This document shows positions 1-64,000 of a stretch of DNA of 64,000 nt, piece by piece. Both the position numbers and the translations under genes were made by a program. The notes below the pieces were generated by a model. It worked only from the letters and a program-made list of their open reading frames with translations. It did no database searches and was not told the DNA's origin. The DNA is from Spirochaetota bacterium (GTDB lineage Bacteria > Spirochaetota > Spirochaetia > DTKZ01). The stretch covers positions 1-64,000 of the forward strand of contig JAOABU010000063.1 of the NCBI GenBank assembly GCA_026418195.1, read 5' to 3'. Each line of letters begins with the position of its first letter. The stretch's first letter is position 1.

Positions 1-19
1 AGATGTGTATAAGAGACAG
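1..19 (+). other. Nextera/Tn5 transposase mosaic-end adapter sequence (library artefact)
   Basis: Exact 19-mer AGATGTGTATAAGAGACAG at base 1; it translates to the well-known artefactual 'MCIRDR' N-terminus. Confidence 0.97.
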
Positions 20-293
20 GGTAGAACGCCTAAAGCACATCATTGAAGAAATTGCAGCCTTAGCAAAGGCAAAGGGTGTTACCTTCTCACCTACTATAAC
101 AGCGGATGTTCTATCTCGGGGGAGCTCTTTCCCCTACGCAACCAAGACCAGCTACCAGCGGGATTTGGAAGTGCGGGGAAAACCGAACGAGGGAGACCTC
201 TTTGGAGGAACCATCATACGAATGGGTAAGAACTTAGGCATTCCTACTCCTTGGACAGAGGAGACGGTAAAAAGGATTGAAAGACTTACCTGA
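20..293 (+). CDS. 2-dehydropantoate 2-reductase-like protein, C-terminal fragment (5' truncated at contig end)
   Basis: ApbA/PanE C-terminal type sequence 'TSYQRDLEVRGKPNEGDLFGGTIIRMGKNLGIPTPWTEE'; the ORF start lies in adapter. Confidence 0.75.
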
Positions 294-321
294 AGAGGAT
301 TCCTTTCAATCAAAAGTGGTG

Positions 322-594
322 TTATGTGGATACCTGTTGGACCATAAGAACCCTTGAACCGATTTGGTTTCCGTCAATAACAAACGTAAGATGATACCTT
401 CCTGGTTTTGGGAAGAGTGTCAGTTCAAAGATCGGGGTAATTTCAATCACCCTAAGAGGTTCTTGGGATTCAAATCCTCCGCTTAAAGCGATCACCACTT
501 GCTGCGTTTCATCGTTCACTAAGTTCAATGCAAAATCGTGTTTCCCTGTAAGGCTCGTTACCGCAGCATAGATTCCAAATCTGGGAAACTGCAA
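322..594 (-). CDS. Small protein resembling DUF6941-type proteins, possibly 5'-truncated
   Basis: 90 aa ORF, TTG start only; beta-rich 'PRFGIYAAVTSLTGKHDFALNLVNDETQQ'. Confidence 0.4.
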   Translation of the reverse strand: MQFPRFGIYAAVTSLTGKHDFALNLVNDETQQVVIALSGGFESQEPLRVIEITPIFELTLFPKPGRYHLTFVIDGNQIGSRVLMVQQVST

Positions 595-873
595 GTTACA
601 GTCGGATAAACTGTACCAGCTTTCATCTATCGTATTCTAGATGGATCTCCTGAATACCCACTACAACTATGGAAATCCTTTCGACTTACTACATCCGAAA
701 TCATTGGCAGGCTCCGTTCCCACTACTCTGTGGCAAACTTCACCGCCTCTGACTTTTGGTAGGGTTTGTCGTTCCGGTGCGGCACAGGGATGTGGGTAGG
801 TTTATAGGAAGCCATATAACGATACCACCGGGGAAGATCCTAATTAAATCATTATATTAGAAAGGGTTATCTT

Positions 874-947
874 TACGCCCAGAGGGACTCGAACCCCCGA
901 CCTACTGCTTAGAAGGCAGTTGCTCTATCCAGTTGAGCTATGGGCGC
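874..947 (-). tRNA. tRNA-Arg (anticodon TCT)
   Basis: Cloverleaf on reverse strand: acceptor GCGCCCA/TGGGCGT, anticodon stem ACTGC-CTTCTAA-GCAGT, T-arm GGTTCGAGTCC. Confidence 0.95.
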
Positions 948-951
948 ATCT

Positions 952-1024
952 TCGGGATGGAGGGATTTGAACCCCCGGTCTCCTGCTCCCAAAGCAGGCG
1001 CCTTAGCCGCTAGGCTACATCCCG
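952..1024 (-). tRNA. tRNA-Pro (anticodon TGG)
   Basis: Cloverleaf on reverse strand: acceptor CGGGATG/CATCCCG, anticodon stem CCTGC-TTTGGGA-GCAGG, T-arm GGTTCAAATCC. Confidence 0.95.
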
Positions 1025-1136
1025 TTATGTGCCATGTGTTATGAATGAGGTGAGTATATCTATCCGTAAGGGGAGCGTCAAGGACCGATCCTTTACATTC
1101 CCCTAGGTTCATGGTAGGGTACCTTCTTCGCGGGAT

Positions 1137-4100
1137 ATGCATAACAATACAGTTGAAAGGGAGCTTCATACGGCGATCAAGCCTCCAGTAATACGGATCG
1201 AAGGAGCTAGACAGAATAATCTCAAGAATGTTTCTATAGAGATTCCCATCGGCCAGATGACGGTAGTAACAGGAGTAAGTGGGAGTGGAAAGTCTTCCCT
1301 CGTATTCGATACGGTGTATGCAGAAGGGCAACGACGGTACATAGAAACCTTCTCTGCCTACACCCGGCAATTCCTAGAACGGATGGACAAGCCACGGGTA
1401 GATCGAATCTTTGGGATTCCTCCTGCAGTAGCGATCGAAGCTGCCAACCCTGTCCGCACCTCTCGATCTACCGTTGGTACCATGACGGAAATCAACGACT
1501 ACCTCAAGATCCTCTATGCCCGGTTGTCCACTTTGTATTGCCGATCCTGTGGAAAGGAGGTTCGGAAAGATACCCCTGATTCGATCGTAACTTTCCTGAA
1601 ACAGGACCACAATGGGATTCCCATTCCTCTCCTCATCTCTTTCACGGTCCCTGTTCCTCCTGGCTCGTCCCCTGAAACGATTCGCGAGGTGCTCAATACC
1701 CAAGGATACACCCGTTTCCTCGATTGCTCCAAGGAACTGCTAGAGGTGATCCAGGATAGGATCCTCTTCTCCAAGGATACAGAAAGCCGAACCCGTGAAG
1801 CTCTGGAAACAGCTTTTCGATTTGGGAAAGGTCGCCTTACCGTGTACCGACTTGGAAAAGATCGTACCACCCCCGTTGCCCAATGGAAGTTCTCTTCCGA
1901 TCTCCACTGTGCCGAGTGTGACCTCTATTACCGAGAGCCCTTCCCCAATTTTTTCTCCTTTAACTCACCCTTGGGTGCTTGTCCTAGGTGCCGGGGATTC
2001 GGAAGGATCATCGACGTGGATTATGAACAGGTAATTCCGGACGATACCTTGAGCCTACGGGCAGGAGCGATTAAACCCTGGCAAACAGATAGTTATAAGG
2101 AATGTCAGGAAGATCTAGAATCCTTTGCTAAAAAGCGCGGAATTCCTCTTGATATCCCATGGAAAGACCTAACCGATACCCAAAAACATTGGGTGATCGA
2201 GGGAGAAGGTAGCTGGGAAGAGGGAAAATGGTACGGAATAAAACGCTTCTTCGAATGGCTCGAGTCACGAGCCTACAAGATGCACATCCGTGTCTTATTA
2301 TCTCGATACCGTGATTATAGGATCTGTCCCACATGTCAGGGTGCTCGATTGCAAGAAGAAGCCCTTCTGTGGCGCTTGGGTGGCTCGAAGTCAGAGGGAG
2401 GACTGAATTTTCACGAACTCGCCTCTCTTCCTCTGCATAAAGCAAAAGAGTTCCTCTCCCACCTTACCTTGAGTCCAGGGCTAGAGAATACCTGTGGAAT
2501 CCTCTTACAACAGGTGCTAACACGTTTGACCTATTTGATCGATGTGGGATTGGGATACCTTACACTGGATCGGCAATCCCGAACCCTAAGCGGTGGAGAA
2601 CTTCAACGGATTAACCTCACCACCGCTTTAGGTTCTGCCCTAGTGAATACCCTCTTTGTCCTTGACGAGCCTTCTATTGGACTCCATCCCCGTGACATCG
2701 AACGGCTGATCCGTATTCTCCACCTCCTTCGGGACTCGGGGAATACCCTACTGGTAGTGGAACACGACCCTGAAGTGATTCGAGCAGCGGATCACATCAT
2801 CGATTTGGGCCCTGGTCCTGGGCAACAGGGTGGAAAGGTCGTATTCGCAGGTCCAATAACTACCCTCCTCTCTCATCCAAGCTCCCTCACAGCTAAATAC
2901 CTTCGGGGAGAAAAAAAGGCTTACCTGACTTCTACTGTACAGGATAGGAATCCCCAACGTCAGGATCCTTCTACCTCGAAAGATTCCTACCTATACATCG
3001 AAGGCGCTTCTGTGCATAACTTGAGAAATCTTTCTCTCCGGATCCCTCTCCATCGATTGGTAGTAATCACTGGGGTAAGCGGTTCCGGGAAATCCACCCT
3101 GGTAGAGGAAGTTCTCTACCCCAATCTTGAGAGGCTTCTAGAAAAGAAACAAACGTCCCTCCGGTATGTCCAACGAATCTCGGGTTTTGAGACCATCGAT
3201 CAGGTAGTATTGATAGATCAGAAACCCATCGGAAAATCTAGCCGGTCCAATCCTGCAAGCTATATAGGTGCCTACGATGGGATTCGGAAGCTTTTCGCCT
3301 CCCTTCCTCTGGCAAAAGAACGGGGGTTCACAGCAGGAATGTTCAGTTTCAATTCCGGAAACGGCAGGTGCCCTACCTGCGAGGGCAAAGGATTTGAACG
3401 GGTGGAGATGCAGTTCCTGAGTGATGTGTACCTGCGGTGCCCGGACTGTGATGGGAAACGATTCCGGGAAGAGGTTTTGGAAATTCTATACGAGACAGAG
3501 ACAGGAGACACTCTTTCCATAGCCGATGTATTGGATCTTACGGTAGAGGAAGCCTTAGTAGTATTTAAAGGAAAGAAGGAGATTTCAAACAAACTCGTCT
3601 TCCTTCAAGAAGTAGGACTTGGTTACCTTACATTAGGACAGGGGGTGCCCACGTTAAGCGGAGGGGAAGCCCAACGTTTGAAACTAGCGGGGTATCTTGC
3701 AAACACGAAAGATACCAATAAAAACAATGGAAACCACGAGCAACCATCTTCCCATATCCTCTTTCTCTTGGATGAACCTACCACAGGGCTTCATTTCGAG
3801 GATATTGCAGTCCTTCTTCGAGTATTCCAAAAGATCAAAGAAGCAGGCCATTCCCTTATTGTGATCGAGCACAACATGGACGTGATCGCTTCTGCCGACC
3901 ACATCCTCGATTTAGGACCCGAGGGTGGAGATGAAGGGGGCACTCTCGTTGCACAAGGATCTGTGGAGGCTATCCTTGCTGAACCTAGAAGTCATACGGG
4001 ACGTTCCCTACGAGCCTACTTCAATTCCTTCACTCCTTACTCCGTCCGGAAAGCGCAAGAGGGGATCGATTCAGCGCATGCTAGCACAAGGGAACAGGTA

Positions 4101-6803
4101 GCCGAACCCGTACCTCCTTACCAACCGCACAATTTCTTATCCGCCTCTTATCTGGATAGAAAGATCCTTGTTCGGGGAGCTAAGGAACACAATCTGAAGA
4201 ATATCTCCATTACGATCCCCCTAGATCGTTTCACCGTAATCACAGGGGTCAGCGGTAGTGGGAAAAGTACCCTTGCCTTTGACATTCTGTTTGCCGAAGG
4301 GCAACGGAGGTACTTAGAAACCCTGAACGCCTATGCTAGACAGTTCATCGAAGTGTTACCTAAACCTGACGTAGAGGAGGTATTAGGTGTTCCACCCACC
4401 GTGTCCATTGAACAACACACGAGTCGCGGTGGTAGGAAGAGCACCGTCGCCACCGTTACCGAGATCTATCACTTCCTTCGACTTTGGTTCACTAAATTGG
4501 GTACCTATCACTGCCCCCGATGTAAAGTTCCCATACAAACCCAGACACCAGAAACCATCATGGATCTCGTCCTAAAAACCCTCAACCCAAGGAATGTGGA
4601 TTCCCTCCAGATCTATGCACCTCTTATTATCCATCGGAAAGGGATCTATAAAGAACTCGCTTCCTGGGCAAACAAGCAGGGGTATCCCTTTCTTCGAGTG
4701 GACGGAGAACTGTACCCTACGGATTTTTGGCCTACCCTTTCTAGGTACAGGGAACATTCCATTGATCTTCCCATACCCATAGATCCCCACCTACCCATCG
4801 AGGAAGCTCTACTCCAATCTATCAAGAAAGCCCTCCAACTGGGGAAAGGGAGCGTACGAGTTTCCTTCAAACAGGAGGAACGTTTCTATTCTATTAAAAG
4901 AATGTGCTCTTCCTGTGGAACGAGTCTCCCTGATCCTGATCCCAGGCTTTTTTCTTTCAATAGTAAGCATGGCTGGTGTCCCCGCTGTTATGGAACTGGT
5001 CTGGTTATTTCAGGGTTCGATGAATCACAGACGGGAGAAGAAATTTGGTGGAATGAGTGGTATCAAGGTGAAGAAGTTCCCTGCCCCTCCTGTGAAGGAA
5101 AACGGCTCAGACCAGAAGCTCTTTCCGTAACCTTTAAAGGGTACTCCATTGCTGACATCGCTGCTATGTCAGTTAAGGAAGCGTTTCGATTCTTTTCCAC
5201 CATTCAATTACAAGGGAGAGATCTGGAAATTGGTAAAGAGATTCTTCCGGAGCTTCTTTCCCGACTCTCATTCCTAGAAGAAGTAGGGCTATCTTACTTG
5301 AGTCTAGATCGATCCGCTCCTTCGTTAAGTGGAGGTGAGAGTCGGCGTGTCCGATTGGCCGCTCAACTCGGTTCCAATCTACGTGGGGTTTGTTACATCC
5401 TGGATGAACCCACGATCGGCCTCCATAGCCGAGACAATGAACGCCTGCTTTCTACCTTGCGAATGCTCCAGAATAAGGGGAATACCCTTGTAGTGGTGGA
5501 GCACGACGAGCAAACGATTCGACAGGCCGATCATGTGATCGATCTGGGTCCCGGGGGTGGAATCCTGGGAGGGCAGATCCTTGCTGAGGGGTCTCCCAAG
5601 ACCATCGCTCGGAATCCCCAAAGCAGCACGGGGAAGTATTTGAACCAACCCCTTCTCCACCCCCTCCGAAAGCACCGGCGGCCTGTGAGTATGGACACCC
5701 CTCGACTCTGGATCCGAGGGGCTACTCTCCACAATCTTAAAGGGTTCGATGTTGCCATTCCCCTGAGGAGGTTCGTGGTAGTAACCGGTGTAAGTGGAAG
5801 CGGTAAGAGTACCCTGGTACGTGACGTTCTTCGTACATCCCTCGAACGACTTATCCAAAAGGGAATGCAAAAGCGCTCCTACGAGAAAACAGTATCTACA
5901 TTGAAAACCCAATCTTCAAGCCCCTTTTCCGGATGCCGGAGTATTGAAGGTTGGGAATCCTTAGAAAGAGTGCTGGAAGTAGATCAGACTCCCATCGGAA
6001 AAACTCCGCGATCTTGTCCTGCCACCTACATTGGGTTCTGGGATCCCATTCGGAAATTTTTTGCTGAACTACCTGAATCCCGGGTTCGCGGATATACACC
6101 TAGTCGCTTTTCCTTCAATGTGCCGGGTGGGCGCTGCCCCAACTGCGAAGGACAAGGAATGAAAACAGTTGAGATGAGCTTCTTGCCCGATGCGGAAGTC
6201 CCCTGTGAGGCTTGTGCAGGGAAAAGGTTTGAATCAGAAACTTGTTCTGTCGTCTTCCGGGGGAAATCCATTGCCGATGTTCTTTCCATGAACGTGGAGG
6301 AAGCGGTAAACTTCTTTTCCTTTCATCCCACCGTCCATCATGCATTGAAACTGATGCAGGAGGTTGGCTTAGGATACCTCACCCTAGGTCAACCGAGCCC
6401 CACCTTAAGTGGCGGCGAGTCCCAACGGCTGAAATTGGTAACAGAACTGGCGAAGATCGGCCATGCGGGGAAAAGAGCACCTCCCCACACTCTCTACATT
6501 CTCGATGAACCGACTATCGGTCTCCATACAGCGGATATTGAGAAACTCTTAACTGTGTTGCATCGGTTGGTAGACGCTGGACACTCACTCGTGATCATCG
6601 AACACAACCTTGACCTAATTGCAGAGGCTGATTGGATCATCGACTTGGGTCCTGAAGGAGGAGAGGAAGGGGGCTACCTTGTAGCAGAAGGGAAACCTGA
6701 GGATCTAGTGACGGGTATGGGTATACACACCCATCCACTCGGGCATGATTCTTACACACGACACTACCTCACTTCGAAACTCCAATCACCCCTTGTCCCT
6801 TAA
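1137..6803 (+). CDS. uvrA: Excinuclease ABC subunit A, tandem-duplicated (double-length UvrA)
   Basis: 1888 aa; four Walker A motifs (GVSGSGKS), four LSGGE signatures, and two full sets of UvrA zinc-finger CxxC pairs; second copy starts near '[21 protein letters not shown]'. Confidence 0.95.
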
Positions 6804-7544
6804 TGATAGGTATTCCTGCGGATAGTTGGTAATAAGAATATCTACATACGAACCGAGGTAGTTTTTTGCCCTCTCTACATCGAATCGTTCCCGGGAAAAC
6901 CAACCATGTACCGTAAGACCTGCTTCATGGGCCGCCTCGATAATTTCAGTCTGAGCAAGGTGCATGGGAGGATGTAGTGCCTGTACCCCCAACGAACTTG
7001 CATAGGTATGAGGAGCGAAGAGATGACAACTGTACAGAATACCGGTGCGAACCTTTGGAGCGATGCGTCGAAATCGAAGTACGGTATAGTGATTAAAAGA
7101 TGAAAGGATCACCCGGTCTTCCATCCCATACTTCTGGATTAATGCATAGGTTTCCTCTTCGATACCGGGATAGAAAAAATAATCGGTTTTCAGTTCGATA
7201 TTTAACAAAAGCGTTGTGGGCTGTAAGATGTTCAGGACTTCTTCCAGCATAGGAATCCGTTCCCCTTTAAAGGCAGTGCCAAACCACGATCCCGCATCCA
7301 ATTTAGAAAGATCCTTCCTGGTCATCTCCTGAATGACCCCCTTCCCATCGGTAGTACGATCTACCGTTTCATCATGGCAAACCAAAAGATGTCCATCTTT
7401 GGATCGGTGCACATCTAGCTCGATTCCGTCGGCCCCAACTTCGATCGCTTTACGAAACGCAGATAGAGTATTCTCTGGGCACTGGGAACTTACTCCTCTA
7501 TGAGCAAAAATCAATGGTTTCTTCGTATGCATATCCTTCTCCAA
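6786..7544 (-). CDS. Glycerophosphodiester phosphodiesterase
   Basis: GDPD motifs '[57 protein letters not shown]'. Confidence 0.93.
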
Positions 7545-7645
7545 AGAGAGTCTATCAGAAAATTTATCCTTGGGATATGGCTAAAGATCCTAATCTGTGT
7601 TATATTAAAAGCAAACATCACTTCTCGAATCAAGGAGAGGTTCTT

Positions 7646-8026
7646 ATGACAGTTACGCAAGATGAACGGGATCGAGGAATACTGGTTCTAACCTCCATGA
7701 GGTTGGACGAGTTTATGAAAGTTATCGATGCCAAGATCAGTGAATTAAACGACAAATCCAAAGTGTACCTAGAAGAATGTATTGCCGATTACCATCAGTA
7801 CAAGGGAGCTACTCCCCATGAAATCGAGACTGCCATCGAACTCCACAAGCAGTATGTGGCGAATTTGAAGAACATGTTGCAGGACTTAAAGGATACCTGT
7901 AAAAAGAATCTCCACAAAGACTACCTGGTACCTTCCTTAATTGTAGAAACCTTCATCGAACTGGCTAGAAAAGCCACTGCAATAAAATACGTGAAAATGC
8001 AACCAACCGTTGTTCGGGTAGCCTAA
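7646..8026 (+). CDS. Hypothetical helical protein
   Basis: ORF with ATG after RBS 'aaggagaggttctt' inside the longer 7514..8026 ORF. Confidence 0.65.
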   Translation: MTVTQDERDRGILVLTSMRLDEFMKVIDAKISELNDKSKVYLEECIADYHQYKGATPHEIETAIELHKQYVANLKNMLQDLKDTCKKNLHKDYLVPSLIVETFIELARKATAIKYVKMQPTVVRVA

Positions 8027-8043
8027 CACTGGCTTTAGGGTAC

Positions 8044-8074
8044 AAACTCTCCCGCAAAGGGAGAGTTTTTTTTT
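8044..8074 (+). terminator. Rho-independent terminator
   Basis: AAACTCTCCC-gcaaa-GGGAGAGTTT followed by a T-run. Confidence 0.9.
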
Positions 8075-8111
8075 GAATCAGCTGAAAGATTCGCTCTGTT
8101 AAAATGGGTAG

Positions 8112-8795
8112 ATGAAGCTCTACTTGAAAGAAAAGATCTTAAATCTCCCTACAAAGGAACGTCCGAGAGAAAAACTCTACTTCCAGGGAGTAGCTGCTCT
8201 GTCAGACGCGGAACTTCTGGCCATCCTAATTGGTTCTGGGAATCGAACAGTGAGAGTTGAAAAGATCTCCTCCCTACTGCTAGATCTTTTAGACCGTTCC
8301 AATGGAAACATTACAGTCGATGCGTTGATGAAGATTCCTGGTGTTGGGAAGGCAAAAGGGACTCTTATCCTGGCTGCACTGGAGTTTTCCAGGCGATTCC
8401 TGTGTCCTGAGCGTAAACGAATAGGGTTCCCTAGGGATGTGCTTCCCCTAGTGTCCCATTATGCCAATCGCAAACAGGAATACTTTCTTTCCATCTCCCT
8501 TAACGGTGCTCATGAGGTACTGGCCATTCGAGTAGTCTCTATCGGATTGGTCAATCGGTCGTTGGTACACCCAAGGGAAGTGTTTGCCGACCCCCTACAG
8601 GATCGAGCAGCTGCGTTGGTCATTGCTCACAATCACCCTTCGGGGAACCTCGACCCCAGCCTAGAAGACAAGCAGGTAACCATGAGGCTTAGAACCGCAG
8701 CAGAACTTCTAGGAATCGTCTTTCTAGATCATATCATCTTCAGTGAAGAGGGGTACTACAGTTTTCTAGAGCACGGTGAATTAACCAGTCAATGA
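8112..8795 (+). CDS. radC: RadC family JAB-domain protein
   Basis: N-terminal 'RPREKLYFQGVAALSDAELLAILIGSG', HhH 'IPGVGKAKG', JAMM 'AHNHPSGNLDPSLEDKQVT'. Confidence 0.95.
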   Translation: MKLYLKEKILNLPTKERPREKLYFQGVAALSDAELLAILIGSGNRTVRVEKISSLLLDLLDRSNGNITVDALMKIPGVGKAKGTLILAALEFSRRFLCPERKRIGFPRDVLPLVSHYANRKQEYFLSISLNGAHEVLAIRVVSIGLVNRSLVHPREVFADPLQDRAAALVIAHNHPSGNLDPSLEDKQVTMRLRTAAELLGIVFLDHIIFSEEGYYSFLEHGELTSQ

Positions 8796-9337
8796 ACAAT
8801 GATCTTTTTAAAGACTTCCAGGATCATTTCGGTAACTTTCTGTGCATCTGCTCGCGGAACCCGAGCTTCCTTCCAGATGGATTTCATGAAATAATCCCGC
8901 ATTCCCTCGATAATATCGTCGGTCATATAGAAAATATAGGAATAATTCTGACCAAAGGATTTTAATACGGTGAAGGATGTGTAGGTCATCACAGGTTCTT
9001 TACCAATCATGATTCGGTCCTGTCTGGCACTGGTGTAAATGTTCAGTTCCCTAAGTCGATACGGAATACGCTGAAAATTGTTCCTATAAGCGGGTTCAAT
9101 ATGTTTGTTCGGATAGTTTGCAGGTTCTACCAGCACGAACACTTTCTGTCCATCCGCTTGAAACACGAGACCTTCCTCGTTGGTATAGATATCCTTCACA
9201 TTACTGAAAGATATGATCTCGTACTTCGTGTACGTGGAAGTGTCATCGAAAAACGCACTCACTATATACCCACCTGCAGTAGGTAGTTCTTTCTTGTTGT
9301 AGGCCTCAAAAAGTTCTTTCACTATCGCCATACACAA
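8789..9337 (-). CDS. Hypothetical protein
   Basis: 182 aa ORF filling the gap; 7 bp convergent overlap with radC. Confidence 0.65.
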   Translation of the reverse strand: MCMAIVKELFEAYNKKELPTAGGYIVSAFFDDTSTYTKYEIISFSNVKDIYTNEEGLVFQADGQKVFVLVEPANYPNKHIEPAYRNNFQRIPYRLRELNIYTSARQDRIMIGKEPVMTYTSFTVLKSFGQNYSYIFYMTDDIIEGMRDYFMKSIWKEARVPRADAQKVTEMILEVFKKIIVH

Positions 9338-9456
9338 CCACCTCTTACCGTTTTCTCCTATTGTATGAGTTTCTCTCTATTCTGTCAAATCTTTCTGCTA
9401 GTTTCTGGGGAGTAATCCCTTGTAAAGCTCTACAACCCTATCTATAATCCAAACCA

Positions 9457-10263
9457 ATGACTTTACCCGAAGCGCTTTCCTTCATGCACATCAACCTTCC
9501 TACCACGTTGACAGACCTAGAAACTACCTATAGAAGCCTTATTAAACAATACCATCCAGATCGAAACCAAGACCGTCTGCAATGGTCACACGAAATGACC
9601 CTTAGACTCAATGAGGCATACACATTGATCCGAGATGTTCTCACTAAGAATACCGTAGAAGCAGAGGAGACGGAAGAGGAACCCAATACTCCATCACCAA
9701 TCTACACAGAGCTCCAGAAAGCTTGGCAGAAGATCGAGAACGGAATCCATCTGTTTTATACCTACGGGTTAGAGAATCCCCATATTCGACAGGAGGGGCC
9801 TTTCCACATCAAGTTTATCCTTGCTCAGAAACAGATCAAGCAGGGGAAAAAAATCCTGGAACTATATGAACAAAAACCACTCCTTCCTGAGGATCGAGAA
9901 GAACTTAGCCTGCAGAAAAGCTTCTGCGAAGCGTTCCTTCAAAACATGCGGATACAGAAAACCTTTGTGGCAGATGGATCCATCCACCACAAAGCGTACA
10001 AGCACTACTACAATGGGAGTCGTCTTCTCGATGGATTCTTAAAAAAAATCCTATTTCCAGAGGATTACTCGAACCTGATTCTGCCCCCCAAATGCTCCAC
10101 CCTTTGCCAACAGGAACTTCTCACGGTCCTTCTTCATTACCATCAAAGCACATGGGTAGGTGAAGCCACGATCAAACTGGCCTTATTGGAAAGCTTTTTG
10201 AACCTAATGAACTTCCGAAAGGAACGGGATTCTTCCCACCGCTCCTTTTTCTATCGGTTCTAG
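9457..10263 (+). CDS. J-domain (DnaJ-like) protein
   Basis: N-terminal J domain with HPD motif 'YRSLIKQYHPDRNQDRLQWSHEMTLRLNEAYTLI'. Confidence 0.85.
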   Translation: MTLPEALSFMHINLPTTLTDLETTYRSLIKQYHPDRNQDRLQWSHEMTLRLNEAYTLIRDVLTKNTVEAEETEEEPNTPSPIYTELQKAWQKIENGIHLFYTYGLENPHIRQEGPFHIKFILAQKQIKQGKKILELYEQKPLLPEDREELSLQKSFCEAFLQNMRIQKTFVADGSIHHKAYKHYYNGSRLLDGFLKKILFPEDYSNLILPPKCSTLCQQELLTVLLHYHQSTWVGEATIKLALLESFLNLMNFRKERDSSHRSFFYRF

Positions 10264-10276
10264 AGTGAACAAGTAA

Positions 10277-10322
10277 AACGCCTTCCTCCTGCGTCAGCCA
10301 GGATGCTTTCGGGGAAGGCGTT
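10277..10322. terminator. Structured hairpin between convergent genes (probable bidirectional terminator)
   Basis: 10-bp stem AACGCCTTCC/GGAAGGCGTT enclosing a nested TCCTG/CAGGA hairpin; no U-tract. Confidence 0.5.
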
Positions 10323-10342
10323 CACTGCTTGCTTCAGGCTAC

Positions 10343-12955
10343 CTAAGTACCCTTTTGGGAAAGATTGTACTGAGCAATAGCGAGCTTTGCGATGGGGATC
10401 CCATAGGGTGAACAGGAAACGTAATTCATTCCTACCTGCTGTGCAAAAGGGATGTTCTCCGGCTCCGCTCCATGTTCTCCACATAGACCCAGCACAATGT
10501 CTGGTCGCACCAATCGAGCCCGCTCCGACGCAATCTTGATCATTTCTTTCACCTGATCGCCCAATACCTTGAATGGGTTCTGGGGAAGTAGGTCCATTTC
10601 GTTGTAATCGGAAAAGAAGTTGTTGAAATCATCCCGGGAAAGTCCATTGGTAGTTTGGGTTAAGTCGTTGGTTCCGAAGCTGAAGAACTCGGCATATCGG
10701 GCAATTTCGCCAGCCTGGAGGGCAGCGGCAGGTAGTTCGATCATGGAACCAACCCGATAGTGGATGGGTTCTTCGAATCCAAACTGTTTTCGTACTTCCT
10801 CTTCGATATCTCGGATCCCTACGATAGTTTTTCCTTCGATCTTTTTTCCATTCCGGATAATCTTTACCTCGGAAGCGGTCATGACCACAGGAATCATGAT
10901 TTCCGGAATGACATTCACCCCTTCCTTCTTCAAGCGATACGCCGCTTCGAAGATGGCCCGTACCTGCATATTGTAAATCTCTGGGTACGAAATAGCGATA
11001 CGAACCCCTCGATGCCCTAACATGGGGTTTACTTCCCGAAGCAAGTCACACCGCGCTTTCACTTCTTCGGGTGTCATCTTTCGCTTCCGTTTTTGGAGGT
11101 ATTTCACAAAGTCTGCCATTCCTTCCTTCGTGTGAGGAAGGAACTCATGTAAGGGTGCATCGAGAAGTCGAATCGTTACCGGGAACCCTTCCATGATTTT
11201 AAAAAGCTGATAGAAGTCTTCGGATTGGTCTTTCTTCAATTCTTCTAGCACTGCTAATCGCTCTTCCTGGGTCTCCGCAAAAATCATGTAACGGAACCGA
11301 TTGATCCGATCCTCGTTGAAAAACATATGTTCAGTTCGGCACAAACCGATTCCCGGCGCTTTGAACAACCGGGCTAACTGGGCGTCTTTCGGTTGATCCG
11401 CATTGGCATGTACGTCGAAGCCATAGATGTACTTCTGCACGATTTCCAGAAGTTCCAATAAACCGGAATCTTCCGGCGTTGGTTTCATAAGGGTCCCTTT
11501 CCCTAAGTAAATAGCAGGAGGATCGTAATAAGGGACGTTCAACGTGATCACATCACCCTCTTTCACCAAGTTTCCTGCTATTTTCATTCCCTCTTTCGTG
11601 AACTCTATCTCAGGGTATACCAGAGCTACTTTTCCAAGGCTTCGAGCCACTACTGGCGCATGGGACGCATATCCCCCCTCTGAAGTTAGAACTCCTTTGG
11701 CTACTTCAATGGCTTTCACGTCTTCGGCAAAGGTAGCAGGCATCGCCAGTATGAAATCTGTAGATTGGTTTGTCTGAACTGCCTGTCGATAGGCTTTTAG
11801 AAGGGCATCGGTAGAGAAGTATACTTTTCCTATAGCTGCTCCTACAGCACCCGCAATTCCTCCGGTAACTTTCGGATACTTCTTGACCGACGTAGGATCC
11901 AAGGTAGGATGAAGTATCTCCGAAAGTCTTCCAGGTTTAATCGCTTTGATGACAAACTCTTCATCTACGATCCCTTCGTTCAATAGATCGAGGAGACTCT
12001 TGATTTCCGCCTGTGTAGATTTGTTCGCTGCAGGTTGTTGATCAATAATCCAAAGTTCCCCATTTTCTACCGTAAATCGCACCCGTCGGATCTCCTTGAA
12101 CTTCCGTTCCAGTTGTTTGCCAATTTCCTGTAAACGGTTCAAAATCCTAGGTTCTATCTTGGCTATGGGAGTCCCTTCCTTTTCCCGTTCATCAAAGGCT
12201 TGGGTGAAGAACTCCCCCATCAAAGCATTTTCTCCGCTGATGATATTGTGGGTAAAGAAGCTGCCAAAACAACTCTTCTCGTTGAAATTTCCAAACACCA
12301 TCGTCTGGATTAGAAGGGCTGAATCTTCACTGGTAGTGTTTTCCTCTATGACCTTTCGGAAGAGGTTGATAACGAACATGAGCTGCTGATACGCATCTGT
12401 ATAGATTTCTTCTGGATAGAGGGACCGGAAGTTTTTAAAAGCCCGTTGAAGAGCAGCTTTCGTTTCTCCGTCCAACGCCTTACGATACGCTTTCAGTTTG
12501 GAAATCCGGTCCTTGTCAGTCTGAGTGAGAAGTTCCAAGTCTATGATGTGTTGAATCACGTTACAATACTCGTGGTATGCAAACTTTTCACCCACAAAAG
12601 CTCCGAACCCCTCGATGGTTGAATCGCACAATCCAATGTTGTGTATGGATTGTGTATTCACGATGTTAAGCATGGGGCTCTCTACTACCTTTACCAGCAG
12701 GGGATTCGAGGGATCGTTAAACCCTTTCCCAAAGGCTTTCTCTGTCTTGTCCAAAGGTTCCTTCAGGACCTCCCATACCTTATATGTCGTTCTAGGTAAG
12801 GATCGTACTGTAGCATTGGGAAGGATAAAACCGGGAGAGGTAGGGATATTGAGGGTAGCCAATTCAACGATCCGCCTTCCTCGATTTCCAATAGCTTCGA
12901 TAGCCTCCGGGCTGTCATCGTATTGGCCGTTACAGAAAAAGTAATAATCTGCCAT
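10343..12955 (-). CDS. Pyruvate phosphate dikinase-like PEP-utilizing protein with divergent nucleotide-binding half
   Basis: Intact swivelling-His motif 'GGYASHAPVVARSLG' and PEP/pyruvate TIM-barrel motifs 'GLCRTEHMFF', 'VTIRLLDAPLHEFLP', 'FFSFGTNDLTQTTNG', 'GLCGEHGAEPE..VSCSPYGIPIAKLA'. Confidence 0.85.
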   Translation of the reverse strand: MADYYFFCNGQYDDSPEAIEAIGNRGRRIVELATLNIPTSPGFILPNATVRSLPRTTYKVWEVLKEPLDKTEKAFGKGFNDPSNPLLVKVVESPMLNIVNTQSIHNIGLCDSTIEGFGAFVGEKFAYHEYCNVIQHIIDLELLTQTDKDRISKLKAYRKALDGETKAALQRAFKNFRSLYPEEIYTDAYQQLMFVINLFRKVIEENTTSEDSALLIQTMVFGNFNEKSCFGSFFTHNIISGENALMGEFFTQAFDEREKEGTPIAKIEPRILNRLQEIGKQLERKFKEIRRVRFTVENGELWIIDQQPAANKSTQAEIKSLLDLLNEGIVDEEFVIKAIKPGRLSEILHPTLDPTSVKKYPKVTGGIAGAVGAAIGKVYFSTDALLKAYRQAVQTNQSTDFILAMPATFAEDVKAIEVAKGVLTSEGGYASHAPVVARSLGKVALVYPEIEFTKEGMKIAGNLVKEGDVITLNVPYYDPPAIYLGKGTLMKPTPEDSGLLELLEIVQKYIYGFDVHANADQPKDAQLARLFKAPGIGLCRTEHMFFNEDRINRFRYMIFAETQEERLAVLEELKKDQSEDFYQLFKIMEGFPVTIRLLDAPLHEFLPHTKEGMADFVKYLQKRKRKMTPEEVKARCDLLREVNPMLGHRGVRIAISYPEIYNMQVRAIFEAAYRLKKEGVNVIPEIMIPVVMTASEVKIIRNGKKIEGKTIVGIRDIEEEVRKQFGFEEPIHYRVGSMIELPAAALQAGEIARYAEFFSFGTNDLTQTTNGLSRDDFNNFFSDYNEMDLLPQNPFKVLGDQVKEMIKIASERARLVRPDIVLGLCGEHGAEPENIPFAQQVGMNYVSCSPYGIPIAKLAIAQYNLSQKGT

Positions 12956-12963
12956 AATTAACC

Positions 12964-13899
12964 TCAGAACAGATCTAGAACGCGATTCACCGCGCCCCGA
13001 AGGAATACTTCAAACCTTGGGCTTGCGCCTTCATACAGGTACTTCTGAAGCTTAGCAACATCCTTTATGTTATCCCCTACCACACTGATCATGATGGGAG
13101 TGCCATGCTTCACTTTCCCCCACTTGAAGAGCGCATTGATGTCATTGATCCGCTCGTTCTCGTACCAGATCAACACATCCAAATCAGGATACTTCGCTTT
13201 ATAGCTCTCGATGATTCGTTTCCACGCCTCGACATTTCCATTGTGGAATAGTTCGTTGGTAACTAGGACTCCATACTTAGGGGTCATGCGTTTTTTTACA
13301 GAGGGCCCTTTGGAAGCTTCCACAGTAGGAGAAGTCTTCGGAACCCGCTCCTCGATAGGGGCTACTTCCTTCCTTTTCGGGGAGGTATACTCAGGTCGTG
13401 TCGAAATTTTACCTCCATCTAATAGGGTAATTGTATCCTTTACCGCAGTATCCAATATATTACCATCCACCGAATCGGATCCTACTGGGCCCGCATACAC
13501 CACCACCAATTCATCCTTTATGAGAGGAAGAGCTTGTTCCCAATGCTCGGCTTTCTTAGGGTTGATGAGGAACGTTCCCGCTTGGGGAGAAGCATACATC
13601 AAGACGAGTTGGATTCGGTCCCATGGACGAAACACAGAAAGGAGGTCCTTTACATCGTCCCAACCTCTCTGAATATTGTGGGATCTGAACACATAGGAAA
13701 ATTTATCTACCAAAAGGGCACTTAGGATCGTTTTTACCTGTTCCCTTCGTACCTCTCCGCTCTCCAATGATTCGTTCAATAGATCCGCCAAGTTTGCCCC
13801 TTCTTGGATCTCCCCCACATACCGATTTACCAGTTTAAAATGGCGCAAAGCCGTGTTAAAACCGGCTTTGCGCGCAAGAAAATTCAGTTCGTTTTCCAT
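12964..13899 (-). CDS. Conserved spirochaetal hypothetical protein of the CfpA cluster
   Basis: 311 aa ORF 8 nt upstream of the PPDK-like gene and 3 nt downstream of cfpA. Confidence 0.75.
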   Translation of the reverse strand: MENELNFLARKAGFNTALRHFKLVNRYVGEIQEGANLADLLNESLESGEVRREQVKTILSALLVDKFSYVFRSHNIQRGWDDVKDLLSVFRPWDRIQLVLMYASPQAGTFLINPKKAEHWEQALPLIKDELVVVYAGPVGSDSVDGNILDTAVKDTITLLDGGKISTRPEYTSPKRKEVAPIEERVPKTSPTVEASKGPSVKKRMTPKYGVLVTNELFHNGNVEAWKRIIESYKAKYPDLDVLIWYENERINDINALFKWGKVKHGTPIMISVVGDNIKDVAKLQKYLYEGASPRFEVFLRGAVNRVLDLF

Positions 13900-13902
13900 A
13901 GG

Positions 13903-15873
13903 TTAGAGCTCTTGTAACTCGTCAGACCCGCCTCGCTTTTTCGGGGGTGTTACATCTGCTTTCCCCTTCACCTCTTCTTTGGATTCCTCTCCCGTCGCAT
14001 ATTTCGGGGTTTCCTTCGGAAGGGTTTTCACGATAGGCTCGTCAATTTCAGAGGTGAAGTGCTGCGTAATATCTTCCCGCACAGTAGATCGTCTGCGCTT
14101 GAAGGTAGCGAAGGCAGCATCCTGGAATCCTTTGGAAATTCCATGGAGGAACTCGTTCAACACGTTAGCCATCTGCATCAATGTGTATTTCTTCCGTTTA
14201 ATGCTGGTAATATTGATATCCAGAAGGAGCCCAGGCTGGATATGGTACGGATTGATCAAGTAATCGAACGCCTCGAACTCTTTTTCCAGGAAATCAACCC
14301 TCTGATCCAGGATCACTCGAGTCTGGGGATTCTGGTACCCATAGATGATTTTGATCTTTTCCCTGCACTTAGCCAGCATTTTCTTGTACAGGTTCTTCTC
14401 GTACAGGTAGGTTCGGTTCAGTCGTTCTACATCGGTCTCCTCTGCTTTAATTAAAGTGATCTCGTTCCACACCTTTTCGATTTCTTCGTAGAGTGGTTCG
14501 GTGCTTTCTTTTTTCGCTTTCGCTCTCCGGATTCTCCCCGCTACCTTTCGGCTTAAATCTTCGAAATCGTTCACCTTGAAGCTGGACTTGCTGCTCTGAT
14601 AAATCGCTTCTACTACGTCCCACAGATGCTGAATTTCGTTCTTGAAGGACTCCATCTGTTTGTCGTAGGCGGCTTGTTCCTTCTGTAGTTGTTCCGCATC
14701 GTAATACTTGAGGCGAATCACATACCGTTCATCGGGAAGGTTTGCTTCATTCACATCCTCATACTCGCGAATGATCAGTTCCCTTGCATTCTTTAAGTTT
14801 TCAATGTACTGGTAGCCCATCTTGCTGGTATCGAGGATCGAGGTAAGGGAGTTCACCGCTGTGTTGAATCCACGATTTCGGATATTCTCCAGATCTACGA
14901 TCTTCTTTAAGTTTTCCCGAATATTGAGGGGATCGAACTCCTTTGGATCGATCTCTGCTCGAAGTCCTTCGATTTTATCCATTAGGTTCTTAGCAAGGAA
15001 CGTGTACCGTTTGGACTTTTCATTCTCCACGTCGTCATCTGTATAGTTGGGAACCCGTTTCATTTTCTCAAAGAGGAGCTCCGTATCCTGCAACTCTTCC
15101 TTTCCTTCATCCACCAGCTGCTCCTGTAGAGCTTCCACTTCTTTTTCGATGAAGTTGATGATGGTTCGGGAAATTTGATCCTTGATGATATACTCTACCG
15201 TTGCCTGATACTGGAAAATCGGGCTAATCAACTCGGAATCAAGGATGTTCACGGATAACTTTACATCCGTTACGGTTTTGGGCTTGGTCAGGTTGTCTTT
15301 GAAAGCACACTTGACCACGGAATATGCATTCTCACCCCGGATGAAAGCACCTACATCCGTCTTCTGCCTCAACAGCGAGTTCGTCTCGTTCTCTAAGTCG
15401 TTTAACCCTCTCTGGATATGACCATGGAGGTGGCCGTACATGTTCACGATGGATTTTTCGATTTCACCCGTATTGAACTTGTCTGCACCGGCAATCTGAT
15501 CCAGCATCTCGGCGATCTCTTTGGGAGAATACCGAGCAAGAGTTTTGCTTTCCTCTTTGTCGATGAAGTTGCGGATCTTCTTTACCATCTCGTCTTCTGC
15601 GGTGACGATGTACCGGTTGAACATATTTTGGTAGTTCTGGTTGAAGTAGTTATAGAGTTTCTCCTTCAACCCCCCCATCACGTCCAACTTTTCCAATACT
15701 TCTTTGGGGAGTTTTGTCTGAATTACATTTAGAATATTCTCTGTTTCTTCCCGGATAACTTGTTCGAATTCCTCTTTCTGCCTTCGGCCTTCCTGAGCTA
15801 AACTGTTCCTGGACCCTACAGCCGATGGTTTAGTAGGATGAAATACATTCGGGCTCCTGGATATATCTGACAT
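13903..15873 (-). CDS. cfpA: Cytoplasmic filament protein A
   Basis: '[38 protein letters not shown]' and coiled-coil body recognised as treponemal CfpA; ATG at 15873 with upstream GGAGGAG RBS (the longer ORF starts at 15906). Confidence 0.88.
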
Positions 15874-15973
15874 ATACAACTCCTCCCTAAAAAATTTCTG
15901 GGGCAATCCCCGAGTTTCCTAATACAGTATAGTACATCTTCAAAGAAAAACAATACAGTACCTTTAACTGCTA

Positions 15974-18637
15974 CTACCTATACACCACCTCCTTCTTTTT
16001 ACTATTCAAATATTCCACAAACGCTTTGCAGTGGGACTCTTGCTGAAGCCCCGCAATAACTCCTTCCAGTTCAGACTTTTTATCCTTCGGGACTACCGAT
16101 TCTAATGTAGGACCTAGGTAGAGTTTCAAGATCCCAATCCCTTTTGCCACTTCCTGTTCGATGTATCGGGTGGTAATACCCCAGAGTGTATCCCCACGTT
16201 TCACGACATAAAGGGAAGAATCGGGTAGTTTGAATTGGTTGCCAGGATAGATCCAGTTAGGATCCGGCCGCAAATCTTTCGGCGAGTCCAATCGTCGGTA
16301 CCCATTAGCGTCTGCAATCTCGTTTACCAGGTAGAACACATCCATCACCGTGATCGAAATATTCCCAAGGGGAGGAATATTTGCCGTATAGGTAGAAGGA
16401 AATGCATCTACTTCCTTTTTCTCTTCCGCTCCTTTCTGTGCGATAGGACTCTTTTGTACAGGTGCATCTTGTTGATCCCGCCCTAGTTGAGCCTTCCCCT
16501 GAACTTGAACTTCTTTGGGTCCCTCGGAAGGTTCTCCCGCCTTTAAAAGAATATTCCCTTTTCCTATGGGTTCATCTGTTTTAGTAGTGGTGGATGTCTT
16601 ATCTTCCTCTTGTTTCAGGGATTCGCTTTTTCCCGAAGTACCATTAGGTGCTATAGATTGTTCGTGTAGCGTTTGGGTAGTAGACGTACTTCTTCCTATC
16701 CCATGAGGAAACAGATCGAATTGCCATAGGGCAACCATTAAACCAGAGAGGAATAGCCCTCCTAATAGGTACAGACCCCATCCCCGAATGAATATCTTCT
16801 GGTCTTCGGAAGATTCCCCTTTTGAAACGGCTCCCCCTAGTTCATCCTTTGAAGGTCGCATGGGGAAAGGGGGCGTTGGAGATGAAAGACTCGAAGGGGT
16901 TGCCAGCGAGGGGGTAGACTTTGGTTGGACAAGCTGTTGGGTAGAGGGTTGCGGGGATCGCGGCTCTGTATGTGAAAGATTCGATGTTGGAGATTGGAAG
17001 CTCGCTGTTGTCGCTGGTTGAGTTCCCACGGCTCTCTTGACCCGCTTAGGGGGAACCTGATGAAGGTGTTCCAGAAACCTTAACAAACGGTCCCGTTCCT
17101 GTACGAAGAACGTCTCCTCCTTTAAGGAGGTTCGTATCTTATCGATATTCTCGATCGATTTATTAGCCTGTAAGAGTTTTAAAGGAGTGAGACGCCCTTC
17201 GATTTGATAGAAGAGATGCATCCCGTTGGGGAACACCCAGAAATCCCCTACAAAGGGAATACACCCTTCTCGATCTTCAGGAAGCTGATACAAGAAAGAG
17301 TTCTTGGCCTTCCTCCTCCATCGTTCCCACACTGTTCCCTTGTTTGAAGGATCAATACTTCTAGAGAGAGTTTCTAAATTCCAAATCAGGTAGGGAATTA
17401 CAGCCTTCATTTCATTTAAAGGAAGTTCCCGAATCAGGAGAGGCTCCAAAGATTCAAAAGAAGATATACGAGGAGAGCCTTTTTTCCATTGTTCCTGGAT
17501 TAGGTTCAACGTGGAAACCATCATTCTCCACCAATCCTGTTCCAGTAGGTTTCCCACCTCAGCACAATTCTTGGCTATATTCACTCCATACGTAGCAAGT
17601 AGAGTTAAAGGAGAAGGAAGGGGTGAGGAATGAAACCGATAAGGTATGTTTCCTAAGATTCTTGTACCGATGGGTAGTCCCTTGTTTTCCAATGCTTTTT
17701 GTAAGTTGTTTCTCTCATGGGAGAAACCAGAAGAAAGATTGAACGCAATTCCAAAGGGAGAAGGAAACTCGACCGATCCTCCTTCCCCACAGAACCTGAA
17801 TCCCTGGAGATGGAAACACCCTGATGCATCAGGTTCAATCGCAAAGAGGGAAGTATCCATTCCTGAAAAAAGATTTATAATGCTTCGAAGTTGTTCGATC
17901 CGGTGGGAAGCTACCCGAAATTCCTTCTTTATAGCTACCGAGCGTTTCAACTTTTGCAGGATTCCTTCTTCAAACTGTTCTTCGATGCACCACTGGAGCA
18001 TGTCTGGATCGATCCCTGCTCGGGAAAGGGACCAGAGGAAGTCTTTGGGCACATGCACTACCCCCAATCGACCTTCATGAAAGAAATAGATTTGTTGCCC
18101 GAGAAGAATAAACCCTGGATTCTGGAATACCCTGGCCAAGTATCGTAGAGGGTTATCCTTGACAAAGGAACTTACCCGTTCTGCAAGATAAACGAAGTGA
18201 AGATCCTCCGCTTCCCGCTGCCTGAGGTTGAAAAGTTCATCCCCATTGTGGTGTACATGAAGATTCCCATTCTTAAAAAAGAAAACGATAGATTTCCCTT
18301 TTTGGGGAGGAGATTCTACAGTTTCGTACTCGAACTCGGCCACTGGAAGGTTTTTTTCGTTTAAAAATTGCTTAAGCCTTTCGATACGGACAGGATCCCC
18401 TACGAAACGGGTTTCCCCATTCAGGGGTAATTCTACATTCTCATGTTCTAGAAAGGGGTTTCCTGTATAGTTATCCGTTACGAGAACTGTAGATACATAT
18501 TTCTTGATTTCTTCTGGCAACTTGGCGCTGTTCCCGATACGCAAGAAAGGTCGATACTCCGTGTGGGAACTCCCTAGATAGATGAGGTAACATTCACCAT
18601 CGATATGGAAAACCCGTTCAGCCGGATTTTCTATCAT
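15974..18637 (-). CDS. Large single-TM protein with C-terminal LysM domain
   Basis: TM 'GWGLYLLGGLFLSGLMVALW', low-complexity linkers, LysM 'YVVKRGDTLWGITTRYI'. Confidence 0.75.
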   Translation of the reverse strand: MIENPAERVFHIDGECYLIYLGSSHTEYRPFLRIGNSAKLPEEIKKYVSTVLVTDNYTGNPFLEHENVELPLNGETRFVGDPVRIERLKQFLNEKNLPVAEFEYETVESPPQKGKSIVFFFKNGNLHVHHNGDELFNLRQREAEDLHFVYLAERVSSFVKDNPLRYLARVFQNPGFILLGQQIYFFHEGRLGVVHVPKDFLWSLSRAGIDPDMLQWCIEEQFEEGILQKLKRSVAIKKEFRVASHRIEQLRSIINLFSGMDTSLFAIEPDASGCFHLQGFRFCGEGGSVEFPSPFGIAFNLSSGFSHERNNLQKALENKGLPIGTRILGNIPYRFHSSPLPSPLTLLATYGVNIAKNCAEVGNLLEQDWWRMMVSTLNLIQEQWKKGSPRISSFESLEPLLIRELPLNEMKAVIPYLIWNLETLSRSIDPSNKGTVWERWRRKAKNSFLYQLPEDREGCIPFVGDFWVFPNGMHLFYQIEGRLTPLKLLQANKSIENIDKIRTSLKEETFFVQERDRLLRFLEHLHQVPPKRVKRAVGTQPATTASFQSPTSNLSHTEPRSPQPSTQQLVQPKSTPSLATPSSLSSPTPPFPMRPSKDELGGAVSKGESSEDQKIFIRGWGLYLLGGLFLSGLMVALWQFDLFPHGIGRSTSTTQTLHEQSIAPNGTSGKSESLKQEEDKTSTTTKTDEPIGKGNILLKAGEPSEGPKEVQVQGKAQLGRDQQDAPVQKSPIAQKGAEEKKEVDAFPSTYTANIPPLGNISITVMDVFYLVNEIADANGYRRLDSPKDLRPDPNWIYPGNQFKLPDSSLYVVKRGDTLWGITTRYIEQEVAKGIGILKLYLGPTLESVVPKDKKSELEGVIAGLQQESHCKAFVEYLNSKKKEVVYR

Positions 18638-18716
18638 GCGATATAATATACTGCATTTTTCCTATTTGGTCATTGGGAGACTGTTAATTTTCTAGGAGAA
18701 ATACTACAATGCTTCT

Positions 18717-19865
18717 ATGATTCGCTGCGAGAGTTCCTACAGAAAAATTATTCCCATTGCCAGTGGCAAGGGAGGAGTAGGGAAAACCGTACTAGCTGCC
18801 AACCTAGGAATTGCTCTGGGAAAAGCAGGCTTCCGAACGATCTTGGTAGATCTAGATCTCGGCGGTTCTAACCTCCATTCTGTATTGGGCATCAAGAATA
18901 AATTCCCTGGTATTGGTAACTTTATCTCTGGGAAAACTCTTTCTTTCAAAGAGATCATCCTGCGCACCGAATACCCAAACCTATTCTTTATTCCGGGGGA
19001 TGTTCTGGTACCGGGTGCAGCAGATATCAATTACCTTCAGCGAAAGCGTATCCTAGACAACCTTCTGAAATTGGAAACTGATTACATACTTCTCGATCTT
19101 GGTTCAGGAACCCATTCCAGCACTCTGGATTTTTTTCTCAGTTCCAATGCAGGAATTCTGGTTGCCGTTCCCCAGGTGCCTTCCATTCTAAATACCTATA
19201 GCTTTCTGAAGAATGCTCTTTTTCGATTACTTTCTCGGATCTTCGCCAAGCAGAAGGAAATCTCAGAATACCTGAAATCCCTCCAAAAGGAAGCACAACC
19301 CAATTCCATTCCCGGCACAGGTAAGATCCTACAGGAGATAGAACGGATGAACCCCGAAGCCTGCGCTACCGCCAAACAGATATTGCAGGCCTTCAAGCCT
19401 CACCTGATTGTAAACATGGCTAAGCATCCTGATGATCTAGCTATCGTGGAGAGTTTAAGGAACCTGGTGCAAAAGAATTTGGAAATTCCCTTCGGATGTC
19501 TGGGAATCGTGTTTCGGGATGATCAAGTTCATGAATCCATTGAACAGATGCGTCCCCTTCTACACCTAGCTCCCGAACGACTTGTATCGAAGCAAATTCT
19601 CCGGATGGCAGAAAAAATCCTCCAGTCGAAGAACTTTCCTGATTTACCCCTCGATCTATCCCAGTACAAGGATTCTTTCGAACTTGCCGAGATTGAAGCC
19701 CACTATGACCTAGCAGAAACTACCAGTACCGAAAACGGCAAGAAACAGGAAGAAGCATTGACTCCCGAAGAGTTCCTAACTGTACTCACTGCCCAACAGA
19801 AGAAAATCAACGAACTCCAGGGCACTATCCGAATGCTCACCCTACGAGGAAGACAAGAACCTTAA
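18717..19865 (+). CDS. MinD/ParA-family P-loop ATPase
   Basis: 'IPIASGKGGVGKTVLAANLGIALGKAGFRTILVDLDLGGSNLHSVLGIK'. Confidence 0.9.
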   Translation: MIRCESSYRKIIPIASGKGGVGKTVLAANLGIALGKAGFRTILVDLDLGGSNLHSVLGIKNKFPGIGNFISGKTLSFKEIILRTEYPNLFFIPGDVLVPGAADINYLQRKRILDNLLKLETDYILLDLGSGTHSSTLDFFLSSNAGILVAVPQVPSILNTYSFLKNALFRLLSRIFAKQKEISEYLKSLQKEAQPNSIPGTGKILQEIERMNPEACATAKQILQAFKPHLIVNMAKHPDDLAIVESLRNLVQKNLEIPFGCLGIVFRDDQVHESIEQMRPLLHLAPERLVSKQILRMAEKILQSKNFPDLPLDLSQYKDSFELAEIEAHYDLAETTSTENGKKQEEALTPEEFLTVLTAQQKKINELQGTIRMLTLRGRQEP

Positions 19866-19943
19866 TCATCCCACCATCCTTCTGAAAACGCCCTCACTCG
19901 TACAGGTTGTGGCTTAGCAGGATGCTGAAGTCCACGCGATTGC

Positions 19944-20846
19944 TTACGGTTTCCAAAGTTGTGGGGGGTATTCCCCGGAGGCAATCAATTGATTGATCTT
20001 TTCTTTCACAACGGGCTTGTCAGCTTGGTACGTAATCCCAAACCAGGAGGAAGTAGAAGGAAGAACCTTCACCCGAATCTCCTTCCGTTGCACCAGTTTC
20101 CCTATCACCCGAGGAATATAACATTCCGACTTTGGATCTTTTCCATCTGTTTTTAGGAAATCAAGAAACTCACGCTCGATTAACGGAAAAAGGGATGGGG
20201 TGAATCCAAACATGTTCATGGAAGCGAACTCTTTTCCCGTGAACGTTCCAGGTTGGGAAGGTTCGATACTCTCGATTTTACCGTTCTTTTTTATGATCTT
20301 CACGTACTCTTCTACGGAGAGCAGATACCCAGCCGAGTCCACCGAGCAGATACCCCGACTTACACTGCCATGCTCTGAAAGAGTATTTTCCAACCGGTAC
20401 CCAACCAGGGCAAAGTCTTTAGAGTCTACAGGCAGCTGGGAAAGGTAGGACTGAAGGATCTCGTACGCATTCCGACCATAAAAATCATCCGCATTGATCA
20501 CCGCGAATGGATTCTTCACTACCTCCCGAACCCGGAGGATCGCATGGGTCGTACCCCAGGGTTTCGTACGTCCTTCAGGTATCGAGAACCCAACAGGGAT
20601 ATCTTCCAGTTCCTGGTAGACAATTTGATAGGGAACATTGGAAAAACGCCCCTTGCAGAAAGCTCGGAAATCTGCATCGATAGACTGTCGTATAATGAAC
20701 ACCACATCCTGGAATCCGGCCCGAAGGGCATCGTACACTGAATAGTCCAGTAGCGCTTCTCCGCTGGGACCTACAGGATCGATCTGTTTGATTCCCCCAT
20801 ATCGGGAACCCATTCCAGCAGCCATTACCACTAAAGTAGGTTTCAT
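19944..20846 (-). CDS. Sugar nucleotidyltransferase family protein
   Basis: 'MKPTLVVMAAGMGSRYGGIKQIDPVGPSGEALLDYSVYDAL' NTP_transferase motif. Confidence 0.85.
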   Translation of the reverse strand: MKPTLVVMAAGMGSRYGGIKQIDPVGPSGEALLDYSVYDALRAGFQDVVFIIRQSIDADFRAFCKGRFSNVPYQIVYQELEDIPVGFSIPEGRTKPWGTTHAILRVREVVKNPFAVINADDFYGRNAYEILQSYLSQLPVDSKDFALVGYRLENTLSEHGSVSRGICSVDSAGYLLSVEEYVKIIKKNGKIESIEPSQPGTFTGKEFASMNMFGFTPSLFPLIEREFLDFLKTDGKDPKSECYIPRVIGKLVQRKEIRVKVLPSTSSWFGITYQADKPVVKEKINQLIASGEYPPQLWKP

Positions 20847-20891
20847 ACGGTCTATATACAGGAAAACCTCCATTCTCGCAAGCGATTCCAG

Positions 20892-21671
20892 CTACGGGTG
20901 AGCTTTCCATGCGCAACCAAGGTAGCATAAACCTGTATATTTAGTGGTGTGGCATTTAAAAAACTTGCACAGTTTCTCATACCCAATTTGTTGTTTAACC
21001 CTTTTTCTAAGGAGAAGAATATGATAGAGAAAGTTCCATCCCGGCATAATTCCCACGATTTCCTTTACCTGAAATCCCAAAGCTTTCAACGTCTTTAGAA
21101 GTTCCTCCGGTTTGATAAAATTTTCCCAACAATGTATGTTTCTGGGAATGATGCTGGTAAACTCACATTCCTGTAAGAGAAACACCACCACAAAGAAACT
21201 GAGTAGAGTTCTATTGATGGTTTCGAAAAATAGCCACCCCCCTGGTCGTAATACTCGTTTCACTTCTTTTAGCACCTCTTGGTAATCGTTCATGTGTTCT
21301 AAGACATCACAACAGAACACTATGTCGAAGAAGGAATCAGGGAAAGGAATCCTCTCTCCTATACCTTCTAAGTATTCAATACGCAGACCGATCTTTTCCG
21401 CATGAGAACGTGCAGCTTCCAAACTAGCTAAAGAAGGATCTATCCCTACTATTTTCAACCCGTACTTGGCAATTTCCTCTGTGAGAAATCCACCCCCGCA
21501 TCCCACATCTAGCACCTGTAACCCTTCAAAGGATAGGTACTCCATTCCTAAATGCTCCAATACATACTGTAAACGAAGAGGATGCACTGTATAACGGATC
21601 AGCATCAAAGGGCTGTCCTCTCCTGACCACCAGTGTTTTGCTTCCCTATCATAAAACTTATTGTCTATCAT
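20892..21671 (-). CDS. UbiG-like class I SAM-dependent methyltransferase
   Basis: 'VLDVGCGGGFLTEEIAKYGLKIVGIDPS' and 'FDIVFCCDVLEHMNDY'; start set at MIDNKFYDREAKHWW. Confidence 0.88.
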   Translation of the reverse strand: MIDNKFYDREAKHWWSGEDSPLMLIRYTVHPLRLQYVLEHLGMEYLSFEGLQVLDVGCGGGFLTEEIAKYGLKIVGIDPSLASLEAARSHAEKIGLRIEYLEGIGERIPFPDSFFDIVFCCDVLEHMNDYQEVLKEVKRVLRPGGWLFFETINRTLLSFFVVVFLLQECEFTSIIPRNIHCWENFIKPEELLKTLKALGFQVKEIVGIMPGWNFLYHILLLRKRVKQQIGYEKLCKFFKCHTTKYTGLCYLGCAWKAHP

Positions 21672-21738
21672 TCCTTGCCCTTTAGATCCTGTTCCTAGTA
21701 TATTTTCGGATATGATCCTGTACAACCCCGAATGTACT

Positions 21739-22725
21739 ATGCCGTTAATTGATTTTGGCATCCTCATTCCTATCCAGTACGACAAGCAGGAACGGGTATT
21801 TCAAGCTTTAAAAGAAGGTACATTAGCTCGGTTTCCTGAATCCCAGTGGCATCGAGTTCCTTCCTGTACCGGGATCAAGCGAGAAGATCTTCTCCGAGTA
21901 CATACTCCTTCCTATGTAGATAGATTGTTTTCTCCTGCTGTTGAAAAAGAAGCCCTTCGAACGTTTGAACTAGTAGATTCTAACGGCACCTTTCATCGGT
22001 ATGATCCGTCCCAAGCAAAACGTCCTTTATCCGATCTGCTTACCCGGGCACTCGCCATTGTCCAGGGCACTTATGAAACCTGTCTAACCGCTCTTGAAAA
22101 AGGATTCGCCTATTTCCTAGGAGGAGGGATGCACCATGCAGTTCCAGACTACGGGTCTGGTTTCTGTTTGGTGAACGATCTCGTGATCGCTCTGAGAAAG
22201 ATCCAGGACGAGGGCAAAATCCAACAAGCATGGATCATCGATGTGGATGCTCATAAAGGGGATGGAACCGCAGTGATTACCTATGGGGACCCTACTATCC
22301 GAACTTTGAGCATACATATGGCCCATGGCTGGCCTTTAGATGCTCCTGAGTATGATGTTCAGGGAAGGTACAATCCTTCCTATACCCCCAGCGATATCGA
22401 CATTGGAATCGACTCGGGTGAAGAGCCCCTCTACACAACGAAACTGAAAGAGGGATTGTATCGATTGGAACAATTCGGTCTACCAGACCTCGCCCTAGTA
22501 GTGGATGGATCGGATCCGTTTGAAAAGGATGAATTGGAGTCCACACGACTTCTCGCTCTTTCCGAAGAGACTCTATTAGAACGGGACTTGCTGATATATA
22601 GGTTTCTCACCGAACGGAACATCCCTTCTGCATGGGTTATGGCCGGAGGATATGGGAAGGAGTCCTGGAAGATCTATGTGAACTTTCTTGGAACAGTCCT
22701 CCCTGAAAGGTTATCGCATAATTAA
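21739..22725 (+). CDS. Histone deacetylase-family amidohydrolase
   Basis: 'GGGMHHAVPDYGSGFCLVNDLVIALR', 'WIIDVDAHKGDGTA', 'VVDGSDPFEKDELE'. Confidence 0.9.
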   Translation: MPLIDFGILIPIQYDKQERVFQALKEGTLARFPESQWHRVPSCTGIKREDLLRVHTPSYVDRLFSPAVEKEALRTFELVDSNGTFHRYDPSQAKRPLSDLLTRALAIVQGTYETCLTALEKGFAYFLGGGMHHAVPDYGSGFCLVNDLVIALRKIQDEGKIQQAWIIDVDAHKGDGTAVITYGDPTIRTLSIHMAHGWPLDAPEYDVQGRYNPSYTPSDIDIGIDSGEEPLYTTKLKEGLYRLEQFGLPDLALVVDGSDPFEKDELESTRLLALSEETLLERDLLIYRFLTERNIPSAWVMAGGYGKESWKIYVNFLGTVLPERLSHN

Positions 22726-23874
22726 TTAGGATCCCATCCATTGGGAAGGTTCTGGCCAATCAACGCGTTTCTGTTGGAAAATCTTCAAGGGATCTATTAG
22801 CACAAACAGAGGTTCCCCTCCCAATAGAATAGAAGGGACAAGTTTCCAATCAGCTGCTAGTTCCGCTTCGTGTCGATCGACCCAGATAGCCCCCCAGTTA
22901 CCCCTGCCCCCTGCGCGGTAGAGCACCATAAGAAAAGGATCTTCCCCTACAGAGCGTCGAACTCCCACAAGTCTTGTTTCGTAACCTATCCGAGTCAGCA
23001 CATCATAGAAGAGGAGTGCCTTTTCCTCATCTCTCCCTTTCTTACGCACGATAAGTTCTTCTGGAACTTGGAATCCTCCGATATCTCCAGGTTCTAAGAT
23101 CCGATTCACCTCGTTCCAGAGGTTTTTAGAGAAACTGCCCGCTAAACGATGCACCCTGAGAATGAAGGAATGATACGCCGATTTATTCACTTGGATGGGT
23201 CTATAGGATACTAAAGGAAGGGAACTTTCTGCCTCTACCCTATCAGGAAGGTTCTGTAAAAGACCACAACCATCGTGGATTCCCAACAAAGGCTGAAAAG
23301 TGTCCCCGACCAACGTAGCTGCCAAAAGGACCTCGTCGAACGTGATGGTATCAAGCCAAGGCTCGAAGATATTTTCTGCAGCATGGATCCGTACCACATA
23401 GTTCTTCTGGTACGCCTCCCGTACTTCTCTTCGGTTGGTAGGATCCTTTGCATAGGTGCGATCGATTAACGCAAAGATCTTTTCATTTGGTTTTTCTAAC
23501 GAAAAGGAAACCTGCAATCGAAGGGACGGATCGAAGTACGTATAGACTGTACGATTCCCTCTCTTCTCCCCCCAAATCCAGCTAGGATCCATCCAGCGTT
23601 CTTGGAAGCCTTCCAGAAACTTTCGCAACCCTTGTTCTATCTTGGCATCCACTAGAACTGCAGTGAGAGCCCCATCTGGGTCTGCTACAGAAAGGGTACG
23701 AGCAGAAGTGAACTCGTGAAAAGAAACAATACGCACTCCCTGCCGTTTCCACGATTTACCAAAGTCCCTAGGGGAAGCGTCGGAATAGATCATCACTCGA
23801 TCCTCTTCTCCGCTCCAGAGGGGAAATGGATCAACTATAAGAAAGGTTAAAAGGAGCAATACTATCTGTGCCAT
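22726..23874 (-). CDS. Hypothetical exported protein
   Basis: 382 aa with N-terminal signal-like segment 'MAQIVLLLLTFLIVDPFPLWSG'. Confidence 0.7.
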   Translation of the reverse strand: MAQIVLLLLTFLIVDPFPLWSGEEDRVMIYSDASPRDFGKSWKRQGVRIVSFHEFTSARTLSVADPDGALTAVLVDAKIEQGLRKFLEGFQERWMDPSWIWGEKRGNRTVYTYFDPSLRLQVSFSLEKPNEKIFALIDRTYAKDPTNRREVREAYQKNYVVRIHAAENIFEPWLDTITFDEVLLAATLVGDTFQPLLGIHDGCGLLQNLPDRVEAESSLPLVSYRPIQVNKSAYHSFILRVHRLAGSFSKNLWNEVNRILEPGDIGGFQVPEELIVRKKGRDEEKALLFYDVLTRIGYETRLVGVRRSVGEDPFLMVLYRAGGRGNWGAIWVDRHEAELAADWKLVPSILLGGEPLFVLIDPLKIFQQKRVDWPEPSQWMGS

Positions 23875-23989
23875 TCAGCTATACTATAATTCCATCCCTC
23901 CTACCAAGCAAGGGGACAACGGATGGTTTGTGGAATGCTCTGGTGACAAAAGACTTGCTTCGAACCTAGGGTTTTACTACATTTAGGCC

Positions 23990-25408
23990 ATGGAACTTAC
24001 CTTCTGTTCTAAGGGTGCAGCGTTAGAGGTTACTGGATCTCGGCATTTTCTATCGATCAATGGGCAGCGGATCCAAATAGATTGTGGGGCTTTTCAGGGG
24101 AAACGAAAAGAGACAGAGGAAAAGAACCGAAGTGGATTCGAGAATGTAGAGCAAACTTCTGCTCTCATCCTTACCCATGGACATTATGATCACTGTGGAT
24201 TGATCCCATACATGGTTAAAAAAGGGTACAAGGGAAACATCTATACCACTCCTGCATCCAGGGATATCGCTTCCCTTATCATGATGGATTCGGCTCACAT
24301 ACAGGCTAGGGATAAGGAATACTTAGAAAAACAGGCCCGCAAGAAAGGAGAACCTTTCTCCTGGGAACCCTTGTATACAGAACAAGATGTGGTACAGGCC
24401 ACAGAGTTGTTTGTTGGATTTTCCTACCATCGACCCTTCTACATCCTTCCCGGAGTAATGGCAGAGTTCTTCGATGCAGGCCATATTCTAGGGTCTGCCC
24501 TTGTGCTTCTCACCCTTCAGAAGGGGGCTGGATGGAAGGAAAATCTGAGAATCCTATTCACAGGAGATTTAGGAAGAAAAGGCAAACCCATCATACGGGA
24601 TCCCGAACCCGTACCCGCCCCTGACATCATTGTTCTGGAGGGGACCTACGGAGACAGACTCCACGATACGCAAGAGGAAGTTCTATCGAAATTGGCAAGG
24701 ATCGTGAATGAAACAGTGGATCGAGGAGGAAAACTCCTTATTCCTGCCTTTGCCGTGGAACGAACACAAGAATTGGTTTACCTTCTCCACTTGCTGGTGG
24801 ATGGGAAACAGATTCCAGATATTCCCATATACGTAGATTCACCCATGGCTACCAACGCTACCACCATATTCCAGGTGCATCCAGAATGTTACGATCAAGA
24901 GATACACGAGGCTTTCCTCAAGCATCACAAGAACCCTTTCGGGTTCAACAATCTGCATTTCGTTACCAGTGTGGCAGAATCCAAAGAACTGAACAAGCTA
25001 AAAATACCTGCCATTATTATTTCCGCGGATGGAATGTGTGAAGCGGGTCGTATCCTTCACCATTTAGCCAACAACATCCAGGATCCAAGAACTACCCTAA
25101 TGTTCGTCGGGTATACCGCAGAACATACTTTGGGACGAAGAATCCTTTCGGGTCAAAAAGAAGTGAAGATCTTCGGAGAAACCTATACGGTCCGCGCCAA
25201 AGTAGAAGAGCTTTCAGCCATGAGCGCCCATGCGGATTATAGAGAAATCGGAGAATACCTACAAGCTTTAGATACAACCTACCTTAAATCGATTTACTTG
25301 GTACATGGTGAGCAAAGTGCATTGGATCATCTCTCTGGTTACCTGGAATCCATGGGATTCCCGAAACCAAAGATCGTTAAACCGGAACGAGTGTATTCTT
25401 TAATATAG
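23990..25408 (+). CDS. MBL-fold / beta-CASP RNase-like metallohydrolase
   Basis: 'LTHGHYDHCGLIPYMVKKGY', 'FDAGHILGSA', 'LFTGDLGRKG', C-terminal RMMBL 'MSAHADYREI...VHGE'. Confidence 0.93.
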   Translation: MELTFCSKGAALEVTGSRHFLSINGQRIQIDCGAFQGKRKETEEKNRSGFENVEQTSALILTHGHYDHCGLIPYMVKKGYKGNIYTTPASRDIASLIMMDSAHIQARDKEYLEKQARKKGEPFSWEPLYTEQDVVQATELFVGFSYHRPFYILPGVMAEFFDAGHILGSALVLLTLQKGAGWKENLRILFTGDLGRKGKPIIRDPEPVPAPDIIVLEGTYGDRLHDTQEEVLSKLARIVNETVDRGGKLLIPAFAVERTQELVYLLHLLVDGKQIPDIPIYVDSPMATNATTIFQVHPECYDQEIHEAFLKHHKNPFGFNNLHFVTSVAESKELNKLKIPAIIISADGMCEAGRILHHLANNIQDPRTTLMFVGYTAEHTLGRRILSGQKEVKIFGETYTVRAKVEELSAMSAHADYREIGEYLQALDTTYLKSIYLVHGEQSALDHLSGYLESMGFPKPKIVKPERVYSLI

Positions 25409-25426
25409 ATAGTATAAGGAATCGGT

Positions 25427-26929
25427 ATGCTGTATCTCTTGGCAGGCCTCAGTTTCACCGGTATTACAGTCTTATATATTGTGTATTTCCTACCGAAAAG
25501 AAAGTTCCCTTCACGGTTTCGTGCTATCACTGAGAAACGTATGCACTTCTTTCTCTATATCCATGGGAAATGGAATAGAGAAATTCTTCTGCCCTGGAAA
25601 GAAGTTCGAATGGGGATAGATCCCGACTCGGACTTTTCTTTTGCTGTGTTGGAGGAACTCCTAGCAACTTCCTTCCGTGATCTACCCTCGCACGTCGTTC
25701 TATCCCCTACCGATGAGTATCTTCGAGTTACCGCTGATCGTCCCCTCTTAATCCAAGGGGTAGAACGATCTTCGGGATGGCTCAGGGTGAATGGCATTCT
25801 TCGGTCGGGACCTGTGAAGCTTGTATTTAAAGGACCTCTGGAAGTGAGAGAACGGGTGCCTGTGAAGCCTTCTTTAAAAGCTTGGGTGAATTACTACGGT
25901 CCTGGAGCAGTGAGTGCATCACTTGCACTCTTATTCATAGGGATGGGTCTGTATTCCTTTGGTTCTTCTAAGGCAAACAATGCTTTTTCACCTACCCCTA
26001 TAGTCTCAACTCCTGCTTCCCCTACTTCGAATCCTGAGCAGATCCCTTTACCTTCGAGCCCTGGGATTGACCAAAGTGTATCTACGAACGGTTTGGCTTC
26101 CATCGCTCAACGTCCTTCTATGAAACCGGAACCTCAAAAAGAACCTCTCCCTGATTTTCCAGACTCTCTATCTATCGTAGAACCAGGAGGGAAGATCCCT
26201 AACACATCGATCAAAGTACTTTTCGTGCATGCCCATCCGGATGATGAGTCCATTGAATTCGGAACCCTCATGGCCTTATGCAAAAGGCAAGGGATCCCAA
26301 CCGCTACCGTTCTATTCACCGATGGAGAGGGAGGGATCTTTTCCAAAGAGTATTCTGGTCCCCGAACCTCGTTACGGGAGATCCGCATCCGGGAAGCTGC
26401 ATGGGCCTTGAAAACGTTGGGAAGTTCTGTTTATATCCGGCTAGGACTATCCAATCTACCCTACAATGGGATTCGTGACGAACAGAAACCGATAGAGGTA
26501 CTCCAGCGATGGAGTTCATCCAAACCAATCGATCGAATGGTAGAAATACTCCTAACTCTTAAACCAGATATTGTTGTATCTCCAGAAGAGCCTTCCAAGG
26601 CACGAAAACATTTCGAGCATGAGGCAACAGCCTTGATCGTATGGAAAGCTATCGAACAAGTAAAACGATTGGGTAACTCCTTTCCTAGAGGATACCTCCA
26701 AAGCTTAGATCCTCGGTTTCCCATGGATCGAAAAGGGAAGCTCTCCTTCCCCCGCTCCCAAGCAAAGGATCTTCAACGAACCGCTCTCTCCTTTCATCGA
26801 ACACAGGCAGACGCTTTTTACTTCGGGGTACAGAGGATAGAAAAGTATCCCGAGGAAGAGTACAAGCTGAAGTTTTGGGATCTACTGGAAGATCCCCTTC
26901 TCTATTTCATGGGAAGAGCGGTACAGTAG
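25427..26929 (+). CDS. Membrane-anchored PIG-L/LmbE family deacetylase
   Basis: N-terminal TM, second TM, Pro/Ser/Thr-rich linker, then 'VLFVHAHPDDESIEFGTLMAL...REAAWALKTLG'. Confidence 0.88.
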   Translation: MLYLLAGLSFTGITVLYIVYFLPKRKFPSRFRAITEKRMHFFLYIHGKWNREILLPWKEVRMGIDPDSDFSFAVLEELLATSFRDLPSHVVLSPTDEYLRVTADRPLLIQGVERSSGWLRVNGILRSGPVKLVFKGPLEVRERVPVKPSLKAWVNYYGPGAVSASLALLFIGMGLYSFGSSKANNAFSPTPIVSTPASPTSNPEQIPLPSSPGIDQSVSTNGLASIAQRPSMKPEPQKEPLPDFPDSLSIVEPGGKIPNTSIKVLFVHAHPDDESIEFGTLMALCKRQGIPTATVLFTDGEGGIFSKEYSGPRTSLREIRIREAAWALKTLGSSVYIRLGLSNLPYNGIRDEQKPIEVLQRWSSSKPIDRMVEILLTLKPDIVVSPEEPSKARKHFEHEATALIVWKAIEQVKRLGNSFPRGYLQSLDPRFPMDRKGKLSFPRSQAKDLQRTALSFHRTQADAFYFGVQRIEKYPEEEYKLKFWDLLEDPLLYFMGRAVQ

Positions 26930-27001
26930 GTCCATCTTCCTGGACAGAGGAAGATGAAAGCACCCTGCTTGAATCAATTCTAAGAACTTCATGAAATCAT
27001 C

Positions 27002-27027
27002 GGGGGGCTCTTTGCAGAGCCCCCTTC
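27002..27027. terminator. Hairpin between convergent genes (probable bidirectional terminator)
   Basis: GGGGGCTCT-ttgc-AGAGCCCCC. Confidence 0.7.
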
Positions 27028-27068
27028 AAACCCTTACAGGATAAACCAGCTCACTGGAACTGAGGGTA

Positions 27069-28526
27069 TCAAACTACGTAGGTGCCTGCGGAAACCTTTC
27101 CGCCCGTTCCTGTCCAATTAGTATGGAAGAACTGTCCTCGAGGTTTGTCTACCCTCTCGTAGGTGTGAGCACCGAAGTAATCCCGTTGGGCTTGCAGAAG
27201 GTTTGCGGGCAGGCGTTCACTCCGGTATCCGTCATAGAAGGCCAACGCGGTTGAGAAAGCGGGAACAGGTATACCGTTAAGGGCCGCAACGGACACGACC
27301 TTACGCCAGGAAGGTTCACACTTTTTAATGATCTTGCGGAAATATTCATCCATTAAAAGGTTGTTCAGATTTGGATTTCGATCGAAGGCTTCCTTAATTC
27401 GTCCAAGGAACACGCTTCGGATGATACACCCCCCTCTCCAAACTAGGGCGATCCCACCATAGTTCAGGTTCCAGTTGTACTCTTTGGCTGCTTCCCTCAT
27501 CAGCATGTACCCCTGGGCGTAACTTACAATCTTCGAAGCCAGAAGAGCTTTTCGAATGTCCTCCACGAACTCTTCCTTGTTCCCTTCAAATTTAGGCTTT
27601 GGCCCCTTAAGTACCTTGGATGCTTCTACTCGCTCATCCTTCAAAGCGGATAGACATCGAGCGTACACCGCTTCTGCAATAAGGGTAATAGGAATCCCCA
27701 ACTCCACCGAACTAATTACTGTCCATTTCCCCGTTCCTTTCTGACCGGCGGTATCGAGGATCTTATCCACCAGTGGTTTCTTATCCTCATCCTTGAAAGC
27801 AAGGATATCCCGAGTGATTTCGATGAGATAACTATTCAACTCACCTTTGTTCCATTCCGCAAAGACTTTGTGCATGTCCATTGCTTTATACTTCAACAGG
27901 GTACCCATTAGATGGTAAGCCTCGCAAATGAGTTGCATATCTCCGTACTCGATTCCATTGTGTACCATCTTTACGTAATGTCCTGCTCCATCCTGCCCAA
28001 TCCAATCGCAACAGGGTTCACCTTCGGGGGTTTTCGCAGCAATGGCTTGGAAGATCTCTTTCACCAAGGGCCAGGCTTTTGGGTTTCCCCCGGGCATCAG
28101 GGATGGGCCATGGCGTGCTCCCTCTTCTCCTCCAGAGACACCGGTGCCGATGAAGAGAATTCCTTTTTCCTCCAAATACTTGGTCCGTCGGATGGTATCC
28201 GGATAGTGAGAGTTGCCCCCATCGATAATAAGGTCTCCTTTCTCTAGGTGGGGCAGAAGGAGTTCAATGAACTCATCCACCGCTTCCCCGGCCTTCACCA
28301 TGAGCATGATTTTCCGAGGCCTAGTTAAAAGGCTTACGAACTCTTCTATGCTTTTGGCTCCGTAAATGGTGGAACGACCTTTCGCTGCATCGTTTAAAAA
28401 CTCATCCACTTTCGACACGGTTCGGTTGAATACTGCCACTTTGTACCCTTTATCGTTCATATTGAGTACAAGGTTTTGCCCCATCACAGCCAACCCGATC
28501 AACCCGATGTCCGCTTTTCCACTCAT
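27069..28526 (-). CDS. gnd: 6-phosphogluconate dehydrogenase (decarboxylating)
   Basis: '[30 protein letters not shown]', '[18 protein letters not shown]', '[10 protein letters not shown]'; start reset to [11 protein letters not shown] after GGAGAAGG. Confidence 0.96.
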
Positions 28527-28563
28527 ATCCCTTCTCCTCCCATTCCTATTGAAATTGATACGA

Positions 28564-29880
28564 TTATACACCGGTACGGGTACCGGCTTCAAATGTTTTG
28601 CGGTAAGCCCAAAGTCCCACCGCAGGATTTGACACAAAGTATACCCGTTCTCCCGAGGGGAGTTCATTCCACCCATCCTTTAGTTGACTCGGATTATACT
28701 TTTTCAAAGCTTCTTCCAGGGGACGATACAGAAACCCTACCCCTTCGATCTCTTCCTTTGTTAAGTGCCCTGGACAATAGGTGATGGAAAACCGCCCCTC
28801 CGAGGAACCATGGATCAAATGAGCGGCTGCACTGAGGTTTTCCTTTAGATCTTTGTTCCTCTCTACCTGGGTGAGGGTATATGGGGTGCCTCTATAACCA
28901 TACTTACGGATCAAACCATCGATGGTCTTATCCTCCCCAAACTCCCGTAAGCCGGGTGCTAATACAATCAGTTCCCCTTGGTCGGCCAAGGCCATGCGGG
29001 TTCGGTAGATACTTTTGTTTCCCAACCAAGTGCTCCGGTATTCGCCTGGATCTAAATACACGATCACTTTCTGAAGCGGTTCTTCCAGCATCGTGATGTT
29101 CACCTCTGCTGATAGGTCCGCTGCCCGTTCGTAGCATTCCTCATCATCCCCGATGAAAAGTCCCCGAAGAGCCAACTTCCCATCGTTGTCTCTTCCGAGT
29201 ACGGTAAGTACATACAGGATAGGGAGATCCTTAGCGAATTTCTTTGAAGCATAGTTCAACACATCCCGAACAGGAGTACGCTTCCTTCCCATGATCCGTT
29301 CCATCCCATACACGGCCCCTAAGAAATGACTCTTGTTGATCCCTTCCTGTCCTCCTGTGCCGACAAACACGTTTTTATTGTAATTAGCCATCCCAATCAC
29401 TTCATGGGGGACCACCTGTCCGGGTGAAAGGATCAGATCGAACCCGCCCTTTACCAAAAGGGTGTTCACCTGAGCAGGCCAATCGTACTCCACCCGTCCT
29501 TCGGAAACCTGGGCTACGTACTCAGCCGGTACCACTCCCAAAGTGGTGAGATCCTTCCTCCAGTTATGGACCCGAAAAAGACTCTTGGGGGTAGTACCAA
29601 ACATCAATTCGATTTCCGCCTCTGTGAGAGGAACATGGGTTCCCAAAGCAGGGAGGATATCCGTTAACCGATCCCTATAGTAGCGCCAGGCAAAGTTAGT
29701 AATTTCCCCTGCTCTGGAATGTAAACGGGTGATATCCGGAGGAATCACTAAGACCTTTTTCTTTGGCCCTAAGGCACGAAAGGTCTGCTCCAGAGCCCCT
29801 TCCATCTCTTCTTTCGTAATGTTCTCGGTCTGGGATCCTTTGGCATAATACAGCATACCGTATTCTTTCATAGATCCCAT
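28564..29880 (-). CDS. LarA-family (DUF2088) protein, lactate racemase-like
   Basis: '[17 protein letters not shown]', '[45 protein letters not shown]'. Confidence 0.85.
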
Positions 29881-29931
29881 TCCTCCGTCAACAGTAGAAG
29901 GAAACCCCAGAAACCATTACATTAGAACTAT

Positions 29932-30882
29932 ATGACACGATACAAAATAGGAGTACATGTACCTGTAATCGAAGGAGTAAAGAATGTTCCCCTCTTAGCT
30001 CAAGCACTAGGTGCAGAAGCATTCGCTTTCTTCACTAAGAATCAGAAACAATGGAAGGGGAAGCCTCTCACAGAAGACGATATCAGAGCCTTCCAAGGGA
30101 ACCTACAGAAAGTAGGAATTTCACCAACCTTTGTGCTCCCCCATAACGGATATCTGATCAATATTGGGAATCCTTACGAAGAAAAACGAAAAAAGTCACT
30201 CGAATCCCTCAAGGAGGAGGCAGAAAGAGCCCGCCTTTTGGGTTTAGAAACCTTGAACTTTCATCCGGGAAGTCATCTAGGACTCCTCTCAGAGCAAGAA
30301 TGTTTTCGCCTAGTTGCATCGGGGATGAATGAAGTGTTAGAAGCTGTGCCCCAAATCACCCTTGTTCTAGAAACTACGGCTGGCCAGGGGAACAGTATTG
30401 GGTATCGCTTCGAACACCTGGCAGAACTGATTCAGCTTTCCCTAAACCCGGAACGGGTTGGTATCTGCATCGATACCTGCCATATCTTCGCTGCCGGCTA
30501 CGAATTGCGCACCGACGAAGGATATGAGGCCACCTTCCAAGCCTTTTCTACCATCATTGGTTTCCACAAATTAAAAGGAGTACACCTGAATGATTCGCGA
30601 TCAACCCTAGGAAGCAGAATCGATCGGCATGCCAGCATTGGTAAGGGAGAATTGGGAATAGAGACCTTCGTCAGAATCTTAAGGGATCCACGATTCGAAG
30701 GAGTTCCCCTTATTCTGGAAACCCCTAATCCTTCCCTCTGGCCAGATGAGATTGCTTTCCTGAAAGAGATTCCTCACCTTTCACCCTCTGATCCTTTACC
30801 ACCCCTTCGGAGGTCCGAGGATCTCACGGATCACCACCGCTTGCTTCCAGGGAGAAAGCTTCGTGATCTTCTCCGGAAGTGA
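29932..30882 (+). CDS. nfo: Deoxyribonuclease IV / AP endonuclease
   Basis: 'GVHLNDSRSTLGSRIDRHASIGKGELG', 'ICIDTCHIFAAGYEL', 'LILETPNPS'. Confidence 0.93.
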   Translation: MTRYKIGVHVPVIEGVKNVPLLAQALGAEAFAFFTKNQKQWKGKPLTEDDIRAFQGNLQKVGISPTFVLPHNGYLINIGNPYEEKRKKSLESLKEEAERARLLGLETLNFHPGSHLGLLSEQECFRLVASGMNEVLEAVPQITLVLETTAGQGNSIGYRFEHLAELIQLSLNPERVGICIDTCHIFAAGYELRTDEGYEATFQAFSTIIGFHKLKGVHLNDSRSTLGSRIDRHASIGKGELGIETFVRILRDPRFEGVPLILETPNPSLWPDEIAFLKEIPHLSPSDPLPPLRRSEDLTDHHRLLPGRKLRDLLRK

Positions 30883-31215
30883 GGGTAACTGCCTTTTCTC
30901 TTCTGCCGACGTAGGCCCTTCGGGAATACGTACTCCAGTTGGGACAGGAGGGGAGTGCTCTTCTTCTCCTGAGACAAATTCCCCCTCTTTGAACTCTGTG
31001 GTTACTTCCTGAGCCATGGGGTACATGGATCTTTTCTCTCGTTGCCCAAGGGTTATTCCCGCAATGGATCGTTCCCCTTGTAAAACGCGCTTAGGGTAAG
31101 AAACCGGTTTAGTCTGAACCCCAGCCTTTCGTTGAGCCCGAGATTGAAGAATTCGTAGGGCGATTAAGAAAGCCAGAGGAATCAGAACAAATAGATTGGA
31201 AAGGATCTCATTCAT
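30796..31215 (-). CDS. Small membrane-anchored hypothetical protein
   Basis: N-terminal TM, variable middle, C-terminal '[20 protein letters not shown]'; directly follows floA (4 bp overlap). Confidence 0.75.
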
Positions 31216-32198
31216 TTCGAAGGAGCCTCTCCTCCAATACTTTTTCTCATATTGGTGTCAGCTTGAATATTCATCATTCTATAGTAGTCCATTACCCCTA
31301 GTTGACCTTTCCGAAAGGCTTCTGCGATAGCCAGCGGAATTTCAGCTTCTGCTAACACTACTTTTGCCCTATTTTCCTGTACCAATGCAAGCATCTCCTG
31401 TTCTCTTGCCTGAGCCGCTGCCCTTCGTTTCTCTGCCTCAGCCTGGAACCTTCGCTTATCTGCTTCCGCTTGATCGGCCTGAAGCTTAGCTCCAACATTC
31501 GCTCCCACATCAATATCAGCGATGTCGATAGAAAGGATTTCAAAGGCAGTTCCTGCATCCAACCCTTTTTCCAGAACAGTTTTCGATATTAAATCGGGAT
31601 TTTCCAGCACTGCTTTGTAGGATTCCGCAGAACCAATGGTGGTAACGATTCCCTCCCCTACTCGAGCAATGATCGTCTCTTCGGTGGCTCCTCCGACCAA
31701 ACGCTCTATATTGGCCCGAACAGTTACCCTTGCTTTAACTTGAAGCTGGATTCCATCCTTGGCCACTGCATCTATGGTAGTTTTCCCTTTGGAAGGGTCG
31801 GGACAATCGATCACCTTTGGGTTCACGCTGGTCTTGACTGCTTCCAGTACATCTCTTCCCGCTAAATCTATGGCAGCGGCTCGTTGAAAGGGTAAGGGAA
31901 TATTCGCCTTGTTAGCCGCTACTAGAGCTTGACTTACCTTCATCACGTTCCCGCGGGCAAGAAAATGGGTTTCCAGCATATCTGTTTCTACCGGAATTCC
32001 AGCTTTAGTAAGCATGATCCGAGCATCTACGATCACCGAAGGATTCACGTGCCGCAACCACATCCCGATAATTCTACCCATTCCTACTGGAGCACCCGAT
32101 AGAAGAGCTCTAAACCACAAGCCAAAGAATTTGAAAAAGAGGATTAGGAACCCTAATACGAGAAGAGTTAATACGGCAAATACGATCAAATACAACAT
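31212..32198 (-). CDS. floA: Flotillin-like protein FloA
   Basis: N-terminal TM; '[25 protein letters not shown]', '[26 protein letters not shown]'. Confidence 0.95.
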
Positions 32199-32222
32199 AG
32201 TACCTCCCTAATATAGACTATA

Positions 32223-33806
32223 TCATATCGCTTTCACTGTGATTCGATTCCCACGTACCTGAACTACCCGTACGGGTGTTCCCTGAGGTAAGAACTCTCC
32301 TTCAGTTTCCACTGAATAGACTGTATCCTCGATCTTCGCTTTCCCCGATGGTCGTAGGATAGTCAATGCTTTTCCTTCCTTACCTACCAGGTCCTGGGGG
32401 ATTACCGGAAAGTCTTCAGGGGAAGGAACACTTTCGAAAGAGAGACTCTCCTGCCCCTCGGTTGTATCACCCTTTCTGCGATCTAAATGTATTACCTCAC
32501 CTTTACTTAAGGGTGTAGATCCAGAAGCAGTACCGTAAATCATCGTTTTCAAGGCTAAGCGATCAAAGATTCTCACCTTTGGAAGCAGGAGGATTAAAGC
32601 CGCCACTCCCACTATTCCCGATAATAATCCACTTCCTACTACGATCAGGTTTCGAACGAAAATATCCCACTGCCAGGAAAACTCAGGGAATACAAAATCT
32701 TGCATGGAGAAAAGGAGGGCCAGACCAATGAGCACAAGACCCGAAATCCCCGTAATTCCAAAACCCGGAAGGATGAAGAGTTCCACCGCGAGAAGCCCTA
32801 TTCCTACTAGGAGCATGATGATCTCTAAGGATCCTACCGTACCTAGCAGAGCATTGCTCCCAAACAAGGTTAGGAAACAAATCACCGCCACTGTTCCAGG
32901 AATTCCAAACCCTGGAGTACTGATTTCCATGAATAAAGCTACGAGGCCAACTAGAATCAACAGGGCTTGCACAGGCCCTGATGTGATCAATTCCAGCATC
33001 TTGTCTGGAAGGGTAGTTTCCATCTCTACGATCCCTCCCTCCACCCCCAACTTTGTGGCTAGAGCCGCTAGATCCTCTACCGTACCTTTGGATAAGCCAT
33101 ACCGTTCCGCTTCCTTTGCTGTAAGGGAAAGGAGTTTCCCTTTTGGGGAAACCAACTGGATCCTCCGCACCTCTTTTGGCCGTTCCTTTTCAAGCCTTTC
33201 CAATTCTGGCAGAGTCATTAATCGAACCTTTCCCCCATGCTCTACTTCCCATACTTCCAGATCCAGATCTACCATGGCTAAGGCTAATTCCACCGGATAT
33301 CCGTTCTTTTCCGCTAGAGCTGCCATCTGTGTACGCACTGCGCTCACTACCTTTTCTCCTGCTGGTTGCATGGATCCATCCGCACCGATCGTTACAGGAG
33401 CTGCCGCTCCGATGGAAGTTCCTGGTGCCATGTAGATCTGTGAACAGGATAACGCGATAAGAGCACCGGCAGACCAGCTTACCCCCATACTGGAAGGTCC
33501 ACTTCGAATGAAGGCAATAGTTCTAGCCTTTTTTATGGATCCGATGAAGGAGGAGATCTGTAATGCCGTATCGACCCTACCCCCAAAGGTATCGATATCG
33601 AACACTAGAACCGTAGCCCCCTCGTCGGTAGCCTTGGATACATGCCTTCGAATGAATGATTCGAGGGATGGGACGATGTCTCCATGAACTGGGATGACAA
33701 ACATTGCGCTAGGCTTTTTTACCTCTCCAATCAGATTCATATTGGGAAGGACGCCTAACAGTAGAAAGGCTATGCTCCCTAGAACCATTTTTTTCCCCAT
33801 AACCAC
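32223..33806 (-). CDS. NfeD-family membrane serine protease
   Basis: Signal peptide, ClpP-like 'VFDIDTFGGRVDTALQISSFI', multiple TMs, C-terminal OB 'LVGKEGKALTILRPSGKAKIED'. Confidence 0.93.
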   Translation of the reverse strand: MVMGKKMVLGSIAFLLLGVLPNMNLIGEVKKPSAMFVIPVHGDIVPSLESFIRRHVSKATDEGATVLVFDIDTFGGRVDTALQISSFIGSIKKARTIAFIRSGPSSMGVSWSAGALIALSCSQIYMAPGTSIGAAAPVTIGADGSMQPAGEKVVSAVRTQMAALAEKNGYPVELALAMVDLDLEVWEVEHGGKVRLMTLPELERLEKERPKEVRRIQLVSPKGKLLSLTAKEAERYGLSKGTVEDLAALATKLGVEGGIVEMETTLPDKMLELITSGPVQALLILVGLVALFMEISTPGFGIPGTVAVICFLTLFGSNALLGTVGSLEIIMLLVGIGLLAVELFILPGFGITGISGLVLIGLALLFSMQDFVFPEFSWQWDIFVRNLIVVGSGLLSGIVGVAALILLLPKVRIFDRLALKTMIYGTASGSTPLSKGEVIHLDRRKGDTTEGQESLSFESVPSPEDFPVIPQDLVGKEGKALTILRPSGKAKIEDTVYSVETEGEFLPQGTPVRVVQVRGNRITVKAI

Positions 33807-33904
33807 CTCTCCTTAGAATATAGGGCTTTATGAACATCAACTCAAGCAACTTGTCCCCTATATGGATGGAATATTTCTCCGTTCCCTGATACGTTTATAG
33901 TAGG

Positions 33905-34588
33905 ATGAAATCTAGACTTCGGGAAATCGACCTGTACGCCCCTCTAGAAAAGTTCCTAACTGAGCATGGGTACATCGTGCATGCAGAAGTTGTTCTGAGT
34001 GACATATCCGCTACGAAAGAGGGAGTCCTTCTGGTAGTCGAAGTGAAATTGCGCTTCAACTTAGATGTGATCCTTCAAGCCATCGAAAGACAAAGAGCCG
34101 CAGATGCCGTATACATTGCCATACCTATACACAACTTTCGCCGCCACCCCCGAAGATGGAAAGCTATACGTTCCCTTTGTTCCCGCCTTGGGATTGGAAT
34201 TCTCTTTGTTCGATTCGTGGAAGGCAGGGCTCCGGAGGTAGAGGTAGCCCTTCATCGGAGGGATGTATCTAAAGGCAACTCAAAGGCAAAACTCCTCTTC
34301 CTGAAAGAAATTGAAGGCCGTGGGACCAATCGGAACATAGGAGGTTCCTCCCGCGTTCCTCTCTATACTGCCTACCGCAAAGAAGCTTTGCGGATCGCTC
34401 AATGCTTAGTGGAACATGGCCCTCTTTCTCCTCAGCAACTACGTGCGTTAGGATGTGTCCCCTCTACTGGTTCTATCCTTCTGAAAAACTACTATGGGTG
34501 GTTCGAACGAATCTCTCGAGGAGTGTATCAGCTGAATGAAAAGGGCAAGAAAGCCTTAGAAGCCTATCAAGCAGCATCTTCCCGTTGA
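33905..34588 (+). CDS. DUF2161-type PD-(D/E)XK-like protein
   Basis: 'PLEKFLTEHGYIVHAEVVLSDISATKEGVLLVVEVKLRFNLDVILQAIERQRAADAVYIAI'. Confidence 0.78.
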   Translation: MKSRLREIDLYAPLEKFLTEHGYIVHAEVVLSDISATKEGVLLVVEVKLRFNLDVILQAIERQRAADAVYIAIPIHNFRRHPRRWKAIRSLCSRLGIGILFVRFVEGRAPEVEVALHRRDVSKGNSKAKLLFLKEIEGRGTNRNIGGSSRVPLYTAYRKEALRIAQCLVEHGPLSPQQLRALGCVPSTGSILLKNYYGWFERISRGVYQLNEKGKKALEAYQAASSR

Positions 34589-34635
34589 CACCCTTCTACT
34601 TTCGATCTATGCTCAAAATCTAAAAGGAATCGTAA

Positions 34636-35388
34636 GTGAGCCTAATCGAACGGCACCAAGAAATTCTACGGATTCTCTCGCATCGGGGGAAACTCACGGT
34701 TCAGGAATTGGCGACTCGATTACAGGTATCTGAGGTAACCATCCGAAAGGATCTATCCTTGCTGGAAGAAATGGGGCATTTAATCAGGACCCGGGGAGGG
34801 GCGATTCCTGCAACCAAGAAAGAGTTTCTGCATCCTATAGCCCTTCGAAGGAACGAACACCTTCCGGAAAAACAGGCAATCGCTAGAAAGGCTAAAGAGT
34901 TCATTCAGGAAGGAGACACCCTGTACCTCGATTCTGGTAGCACCACTCAAGCCCTCGCAACCCTTCTCATAGAGATGAGTCTGCGGGTGGTTACCAATTC
35001 CGTGGACATCGTACTGACACTTGAACCGGCTCCTTCGATAGCTGTGTATTGTGTGGGTGGAAGTTACCGGAAGGATGCGGGATCCTTCATTGGACCTTTG
35101 GCCTTGGATGGACTGAAGAATTTTCGAATCGATACATGTTTTATCGGTACGACAGGTTTCTCTACGGATGGTACCTTCAGTTCTCAAAATATCTTTGAGT
35201 CCGATGTGAAAAGACAGGCTTTGAAACTATCTAGCCGAAAGATCCTTTTGGTAGATAGTTCCAAGTATGGGAAAGAGGCATTCTCTGTGTTCGCAACTGT
35301 AAAAGATATCGATCTACTCATCAGCGACAAGAAATTAGGGGAACTTACCGATATTGGCAAGTTTCCCTGTGAAGTAATACTTTGTTAA
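34636..35388 (+). CDS. DeoR-family transcriptional regulator
   Basis: GTG start; HTH 'RLQVSEVTIRKDLSLLEEMGHLIRTRGGAI' and DeoR sensor 'DTLYLDSGSTTQALA'. Confidence 0.95.
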   Translation: MSLIERHQEILRILSHRGKLTVQELATRLQVSEVTIRKDLSLLEEMGHLIRTRGGAIPATKKEFLHPIALRRNEHLPEKQAIARKAKEFIQEGDTLYLDSGSTTQALATLLIEMSLRVVTNSVDIVLTLEPAPSIAVYCVGGSYRKDAGSFIGPLALDGLKNFRIDTCFIGTTGFSTDGTFSSQNIFESDVKRQALKLSSRKILLVDSSKYGKEAFSVFATVKDIDLLISDKKLGELTDIGKFPCEVILC

Positions 35389-35409
35389 TCTATTGTGAGG
35401 GGAGGAAGT

Positions 35410-36231
35410 ATGTCTTACGTGGAAGATCTCTTCAGTCTATCGGGAAAACGAGTGATCATTACGGGAGGTGCTGGAGTGATTGCCGGTACCATGGCAGAAG
35501 CCCTGATAAAGGCGGGGGCAAAAGTTTGTCTTTGGGGGAGGGGGACCCATCATCCTGTAGAAGAGGCAGTGAAACGAGTAGCGGAAAAGACAGGGAAACC
35601 AAATGCTGTCTCGGGGGTAACGGTTGACACTGGCATCGAAGAAGATGTGCAGAAGGCCATTGAAAAAACCATACAGGTGATGGGAGAGCCTAACGGCCTA
35701 ATCAACGCAGCGGGAGGAAACAAGGGGAAAAGTTCCTTCGTGGATGTGGACATTGCTTTGTTCAACGAGGTAATGCACATGAACCTTCTTGCCGGTCTCG
35801 TAATTCCTACCAAGTACGTCGCTGCCTATTGGATCAAGAATAATATCAAGGGAACCATCATCAATCTAACATCCATGGGATCCTATGTTCCCCTGTCAGG
35901 GGTCTGGGCATACGATGCAGCAAAATCTGCTACCCTGAATCTCACCATGGCGACTGCAAAAGAGTTTGCCCCTTATGGGATTCGGGTGAATGCCATCGCA
36001 CCCGGATTCTTTATCGGTCACCAGAACAAGGCTCTCTTGATCAAGGATGAAACAACCGGGGAACTGACGGATCGCGGGAAAGCAGTCATTGCTCATACTC
36101 CTTTTGCAAGATTTGGGAAGCATGAAGAGCTGGCAGGCGCTACAATCTTTCTCATGAGCGATGCGGCTTCGGGATTCGTTACTGGAGTGTCCTTGCCCGT
36201 CGATGGTGGATACCTAGTCCAGAATATCTAA
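35410..36231 (+). CDS. SDR-family oxidoreductase, likely fructuronate reductase/mannonate dehydrogenase by context
   Basis: 'LSGKRVIITGGAGVIAGTMAEAL', 'YDAAKSATLNLTMATAKEFAPYGIRVNAIAPG'; between deoR and uxaC. Confidence 0.85.
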   Translation: MSYVEDLFSLSGKRVIITGGAGVIAGTMAEALIKAGAKVCLWGRGTHHPVEEAVKRVAEKTGKPNAVSGVTVDTGIEEDVQKAIEKTIQVMGEPNGLINAAGGNKGKSSFVDVDIALFNEVMHMNLLAGLVIPTKYVAAYWIKNNIKGTIINLTSMGSYVPLSGVWAYDAAKSATLNLTMATAKEFAPYGIRVNAIAPGFFIGHQNKALLIKDETTGELTDRGKAVIAHTPFARFGKHEELAGATIFLMSDAASGFVTGVSLPVDGGYLVQNI

Positions 36232-36246
36232 ATCAGGAGGATACCT

Positions 36247-37659
36247 ATGGCTTTCATGGATGAAGATTTTTTACTCCAGTCGGAAACGGCTCGAATCTTG
36301 TACCATTCCTACGCAAAGTACATGCCTATTTTCGATTATCACTGTCATCTCTCTCCTAAACAGGTGGCAGAAAACAAGAACTTCAAGAACCTCACCGATA
36401 TCTGGCTGGGCGGGGATCACTACAAGTGGAGGTTGATGCGAGCTGCAGGAGTGGAGGAACGTTTCATTACCGGCGATGCTTCAGATGAGGAAAAGTTCCA
36501 AGCATGGGCAGCTGTGGTTCCCCAAACCATCGGGAATCCCGTGTTTCATTGGACTCATCTGGAATTAAAACGATACTTCGGAATCGAAGGGATCCTTTTA
36601 CGTCCTGAGACTGCCAAAGAGATCTGGGACCATGCCAATGCTCTTCTTCCGAAACCCGAGTTCAAACCTAAGGCGATCATGGAAAAGTTCATGGTGAAGG
36701 TGGTATGCACCACAGACGATCCCGCGGATGACTTGCAGTACCATAAGTTGGCCGCTTCCGATCCCACCATGAAAACCAAGATGCTCCCCGCATTCCGACC
36801 CGATAAAGCCATGAACTGCGATGATCCAAACGTATACAACACGTATCTAGATACGTTGGAAAAAGCGGCAGGAATCAAAATTCGAACCTACACGGACCTA
36901 ATCGACGCATTGGACAAACGGCACCAGTACTTCCATCAGCTAGGATGTCGATTGACCGATCATGCCTTGTTGGTACCTGTAGCCGAACCCCTGGAAGATA
37001 AAGCGCTTCAAGCAGCTTTCTCGAAGGTCCGTTCAGGAATCGCTTTATCCACAGAGGAAGCAAACCAGATCCGCACAGGGGTTCTCTATGAAGTGGCTCG
37101 GATGAATGCCAAGCGGGATTGGACCATGCAACTCCATATTGGAGCCCTCCGAAACAACAACTCTCGGATGTTCAAGCTATTAGGACCCGATACGGGATTC
37201 GACTCCATTTCTGACCTTCCTATTGCTCGTCCTCTTTCAAAGTTCCTTGATATGCTAGATGCACGGAACGAACTACCCCGAACCATCCTTTATAGCTTGA
37301 ATCCCAACGATAACGAAGTTCTAGCCACGATGATTGGTAATTTTCAGGGTGGAGGAATTCCAGGAAAGATGCAGTTTGGTTCAGCCTGGTGGTTCAACGA
37401 TCAGAAGGATGGGATGGAACAGCAGATGCGAATCCTCGCCAATATGGGACTCCTCTCTAGGTTTATTGGAATGCTGACAGATTCTCGGAGTTTCATGTCG
37501 TATCCAAGGCATGAGTACTTCCGCAGGATCCTCTGCAATCTTCTAGGAACCTGGGTGGAATCCGGAGAAGCACCGAAGGATCTGAACCTCTTGGGGCAGA
37601 TGGTGCAAGACATCTGCTTTAACAACGCGAAGAATTATTTTGGTATACCAATCTGCTAG
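36247..37659 (+). CDS. uxaC: Glucuronate/galacturonate isomerase
   Basis: 'YMPIFDYHCHLSPKQVAENKNFKNLTDIWLGGDHYKWRLMRAAGV'. Confidence 0.96.
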   Translation: MAFMDEDFLLQSETARILYHSYAKYMPIFDYHCHLSPKQVAENKNFKNLTDIWLGGDHYKWRLMRAAGVEERFITGDASDEEKFQAWAAVVPQTIGNPVFHWTHLELKRYFGIEGILLRPETAKEIWDHANALLPKPEFKPKAIMEKFMVKVVCTTDDPADDLQYHKLAASDPTMKTKMLPAFRPDKAMNCDDPNVYNTYLDTLEKAAGIKIRTYTDLIDALDKRHQYFHQLGCRLTDHALLVPVAEPLEDKALQAAFSKVRSGIALSTEEANQIRTGVLYEVARMNAKRDWTMQLHIGALRNNNSRMFKLLGPDTGFDSISDLPIARPLSKFLDMLDARNELPRTILYSLNPNDNEVLATMIGNFQGGGIPGKMQFGSAWWFNDQKDGMEQQMRILANMGLLSRFIGMLTDSRSFMSYPRHEYFRRILCNLLGTWVESGEAPKDLNLLGQMVQDICFNNAKNYFGIPIC

Positions 37660-37674
37660 ATGAAGGAGAGTAGG

Positions 37675-38922
37675 ATGAAACAGTTGGAGAAATATTCCAT
37701 TGGAATTGGAGACCGGTTCGCCCGCCAGGGGAAAGCTCAGTTGAAGGCTCTAGTAGAGGCAAAAAAACTCGGTGTGAACCTAGTTCCTGTGTGGAACAAA
37801 TCTTTCAGGGAGCACACCATTGTGCATACGGATCCAAGCACGGTTCGGAAGGAAGCGGACGAAGCGGTAAACGCGTTAGGATGGAAAGATCCCTATTATG
37901 TGGATGCTGACCATATCAGTTTAAAGACAGTTGATCTTTTCCTTGAATCCAGTGACTTTTTTACCTTAGACGTGGCAGATTACTCAGGGAAACCAACCTC
38001 GGAGAAGGATATCGAAGCCTTCGTAAAAGCTCATACCTCCTTTCTGGGAAGCCTTTCCATTCCTGGCATCGAGAGACCCCTTCAGATCACTGAAGAAACC
38101 GTCCGTATGACAGCAAGAAAGTATCTCTTGGCCATACAGGAAGCAGGGAAGATCTACCGCCATATCGAAGCGAAAAAGGGAAAGGGGAACTTCATCACCG
38201 AGGTCTCAATCGATGAAACCGATGTTCCACAAGCTCCCGTTGAAATGCTTTTCATCCTATCTGCGATCGCGCGTGAAGGAATACCTGCCCAAACGATCGC
38301 ACCGAAATTTACCGGCCGTTTCAATAAGGGGATCGACTATGTAGGTGATGTGAAGCAGTTCGAAAAAGAGTTCAATGAGGATGTTGCCGTAGTTGCCTTT
38401 GCAATCAAAGAGTTCGGCCTGCCTTCCAACCTGAAACTCAGTGTACATTCGGGGAGTGACAAGTTCTCCATCTATGGACCGATCCAGAAAGCATTGAAAC
38501 GCACAGGAGCAGGCCTCCATTTAAAGACCGCGGGGACTACCTGGTTGGAGGAACTCATTGGTCTCGCTACGGGAGAAAGTGAAGGCCTGGCCATTGCAAA
38601 GGAAATCTACCAAAAAGCATATGGGCGGTTCGACGAACTCTGCGCTCCCTATGCGAGTGTGATCGATATCGATCGGTCGAAACTTCCAGATCCATCGCAG
38701 GTTTCCAAGTGGGACGGGAAACAATTCGCAGAAACTCTTCGACACGTGCCTAGTAATTCGCACTACAATCCCCATTTCCGGCAACTTCTTCATGTAGGAT
38801 ACAAAATAGCCGCTGAAATGGGAGACAGGTACTATAAGGCATTGGAAGCTGCAGAAGAGGAAATCTCAAAGAATGTGCAGGAGAACCTATTGGAACGGCA
38901 CATAAAACGCGTATTTCTGTAA
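37675..38922 (+). CDS. uxaE: Tagaturonate/fructuronate (hexuronate C4) epimerase family
   Basis: 'SIGIGDRFARQGKAQLKALVEAKKLGVNLVPVWNKSFREH', 'KFTGRFNKGIDYVGD', 'LSVHSGSDKFSIYGPI'; operon with uxaC. Confidence 0.87.
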   Translation: MKQLEKYSIGIGDRFARQGKAQLKALVEAKKLGVNLVPVWNKSFREHTIVHTDPSTVRKEADEAVNALGWKDPYYVDADHISLKTVDLFLESSDFFTLDVADYSGKPTSEKDIEAFVKAHTSFLGSLSIPGIERPLQITEETVRMTARKYLLAIQEAGKIYRHIEAKKGKGNFITEVSIDETDVPQAPVEMLFILSAIAREGIPAQTIAPKFTGRFNKGIDYVGDVKQFEKEFNEDVAVVAFAIKEFGLPSNLKLSVHSGSDKFSIYGPIQKALKRTGAGLHLKTAGTTWLEELIGLATGESEGLAIAKEIYQKAYGRFDELCAPYASVIDIDRSKLPDPSQVSKWDGKQFAETLRHVPSNSHYNPHFRQLLHVGYKIAAEMGDRYYKALEAAEEEISKNVQENLLERHIKRVFL

Positions 38923-38956
38923 GAGGATTTGCTTTGATCAGATATGTCAAAGTAAC

Positions 38957-38992
38957 AAAGGCGGCTCTGGTTTACAGACCGCCTTTCTTTTC
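38957..38992 (+). terminator. Rho-independent terminator after uxaE
   Basis: AAAGGCGGcTCTG-gttta-CAGACCGCCTTT followed by a T-rich tract. Confidence 0.85.
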
Positions 38993-39042
38993 AATTTAAG
39001 GTGATTCTAGTGCACGAACAAATAGACTTCCTACAAATTACT

Positions 39043-39351
39043 TCATTTCTTTAAGCTACTCAAGGCGACCTTTTTGATTTTATTTCCAACCCGAATATTA
39101 CAGTACACATCGATGGACTGGAAAATACCAGTTCCGGACCCGCCTCTTCCACCTTGGAAGGTCACCTTATCTCCCTTCTTCAACGAAGCAAATTGTTTCA
39201 GTAACTCTAAAGCTCCTTGTAACGTTTTTTCTTTTTTCGTTTCTCTTCCTCGTAAAGCATTCGCTTTCTTCAATAATTCTTTTTGTTTTTCTTTTGGTTG
39301 CTGAGCTAGAAAAAGCGCAATTTCCTCTTCGGTTAATGTTTTTTCTGCCAT
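39043..39351 (-). CDS. Hypothetical protein (102 aa)
   Basis: Coding-like Lys/Glu-rich ORF 'MAEKTLTEEEIALFLAQQPKEKQKELLKKANAL'. Confidence 0.6.
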   Translation of the reverse strand: MAEKTLTEEEIALFLAQQPKEKQKELLKKANALRGRETKKEKTLQGALELLKQFASLKKGDKVTFQGGRGGSGTGIFQSIDVYCNIRVGNKIKKVALSSLKK

Positions 39352-39413
39352 GCGTTATTCCTCCATACTATAAGCTCTCATTTAAAAATAACAAACTTTG
39401 GAGGTTTTTGCAA

Positions 39414-40541
39414 CTAGGCATGTGAATATTCAATTAATTTAACACATACAGGGGTTGGTATTTCTATGGAACTAGCTTTAATAAGTTTTCCATCTTTTGT
39501 ATCTATTTTAAAGGTGACTATCATATCACTGTCTTGATTTGCTACTACCAGATAATTTCCTGTGGGATCCACCGCAAAATTACGTGGAGTCTTTCCAAAA
39601 GTAGATTGATGGTAATTATACTGTAAACTTCCATTCTCCTCATCCATATTGAACACTACAATACTATCATGACCACGATTTGAACCATATACAAATCTTC
39701 CAGAAGGATGCACGTGTAAATCAGCGCAAGTATTTGGACCTGTATATCCGATTGGTAGGGTAGAGACAGTCTGTTTCAAGATGAGGTTTCCTGTCTCACC
39801 ATCGAATTCGTACAGTTGTAGAGTGGAAGCAAGCTCATTGATCAGAAAGGCAAATCTTCCCGATGGATGGAACTCGAAATGTCGGGGTCCAGCTCCCTTG
39901 GATACTGGACAGGTAGGTATAGGGGCTTTTAGAAGTTTACCCGTTTTTTGATCGAAGGAATAAATCACAATTTGGTCTATTCCTAGATCTGGAACAAAGG
40001 CAAACCTTTCAGCCAAATCCAATGTAAGCGAATGAGCATGGGGGCCTGTTTGACGAACAGGATCGACACTAGAACCTTGGTGCTGGATGAAATCCGTCGG
40101 TTCTCCCAGGGATCCATCGGCATGGATAGGAAATACAACGACACTACCGCTCATGAAGTTGGAAACGAATAGGTGCGTACCCTCAGAATTGATCGTAACA
40201 TGGCATGGATCCGTTCCCAACGAAGGTTGCCGATTTAAAAAGAGGAACCGCTTATGAAGCCAATCGATGCGGTATGCAGTTAAGCTTCCGGATTGTTTAC
40301 CCTCGTACTCTTTTAATTCATTCACCGTATAGAGGAACATTCGGTTAGGACTTACCGTAAGGTAAGACGGATTACGGACCTGCTCAGTGAACCCTTCCCA
40401 TTGTAAGGATCCATCACTCAGATCTAGAGTAAGCCAATAGATTCCCTTTCCTTTTCCCTGTAAAACAACTCCGGTTCCAAAGCGGATCGGTTCCGTGTAA
40501 GTACCTATGAACACGGATAGGTATCCTTCAGTTTCCCTCAT
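39414..40541 (-). CDS. Lactonase family protein (6-phosphogluconolactonase-type beta-propeller)
   Basis: Repeated 'LFVSNFMSGSVVVFPI', 'HPSGRFAFLINE', 'NFAVDPTGNYLVVANQDSD' motifs. Confidence 0.9.
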   Translation of the reverse strand: MRETEGYLSVFIGTYTEPIRFGTGVVLQGKGKGIYWLTLDLSDGSLQWEGFTEQVRNPSYLTVSPNRMFLYTVNELKEYEGKQSGSLTAYRIDWLHKRFLFLNRQPSLGTDPCHVTINSEGTHLFVSNFMSGSVVVFPIHADGSLGEPTDFIQHQGSSVDPVRQTGPHAHSLTLDLAERFAFVPDLGIDQIVIYSFDQKTGKLLKAPIPTCPVSKGAGPRHFEFHPSGRFAFLINELASTLQLYEFDGETGNLILKQTVSTLPIGYTGPNTCADLHVHPSGRFVYGSNRGHDSIVVFNMDEENGSLQYNYHQSTFGKTPRNFAVDPTGNYLVVANQDSDMIVTFKIDTKDGKLIKASSIEIPTPVCVKLIEYSHA

Positions 40542-40547
40542 GTCGAT

Positions 40548-41636
40548 CTACTCCTTTCCATTCGGTTCCAGTACCACCTTCAATGCACAACCCTTGCGAG
40601 ATACAAAGGTATCCAAGGCCTCGGCAAACTGTTCTAGAGGGAACGTATGGGAAACGAGATCCTTCAATTTCAGATTTCCCGTTGCCACTAGATTCACAAT
40701 TTTGGGGGAGACATTCGGATTGGCCTTGGATCCATAGATGGAAATTTCATTGCTCACTACGTATCGAGTAGGAATAGGATCCGCGACCTTTCCTTCGGGA
40801 ACCCCTAAAAGTCCCACCTTCCCTCCTCTGCGTACCATGTACACAGCTTGGAGCATGGTTCCAGCGGCACCGGAACATTCAAAGACTTCATCCGCTCCTA
40901 ATCCGTTGGTAAGGGCTTTCACGGCCTCGATCGGATTCGTTTTTTCGAAATCCACTGCCTCATCTGCGCATAGTTCCTTGGCAACCTTTAATCGGTCTCT
41001 TCTTCCCACGGCAATCACTTTCGAAGCACCCAAAGCCTTTGCCATCCTCATAGCGATCAACCCTATGGGTCCGGGGCCGATTACCACTACCGTACCTCCC
41101 GCTGTTATTCCGGTGAGTTCCATCCCATGCATGACGACTCCCGATGTATCCACCAACGCACCTTCTTTGAAGGAGATATGAGAAGGCAGCAGTGTCAAAC
41201 TACGGATGGAGTATGCATTGAACTGCGCATATGCTCCGTTATGGGTAAAACCATAATGGCGATGTCCTGTCTCTGGTTTTCCGTAATTTTCGCAAATATT
41301 GTAACTACCTTCCATGCAACGCCGACAGTAACCACATCCCTTGTGTGCTTGCCCAGCTACCCGATCGCCCACTTTGAAGGTGTGCACTCCTTTTCCCAGT
41401 GCCACTACTTCACCTGCCCACTCATGTCCGGGAATGAAGGGATAGAATGGTGGCCAGAACCCAGCTAGATCTCCCCGAATGATCTCGGGATCACTTCCAC
41501 AAATTGCAACAGCCCGTATCCGGCAGAGCACCTCACCATCCGCGGGTTCGGGCACTGCTACCTCTCGCACTTCGAATTTGCCCGGTTCAGGCAATACCAA
41601 CGCCTTCATTGTCTTCGGAATACTGTTATTCCCCAT
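40548..41636 (-). CDS. Zinc-dependent MDR alcohol/polyol dehydrogenase
   Basis: 'PGHEWAGEVVALGKGVHTFKVGDRVAGQAHKGCGYCRRCMEG', 'VVIGPGPIGLIAMRMAKALGA'. Confidence 0.93.
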   Translation of the reverse strand: MGNNSIPKTMKALVLPEPGKFEVREVAVPEPADGEVLCRIRAVAICGSDPEIIRGDLAGFWPPFYPFIPGHEWAGEVVALGKGVHTFKVGDRVAGQAHKGCGYCRRCMEGSYNICENYGKPETGHRHYGFTHNGAYAQFNAYSIRSLTLLPSHISFKEGALVDTSGVVMHGMELTGITAGGTVVVIGPGPIGLIAMRMAKALGASKVIAVGRRDRLKVAKELCADEAVDFEKTNPIEAVKALTNGLGADEVFECSGAAGTMLQAVYMVRRGGKVGLLGVPEGKVADPIPTRYVVSNEISIYGSKANPNVSPKIVNLVATGNLKLKDLVSHTFPLEQFAEALDTFVSRKGCALKVVLEPNGKE

Positions 41637-41661
41637 GATGGTACCCCTTGATTGAATGTTT

Positions 41662-42489
41662 TTATCCTTTGATTCCGCTCAGCACGATTCCCTGAACGAA
41701 ATACCGTTGTAGCGAAAGGAACAGAACCACCATCGGAACCATTGCAATGGTTGCAATGGCCAGTAGCTGGTTCCAATCAGTTCCATAGTTGCTCATGAAT
41801 AAGGCAATTCCTAACGTAACAGGGCGGAGATTCTCTGTAGTGATAATGATCAAAGGCCAGATATACATGTTCCAGGATTCTCGAAAAATAAAGATTGCCA
41901 AAGCCGTCAATGCCGGTTGCACAAGGGGAAGAACGATCTTGAAAAAGATTCCAATTTCATCCATCCCATCGATCCGCGCAGCTTCGATCAATTCGTTTGG
42001 CAGATCCAACATATACTGACGCATGAGAAAGACTCCAAAAGGATCTGCCAAGAATGGTGCGATAACCCCAAGGAAGGTATTCTGCCATCTCAAGGTTTTC
42101 ACTACCAGGAATAGAGGAACCATCGTAACTTCCAACGGCAGCATCAGCGTGCTTAAAATCAACAGGAAAAGGAGATTACGGCCTAAAAACTTATACTTAG
42201 CCAGAGAGAAAGCGGCTAAGGAACAGATTAAAAGGTTGCCAATCGTAATAGAAAGGGCAATGATGCAACTGTTGAGAAAGTATAAACCAAAGTTTCGTTG
42301 TCCCCAAGCTTCGGGATACGCTTTCCAATAGAAAGGATCGGGAAGAAGCCGTACAGGAACCCGAAAAATATCTTCCATAGTCTTGAAGGAGGAAAGAACC
42401 ATCCAAAGAATAGGTACCGTAGCCCATAAGGCTGGAATGAAAAGGAATAGGAAGAGCAGGATTCGAACCCTTTGTTTCTTGCTTACCAT
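41662..42489 (-). CDS. Carbohydrate ABC transporter permease (MalG type)
   Basis: Six-TM profile and EAA-like 'LPNELIEAARIDGMDEIGIFFKIVLPLVQPAL'. Confidence 0.93.
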   Translation of the reverse strand: MVSKKQRVRILLFLFLFIPALWATVPILWMVLSSFKTMEDIFRVPVRLLPDPFYWKAYPEAWGQRNFGLYFLNSCIIALSITIGNLLICSLAAFSLAKYKFLGRNLLFLLILSTLMLPLEVTMVPLFLVVKTLRWQNTFLGVIAPFLADPFGVFLMRQYMLDLPNELIEAARIDGMDEIGIFFKIVLPLVQPALTALAIFIFRESWNMYIWPLIIITTENLRPVTLGIALFMSNYGTDWNQLLAIATIAMVPMVVLFLSLQRYFVQGIVLSGIKG

Positions 42490-43361
42490 TACCGATTCTC
42501 CGAAAAGAGTCTCACTTGGATCCAGGAAAATACCATCATGATCAAGAACAAAAGGATAGACATGGCAGCAGCTCTACCCATCTTGAAATAGACAAAGCCT
42601 GTTTTATAGATATGCAATGGAATCACCTCGGTTGCTCCCGCCGGTCCCCCATCGGTCATTAATTGAGGGATCTCGAATACTTTCAGAGCCGTAATGACTG
42701 AAATGACGATCACTAAGAGAAAGATGGGTTTTAGTATGGGTAATGTAATATAGAAGAACTCGGTGACAGCATTCGTTCCATCCATTCGACCTGCTTCATA
42801 GAACTCTTCTGGAATCGCTTGTAATCCAGCGGTAAAAATCACCATAAAGTATGGAGAAGCCCGCCAAATTCCGATTTGAATCAGGGCAAGGATCGCTGTG
42901 GATGGATGGGTCAACCAAGGTACAGGAGAAAAACCTAAAAATCGTAAGATCTCGTTTACCAATCCATATTCAAAATACAGGAATCTCCAGAGTACTGCCA
43001 CGACTACAGGAGCTAACACAACAGGGATGAAGATCAAGGTTCGAAAGACTCCTCCTCCCCTTCGTAGCTTGACTGTCATCAAGGCTAGCAAAAGGGAAAG
43101 GATCCAGACAGGGATCACTGATCCGATCACGTACGTGAAGGACACTCGGACAGCTTGTAAAAAGGAAGCATCATGGAAGAGATCAATGAAGTTCCTTATT
43201 CCAATTAGCTTAGGTCTGGAGAATAGATCGTAATTCGTTAAACTTAAGTATCCAGCGGCTGTCATAGGAATGAAACGGAACACAAGAAGGATCAGTACGG
43301 TAGGAAGAATGAACAGGTACGCCCATCGGTTTATTCGACTGGATACATGAAGTTTTCGCAT
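42489..43361 (-). CDS. Carbohydrate ABC transporter permease (MalF/UgpA type)
   Basis: 'IPEEFYEAGRMDGTNAVTEFFYITLPILKPIF'; start reset to MRKLHVSSRINRW (ORF opens at 43397). Confidence 0.92.
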   Translation of the reverse strand: MRKLHVSSRINRWAYLFILPTVLILLVFRFIPMTAAGYLSLTNYDLFSRPKLIGIRNFIDLFHDASFLQAVRVSFTYVIGSVIPVWILSLLLALMTVKLRRGGGVFRTLIFIPVVLAPVVVAVLWRFLYFEYGLVNEILRFLGFSPVPWLTHPSTAILALIQIGIWRASPYFMVIFTAGLQAIPEEFYEAGRMDGTNAVTEFFYITLPILKPIFLLVIVISVITALKVFEIPQLMTDGGPAGATEVIPLHIYKTGFVYFKMGRAAAMSILLFLIMMVFSWIQVRLFSENR

Positions 43362-43382
43362 ATATGCCACCAGGATCGTACA

Positions 43383-43414
43383 TAGGTTCTTCCCCAAAGG
43401 GGGGGAAGAACCTA
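43383..43414 (-). promoter_or_regulatory. Intercistronic hairpin between substrate-binding protein and permease genes
   Basis: Perfect 13-bp inverted repeat TAGGTTCTTCCCC/GGGGAAGAACCTA with 6-nt loop, downstream of the SBP stop codon. Confidence 0.75.
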
Positions 43415-43422
43415 GATTTAAA

Positions 43423-44817
43423 TCATTTTCCGTCTAGTATTTTCGAAAGTTCTGCATCAGCAGCTTTCAATGCTTCTCGTGGTTCAATCCCCTGGAAGAT
43501 TACCATCTCGATGGCTCGTCCTACATTTTCTACGATTTCGTTTGTATGGACCGAGCGTACATACCAAGAGGCAGTCTCGATATCCTTCAGGTGTACATCA
43601 ATGTACGGAAACTCTTTTGCTGCCTTCGTCTCCATCAAGCCTTTTCGGGGTTGGATGAAGGATGCTTTTATGATCCACTCTTCGGGATTCGCTAGCATGA
43701 ATCGAACGAAATCCCATGCAATTCTCTTTTCTATCGCTGGTTTGTCTTTATTCACACCCCAGGTGAACCCGTACATCATAGTTTTTGGGCGAGATGGATC
43801 CAATTGAGCGATGCTGGTGAATGCCCAGTCTGTATAGGGTTGACCAAACCGTTCCTTCAACTGATTCGTTGCCCAGGGTCCTGTGTACCAGATAGCCGTT
43901 CGACCATCTATAAAATCTACGTTCGGATCGCTAGGAGTGGCCAGAGAGTATTTAGGATCTCCCGTGACTTTGGTTACATCCCGCCAGAGCTCTAACGCTT
44001 TTATGGCTGGTTCCTTTGCCAGATTGGACTTCTTGTTCTCATCGAGAACGGTTCCCCCAAACTGTTCGATGATCGGTTGTAATGCTTGAAGCTGCCACCG
44101 TTTAGATTGATAGGGGAAATCAAAACCTTTTCGAACGGTCCTACCCCCTTCAACTTTCTTAAGCTTGGCCCCCACTTTTTTCAAATCTTCCCAGGTTTTC
44201 GGAGCATCTTTTGCAAAATCCAACCCGGCTTCCCGGTACGCCTTCAGGTTGTGAACAAAGCTCATGGAATTGGCTTGATAGGGAAGCCCGTAAATATTTC
44301 CTCCAAAGGTTACTCCCTCCAGAGCTTTCCCTATATACTCGTTCTGGATATCCGAAAGTTTTGCTCCTCCAAAAACTTGAAGATCGATGGGTTCTAATAC
44401 ACCTTTATCATAGTATGCAGCAAAGAAAGAAATGTCCTGATCCAAAATATTGGGGCCAGTTCCAGAAGCTAGAGCAACCGTGAGCTTTTGGTTCAGATCT
44501 GCCTGGCTAGCTACTACCTGTTCGATCGTAACATTGGGATGCAATTTTTGATATCGGTCTGCGAGTTCCTTCACATACTTGGTAAAGGGAGCGTACTCAT
44601 GCCACCAAATGGAGATTTTGATCGGTCTCGAAGGGAATGTCCATCCTCCTCCTGCAAAGGGCCCTTTTACCCCTTCCATAGGTTTCAACATCACCCCGGG
44701 TTCTTCCTTACTTCCCTCTTTCTGTCCACCCGCCATGGCACCTGGTAGCAAGACCAAGGCTAACAAAAGGAACAGAATGCCGTTTAAGAAAACGGAACTA
44801 GATCTTTTCTGCATCAT
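43423..44817 (-). CDS. ABC transporter sugar substrate-binding protein
   Basis: Signal peptide ending 'LLPGAMAGGQKEG'; 'PIKISIWWHEYAPFTKYVKELADRYQKLHPNVTIEQV'; start at MMQKRSSS after GGAG. Confidence 0.92.
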   Translation of the reverse strand: MMQKRSSSVFLNGILFLLLALVLLPGAMAGGQKEGSKEEPGVMLKPMEGVKGPFAGGGWTFPSRPIKISIWWHEYAPFTKYVKELADRYQKLHPNVTIEQVVASQADLNQKLTVALASGTGPNILDQDISFFAAYYDKGVLEPIDLQVFGGAKLSDIQNEYIGKALEGVTFGGNIYGLPYQANSMSFVHNLKAYREAGLDFAKDAPKTWEDLKKVGAKLKKVEGGRTVRKGFDFPYQSKRWQLQALQPIIEQFGGTVLDENKKSNLAKEPAIKALELWRDVTKVTGDPKYSLATPSDPNVDFIDGRTAIWYTGPWATNQLKERFGQPYTDWAFTSIAQLDPSRPKTMMYGFTWGVNKDKPAIEKRIAWDFVRFMLANPEEWIIKASFIQPRKGLMETKAAKEFPYIDVHLKDIETASWYVRSVHTNEIVENVGRAIEMVIFQGIEPREALKAADAELSKILDGK

Positions 44818-44849
44818 ACTCTTTCTCCTTTTCTTATGAATGTATCCAC

Positions 44850-45227
44850 CTAACACATAGGTGTTTGCGTTTCGATTTCTTTCAAACGACTTTCAATATC
44901 TGTACGGGGTGGAGAAAAAATATCCAACGCTAGCACATACTCGTCCAATGATTCGATAGAATGTTCCATATTGGGAGGGACATATGCGAACTCACCCGGA
45001 CCAATTACCTGTTCTTCCGTTCCAATGCGCATTCGAAGTTTTCCCTTCAACATATAGGTGATCTGAGCACTCGAGTGGCGGTGAGCGTTGCATTTCAATT
45101 TTGGGAAAGCTTCATGGAGCGCTAGCATCACATCCCCTAGCGTGATGGCCTGACGACTCATTCCTGCGGGTAGCGTATTTCCCTCTTTCACATCTTTCGG
45201 AATTCTGTTCCAGGAAAAGAATGGCAT
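44850..45227 (-). CDS. Cupin-domain protein
   Basis: 'KCNAHRHSSAQITYMLKGKLRMRIGTEEQVIGPGEFAYVPPNMEHSIESLDE'. Confidence 0.92.
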   Translation of the reverse strand: MPFFSWNRIPKDVKEGNTLPAGMSRQAITLGDVMLALHEAFPKLKCNAHRHSSAQITYMLKGKLRMRIGTEEQVIGPGEFAYVPPNMEHSIESLDEYVLALDIFSPPRTDIESRLKEIETQTPMC

Positions 45228-45248
45228 ATACCCTCCCGCAATTTACAT

Positions 45249-45273
45249 ATTGGATACAGTGTTCAGTATACAC
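45249..45273. promoter_or_regulatory. Candidate GntR operator upstream of the cupin/ABC operon
   Basis: ATTGGATACAGTGTTCAGTATACAC; shares ATTGGATAyAGT and AGTATACAC with 46097..46114. Confidence 0.5.
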
Positions 45274-45373
45274 CATTATTCCAACCTGTCAAGGTCAATT
45301 GAGAAAACAACCAAGTAAAACCGTTAACGAAATAGCAGAGGTAGTTGGAGGTTTATCTAAAAAGGTAGGGGCC

Positions 45374-46057
45374 TTATAATTCTATATCTACCCCTAAGGA
45401 CTTTGCTATGATCCTTGCAGTATTCAATTGATGTTCTCGGGATGTTCGCTCCGCGTTCTCGCGGTCACCTTTAAGCAAAGAGGCGAGAATATCCCTATGT
45501 TCTTTACATACTTGAGCATACCTGCCGGGCAATTCCAATGCTAATGCCCGGTATGCTTCACTCTGATGGTAGTATTGCAGAGCGAGTTCCTCGATCCTCG
45601 GTGAATTAGCTGCTTTGATAATGATCTGATGGAACTCGAAATTCTTTTCAAGCATGAGGTTATGATTCATCGATGCCTGTAGACTTTCCATTTCATCGCA
45701 TAGGGTTGAAAGCCTCTCTTTCTGAACCTCCGTCAATTTGGACGTAGCTAAGCGAGCACAGATACCTGCTAACGCAGCACGGATGTAATAGATTTCGATG
45801 ATTTCATCCACCGACAACTTCCTTACGATGGATCCTTTGTACGGTATATTTTCTACCAGTCCGATTGAAACTAGCCGATTCAATGCTTCCCGTATAGGGG
45901 TTCTGCTTACATCAAGTCTCTTGGAAAGGGCTAGGGTGTTCAAAGAATCGCCCGGCTTCAGTTTTCCCGTAAGAATTTCATCCCTTAAAGTCTCGAACAC
46001 CAGATCTTGCATGCTTTTATAAGCTTTCCGGATCGTCCTATATTCTGTCCCATCCAC
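45374..46057 (-). CDS. GntR/FadR-type (FCD) transcriptional regulator
   Basis: wHTH 'LKPGDSLNTLALSKRLDVSRTPIREALNRLVSIGLVENIPYKGSIV' plus helical FCD domain. Confidence 0.94.
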   Translation of the reverse strand: MDGTEYRTIRKAYKSMQDLVFETLRDEILTGKLKPGDSLNTLALSKRLDVSRTPIREALNRLVSIGLVENIPYKGSIVRKLSVDEIIEIYYIRAALAGICARLATSKLTEVQKERLSTLCDEMESLQASMNHNLMLEKNFEFHQIIIKAANSPRIEELALQYYHQSEAYRALALELPGRYAQVCKEHRDILASLLKGDRENAERTSREHQLNTARIIAKSLGVDIEL

Positions 46058-46096
46058 TATGGCCCCCTTCCCCTATCCCCTGTTCTGCAATTGTAC

Positions 46097-46114
46097 ATTG
46101 GATATAGTATACAC
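46097..46114. promoter_or_regulatory. Candidate GntR autoregulatory operator
   Basis: ATTGGATATAGTATACAC upstream of the gntR start. Confidence 0.5.
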
Positions 46115-46173
46115 ATAGATTCAAGGGGATACAATAGAAAGGTAAAAGAATACTAGGACTGTAAGTGTGCCTC

Positions 46174-46848
46174 TCACACCCGTAATGTAAAGGGGGTAAA
46201 ATCCGTTTCGGTATCTAACGCATCCACACCTTCTCTTTGCTTGAGGAATCGAACAATCTTGTAGGTCAAAGGGGTAATCAATATCTCATAGGCAACTTTC
46301 AGGAACCATTGAGCAAGGATTGCTTCTTGGATTCCTTTGAGGGGGATGATTCCATAAAAAGCCACTGTAATGAATACGATGGAGTCAACCCCACCTCCCA
46401 CAAAAGTTGAACCGATGGTTCTTAACCATAGGAACCTTCCTTTCGTGCGCACTTTCAACTTCGCTAACACGAAAGAGTTGAGGAACTCCCCACACAGGTA
46501 AGCAATAAATGATGCTACCAATAACCGAGGAGAAAAACCCAGAATCGCTTCCCATGCTTTCTGGTTTTCCGCTGGCCAGAAAGGAGCAGCAGGTAACATC
46601 CCGCTGATAAAGATGGTGAGTACTGCCAGCAGGTTACAGAGAAATCCTAACCAAATAACCTGTCGAGCCCTGGCAAATCCATATACTTCCGTAAGGATGT
46701 CCCCAAAGATGTACGCGAGGGGAAATAGAACCATAGCTGCGGGTACATAGAATCCCCAAAAATTCACCATTTTTACTGCCACAATGTTCGAGACGATTAA
46801 GGTAGTGACAAATAGAGAAGAAATCAGGGGAAAATACCGTAATGTCAC
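46174..46848 (-). CDS. Queuosine precursor transporter (YhhQ family)
   Basis: Hydrophobic '[58 protein letters not shown]'; GTG start at 46848 after AAAGGAGG; overlaps queF stop. Confidence 0.9.
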
Positions 46849-47270
46849 CGCACCGCCTCCTTTGCAGCTTTCGTTCGCACGTGCTCGCATTCTACGCTAA
46901 TTCCAATACCCCCTCGAAGGTTGAACACACCAGTAACCTTTATATAGTGTGGGTCCAGAAGCGTCACTAGATCATCTAGAATCGAATTCACCACATGCTC
47001 ATGGAAAGCCCCTTCGTTCCGGTATGACCATAGGTACAATTTCAGGGATTTAGATTCCACGATCTTAGTGTCTGGAACGTACTCGATCCGTATTTTGGCA
47101 AAATCTGGTTGCCCTGTAATGGGGCAAAGGCAGGTGAACTCCTCCGTCTCAAGGGTTACCTTATAGTACCGTCCTGGGTTTTTATTAGGAAACGCCTCTA
47201 GTTTTTTACTAGGTTGTGCTTTCTTCCCAAGGATGGTTAGATCCGGAGGAACTGAATTGGAACTTTGCAT
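46845..47270 (-). CDS. queF: NADPH-dependent 7-cyano-7-deazaguanine reductase
   Basis: '[58 protein letters not shown]'. Confidence 0.95.
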
Positions 47271-47276
47271 GGGATT

Positions 47277-47315
47277 CTCCTATGTTTTTTTAAGGTGGGA
47301 ACTGCGACCACCCGG
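47277..47315 (-). ncRNA. Probable preQ1-I riboswitch in the queF leader
   Basis: Reverse strand CCGGGTGGTCGCAGTTCCCACCTTAAAAAAACATAGGAG: P1 GGTGG/CCACC, loop TCGCAGT, A-rich tail running into the Shine-Dalgarno; matches the layout of known short preQ1-I aptamers. Confidence 0.85.
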
Positions 47316-47333
47316 AGTGTTAAGATTGGTTCT

Positions 47334-47362
47334 ATCTTATTCGTCCAGATAGTAAGGGTCAA
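47334..47362 (-). promoter_or_regulatory. Sigma70-type promoter for the queF operon
   Basis: Reverse strand TTGACC-N17-TAAGAT just upstream of the aptamer. Confidence 0.65.
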
Positions 47363-47389
47363 TAGGGCATGGGGTAAAAACCGAACCTG

Positions 47390-47417
47390 TTGACAAACCC
47401 TAGGGCCCTTTTATAGA
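47390..47417 (+). promoter_or_regulatory. Sigma70-type promoter for tRNA-Leu
   Basis: TTGACA (47390-47395), 16-nt spacer, TATAGA (47412-47417), upstream of the tRNA. Confidence 0.7.
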
Positions 47418-47438
47418 ATGAGGCAAACGAAGAAACTT

Positions 47439-47522
47439 GCGGCGATGGTGAAATTGGTAGACACACCAGCTTGAGGGGCTGGCGAGCGTTCGCTCATGGA
47501 GGTTCAAGTCCTCTTCGCCGCA
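47439..47522 (+). tRNA. tRNA-Leu (anticodon GAG)
   Basis: Acceptor GCGGCGA/TCGCCGC, anticodon stem CCAGC-TTGAGGG-GCTGG, long variable arm GAGCGTTCGCTC, T-arm GGTTCAAGTCC. Confidence 0.95.
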
Positions 47523-48776
47523 TTAAGTACTAAACTCAACGCGATTCTTGCCATTCATCTTCGCCCGATATAGTAATGCATCGGCTCGATTCACCAATGT
47601 TTCTGCAGATTCACCCACTTTATACTGGGTCACGCCAATGGAGGTGGTGATTAACTTGGGGATGCCATCCAAATGTTTGGCAGATATGGCTGACCGAACC
47701 TTTTCTGCTGCTTTCACGGCATTTTCCAGCACGGTTTCGGGAAGGATGATGAGGAACTCTTCACCCCCATACCGCCCTGCAATGTCGGAGGCTCGTATAA
47801 GGGATTGAATTTTTTGCCCCATTGCCTGCAATACTCGATCCCCTGCCCGGTGACCATATTCATCATTCACTTGTTTAAAATCATCGATATCCATCAAGAA
47901 AACAGACAAGGGATGCCCATACCGTTTCGAACGATGGATTTCCTTTTCCAACCGCTCGAAAGAGTGACGATGGTTGAAAAGTCCTGTAAGCCCATCGGTC
48001 ACTGCCAGATACTCCAGTCGTTTTCTCATCTGAAAAGCTCGGGCATTGATCCGAACCCTCGACATCAACTCTGCAGCATCAAAGGGTTTGTGAATGTAAT
48101 CGTCTGCTCCTGCCATCAAGATAGTAGTCAACGATTTTTCGCCGGAAAAACGGGACATACTTATAATGATAGCATCCTTGTGGTGCGTTCGAACCCGGTG
48201 AACTACCTGTTCCCCTGACATATCGGGGAGAACAATGTCCAATATATACACGTCAAATAGTTCTTGGGTAGAAAAGAGTTCTCCTGCTGTGGTGAAAAGT
48301 TTTACATTTCCTATCCCATTCATGGTTAAAATGTGAGATACGATTTTTAGAATTAACTGCGAATCGTCCAGAACCGCGAAGCGCAATTTTCGAATATACC
48401 GAGACAGTTCATCTTCCGCTGAAAAAGCTTCGAAGTATCGCCTTAATTTTTCTTCGTCCAATTCTGATTTCAGTATGTAATCCATTACCCCCAGACTAAA
48501 GAACTTTTCCCTGAGCTCCAGTGAATCGGAAGACGTTACGATGATAGTGGGGATGTCCTTATGAAGATCCTTCGTTAACGTGCGGATCAGCGACTCTGCT
48601 GTTCCATCATCCAGTTCCAGAGCAGTAATGACTAGATCTACGGGGCGCTCTGCTACGATACCGAGAGCTTCTGCTTGGGTAGCGACACTGGTGATGGAAT
48701 ACCCATACCGTACAACCAACTCTCGCATGATTTTTCGAAACAACTCGCTTCGATCCACATGCAATACATGAAGCAT
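47523..48776 (-). CDS. REC-REC-GGDEF diguanylate cyclase-type response regulator
   Basis: Two receiver-like domains and 'LTGLFNHRHSF...RASDIAGRYGGEEFLIILPET' (GGEEF with upstream RxxD I-site). Confidence 0.93.
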   Translation of the reverse strand: MLHVLHVDRSELFRKIMRELVVRYGYSITSVATQAEALGIVAERPVDLVITALELDDGTAESLIRTLTKDLHKDIPTIIVTSSDSLELREKFFSLGVMDYILKSELDEEKLRRYFEAFSAEDELSRYIRKLRFAVLDDSQLILKIVSHILTMNGIGNVKLFTTAGELFSTQELFDVYILDIVLPDMSGEQVVHRVRTHHKDAIIISMSRFSGEKSLTTILMAGADDYIHKPFDAAELMSRVRINARAFQMRKRLEYLAVTDGLTGLFNHRHSFERLEKEIHRSKRYGHPLSVFLMDIDDFKQVNDEYGHRAGDRVLQAMGQKIQSLIRASDIAGRYGGEEFLIILPETVLENAVKAAEKVRSAISAKHLDGIPKLITTSIGVTQYKVGESAETLVNRADALLYRAKMNGKNRVEFST

Positions 48777-48794
48777 CTTTCACCTCCTCTTCCA

Positions 48795-50087
48795 TCAATG
48801 AGGCAATAGTAGGTACAGGGCAGATGCATACAGGGCGGCACTGCCTAATACAAACAACCCTGGTCTCATCAACCCTCTCAAGCTCTCCCATAATCCGGTC
48901 TTAAAGTACTCGTTGGTAACGATCAAACACACATGAATGGGTGAAAAGATCATTCCTAGATACCCACTAGTATGCGTCAAAGCAATAGTGGAAAACAAGA
49001 CCCCTGGACTGGGATCTGTACCCAACAAGCGAAAGATCACTGGATAACTCGCTCCGACATACCCTACGGTAATTCCTGTAGTGACCCCACTGATAAACGG
49101 AATGAGAAATATCAGTAAAAGGATAGGGATCCCAAACTCGTTTAGTTCTGATCGAATCTGGTCCATTAAGAAGTTCCCTGCCGGTAACCGCGCCTCTATA
49201 AAGGCACCGTACACTCTGGCTAGGAGGACAATCACTGCTAAACTCACAGTACGTTTTGACCCTAGTACCCGTTTCCAGACATTCCAGGAAAGGGGTCGTT
49301 GTACCTGCAGAATGGCAATTCCTGCTAGCACCCCAATCACCATGGGAAGATACTTATCTATTTCCGACAGAGACGGCACAAATGCTAAAAATCCACTGTA
49401 CACCACAATCACAGTTAAAGTTGGTAAGATCAACGGCAAGAACGCCTTTTGAGTTCCGGTAGGATGCGTCGAGTTTTCCCTACTGAGTTTGGAGAGTAAA
49501 AAGATGTATCCAGCTCCTGTAGAAGCAAAAAACATGGGAAACATCACCAGAACGAAATTCCAGACCGAGACTCCTGTAATATCTACTGCCAATAGAATGC
49601 CTGGGTATAAGGGCCACCAGTATTCCCAGATATGACGAAACCAGTAATTGATTCTCGTTTTCTGGAGAGGATCCATTTCATGGTCAGGGTCTCCATCATC
49701 CAACAAGGGAGCAGAGAACAGGGCTCCGGCTGGCATAGGAAGCAAACCTACTACCGCAGGTAGGGCAGCAACCAACCAACGTTTGGAAAGTCGTCGCTCT
49801 AAGCTAGACACCAGATCCTTCATGATTCCTGCTTCTGCAAGGAGGGAACTCAACCAGATGACCCCTACGATCACCATCGTCAAGAAAAGAGAATCCAGTG
49901 ACCAAACCCTACGGATGATAATAACCGATGCCTCAGCCGGAGAATACCCAACCCATAATCCAAGGATAAGAATCCCGACACCTAACGCGAGCTCTAGACT
50001 CTTCCATATTTTTTGGACTAATAAAATACTGAACAAAGACAAAATGACTCGCACCAGATAAGGAGGAAACAGAATAGGTATACTCAT
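48795..50087 (-). CDS. DUF401-family multi-TM membrane protein
   Basis: Multi-TM with 'LPAVVGLLPMPAGALFSAPLLDD' and 'RINYWFRHIWEYWWPLYPG'. Confidence 0.85.
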   Translation of the reverse strand: MSIPILFPPYLVRVILSLFSILLVQKIWKSLELALGVGILILGLWVGYSPAEASVIIIRRVWSLDSLFLTMVIVGVIWLSSLLAEAGIMKDLVSSLERRLSKRWLVAALPAVVGLLPMPAGALFSAPLLDDGDPDHEMDPLQKTRINYWFRHIWEYWWPLYPGILLAVDITGVSVWNFVLVMFPMFFASTGAGYIFLLSKLSRENSTHPTGTQKAFLPLILPTLTVIVVYSGFLAFVPSLSEIDKYLPMVIGVLAGIAILQVQRPLSWNVWKRVLGSKRTVSLAVIVLLARVYGAFIEARLPAGNFLMDQIRSELNEFGIPILLLIFLIPFISGVTTGITVGYVGASYPVIFRLLGTDPSPGVLFSTIALTHTSGYLGMIFSPIHVCLIVTNEYFKTGLWESLRGLMRPGLFVLGSAALYASALYLLLPH

Positions 50088-50130
50088 AGGATGGGGATTA
50101 ACATACCGGAAGGAAAAAGAGAAATCAAGA

Positions 50131-50403
50131 TCAGATCACTTCTACCGTCAACGTTGGAAACTCTTTTTCGAATTCAGTCTTTAGATCCCGCATAAGGGAT
50201 CTTCGGATTGTAGCTGTGACCACACCGCAGACAAAACAGGGATGACGGGGCTCCTCTATGTCCAGAACTACCAGTAACTTTTTCTCCAATTCACTGTAAG
50301 AAACCTTTCCTACTAGACCCAGTTCCGCAACACTGCGAAAGGTTTCTGGTTCCTTTACCCGTTCCAGTACCGCATCGATCTTCCGTTTCATTTCTTCAGT
50401 CAT
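50131..50403 (-). CDS. Small MIP18/DUF59-like protein with CxxC
   Basis: 'VKEPETFRSVAELGLVGKVSY...LLVVLDIEEPRHPCFVCGVVTATIRRSLMRDLKTEFEKEFPTLTVEV'. Confidence 0.65.
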   Translation of the reverse strand: MTEEMKRKIDAVLERVKEPETFRSVAELGLVGKVSYSELEKKLLVVLDIEEPRHPCFVCGVVTATIRRSLMRDLKTEFEKEFPTLTVEVI

Positions 50404-51046
50404 CTGTTCCTGCTCCCTTTATGAAGAAGGGTTTCAGTTCTGGCAAAGCGGATTTCAAGAGTTCTTCCAACTTCCCCCTCTCCGGTTTGATATAAAAGAA
50501 GAACGTCTTGTTCTCCCCGTAACAACAAAAGTGATACAGCAATTCTTCATGAGCGATCTTTTCGAGAAAGTTGCGTAGCCGTTCCCCCATTCCCTGTTCT
50601 TTCCAGAATAGGATGTACCGGCGGTTATTCTTGTACACCTCCTCCGATGCCATGGATTCTACTCCATGGATCGTTCGCCGAGCCTTCCGCTCATACGTAC
50701 TGCTCACAATATGCCCTTCCCCTAGTAACTTTCCTTGGATGAACAGATTCATGTAGTACCGGTCATGTTTGGTGATAAGAAACGAAATAGGTAGGTACAG
50801 GATGGATTGGCGTGGCAGGAGTGTAAAGGTTCCTTTCGCTTCCTGAAAGGGTTTTTTCAGTTTATAGATAAAATTGTACCCTATGGTACCTCCAAAATTC
50901 GTATACTGGGTGTCCACTGGTTTTAACGCTTCTTCGGATTCTCGCGCAATCCATCCCGAGATCCACCGATTCTTTTTCCTACCCTGGAAATATCCAAGGG
51001 TAGTGATGAGAGCGAAAGCGATGAGGGGAACAATCCATTGGTTCAT
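50396..51046 (-). CDS. Hypothetical protein with N-terminal TM
   Basis: 'MNQWIVPLIAFALITTLGYFQGRKKNRW'; operonic with the ArsA-like gene. Confidence 0.75.
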   Translation of the reverse strand: MNQWIVPLIAFALITTLGYFQGRKKNRWISGWIARESEEALKPVDTQYTNFGGTIGYNFIYKLKKPFQEAKGTFTLLPRQSILYLPISFLITKHDRYYMNLFIQGKLLGEGHIVSSTYERKARRTIHGVESMASEEVYKNNRRYILFWKEQGMGERLRNFLEKIAHEELLYHFCCYGENKTFFFYIKPERGKLEELLKSALPELKPFFIKGAGTDD

Positions 51047-51050
51047 CGAT

Positions 51051-51968
51051 CTAACTCCTTTCCATGTCCTCCACGAGTTCGGGAATCTCTACCTTCACCA
51101 AATCTTCTGGGGTTTTCAACCCTTCGGGGACGTATACGGATGTGAAAATGGGGAATCGATGGAAGTTCTGTTTTACCTCCTCCCCACAACCACCGTCAGA
51201 AGGAGCCTTATTGAAGCACACACTGTCGATGTGGACATCCAGCTTTTCCAGTTCATGACGGATCCGTAAGGCTTCTGCTAAAGAAAGGGTGTCTGGATTG
51301 ATGATGACGGTAAGGTAACTATCGTCTTTGAATAGTTGATGCAATCGAGCTAACCTTGTCTGAATCCCTGACAGCTTCCCATAAATACGATCATCCTCCA
51401 CTTTGGAAGCCCCTCGAATCACATGGGCTTCAGGATTGAGATTGAGGATCGTTTGTCGTTTCTTCAATACCTTCTCCCTCATGTCCAAGAGTTCCCGCAC
51501 CCAAAGCATTGATATGGTAGGCATTGCAAGGAACCGTAGCGTTAAGGCTGTAGGGGGAGTGTCGAAGATAATTCGGTCGTAGTTGTCTGCCTGTTCCTTC
51601 ACCACATGCTCGATCGCCCAGAGAACTGCATATTCTTCCGTACCCGGCGTGTACTTCATGATGTTGAGGTATGAGTCTAAGTTGATGGTAGTATGGTAAC
51701 GGTAGGTGGCTTGAATTTCCTCCCTACTCTCTTTCAAATAACGGGTGATCCACTCCTGAAGATCCACTTCTATTCCATCCAAGTTAGGGGATAGTGTGGT
51801 TCGTTTATTGGACAATTTCTTTCCGAACACATCTCCCAAATTGTGAGCAGGATCAAGGGAAACGATTAGGACCTTTCTACCCTTCCTGCTTAAGTAATAT
51901 GCGGTTGCAGAAGATAGGGTGGTCTTCCCTACTCCACCCTTGCCTAGAAAAAAAGCTACCTTTTTCAT
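51051..51968 (-). CDS. ArsA/Get3-family ATPase (single ATPase domain)
   Basis: 'FLGKGGVGKTTLSSATAYYLSRKGRKVLIVSLDPAHNLGDVFG', 'DRIIFDTPPTALTLRFLAMP'. Confidence 0.93.
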   Translation of the reverse strand: MKKVAFFLGKGGVGKTTLSSATAYYLSRKGRKVLIVSLDPAHNLGDVFGKKLSNKRTTLSPNLDGIEVDLQEWITRYLKESREEIQATYRYHTTINLDSYLNIMKYTPGTEEYAVLWAIEHVVKEQADNYDRIIFDTPPTALTLRFLAMPTISMLWVRELLDMREKVLKKRQTILNLNPEAHVIRGASKVEDDRIYGKLSGIQTRLARLHQLFKDDSYLTVIINPDTLSLAEALRIRHELEKLDVHIDSVCFNKAPSDGGCGEEVKQNFHRFPIFTSVYVPEGLKTPEDLVKVEIPELVEDMERS

Positions 51969-51979
51969 GTGTGCCTACC

Positions 51980-52267
51980 TCAATCAACGTTCAGCATGCC
52001 CATGATGGCACCCAATGGATCCTGAGCTAGATCTGCCCTGCTGACCATGATTCTGAGTTCCTCTTCCAGATATGGGAGAAGTTCCATGGCCATAGCAGCT
52101 GGAGGTGAGGGAAATCCTATGAAACTACCGAAGATCAGCACCACGAAGAGATTTTCCAATTCGTTCAATTCAAACTCCAGCATTCCGGTTGCCTTGTCTC
52201 GGTGAACTTGTACGGTGGTTTCCCAGAAGGTTTCCCAAAGTTTTCCTAACGAGAGTTTATTCTTCAT
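51980..52267 (-). CDS. Small hypothetical protein of the ArsA cluster
   Basis: 95 aa ORF 11 nt upstream of the ArsA-like gene; hydrophobic 'NLFVVLIFGSFIGFPSPPAAMAMELLPYLEEEL'. Confidence 0.7.
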   Translation of the reverse strand: MKNKLSLGKLWETFWETTVQVHRDKATGMLEFELNELENLFVVLIFGSFIGFPSPPAAMAMELLPYLEEELRIMVSRADLAQDPLGAIMGMLNVD

Positions 52268-52320
52268 AGATGCCCTTCAAGATACTTCGATGCATTAGAA
52301 AAAGCAATTGTCTATTCGAT

Positions 52321-52353
52321 GAAAAAAGCCTGCATGGCTATGCCATGCAGGCT
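52321..52353 (-). terminator. Rho-independent terminator of cstA
   Basis: Perfect 12-bp stem AGCCTGCATGGC/GCCATGCAGGCT with 3-nt loop; T-run on the minus strand. Confidence 0.92.
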
Positions 52354-52374
52354 CGTATGTTTGGGATACGTATC

Positions 52375-54084
52375 CTAAGCGTCTGCTTTGGCAGTCTTGG
52401 CACCAAAGTTCTTCAGGAAGGAAACGATCATAATGACATTGAGAACCAGCATGAAAATTGTAATCGCCCCTACCACTGCGCCGGTGATCTGGTTCTTCAC
52501 AAAAGCCACATCCGTCATGTTCGGAGCCCGCACGAAATGAGTAGGAATGATGACGAACTCATACCAGATCAACCCCGCTGTTACGGTGACCCAGAGGAGG
52601 AATGCGGGAATGAGTACCACGTTCGTGTACTTCTCGTTCAGTTTCTTCTTTACCCACATTGCCGCCGTAAGCATCACGATGGAGGCGATCAACTGGTTCG
52701 CTCCGGAGAAGGCAGGCCATAGAACCGTATAGTTCCCTGTCCATGCTAGACCAATTCCTAAGATGGCGATGATGAGGGATGCAGACCACTTGTTGGAGAA
52801 CAGGCCGTATAGAGCGGCAGATTTTTCTTTCATGGGCAGTGCCAATTCCCCAATGATGTACCGTCCCAAACGGTTCGTAGTATCGAGGGTGGTCAACGCG
52901 AAAGAGGACACCCAGAGTGAGGCGAAAAGATTCATGAACGCAGGGGTCACGAAGGGAAGTGTACTACCTACCATAGTTCCATAGGACTTGGTAAACCTTA
53001 AAAGAGCGGGGGTAGCCAATACTTTCCCTTCCCCTAAAGCTGCGATTCCAAACCCAGCGATGGAGACTACCACGATCGTGGATAGGAACCCCTCCGTCAA
53101 CATGGCGCCGTATCCAACAAAGAGGGCGTCTTTCTCTTCTCGTAGCTGTTTGGAACTAGTACCGGATGCAACGAGGGAGTGGAACCCTGAGAGAGCTCCA
53201 CAAGCGATCACCAGTGGAACCGTAGGCCAGAAGGGAGAAGGTTGACCACCGATGATCTTGGCCGAGAAACTAGTGTAGGCGGGTATGCTGTTGAAACCCT
53301 GGAAAGCAACGAGGGCTGCTATTCCTCCCATCAGGAGTCCGAAGTAGAGGAGGAAGGAGTTCAGGTAGTCTCGAGGTTGCAGCAGGATATTCACTGGAAG
53401 GGCTGATGCAATCACGATATATATTAGGAGCACGAGGAACCAAGTATCCTTCGTTCCCTTCAAAGGAGCCATCATCCCCAACCAGAAGGAGACAATGAGG
53501 AGTATGATCCCAATTAGAGTACTGATACCGACTCCAAGACTTGTTCGGTACATGAGCAGACCTAGGATAACAGCCGAAGCACAGAAGAGGAAGAACGTGC
53601 TGGCAACAGCCCCTTCCGCAGCGAACTGACCCGCTACGATATCACCAAAGGCGGCTACTACCAGTATACAGAGGAAAAGGATAAACCATCCAAAGGATTT
53701 TCCCGCTCCCTTTCCCATCAGGTCCTGTGCTACATACTGAACCGAACGCCCATCGTACCGTACGGAAGCCGTCAACGAGAGGTAGTCATGGATAGCACCG
53801 ATGAAGATGTTGCCAAACCAGATCCAAAGGAGGGAAGGCAACCATCCCCACGCGACAGCCATGGCTGGCCCTACGATGGGTCCTGCACCCGCAATGGAAG
53901 CAAAGTGATGTCCGAAAAGAACATACTTGCTGGTGGGCACATAATCCACCCCATCGTTCAACCGTTTAGAGGGGGCTTCCGGGGCCTCATGGGACTTGAG
54001 GAGATTGGCCTGTAGCCTTTTTCCATAGGCGAAGTAGAACACAAGATAGACTACCAAGGCCACAATCGCAATTAGAGCACTCAT
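52375..54084 (-). CDS. cstA: Carbon starvation protein CstA family transporter
   Basis: 'YVPTSKYVLFGHHFASIAGAGPIVGPAMAVAWGWLPSLLWIWFGNIFIGAIHDY'. Confidence 0.96.
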   Translation of the reverse strand: MSALIAIVALVVYLVFYFAYGKRLQANLLKSHEAPEAPSKRLNDGVDYVPTSKYVLFGHHFASIAGAGPIVGPAMAVAWGWLPSLLWIWFGNIFIGAIHDYLSLTASVRYDGRSVQYVAQDLMGKGAGKSFGWFILFLCILVVAAFGDIVAGQFAAEGAVASTFFLFCASAVILGLLMYRTSLGVGISTLIGIILLIVSFWLGMMAPLKGTKDTWFLVLLIYIVIASALPVNILLQPRDYLNSFLLYFGLLMGGIAALVAFQGFNSIPAYTSFSAKIIGGQPSPFWPTVPLVIACGALSGFHSLVASGTSSKQLREEKDALFVGYGAMLTEGFLSTIVVVSIAGFGIAALGEGKVLATPALLRFTKSYGTMVGSTLPFVTPAFMNLFASLWVSSFALTTLDTTNRLGRYIIGELALPMKEKSAALYGLFSNKWSASLIIAILGIGLAWTGNYTVLWPAFSGANQLIASIVMLTAAMWVKKKLNEKYTNVVLIPAFLLWVTVTAGLIWYEFVIIPTHFVRAPNMTDVAFVKNQITGAVVGAITIFMLVLNVIMIVSFLKNFGAKTAKADA

Positions 54085-54240
54085 TCAAACCTCCTTGCGT
54101 CTGCAAGATATGTAGAATTAAGTATTTTCGAAATTTTACGCCCACTTTTCTCAATTGTCAAGAAAATCATTACAATATTGCACAGGTAGCATCGACTGTC
54201 CCTTGCACGAATAGAGCCTTTTGCCGTACAACCTTACCAT

Positions 54241-54708
54241 ATGGAAAGAGTCTATCAACGTACCTTTGCTTTGCTGAAACCAGGAGTCTTGCAACGCCGC
54301 TTAGTTGGCACCGTGCTATCCCGAATCGAAGCAAAAGGGTTGAAAATTATCGGGATGAAACTCCTATGGCTTACTCGAGAACAGTGTAAGGTTCAATATG
54401 GAGAACATGAGGGTAAATATTTTTACCCTCCTTTACTTGAGTATATGACATCCGGACCTGTCATTGCCCTTGTCTTGGCTGGATACGATGCTGTAAAAAC
54501 CCTTCGACAACTAGCAGGTCCTACGGACCCCGCACAAGCTCCTCCCGGAACCATCCGAGGTGATTATGGGACCCTGACCCGATACAACATCATTCACGCT
54601 TCGGACTCTGAGGAGAGCGCAGAACGGGAAATATCCCTCTATTTTCAAGAAGAAGAACTCCATGATTGGGAGGATGGAAACACATACTGGTATGGAGGTG
54701 CACGATGA
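54241..54708 (+). CDS. ndk: Nucleoside diphosphate kinase
   Basis: 'RTFALLKPGVLQRRLVGTVLSRIEAKGLKIIGMKL' and active-site 'NIIHASDS'. Confidence 0.93.
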   Translation: MERVYQRTFALLKPGVLQRRLVGTVLSRIEAKGLKIIGMKLLWLTREQCKVQYGEHEGKYFYPPLLEYMTSGPVIALVLAGYDAVKTLRQLAGPTDPAQAPPGTIRGDYGTLTRYNIIHASDSEESAEREISLYFQEEELHDWEDGNTYWYGGAR

Positions 54709-55802
54709 GTATTACAGTTGGTATTCTAGGTGCCGGAGGTTGGGGAACCGCTTTAGCCAAAGTTCTTGCCGAAAAAGGTGCTGAGGTAGAACTCTGGAGC
54801 TATGAGGAATCTGTAGCAAGGGAGATCAATGCATTCCATACGAACACCAAATATCTCCCCGAAGTTACCATACCCGACGGGATCAAGGCATCTACAGACA
54901 TCCAAACTGTCGCTACTGGCAAGGAATACATTTTGATTGCCATCCCCTCTCTATTCCTTCTCCCATCGATAAAAAAGATCCTGACAGTTCCCAATATCAT
55001 GGAAGGGCAGAGTCTCATTGGGGTCGTTACCAAAGGATTTGTTTCAACCCCCTTGGGGCCACGATTGATTTTGAACACTCTCGAAGACTACTTACCAGGA
55101 TTCTATAAGGGCAATCTGGTCTATATTTCTGGTCCTAGCCATGCAGAGGAGGTTGCTAGAGGAAAACTCACTGGATTGATAAGCGCTTCCCTCAACGGGA
55201 AGAACTCGATACGATTTCGAGAACTCCTTTCCACCTCTAATCTTCTAGTCTTTAGTTCTTTCGATGTAATTGGAGTCCAAGTGTGCGGTGCCACGAAGAA
55301 TGTAATTGCCATCGCTTTTGGAATGCTGGATGCATTGAAAGATTTATCCAATTTCGTAGGAGATAACACAGAAAGCTTACTCCTGGCGGCAGGATTGAAC
55401 GAGATCCAGACTCTTGGACGGGCCCTTGGATCCACCCATCCTGAAACTTTCACTTCCATCGCAGGGGTTGGAGACTTGGACGTAACTTGCCGAAGCATCT
55501 ACGGAAGAAATCGACGCTTCGGAAGGGAGATCATTCTGAAAGGAGTATTACAGAAGTTTCGGAATCTAGAGGACCTTCTCGAGAGGATCCACGAGTTAGG
55601 GTACCTTCCCGAAGGAGCGGTTGCATGTAAATCCGTCATGAGTATAGCGAACGAACGACAGTTGAAGTTACCCATCGCGGAGACCGTGTTTCGAATTTTG
55701 AATCGTGAGCAAGAACCGTTTCCCCTTATCGAGCAGCTGTTGAAAGCCCTCACTCGATCGAACTTGGAGGGATTATGGATATCCGGAGGACAAGGAACCT
55801 AG
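54705..55802 (+). CDS. gpsA: NAD(P)H-dependent glycerol-3-phosphate dehydrogenase
   Basis: 'VGILGAGGWGTALAKVLAEKGAEVELWSYEE', 'SGPSHAEEV', 'AGVGDLDVTCRSIYGRNRRFG'; ATGA overlap with ndk. Confidence 0.95.
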   Translation: MSITVGILGAGGWGTALAKVLAEKGAEVELWSYEESVAREINAFHTNTKYLPEVTIPDGIKASTDIQTVATGKEYILIAIPSLFLLPSIKKILTVPNIMEGQSLIGVVTKGFVSTPLGPRLILNTLEDYLPGFYKGNLVYISGPSHAEEVARGKLTGLISASLNGKNSIRFRELLSTSNLLVFSSFDVIGVQVCGATKNVIAIAFGMLDALKDLSNFVGDNTESLLLAAGLNEIQTLGRALGSTHPETFTSIAGVGDLDVTCRSIYGRNRRFGREIILKGVLQKFRNLEDLLERIHELGYLPEGAVACKSVMSIANERQLKLPIAETVFRILNREQEPFPLIEQLLKALTRSNLEGLWISGGQGT

Positions 55803-55827
55803 CCCATAACCTACTCAAACACTTCTT

Positions 55828-56817
55828 CTAATTGTTGGGATAAAACTTTGCCCGGTACTCCTCGATTTCTATCATGGGGGGGCGTTCAATAGTTAGAATT
55901 TCGGTTCGAACCGGTTGATGGATGTTCTCCTTTGCCTGAAGGGCAATATGATGGGAATGTAGCACCGCATCTAGGTGACAATCGCTTCGTTTCTGCAACC
56001 GGTTGAAGAAGGTTGAAAGGATTCCAAAGGACATACGGCTTAGAGCTTCCACACTTTGGTTCCTGTGAACTCGGCGATCGAGGTCTACCTGTGCTAACAC
56101 GTTTTGCCCAAACAGATGGTAGATATCGATCAAATGTCCCAATTCCACTCCATACCCAACGGAAAACGGTAGTTGCTCTAGCAGGTGCCTTCTGCCCGCA
56201 TATTCACCACTCAAGGGTTGTATCAGGTACGAGAGTTCCGGATAAAACAGGGAAAATAAAGGGCGAACAAGAATTTCTGTAACCCTGCCTCCTCCTGTCG
56301 GTGAAAACCCCGATGAAGTCTTCAAAGGTCTTTCGTACAAGGCTTTCACATACCCAATCTCTGGGTTTTCCAGTAGAGGACCTACCAGTCCATATACGAA
56401 CTTGGGTGCAATATTGTGGATGTCTGCATCGATCCATACGATGATATCACCCGTCAGAATATAAAGACTTTTCCAAAGGTTTTCACCTTTCCCCTTGTAA
56501 GTTCCATATTTGGGTAGGATATGTTTAGACTCGTACACCTTTGCACCGAAGCTAGTGGCAATGGACCTTGTTCTATCGATGGAACCCGAATCGATCACCA
56601 CGATCTCGTCCAACAGTGAGACCCGATCCATCAGTTCAGCCTTGAGAATGAGAATTTCCTTTCCAATGGTGGCCTCTTCGTTCAAAGTGGGAAAAGCCAA
56701 AGAAATCCTTACCCCTTGCTGAGCTTTCAGTTCTACCAATCGAGAGATATCTGAATACCTGCTATGGTGAAAAGTCTGATGAAAAATAGGATTTGTCTCT
56801 AAGGCGTGATGGTTCAT
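55828..56817 (-). CDS. gpgS: Glucosyl-3-phosphoglycerate synthase-like GT-A glycosyltransferase
   Basis: 'ISLAFPTLNEEATIGKEI', 'DEIVVIDSGSIDRTRSIATSFGAKVYESKHILPKYGTYKGKGENLWKSLYILTGDIIVWIDADIHNI'. Confidence 0.88.
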   Translation of the reverse strand: MNHHALETNPIFHQTFHHSRYSDISRLVELKAQQGVRISLAFPTLNEEATIGKEILILKAELMDRVSLLDEIVVIDSGSIDRTRSIATSFGAKVYESKHILPKYGTYKGKGENLWKSLYILTGDIIVWIDADIHNIAPKFVYGLVGPLLENPEIGYVKALYERPLKTSSGFSPTGGGRVTEILVRPLFSLFYPELSYLIQPLSGEYAGRRHLLEQLPFSVGYGVELGHLIDIYHLFGQNVLAQVDLDRRVHRNQSVEALSRMSFGILSTFFNRLQKRSDCHLDAVLHSHHIALQAKENIHQPVRTEILTIERPPMIEIEEYRAKFYPNN

Positions 56818-58037
56818 TCTGTTTCATTCAACTCCATTGCTTCTATTCCAAGTTCTAAAAATACGGGAAGTTGCTGGAACCCTACTTCAATGGGTTCTAT
56901 TTCAATGTATTCGTCCTGCTTTCCCTTTTTGCCCCGGGTTATTCCCAATGTGATGGCAGGAATGTCGAAAGAGTGTAAAAACGTTGTCTTGGTGGGGATG
57001 GATATAGAGTGTTTGTGAATCTTCAATCGTTGATACACTTCTTTTAACGTACTAAGAAGTACAGAGTTAAGATCTGGATTTCCAGGAGGGACATGGGAAA
57101 GTAGTTTGATTTCTACGTGGACACCCATTTCTGTTGCGATCTTTTCTATGGTAGCAATTACCGTGTTTTTCATCATTTCAAGAATGGAGTCATTGCGGGA
57201 AAACAGTTCCAACTCCAGCGTCCCTTCGGTCGGGTAGTATCCAAAACCGACTCCTGCATCGATACGAGCAATATTCAGGGCTGTCTTACTCTCTATGTCC
57301 CATTGAATCGTTCCTAATTGGAAAGTAATATGAGAGAGAACCGCAACAGCAGATGATCGGTTGGCATGGTTCAACCCATTCGGTTTAAGGGTGTAGACCC
57401 GTACAGATACCTTGGACTGTCCTAATGGTTGGGGTTCGAAAATCCCCTGTTGGATACTATACACATAGAGAGTAAAGGATATGCTACCAGGGAAGGTGTT
57501 GAGAAAGTATTCCAAATTCTTGAACTCCCCCGCCTCTTCGGATAGATTCGTGAATAGGCAGACAACGTCTTGAGGGTACTCGTACAAGGTAGTTTGCATC
57601 TGTTCAGTAAAGTTCAATAAAGCTGCAACTGCTATGCTTTCATCCGAAATTCCCATTCCCTTTGCTCGAGTTTCTATCAGATGAACCAGGCTTTCTAGGG
57701 GAGAATACTGTTCTGCTCCTATATCTGTATAGAGCAGGACGTACTTATCGGTAAAACGTGAAGCAGGAAAGATAGCGGCAATATTCCCTCTTTCGTCTCG
57801 GTAGGGTGCACAAATACCAAACTCGTGTAATTTATGAAGAATGAACTCCCCCCGTGGAGATTCAGCTTCAGGGGTAGAAGAAACTTCATTGAAGAGCATT
57901 GCATCGGAAAGAATGCGGGTTACAATAGAACTGTACCTTCCTTGCGCCGCCTTGGGGGACAGAGATTTGAATTTACCTTTCAGAAACCTGTTGAAAAGAG
58001 AGGAAACACTGTGGGAAAGGGTTTGCATCCATCCCAT
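56814..58037 (-). CDS. M20/M42-like peptidase-fold protein, probably catalytically degenerate
   Basis: Overall M20-like order with 'LFTNLSEEAGEFKNLEYF', but expected metal-binding His residues are absent. Confidence 0.65.
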   Translation of the reverse strand: MGWMQTLSHSVSSLFNRFLKGKFKSLSPKAAQGRYSSIVTRILSDAMLFNEVSSTPEAESPRGEFILHKLHEFGICAPYRDERGNIAAIFPASRFTDKYVLLYTDIGAEQYSPLESLVHLIETRAKGMGISDESIAVAALLNFTEQMQTTLYEYPQDVVCLFTNLSEEAGEFKNLEYFLNTFPGSISFTLYVYSIQQGIFEPQPLGQSKVSVRVYTLKPNGLNHANRSSAVAVLSHITFQLGTIQWDIESKTALNIARIDAGVGFGYYPTEGTLELELFSRNDSILEMMKNTVIATIEKIATEMGVHVEIKLLSHVPPGNPDLNSVLLSTLKEVYQRLKIHKHSISIPTKTTFLHSFDIPAITLGITRGKKGKQDEYIEIEPIEVGFQQLPVFLELGIEAMELNETE

Positions 58038-58140
58038 GATCTATATTCACTATACTCCACCCTACGGATGCCTGCCATCGAATCTCTAAGGTAAATTTAC
58101 CCTTGGACAATCCTTGAAAATTAAGTATCGTATCATAAAC

Positions 58141-58953
58141 ATGGTTCAAAAGATTACCCTTAGGGAACTATCTAGTATTCCTCCCCTTTTCACCTTCCAG
58201 GAGAGATATCTACTGAGCCAGGAACTCCTAAGGAAAGACCTTTACCCTCCCATCCCTCTATGGTTCAGAGGTAGTAAGGAAGGGGAATGGATCATCTGGG
58301 GCAAAGGATTGGTTGATCAACTAAAAGACCTGAACAAACAAGAGGTGCTTGTCCGGAGGTTCGGACCCGATGAACTGACTTCAACCGATGCCTTGATACT
58401 ATGGATGGGGTTGGAACATAGAGAGGAGGAATGGGATTCTTACCGTGTGCAAGAGCTTAGCGCCCTCCCTACTCCTTTACAGACTCTAGTAGCAGAACTG
58501 AAGCTGGATCTAAAGACTGCCATGCGAGTGAAAAGTCTACCATTAAGAATTCTAGAGGCTTTCATTCCTCTCTTGGAAACCTTCAGTTATTCCCAACGGA
58601 GGATCTTTCTTCGACTCTTTTTTGAAGTATTTCATAGGGATCAACTGGATACGATGAAAGGGTTGGAACTCGTTACCTACCTGGTTAGTTCACCCAATCC
58701 CTTGGAGGAACTCCATCGAATCCGATACCCCGAGTTTCATCGATTAGAGCAGTCCTACCGTGCCACCGTAGATCCAATCCTTAAGGGTTCAGGAATACAG
58801 GTTTCTCCTCCCTCATATTTCGAAGGCACTCGCTTTAAAGTAGAGTTTTGCTTTGAAAAAGGCACTCAATTAAAGAAAAAAGCTCAAATCCTACAGAAAC
58901 TTTCCGAAACGATCGATTCTGTGATAAACAGACTGACCCATGATGCAATATAA
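58141..58953 (+). CDS. ParB-like hypothetical protein paired with the SplB-like gene
   Basis: 'REELSSIPP'-type start followed by ParB-like layout (N-terminal dose/ligand region, 'LSALPTPLQTLVAEL', helical C-terminus); start set at MVQKITLRELSSIPP. Confidence 0.55.
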   Translation: MVQKITLRELSSIPPLFTFQERYLLSQELLRKDLYPPIPLWFRGSKEGEWIIWGKGLVDQLKDLNKQEVLVRRFGPDELTSTDALILWMGLEHREEEWDSYRVQELSALPTPLQTLVAELKLDLKTAMRVKSLPLRILEAFIPLLETFSYSQRRIFLRLFFEVFHRDQLDTMKGLELVTYLVSSPNPLEELHRIRYPEFHRLEQSYRATVDPILKGSGIQVSPPSYFEGTRFKVEFCFEKGTQLKKKAQILQKLSETIDSVINRLTHDAI

Positions 58954-60007
58954 GGTTCCTAAGAACATCTACCTGACCCCTGAAGCGAACACCCTCCCAG
59001 CAGTGAAACACGCTCTTCGATTCCTAGGACATCCTATCTATCAGACGGTAGAAAGCCCAACGGATATTCCTCCAGAACACCAGAATCAGGACACCCTCTT
59101 CATTACCTCCTATAGGGGGCAAACAGTGCACAAATGTCCAGGTTCCCGTGGACATATCTGTTGCAACTACCTCACCATTGATCTGTACCTCGGATGCACC
59201 CTCGGATGCACATACTGTATCATGAAAAGTTACCTAAACTTTTCTCCCCTAACGGTATATGCAGACCCTTCCCCATCTATCCAATGGATCCGGGGACTAT
59301 CGAACCAGTATCCATATAGAGCAATACGGATCGGTACAGGCGAAACCGGCGATTCCCTACTGCTGGATCCCATCTTCCATCTGAGTCGCCAGTTGATTGA
59401 AGGGGTTTGTGATCTACCTAACGTATACCTGGAACTGAAAACGAAAACGGCCCATGTAGAGCATCTCCTTGATATTCCAATCAAGGGGAATACGATCATC
59501 GCCTTTTCCCTCAACGCAAGAGAGATCCAGGAACAGGAAGAAGGTACCAGTGCCTCGATCGAGGAACGGATCGCTGCTGCCCTTCGATCCGCTGAAGCAG
59601 GGTACAACCTAGCTTTCCATTTCGATCCTATTCTTCGGTTTCCTGGTTGGGAAGAGCAGTATTCACATACCATCAACCTTCTCAAGAAGGTACCTTCAGA
59701 ACGGATCCGTTGGATCAGCCTAGGAACTGTGCGCTTTACCGGGGCTCTGCGGGATCGAATGGAAGATCGGCCTTTCCTGTTTGAGGAGTTTGTACCCTGT
59801 CGGGATGGGAAGTTTCGGTATCTTCAACCGATTCGGATCCAGATGTATCGGTGGTTCTTGAATCAACTCTCAGCCCTAACCGATGCGCCTGTGTACCTCT
59901 GCATGGAGAGTGTAGATGTCTGGAAGGCGGTGTATGGGAAACTTCCTATGAAAATGGATTCATTTCGAGATATATTTACTCATGTGCCTTGTAACTTACG
60001 ATTTTGA
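58940..60007 (+). CDS. Spore-photoproduct-lyase-like (SplB family) radical SAM protein
   Basis: 'LTIDLYLGCTLGCTYCIMKSYLN' (CxxxCxxC) in an SPL-like context 'RIGTGETGDSLLLDPIFHLSR'. Confidence 0.85.
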   Translation: MMQYKVPKNIYLTPEANTLPAVKHALRFLGHPIYQTVESPTDIPPEHQNQDTLFITSYRGQTVHKCPGSRGHICCNYLTIDLYLGCTLGCTYCIMKSYLNFSPLTVYADPSPSIQWIRGLSNQYPYRAIRIGTGETGDSLLLDPIFHLSRQLIEGVCDLPNVYLELKTKTAHVEHLLDIPIKGNTIIAFSLNAREIQEQEEGTSASIEERIAAALRSAEAGYNLAFHFDPILRFPGWEEQYSHTINLLKKVPSERIRWISLGTVRFTGALRDRMEDRPFLFEEFVPCRDGKFRYLQPIRIQMYRWFLNQLSALTDAPVYLCMESVDVWKAVYGKLPMKMDSFRDIFTHVPCNLRF

Positions 60008-60017
60008 GGTAATAAAG

Positions 60018-61109
60018 ATGAAAAACTCACCTACAACACACAAAATCATCCTATTTAGTATGGGATTCCTCTTTTTTCTGGGTGCACTGCTTTTCACCTA
60101 TTCAGAAGATATTGGAGAAGTTTCCTATATACAACAAGGGGCCACCCTCGTTCGTGATACAAAAACCTTGCCTCTGGATTTCAGTTCTCCCATTGAAAAT
60201 TACGATTTGGTTCGTACCAACTCCTCTGGCTTGGTAGAAATCCAATTCTATGAAGGACTAGGAATCCAAGGCAGCCTCCTGATAAAACCTGCTTCCAGTC
60301 TATACATTGATCTTTCCCTTCTATCCGATGGAGGGAAGGCTCGAATCGAACTTCTTTCTGGGACGGTTACGCAGAAAGCGATTAAACTAGCGGGGAAATC
60401 TAGCTTCGAGGTACGGGCGGGTAACGTATCCATGGGGGTACGAGGAACCACCTTCGAGGTAGCCACTGTGCCCGACGGTTCCATACTCATTTCCTGCGCA
60501 GAGGGTCAAGTTCGATGCGAAACAGAAGATGGTACGACTCTGTTTGCCGAACCAGGAAGCGCGGTAGAGAGTACTCCTGAACGAGGATTCCGCAATATAC
60601 CTATCATGTTCCAAGACTTAGAAACCTTTCGACGCAACTGGCATTCAGAGCGGGTTGAAGCGTTTCGTGCCAATGCTCATCGAGCTCTCCGCAACTTCGC
60701 CAATCGATATTTAGAGATGAAAGGAAAGTTCGATGACGCGTATAAATCTTTAATGGCGCGGTACGAAATCTTGGAGAAATGGGTTCGGGAGGACAGAACA
60801 AATAGAATCGGTGCAATGTCTGAAGTCCTCCGAGAAAAGCGTAGTATAGCGGGTCCCCTTTTGAATCTTAGGAAAAAAAGTTTCCTTTTTGAAAAAGTGT
60901 ACTATCGCCTAGTAGAACTCCGGGAGTACTACAAACAGGGAATGATTCGAGGGGATCTGGGAAACGGTATGACCGCCGAGCAGTTCTTCCGGCGTTTTGA
61001 CAACGAAGCGGTAGATCTAGAAGAAAAGATGAACGTGTTCCGTCAAACGTTAAAGTTGTTCGCCAAACGAAACGAAGGGGTTTCCATCATTGATACGTTG
61101 GAAAATTAG
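60018..61109 (+). CDS. FecR-domain protein with N-terminal signal anchor
   Basis: 'SSFEVRAGNVSMGVRGTTFEVATVPDGSILISCAEGQV'; start at MKNSPTTHK. Confidence 0.85.
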   Translation: MKNSPTTHKIILFSMGFLFFLGALLFTYSEDIGEVSYIQQGATLVRDTKTLPLDFSSPIENYDLVRTNSSGLVEIQFYEGLGIQGSLLIKPASSLYIDLSLLSDGGKARIELLSGTVTQKAIKLAGKSSFEVRAGNVSMGVRGTTFEVATVPDGSILISCAEGQVRCETEDGTTLFAEPGSAVESTPERGFRNIPIMFQDLETFRRNWHSERVEAFRANAHRALRNFANRYLEMKGKFDDAYKSLMARYEILEKWVREDRTNRIGAMSEVLREKRSIAGPLLNLRKKSFLFEKVYYRLVELREYYKQGMIRGDLGNGMTAEQFFRRFDNEAVDLEEKMNVFRQTLKLFAKRNEGVSIIDTLEN

Positions 61110-61116
61110 GAAAGAA

Positions 61117-61144
61117 GGGGCGGGATGAACGAACATTCCGCCCC
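61117..61144. terminator. Hairpin between convergent genes (bidirectional terminator candidate)
   Basis: GGGGCGGGATG-aacgaa-CATTCCGCCCC. Confidence 0.7.
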
Positions 61145-61158
61145 GATTGGTACATGGG

Positions 61159-62655
61159 TTAGCCGGTCCCTTTTTTCCTTTTCAGTTCTTTCACGATCGG
61201 CCAAACAATCGAAGCGATAGTTAAGAGGATCAATGTAACACAGATTGGGGAACCCCAAAAAATGCTCCAGTCACCCCCAGAAATAAGCCGAGCTTGTCGG
61301 AAAGACTGCTCCATCATACCTCCTACAATCCCAGCGAGAATCATAGGGGAGGTCGGGATATCGGCCTTTTCCATGAACAGCCCAATGAGCCCGAAAATAA
61401 TCATGATGAACAGATCCGTCACCATGTTATTAATGGCATAGGTGCCAATGAATGCCAATCCGAGCACAATGGGGAAAAGATACCGGGCGGGAACGGCCAA
61501 CACCCGTACCAGCATTTTTGCCAGAGGCATGTTTATTATAATACATATGACATTCCCAATAATCATACTGGCAATCATACCCCAGGCGATGTCAGGATGC
61601 TTTTCGAACAGCAGGGGACCCGGTTGTAGCCCTAACATGAGTAAGGCTCCCATCATGACTGCGGTAGTTCCCGATCCAGGGATCCCCAATGTCATCATGG
61701 GGATCAAGGCTCCTACGGAGGCCGCATTATTGGCTGCTTCTGGTGCGGCTAACCCCTCGATGGCTCCTTTTCCAAACTCCTCCGGATGTTTGGATAAATT
61801 CTTTTCGTTATTGTAGGCCATCAAAGCAGCCATCGTACCCCCAGCTCCAGGAAGAACTCCTACAAAGAATCCAAGGGGTGTACTGCGAAGAATCGGAAGC
61901 CATGACCTCTTCCAATCTTCCTTTGTAATCCAAATAGGCCCAAATTTTGTTTGCACTTTTCGGGTACCTTCATGGATCATCCGGAAACTCTTGAATACTT
62001 CTCCCAAAGCGTAGATCCCCAGGATAATGATGAGGAAGTCGATCCCTCCCTGCAATTCCAAGATACCAAAGGTGAATCGAGATACTCCCGATTGGGCATC
62101 CAATCCTACAGTAGATACCATCAATCCCAAGAAGAGGGAAATAAATCCTTTCACCACGTTGGTTTTTGACATAGCAGCTGTAGCAGAAAGGGCAAACACC
62201 ATCAACAGAAAATACTCGGCAGGACCAAACTTGATAGCTAACCGTGCTACTGGAACAGCTGTAAAAATCATCACGATGGTGGAAATCATTCCTCCAATGA
62301 AGGATGCAATAGCGGATATGGCCAAAGCCGCTTCCGCTCTTCCCTTCATCGCGAGGGGATATCCATCAAAGGTAGCTGCTATGGCAGCTCCATCCCCGGG
62401 GGTGTTGATCAGAATCGAGGAACGGGAGCCGCCGAACATGGCCCCATAGTACCCCCCCGCCATGGTAATTAATGCACCTACAGGTCCCATGGTAAACGTT
62501 AAAGGCAGTAGAACAGCAACTCCGGTAGCAGGCCCCAAACCGGGCAGCATTCCGATAACGGTTCCCAAAAGTCCTCCAAGGGTTACCCAGAAAATGTTTA
62601 TCGGCTGGAGAGCAACCTGTAGACCCAGTGAAAGATTCGATAATATTACGTCCAT
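61159..62655 (-). CDS. tctA: Tripartite tricarboxylate transporter large permease
   Basis: 'GGLLGTVIGMLPGLGPATGVAVLLPLTF', 'GGYYGAMFGGSRSSILINTPGDGAAIAATFDGYPLA'. Confidence 0.96.
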   Translation of the reverse strand: MDVILSNLSLGLQVALQPINIFWVTLGGLLGTVIGMLPGLGPATGVAVLLPLTFTMGPVGALITMAGGYYGAMFGGSRSSILINTPGDGAAIAATFDGYPLAMKGRAEAALAISAIASFIGGMISTIVMIFTAVPVARLAIKFGPAEYFLLMVFALSATAAMSKTNVVKGFISLFLGLMVSTVGLDAQSGVSRFTFGILELQGGIDFLIIILGIYALGEVFKSFRMIHEGTRKVQTKFGPIWITKEDWKRSWLPILRSTPLGFFVGVLPGAGGTMAALMAYNNEKNLSKHPEEFGKGAIEGLAAPEAANNAASVGALIPMMTLGIPGSGTTAVMMGALLMLGLQPGPLLFEKHPDIAWGMIASMIIGNVICIIINMPLAKMLVRVLAVPARYLFPIVLGLAFIGTYAINNMVTDLFIMIIFGLIGLFMEKADIPTSPMILAGIVGGMMEQSFRQARLISGGDWSIFWGSPICVTLILLTIASIVWPIVKELKRKKGTG

Positions 62656-62664
62656 TCTATCCCC

Positions 62665-63132
62665 CTACAGACCTAAGAAAGGCATTCTGGGAAGCTGAAT
62701 GTTCAATACTTCTCCAAAAAGAGCATAGACCCCCACACTGAATCCGATTGAAACTCCCAAGATCGACTTCCATCGTTCCTTCCCGTTAAACAAGGATAGA
62801 ACTGACGAAAGGAAAAGGAAAGTTGAAAGGAGGTAACCCAACCGTTCAAAGAAAAACGCATACAAGATGCATAGAAAGGTGACTGTAGCAATGGATTTCC
62901 CGTACTGGGTTAAAGTTAGGGAGACCGACTTTCGTTCTTTCTTTAACAGCCACGCCTTTTCTTGGATCAGAAGAAGTATGCCCATGATCGTCATTCCAAG
63001 TCCTAACATGAGGGGGAAAACGGATGGAGCTATGGGGTTCCCTACTGTCGCGCGAGGCAAGGTCCAGGCCATATACGAGTATCCAATCCCTATCAGGAAT
63101 GAGAGGATACCGGTAATTGTATTGATTGTCAT
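62665..63132 (-). CDS. tctB: Tripartite tricarboxylate transporter small permease
   Basis: Four-TM small protein between tctA and tctC; start MTINTITGILSF after GAGGAG. Confidence 0.85.
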   Translation of the reverse strand: MTINTITGILSFLIGIGYSYMAWTLPRATVGNPIAPSVFPLMLGLGMTIMGILLLIQEKAWLLKKERKSVSLTLTQYGKSIATVTFLCILYAFFFERLGYLLSTFLFLSSVLSLFNGKERWKSILGVSIGFSVGVYALFGEVLNIQLPRMPFLGL

Positions 63133-63148
63133 ATAGAGCTCCTCAGAG

Positions 63149-63179
63149 GGTAGGCTACCCTCCATGGGAGGTGCCTACC
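63149..63179 (-). promoter_or_regulatory. Intercistronic stem-loop between tctC and tctB
   Basis: Reverse strand GGTAGGC...GCCTACC with inner CCTCC-CAT-GGAGG stem. Confidence 0.6.
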
Positions 63180-63203
63180 TTTCCGATTTTGATTCAGCAC
63201 AGA

Positions 63204-64000
63204 TTATTGTTTTAGCATCCCGATTTCGCCCAACACAGCTTTATAGTCTTCGTTGGTTTTGTCCAGGAAAGCCATGAAGTCTGGGGCATCCATATAGTTC
63301 TTGGTCCAGCCATTCTGCTTGCAAGCTGCATCCCATTCAGGAGTTTTTACCATCTCTGCAAGAGTTTTCCGCCAGTAATTCACAGCATACTCCGGCATTT
63401 CAGGCGGACCAAACAACCCTCTCCAGTTTCTAAACACCTCATTGATACCTTGCTCTTTACAAGTAGGAATATCCTTTAAAACATCTGTAGTTACTCGTTC
63501 AGGACCGGTTTGTGCCAGTCCACGCAGGTCTCCGCTTTGTAAAAGGCCTCTTACGTCACTGAGGCCTGTGGAAAGAAGATGAATATGTCCCCCTAACACT
63601 TGAGCGGGACCAGACCCTTCTTGGAAGCTCACGTATTTGATTTTCTTAAGATCCTTCACACCCGCAGCTCTGGCCATGATTAGGAACTGGATATGATCCA
63701 TACTTCCGACAGCAGATGTTCCCCCAATCACCACACTGGAAGGATCTTTTTTTAGGTCTTCCATTACCTGGGCAATGGAGGTGTATTTAGAATTCTTGGC
63801 TACTACGAATGCCCCGTAATCGGTAATAAGCGCAGCTAGAGGAGTAGTATTCTTATAACTGTACGGTGAAGATCCATTCAGGTTGATCAGTAGGAGAGGA
63901 GGGCTGTAAACTGCAATAAGGTTATCCGCTCCTTTTTTAGTCTGCATGTAAGCAAGGTTCACCCCACCGCCACCGCCTGGCTTGTTCGTTACGGGAAGGG
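63204..64000 (-). CDS. tctC: Tripartite tricarboxylate transporter substrate-binding protein (truncated by window edge)
   Basis: Bug-family features 'VTNKPGGGGGVNLAYMQTKKG', 'YKNTTPLAALITDYGAFVVAKNSKYTSIAQVMEDLKKDPSSVVIGGTSAVGSMDHI'; frame open to the edge. Confidence 0.9.
   Translation of the reverse strand, partial: LPVTNKPGGGGGVNLAYMQTKKGADNLIAVYSPPLLLINLNGSSPYSYKNTTPLAALITDYGAFVVAKNSKYTSIAQVMEDLKKDPSSVVIGGTSAVGSMDHIQFLIMARAAGVKDLKKIKYVSFQEGSGPAQVLGGHIHLLSTGLSDVRGLLQSGDLRGLAQTGPERVTTDVLKDIPTCKEQGINEVFRNWRGLFGPPEMPEYAVNYWRKTLAEMVKTPEWDAACKQNGWTKNYMDAPDFMAFLDKTNEDYKAVLGEIGMLKQ

Follow-up and report, generated by a model that had tools for sequence, protein, structure and literature searches.

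A spirochete PPDK relative with replaced ATP-site residues and an intact PEP site, almost always found together with the cytoplasmic-filament protein CfpA

Introduction

Pyruvate phosphate dikinase (PPDK, EC 2.7.9.1; TIGR01828) works in two halves, with ATP/Pi handled at the N-terminal site and PEP/pyruvate at the C-terminal site, and the two are joined by a swivelling phospho-His domain (PMC5371819, PMC8100219). Residues R95 and E324 of the Flaveria enzyme, which are here equated with R92 and E323 of the C. symbiosum enzyme, have been described as directly involved in ATP binding (PMC5507339). Enzyme I of the PEP:sugar phosphotransferase system (PTS) has a PEP-binding domain and a phospho-His but no nucleotide chemistry, that is to say, PEP phosphorylates the His, which passes the phosphate to a protein. 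It has also been reported that VadK (Rv1127c) of Mycobacterium tuberculosis is a PPDK relative turned into a regulatory phospho-His protein (PMC13400623).

In the spirochetes, CfpA is the protein of the cytoplasmic filaments, and the filament was described as of single-protein composition (PMC3398590), although a title cited in the same paper refers to novel bridging and anchoring components seen by tomography on treponemal filaments. In Treponema denticola, TDE0842-0844 (cfpA, a conserved hypothetical gene and "pyruvate phosphate dikinase, putative") are repressed together (PMC3914990), and TDE0844 and CfpA are bands 1 and 3 of the 16 major envelope proteins (PMC3931704). In T. pallidum, TP0746 is described as the enzyme that turns PEP, AMP and diphosphate into pyruvate and ATP (PMC10013896), and its transcript level is read as pyruvate metabolism (PMC8525777).

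The window analysed here is a stretch of 64,000 nucleotides of a Spirochaetota bacterium (GCA_026418195.1, contig JAOABU010000063.1, positions 1 to 64,000), in which one gene encodes an 870-aa PPDK paralogue, hereafter PPL. A sequence-only reading of this gene had proposed that its ATP-grasp half is apparently dead while its PEP half is intact, that it may have become a PEP/pyruvate sensor, phosphotransfer partner or structural factor, and that annotating it as functional ppdK could mislead metabolic models of treponemes. The observation is confirmed and is found to be family-wide, and the interpretation is supported, although activity was not measured. What that reading missed is the context that suggests the role, namely the cfpA operon, the neighbouring ORF311 and the near-strict co-occurrence with CfpA.

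Organisation of the cfpA-ORF311-PPL operon

PPL starts with ATG and is the third gene of a tight run, in which cfpA comes first, ORF311 follows after a gap of 3 nt, and PPL follows ORF311 after a gap of 8 nt (Table 1). CfpA was recognised by NF040882 with 1120.3 bits against a cut-off of 500, whereas ORF311, the orthologue of TP0747/TDE0843, has no Pfam or NCBIfam match. Promoter and terminator scans of the operon were at chance level. The DnaJ-domain protein, the uncharacterised 182-aa protein, the 887-aa protein and the ParA-type ATPase listed in Table 1 keep company with the cfpA operon in many spirochete loci.

Table 1. Coordinates of features in the 64,000-nucleotide window
Feature	Positions	Strand	Remarks
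UvrA-like ORF	1137-6803	+	Single 1888-aa ORF that looks like two UvrA proteins fused head to tail (repeated UvrA-type ATP-binding and zinc motifs, read by eye)
Uncharacterised protein	8789-9337	-	182 aa
DnaJ-domain protein	9457-10263	+	
PPL	10343-12955	-	870 aa; altered nucleotide domain, intact phospho-His and PEP domains
PEP/pyruvate-binding domain of PPL	10352-11458	-	About residues 500-868; all active-site residues kept
Codon of PPL H432	11660-11662	-	Phospho-His position, C. symbiosum H455, in GGYASH
Nucleotide-binding (ATP-grasp) domain of PPL	12026-12955	-	About residues 1-310; V91 for R92, R293 for E323, R25 for K22; D305 or Q306 at Q335
ORF311	12964-13899	-	Immediately upstream of PPL; proposed partner
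C-terminal domain of ORF311	13000-13290	-	Residues 204-300; predicted order b-a-b-b-a-b-a; most conserved part
Codon of ORF311 H219	13243-13245	-	Invariant; just before predicted helix 220-236, the place of HPr His15
N-terminal alpha/beta domain of ORF311	13414-13698	-	Residues 68-162; predicted HPr-like order b-a-b-b-a-b-a; no conserved His
cfpA	13903-15906	-	Cytoplasmic filament protein A
Protein with LysM-like C-terminal stretch	15974-18637	-	887 aa
ParA-type ATPase	18717-19865	+	

Residues of the nucleotide and PEP sites

In the window protein, VSVRSG reads VKVVES, FTRNPATGE reads FTHNIISGE and EFTIERGKLYMLQTR reads RFTVENGELWIIDQQ, while GGYASH, CRTEHMFF, RLLDAPLHEFLP, GTNDLTQ and VSCSP are intact. 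PPL proteins and canonical spirochete PPDKs were then aligned with C. symbiosum PPDK (1KBL), first with 26 and then with 89 PPL homologues. In these, R92 is V/L/I/A or, in two, a gap, R135 is F/N/Y/G, D321 is not conserved, and E323 is reversed to Arg or Lys in 87 of 89 (T in the other 2), whereas H455, R561, R617, E745, N768, D769 and C831 are kept in 89/89. In contrast, 31 of 31 canonical spirochete PPDKs keep everything. That is to say, all 7 His and PEP residues are kept in 89/89 PPL, against at most 2 of 7 nucleotide-site residues, so that a chance or one-off divergence is rejected.

The sequence-only reading needs some correction here. Of the residues it named as replaced, Gln335 and Arg337 depend on where a one-residue gap is put: without a gap in the beta-hairpin, Q335 falls on D/E/N and R337 is often R/K, but with a gap an invariant Gln (Q306) falls on Q335. 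Moreover, the change of K22 to R is conservative, and an invariant Lys (K89), two residues before the R92 position, may face the same side and could partly stand in for R92. Therefore, the site is not a canonical ATP/Mg site, but ligand binding of some kind is not excluded.

Pfam finds the PEP-binding domain (PF02896, E 2.8e-66) and the mobile His domain (PF00391, E 5.6e-10) in PPL, but PPDK_N (PF01326) is not detected, while it is found in both other PPDKs of the genome. TIGR01828 matches over the whole length at 650.8 bits, below its cut-off of 843.45. Nevertheless, PPL keeps the predicted three-domain PPDK fold: the AlphaFold model (pLDDT 86.9, pTM 0.83) matches PPDK structures best in Foldseek (5jvj_A, E 1.4e-62, TM 0.78-0.79), and Enzyme I structures come next after PPDK and PEP synthase (E 1e-9 to 1e-15).

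Evolution of the PPL family

PPL is monophyletic, with support of 1.0 on both halves, and the stem branch of the clade is 1.98 on the nucleotide domain against 0.78 on the His+PEP domains. Within PPL, the PEP and His domains are as conserved as in canonical PPDK, while the nucleotide domain is much less so. However, the nucleotide domain is still constrained: against a same-genus homologue its dN/dS is 0.017, and that of the PEP domain is 0.005 (dS is near saturation, so only the direction is safe), and it carries clade-specific invariant residues (S90K, G94S and Q320R). Since the ORF is intact, dN/dS is very low and the replaced residues are conserved in their new form, a misannotated or decaying pseudogene is rejected.

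Nor is PPL the only ppdK of this genome. Two other ORFs, on two other contigs, carry VSVRSG and the other canonical residues, PPL is 37-38% identical to them, and pyruvate kinase is present, so the cell does not need PPL for that reaction. The PPDK/PEP synthase regulatory protein (PF03618) was tried as a marker of real PPDK, but it was absent from all 25 spirochete genomes tested, including those with canonical PPDK, and was thus uninformative. In addition, the best match to PPL in genomes of one spirochete family is much weaker (E about 1e-77) than that of other canonical PPDKs, suggesting a further divergent PPDK relative there.

Co-occurrence with CfpA and ORF311

Among 198 genomes sampled across the Spirochaetota, ORF311 was found in 84, PPL in 82 (at least 807 bits, against at most 526 for canonical copies) and CfpA in 85; all three occur in 81 and none in 112, and every PPL genome has ORF311. 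In several genomes cfpA lies on another contig than ORF311-PPL, yet all are present. Genera of one family differ as blocks, two of them having all three, while no genome of two other genera appears in any of the three lists. Co-occurrence is partly shared descent, which inflates any significance test, so none is leaned on. One possible exception (contig C312, 4453-7347) is a spirochete genome (80% complete) with CfpA and a divergent ORF311 (31% identity) but no PPL found. In 80 loci with named records, nearly all labelled as spirochetes, PPL is the next recognised gene downstream of ORF311 in 79, and the contig of the 80th ends first; in one family of the sampled genomes, extra genes separate ORF311 and PPL.

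Treponema pallidum and Treponema denticola

A closed genome of 1,139,633 bp has a 904-codon PPL frame next to ORF311 and a 678-aa CfpA. Read with 901 aa, residues 869, 655 and 501 of its PPL are A, P and E, and CfpA residue 31 is C, which are exactly the reference residues of published TP0746 and TP0748 variants (PMC10013896, PMC3373638). So TP0746 is PPL. In this genome it is the only PPDK homologue apart from an Enzyme I-like gene, and pyruvate kinase (PF00224) was not found, while it was found in 23 of the other 24 genomes searched, so that the annotated glycolytic role of TP0746 is doubtful; the warning about metabolic models applies most to this organism. PEP carboxykinase and an oxaloacetate decarboxylase/pyruvate carboxylase-type protein are present, which may be another possible route.

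In T. denticola, the equation of TDE0842-0844 with this operon rests on gene order and annotation; a genome of 2,843,201 bp, apparently the size of T. denticola ATCC 35405, has the same order with a canonical PPDK elsewhere. These genes offer a cultivable and genetically tractable system. Among the papers searched, which did not include most subscription papers, none was found that links this gene family to the filament or questions TP0746.

Predicted structure of ORF311

The C-terminal part of ORF311 is its most conserved part (NELFHNGNVEAWK...LFKWGKVKHG). The AlphaFold model (pLDDT 86.0) shows two alpha/beta domains, residues 70-160 and 209-299, both in the order b-a-b-b-a-b-a of HPr. H219, invariant in 19/19 and then in 52/52 sequences, lies directly before the first helix of the second domain, where HPr has its phospho-His, but it stands in HNGN instead of HARP and the HPr Arg17 is lacking. 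Foldseek returned many HPr structures with probability up to 0.99 and TM (target) up to 0.71, but the best E-value was only 0.05 and the matched domain was not identified. Support at the sequence level is weak: the HPr-register profile alignment (hhalign) gave P 0.022, with 2 of 100 column-permuted controls as good, and PF00381 was not matched in 19 members up to E 10. In addition, TP0747 gives a partial ubiquitin-family match (E 0.013) that starts only at the helix; since in the model one main strand precedes the helix and a helix follows the last strand, the HPr order fits better, although this is not settled. On balance, the HPr reading seems slightly more likely than not.

Possible function of PPL

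The explanation favoured here, which is about as likely as not, is that PPL is an ancient PPDK paralogue that lost the ATP/Pi half-reaction and works, like Enzyme I, as a PEP-dependent phospho-histidine protein. It is speculated that PEP binds the intact C-terminal domain and phosphorylates H432 of the swivelling domain, while the altered N-terminal domain no longer hands the phosphate to AMP/PPi but serves as a docking surface for another acceptor. This is the simplest use of a conserved PEP site and His without nucleotide chemistry. The adjacent ORF311 is the most likely acceptor or adaptor, and CfpA is the natural target because all three travel together, so that the system would act on or be built into the CfpA filaments, coupling filament state to the PEP/pyruvate level of the cell. 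The residue replacement, linkage and distribution are established, but no activity, phosphorylation or interaction has been measured, so that the phosphorylation of H432, ORF311 as acceptor and the filament as target are inferred; envelope co-fractionation is not direct binding, and K89, and Q306 under one alignment, could partly rebuild a ligand site. An extended form of this view, that spirochetes carry a cytoskeleton-dedicated phosphorelay from PEP to PPL to an HPr-like ORF311 to the CfpA filament, and that the syphilis agent therefore has no PPDK and closes glycolysis another way, is not excluded but remains unlikely on present evidence.

Among the alternatives, the one that survives best, though it is considered rather unlikely, is that PPL is a filament-bound pseudoenzyme, a structural bridging or anchoring component in which PEP/pyruvate binding and the His are kept for allostery or stability, with no phosphoryl transfer to a partner. 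Its abundance and co-fractionation with CfpA in T. denticola (PMC3931704), the near-strict co-occurrence with CfpA and the reported bridging and anchoring components agree with this, but the perfect conservation of the phospho-His and all PEP-site residues in 89/89 homologues is more than a scaffold needs, and the single-protein composition described for the filament also speaks against it. A less probable alternative is a PEP/pyruvate sensor, reversibly phosphorylated at H432 by PEP, whose conformation reports the PEP:pyruvate ratio to ORF311/CfpA by binding, without onward phosphoryl transfer; the intact PEP half and swivelling His domain and the altered but constrained N-terminal domain fit it, but it does not explain the invariant His and HPr topology of ORF311, if those are functional. 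The weakest alternative, a still working dikinase or a kinase with a changed donor or acceptor that uses other residues (K89, Q306) and other nucleotides or PPi, agrees with the invariant K89, R290 and Q306 and would be useful in T. pallidum, which shows no pyruvate kinase and no other PPDK, but is improbable because E323 is reversed in 87 of 89, R92 and R135 are lost in all, organisms with canonical PPDK and pyruvate kinase keep PPL too, and T. pallidum has the other possible route mentioned above.

Comparison with known systems

PPL shares with PPDK the whole domain layout and fold, the phospho-His and all PEP/pyruvate-site residues, but it differs in the replaced nucleotide-site residues, in the score below the TIGR01828 cut-off, in the missing PF01326 match and in being tied to cfpA and ORF311. 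With Enzyme I it shares the PEP-binding domain plus phospho-His, the proposed flow from PEP to His to a partner protein, and an adjacent partner gene as in ptsH-ptsI; however, it has the PPDK domain order (N-terminal ATP-grasp remnant, central His domain), PF05524, the Enzyme I N-terminal domain, is not among its Pfam matches up to E 1, TIGR01417 gives 110.9 bits against a cut-off of 341.7, and the genome has a separate Enzyme I-like gene and a separate HPr. PPL may work like Enzyme I without being one. VadK shows that a PPDK relative can become a regulatory phospho-His protein, but as a mirror image, since VadK keeps the ATP and His domains and lacks the PEP domain, while PPL keeps the His and PEP domains and has a degenerate ATP site. 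As for the CfpA filaments of treponemes, PPL and ORF311 share the operon and species distribution of CfpA, with co-response and, for PPL, co-fractionation in T. denticola, but CfpA is the filament protein itself, whereas PPL and ORF311, named here as two candidate partners, were not described as filament components in any paper found; a PEP-driven phospho-His protein tied to a cytoskeletal filament has, to our knowledge, no counterpart.
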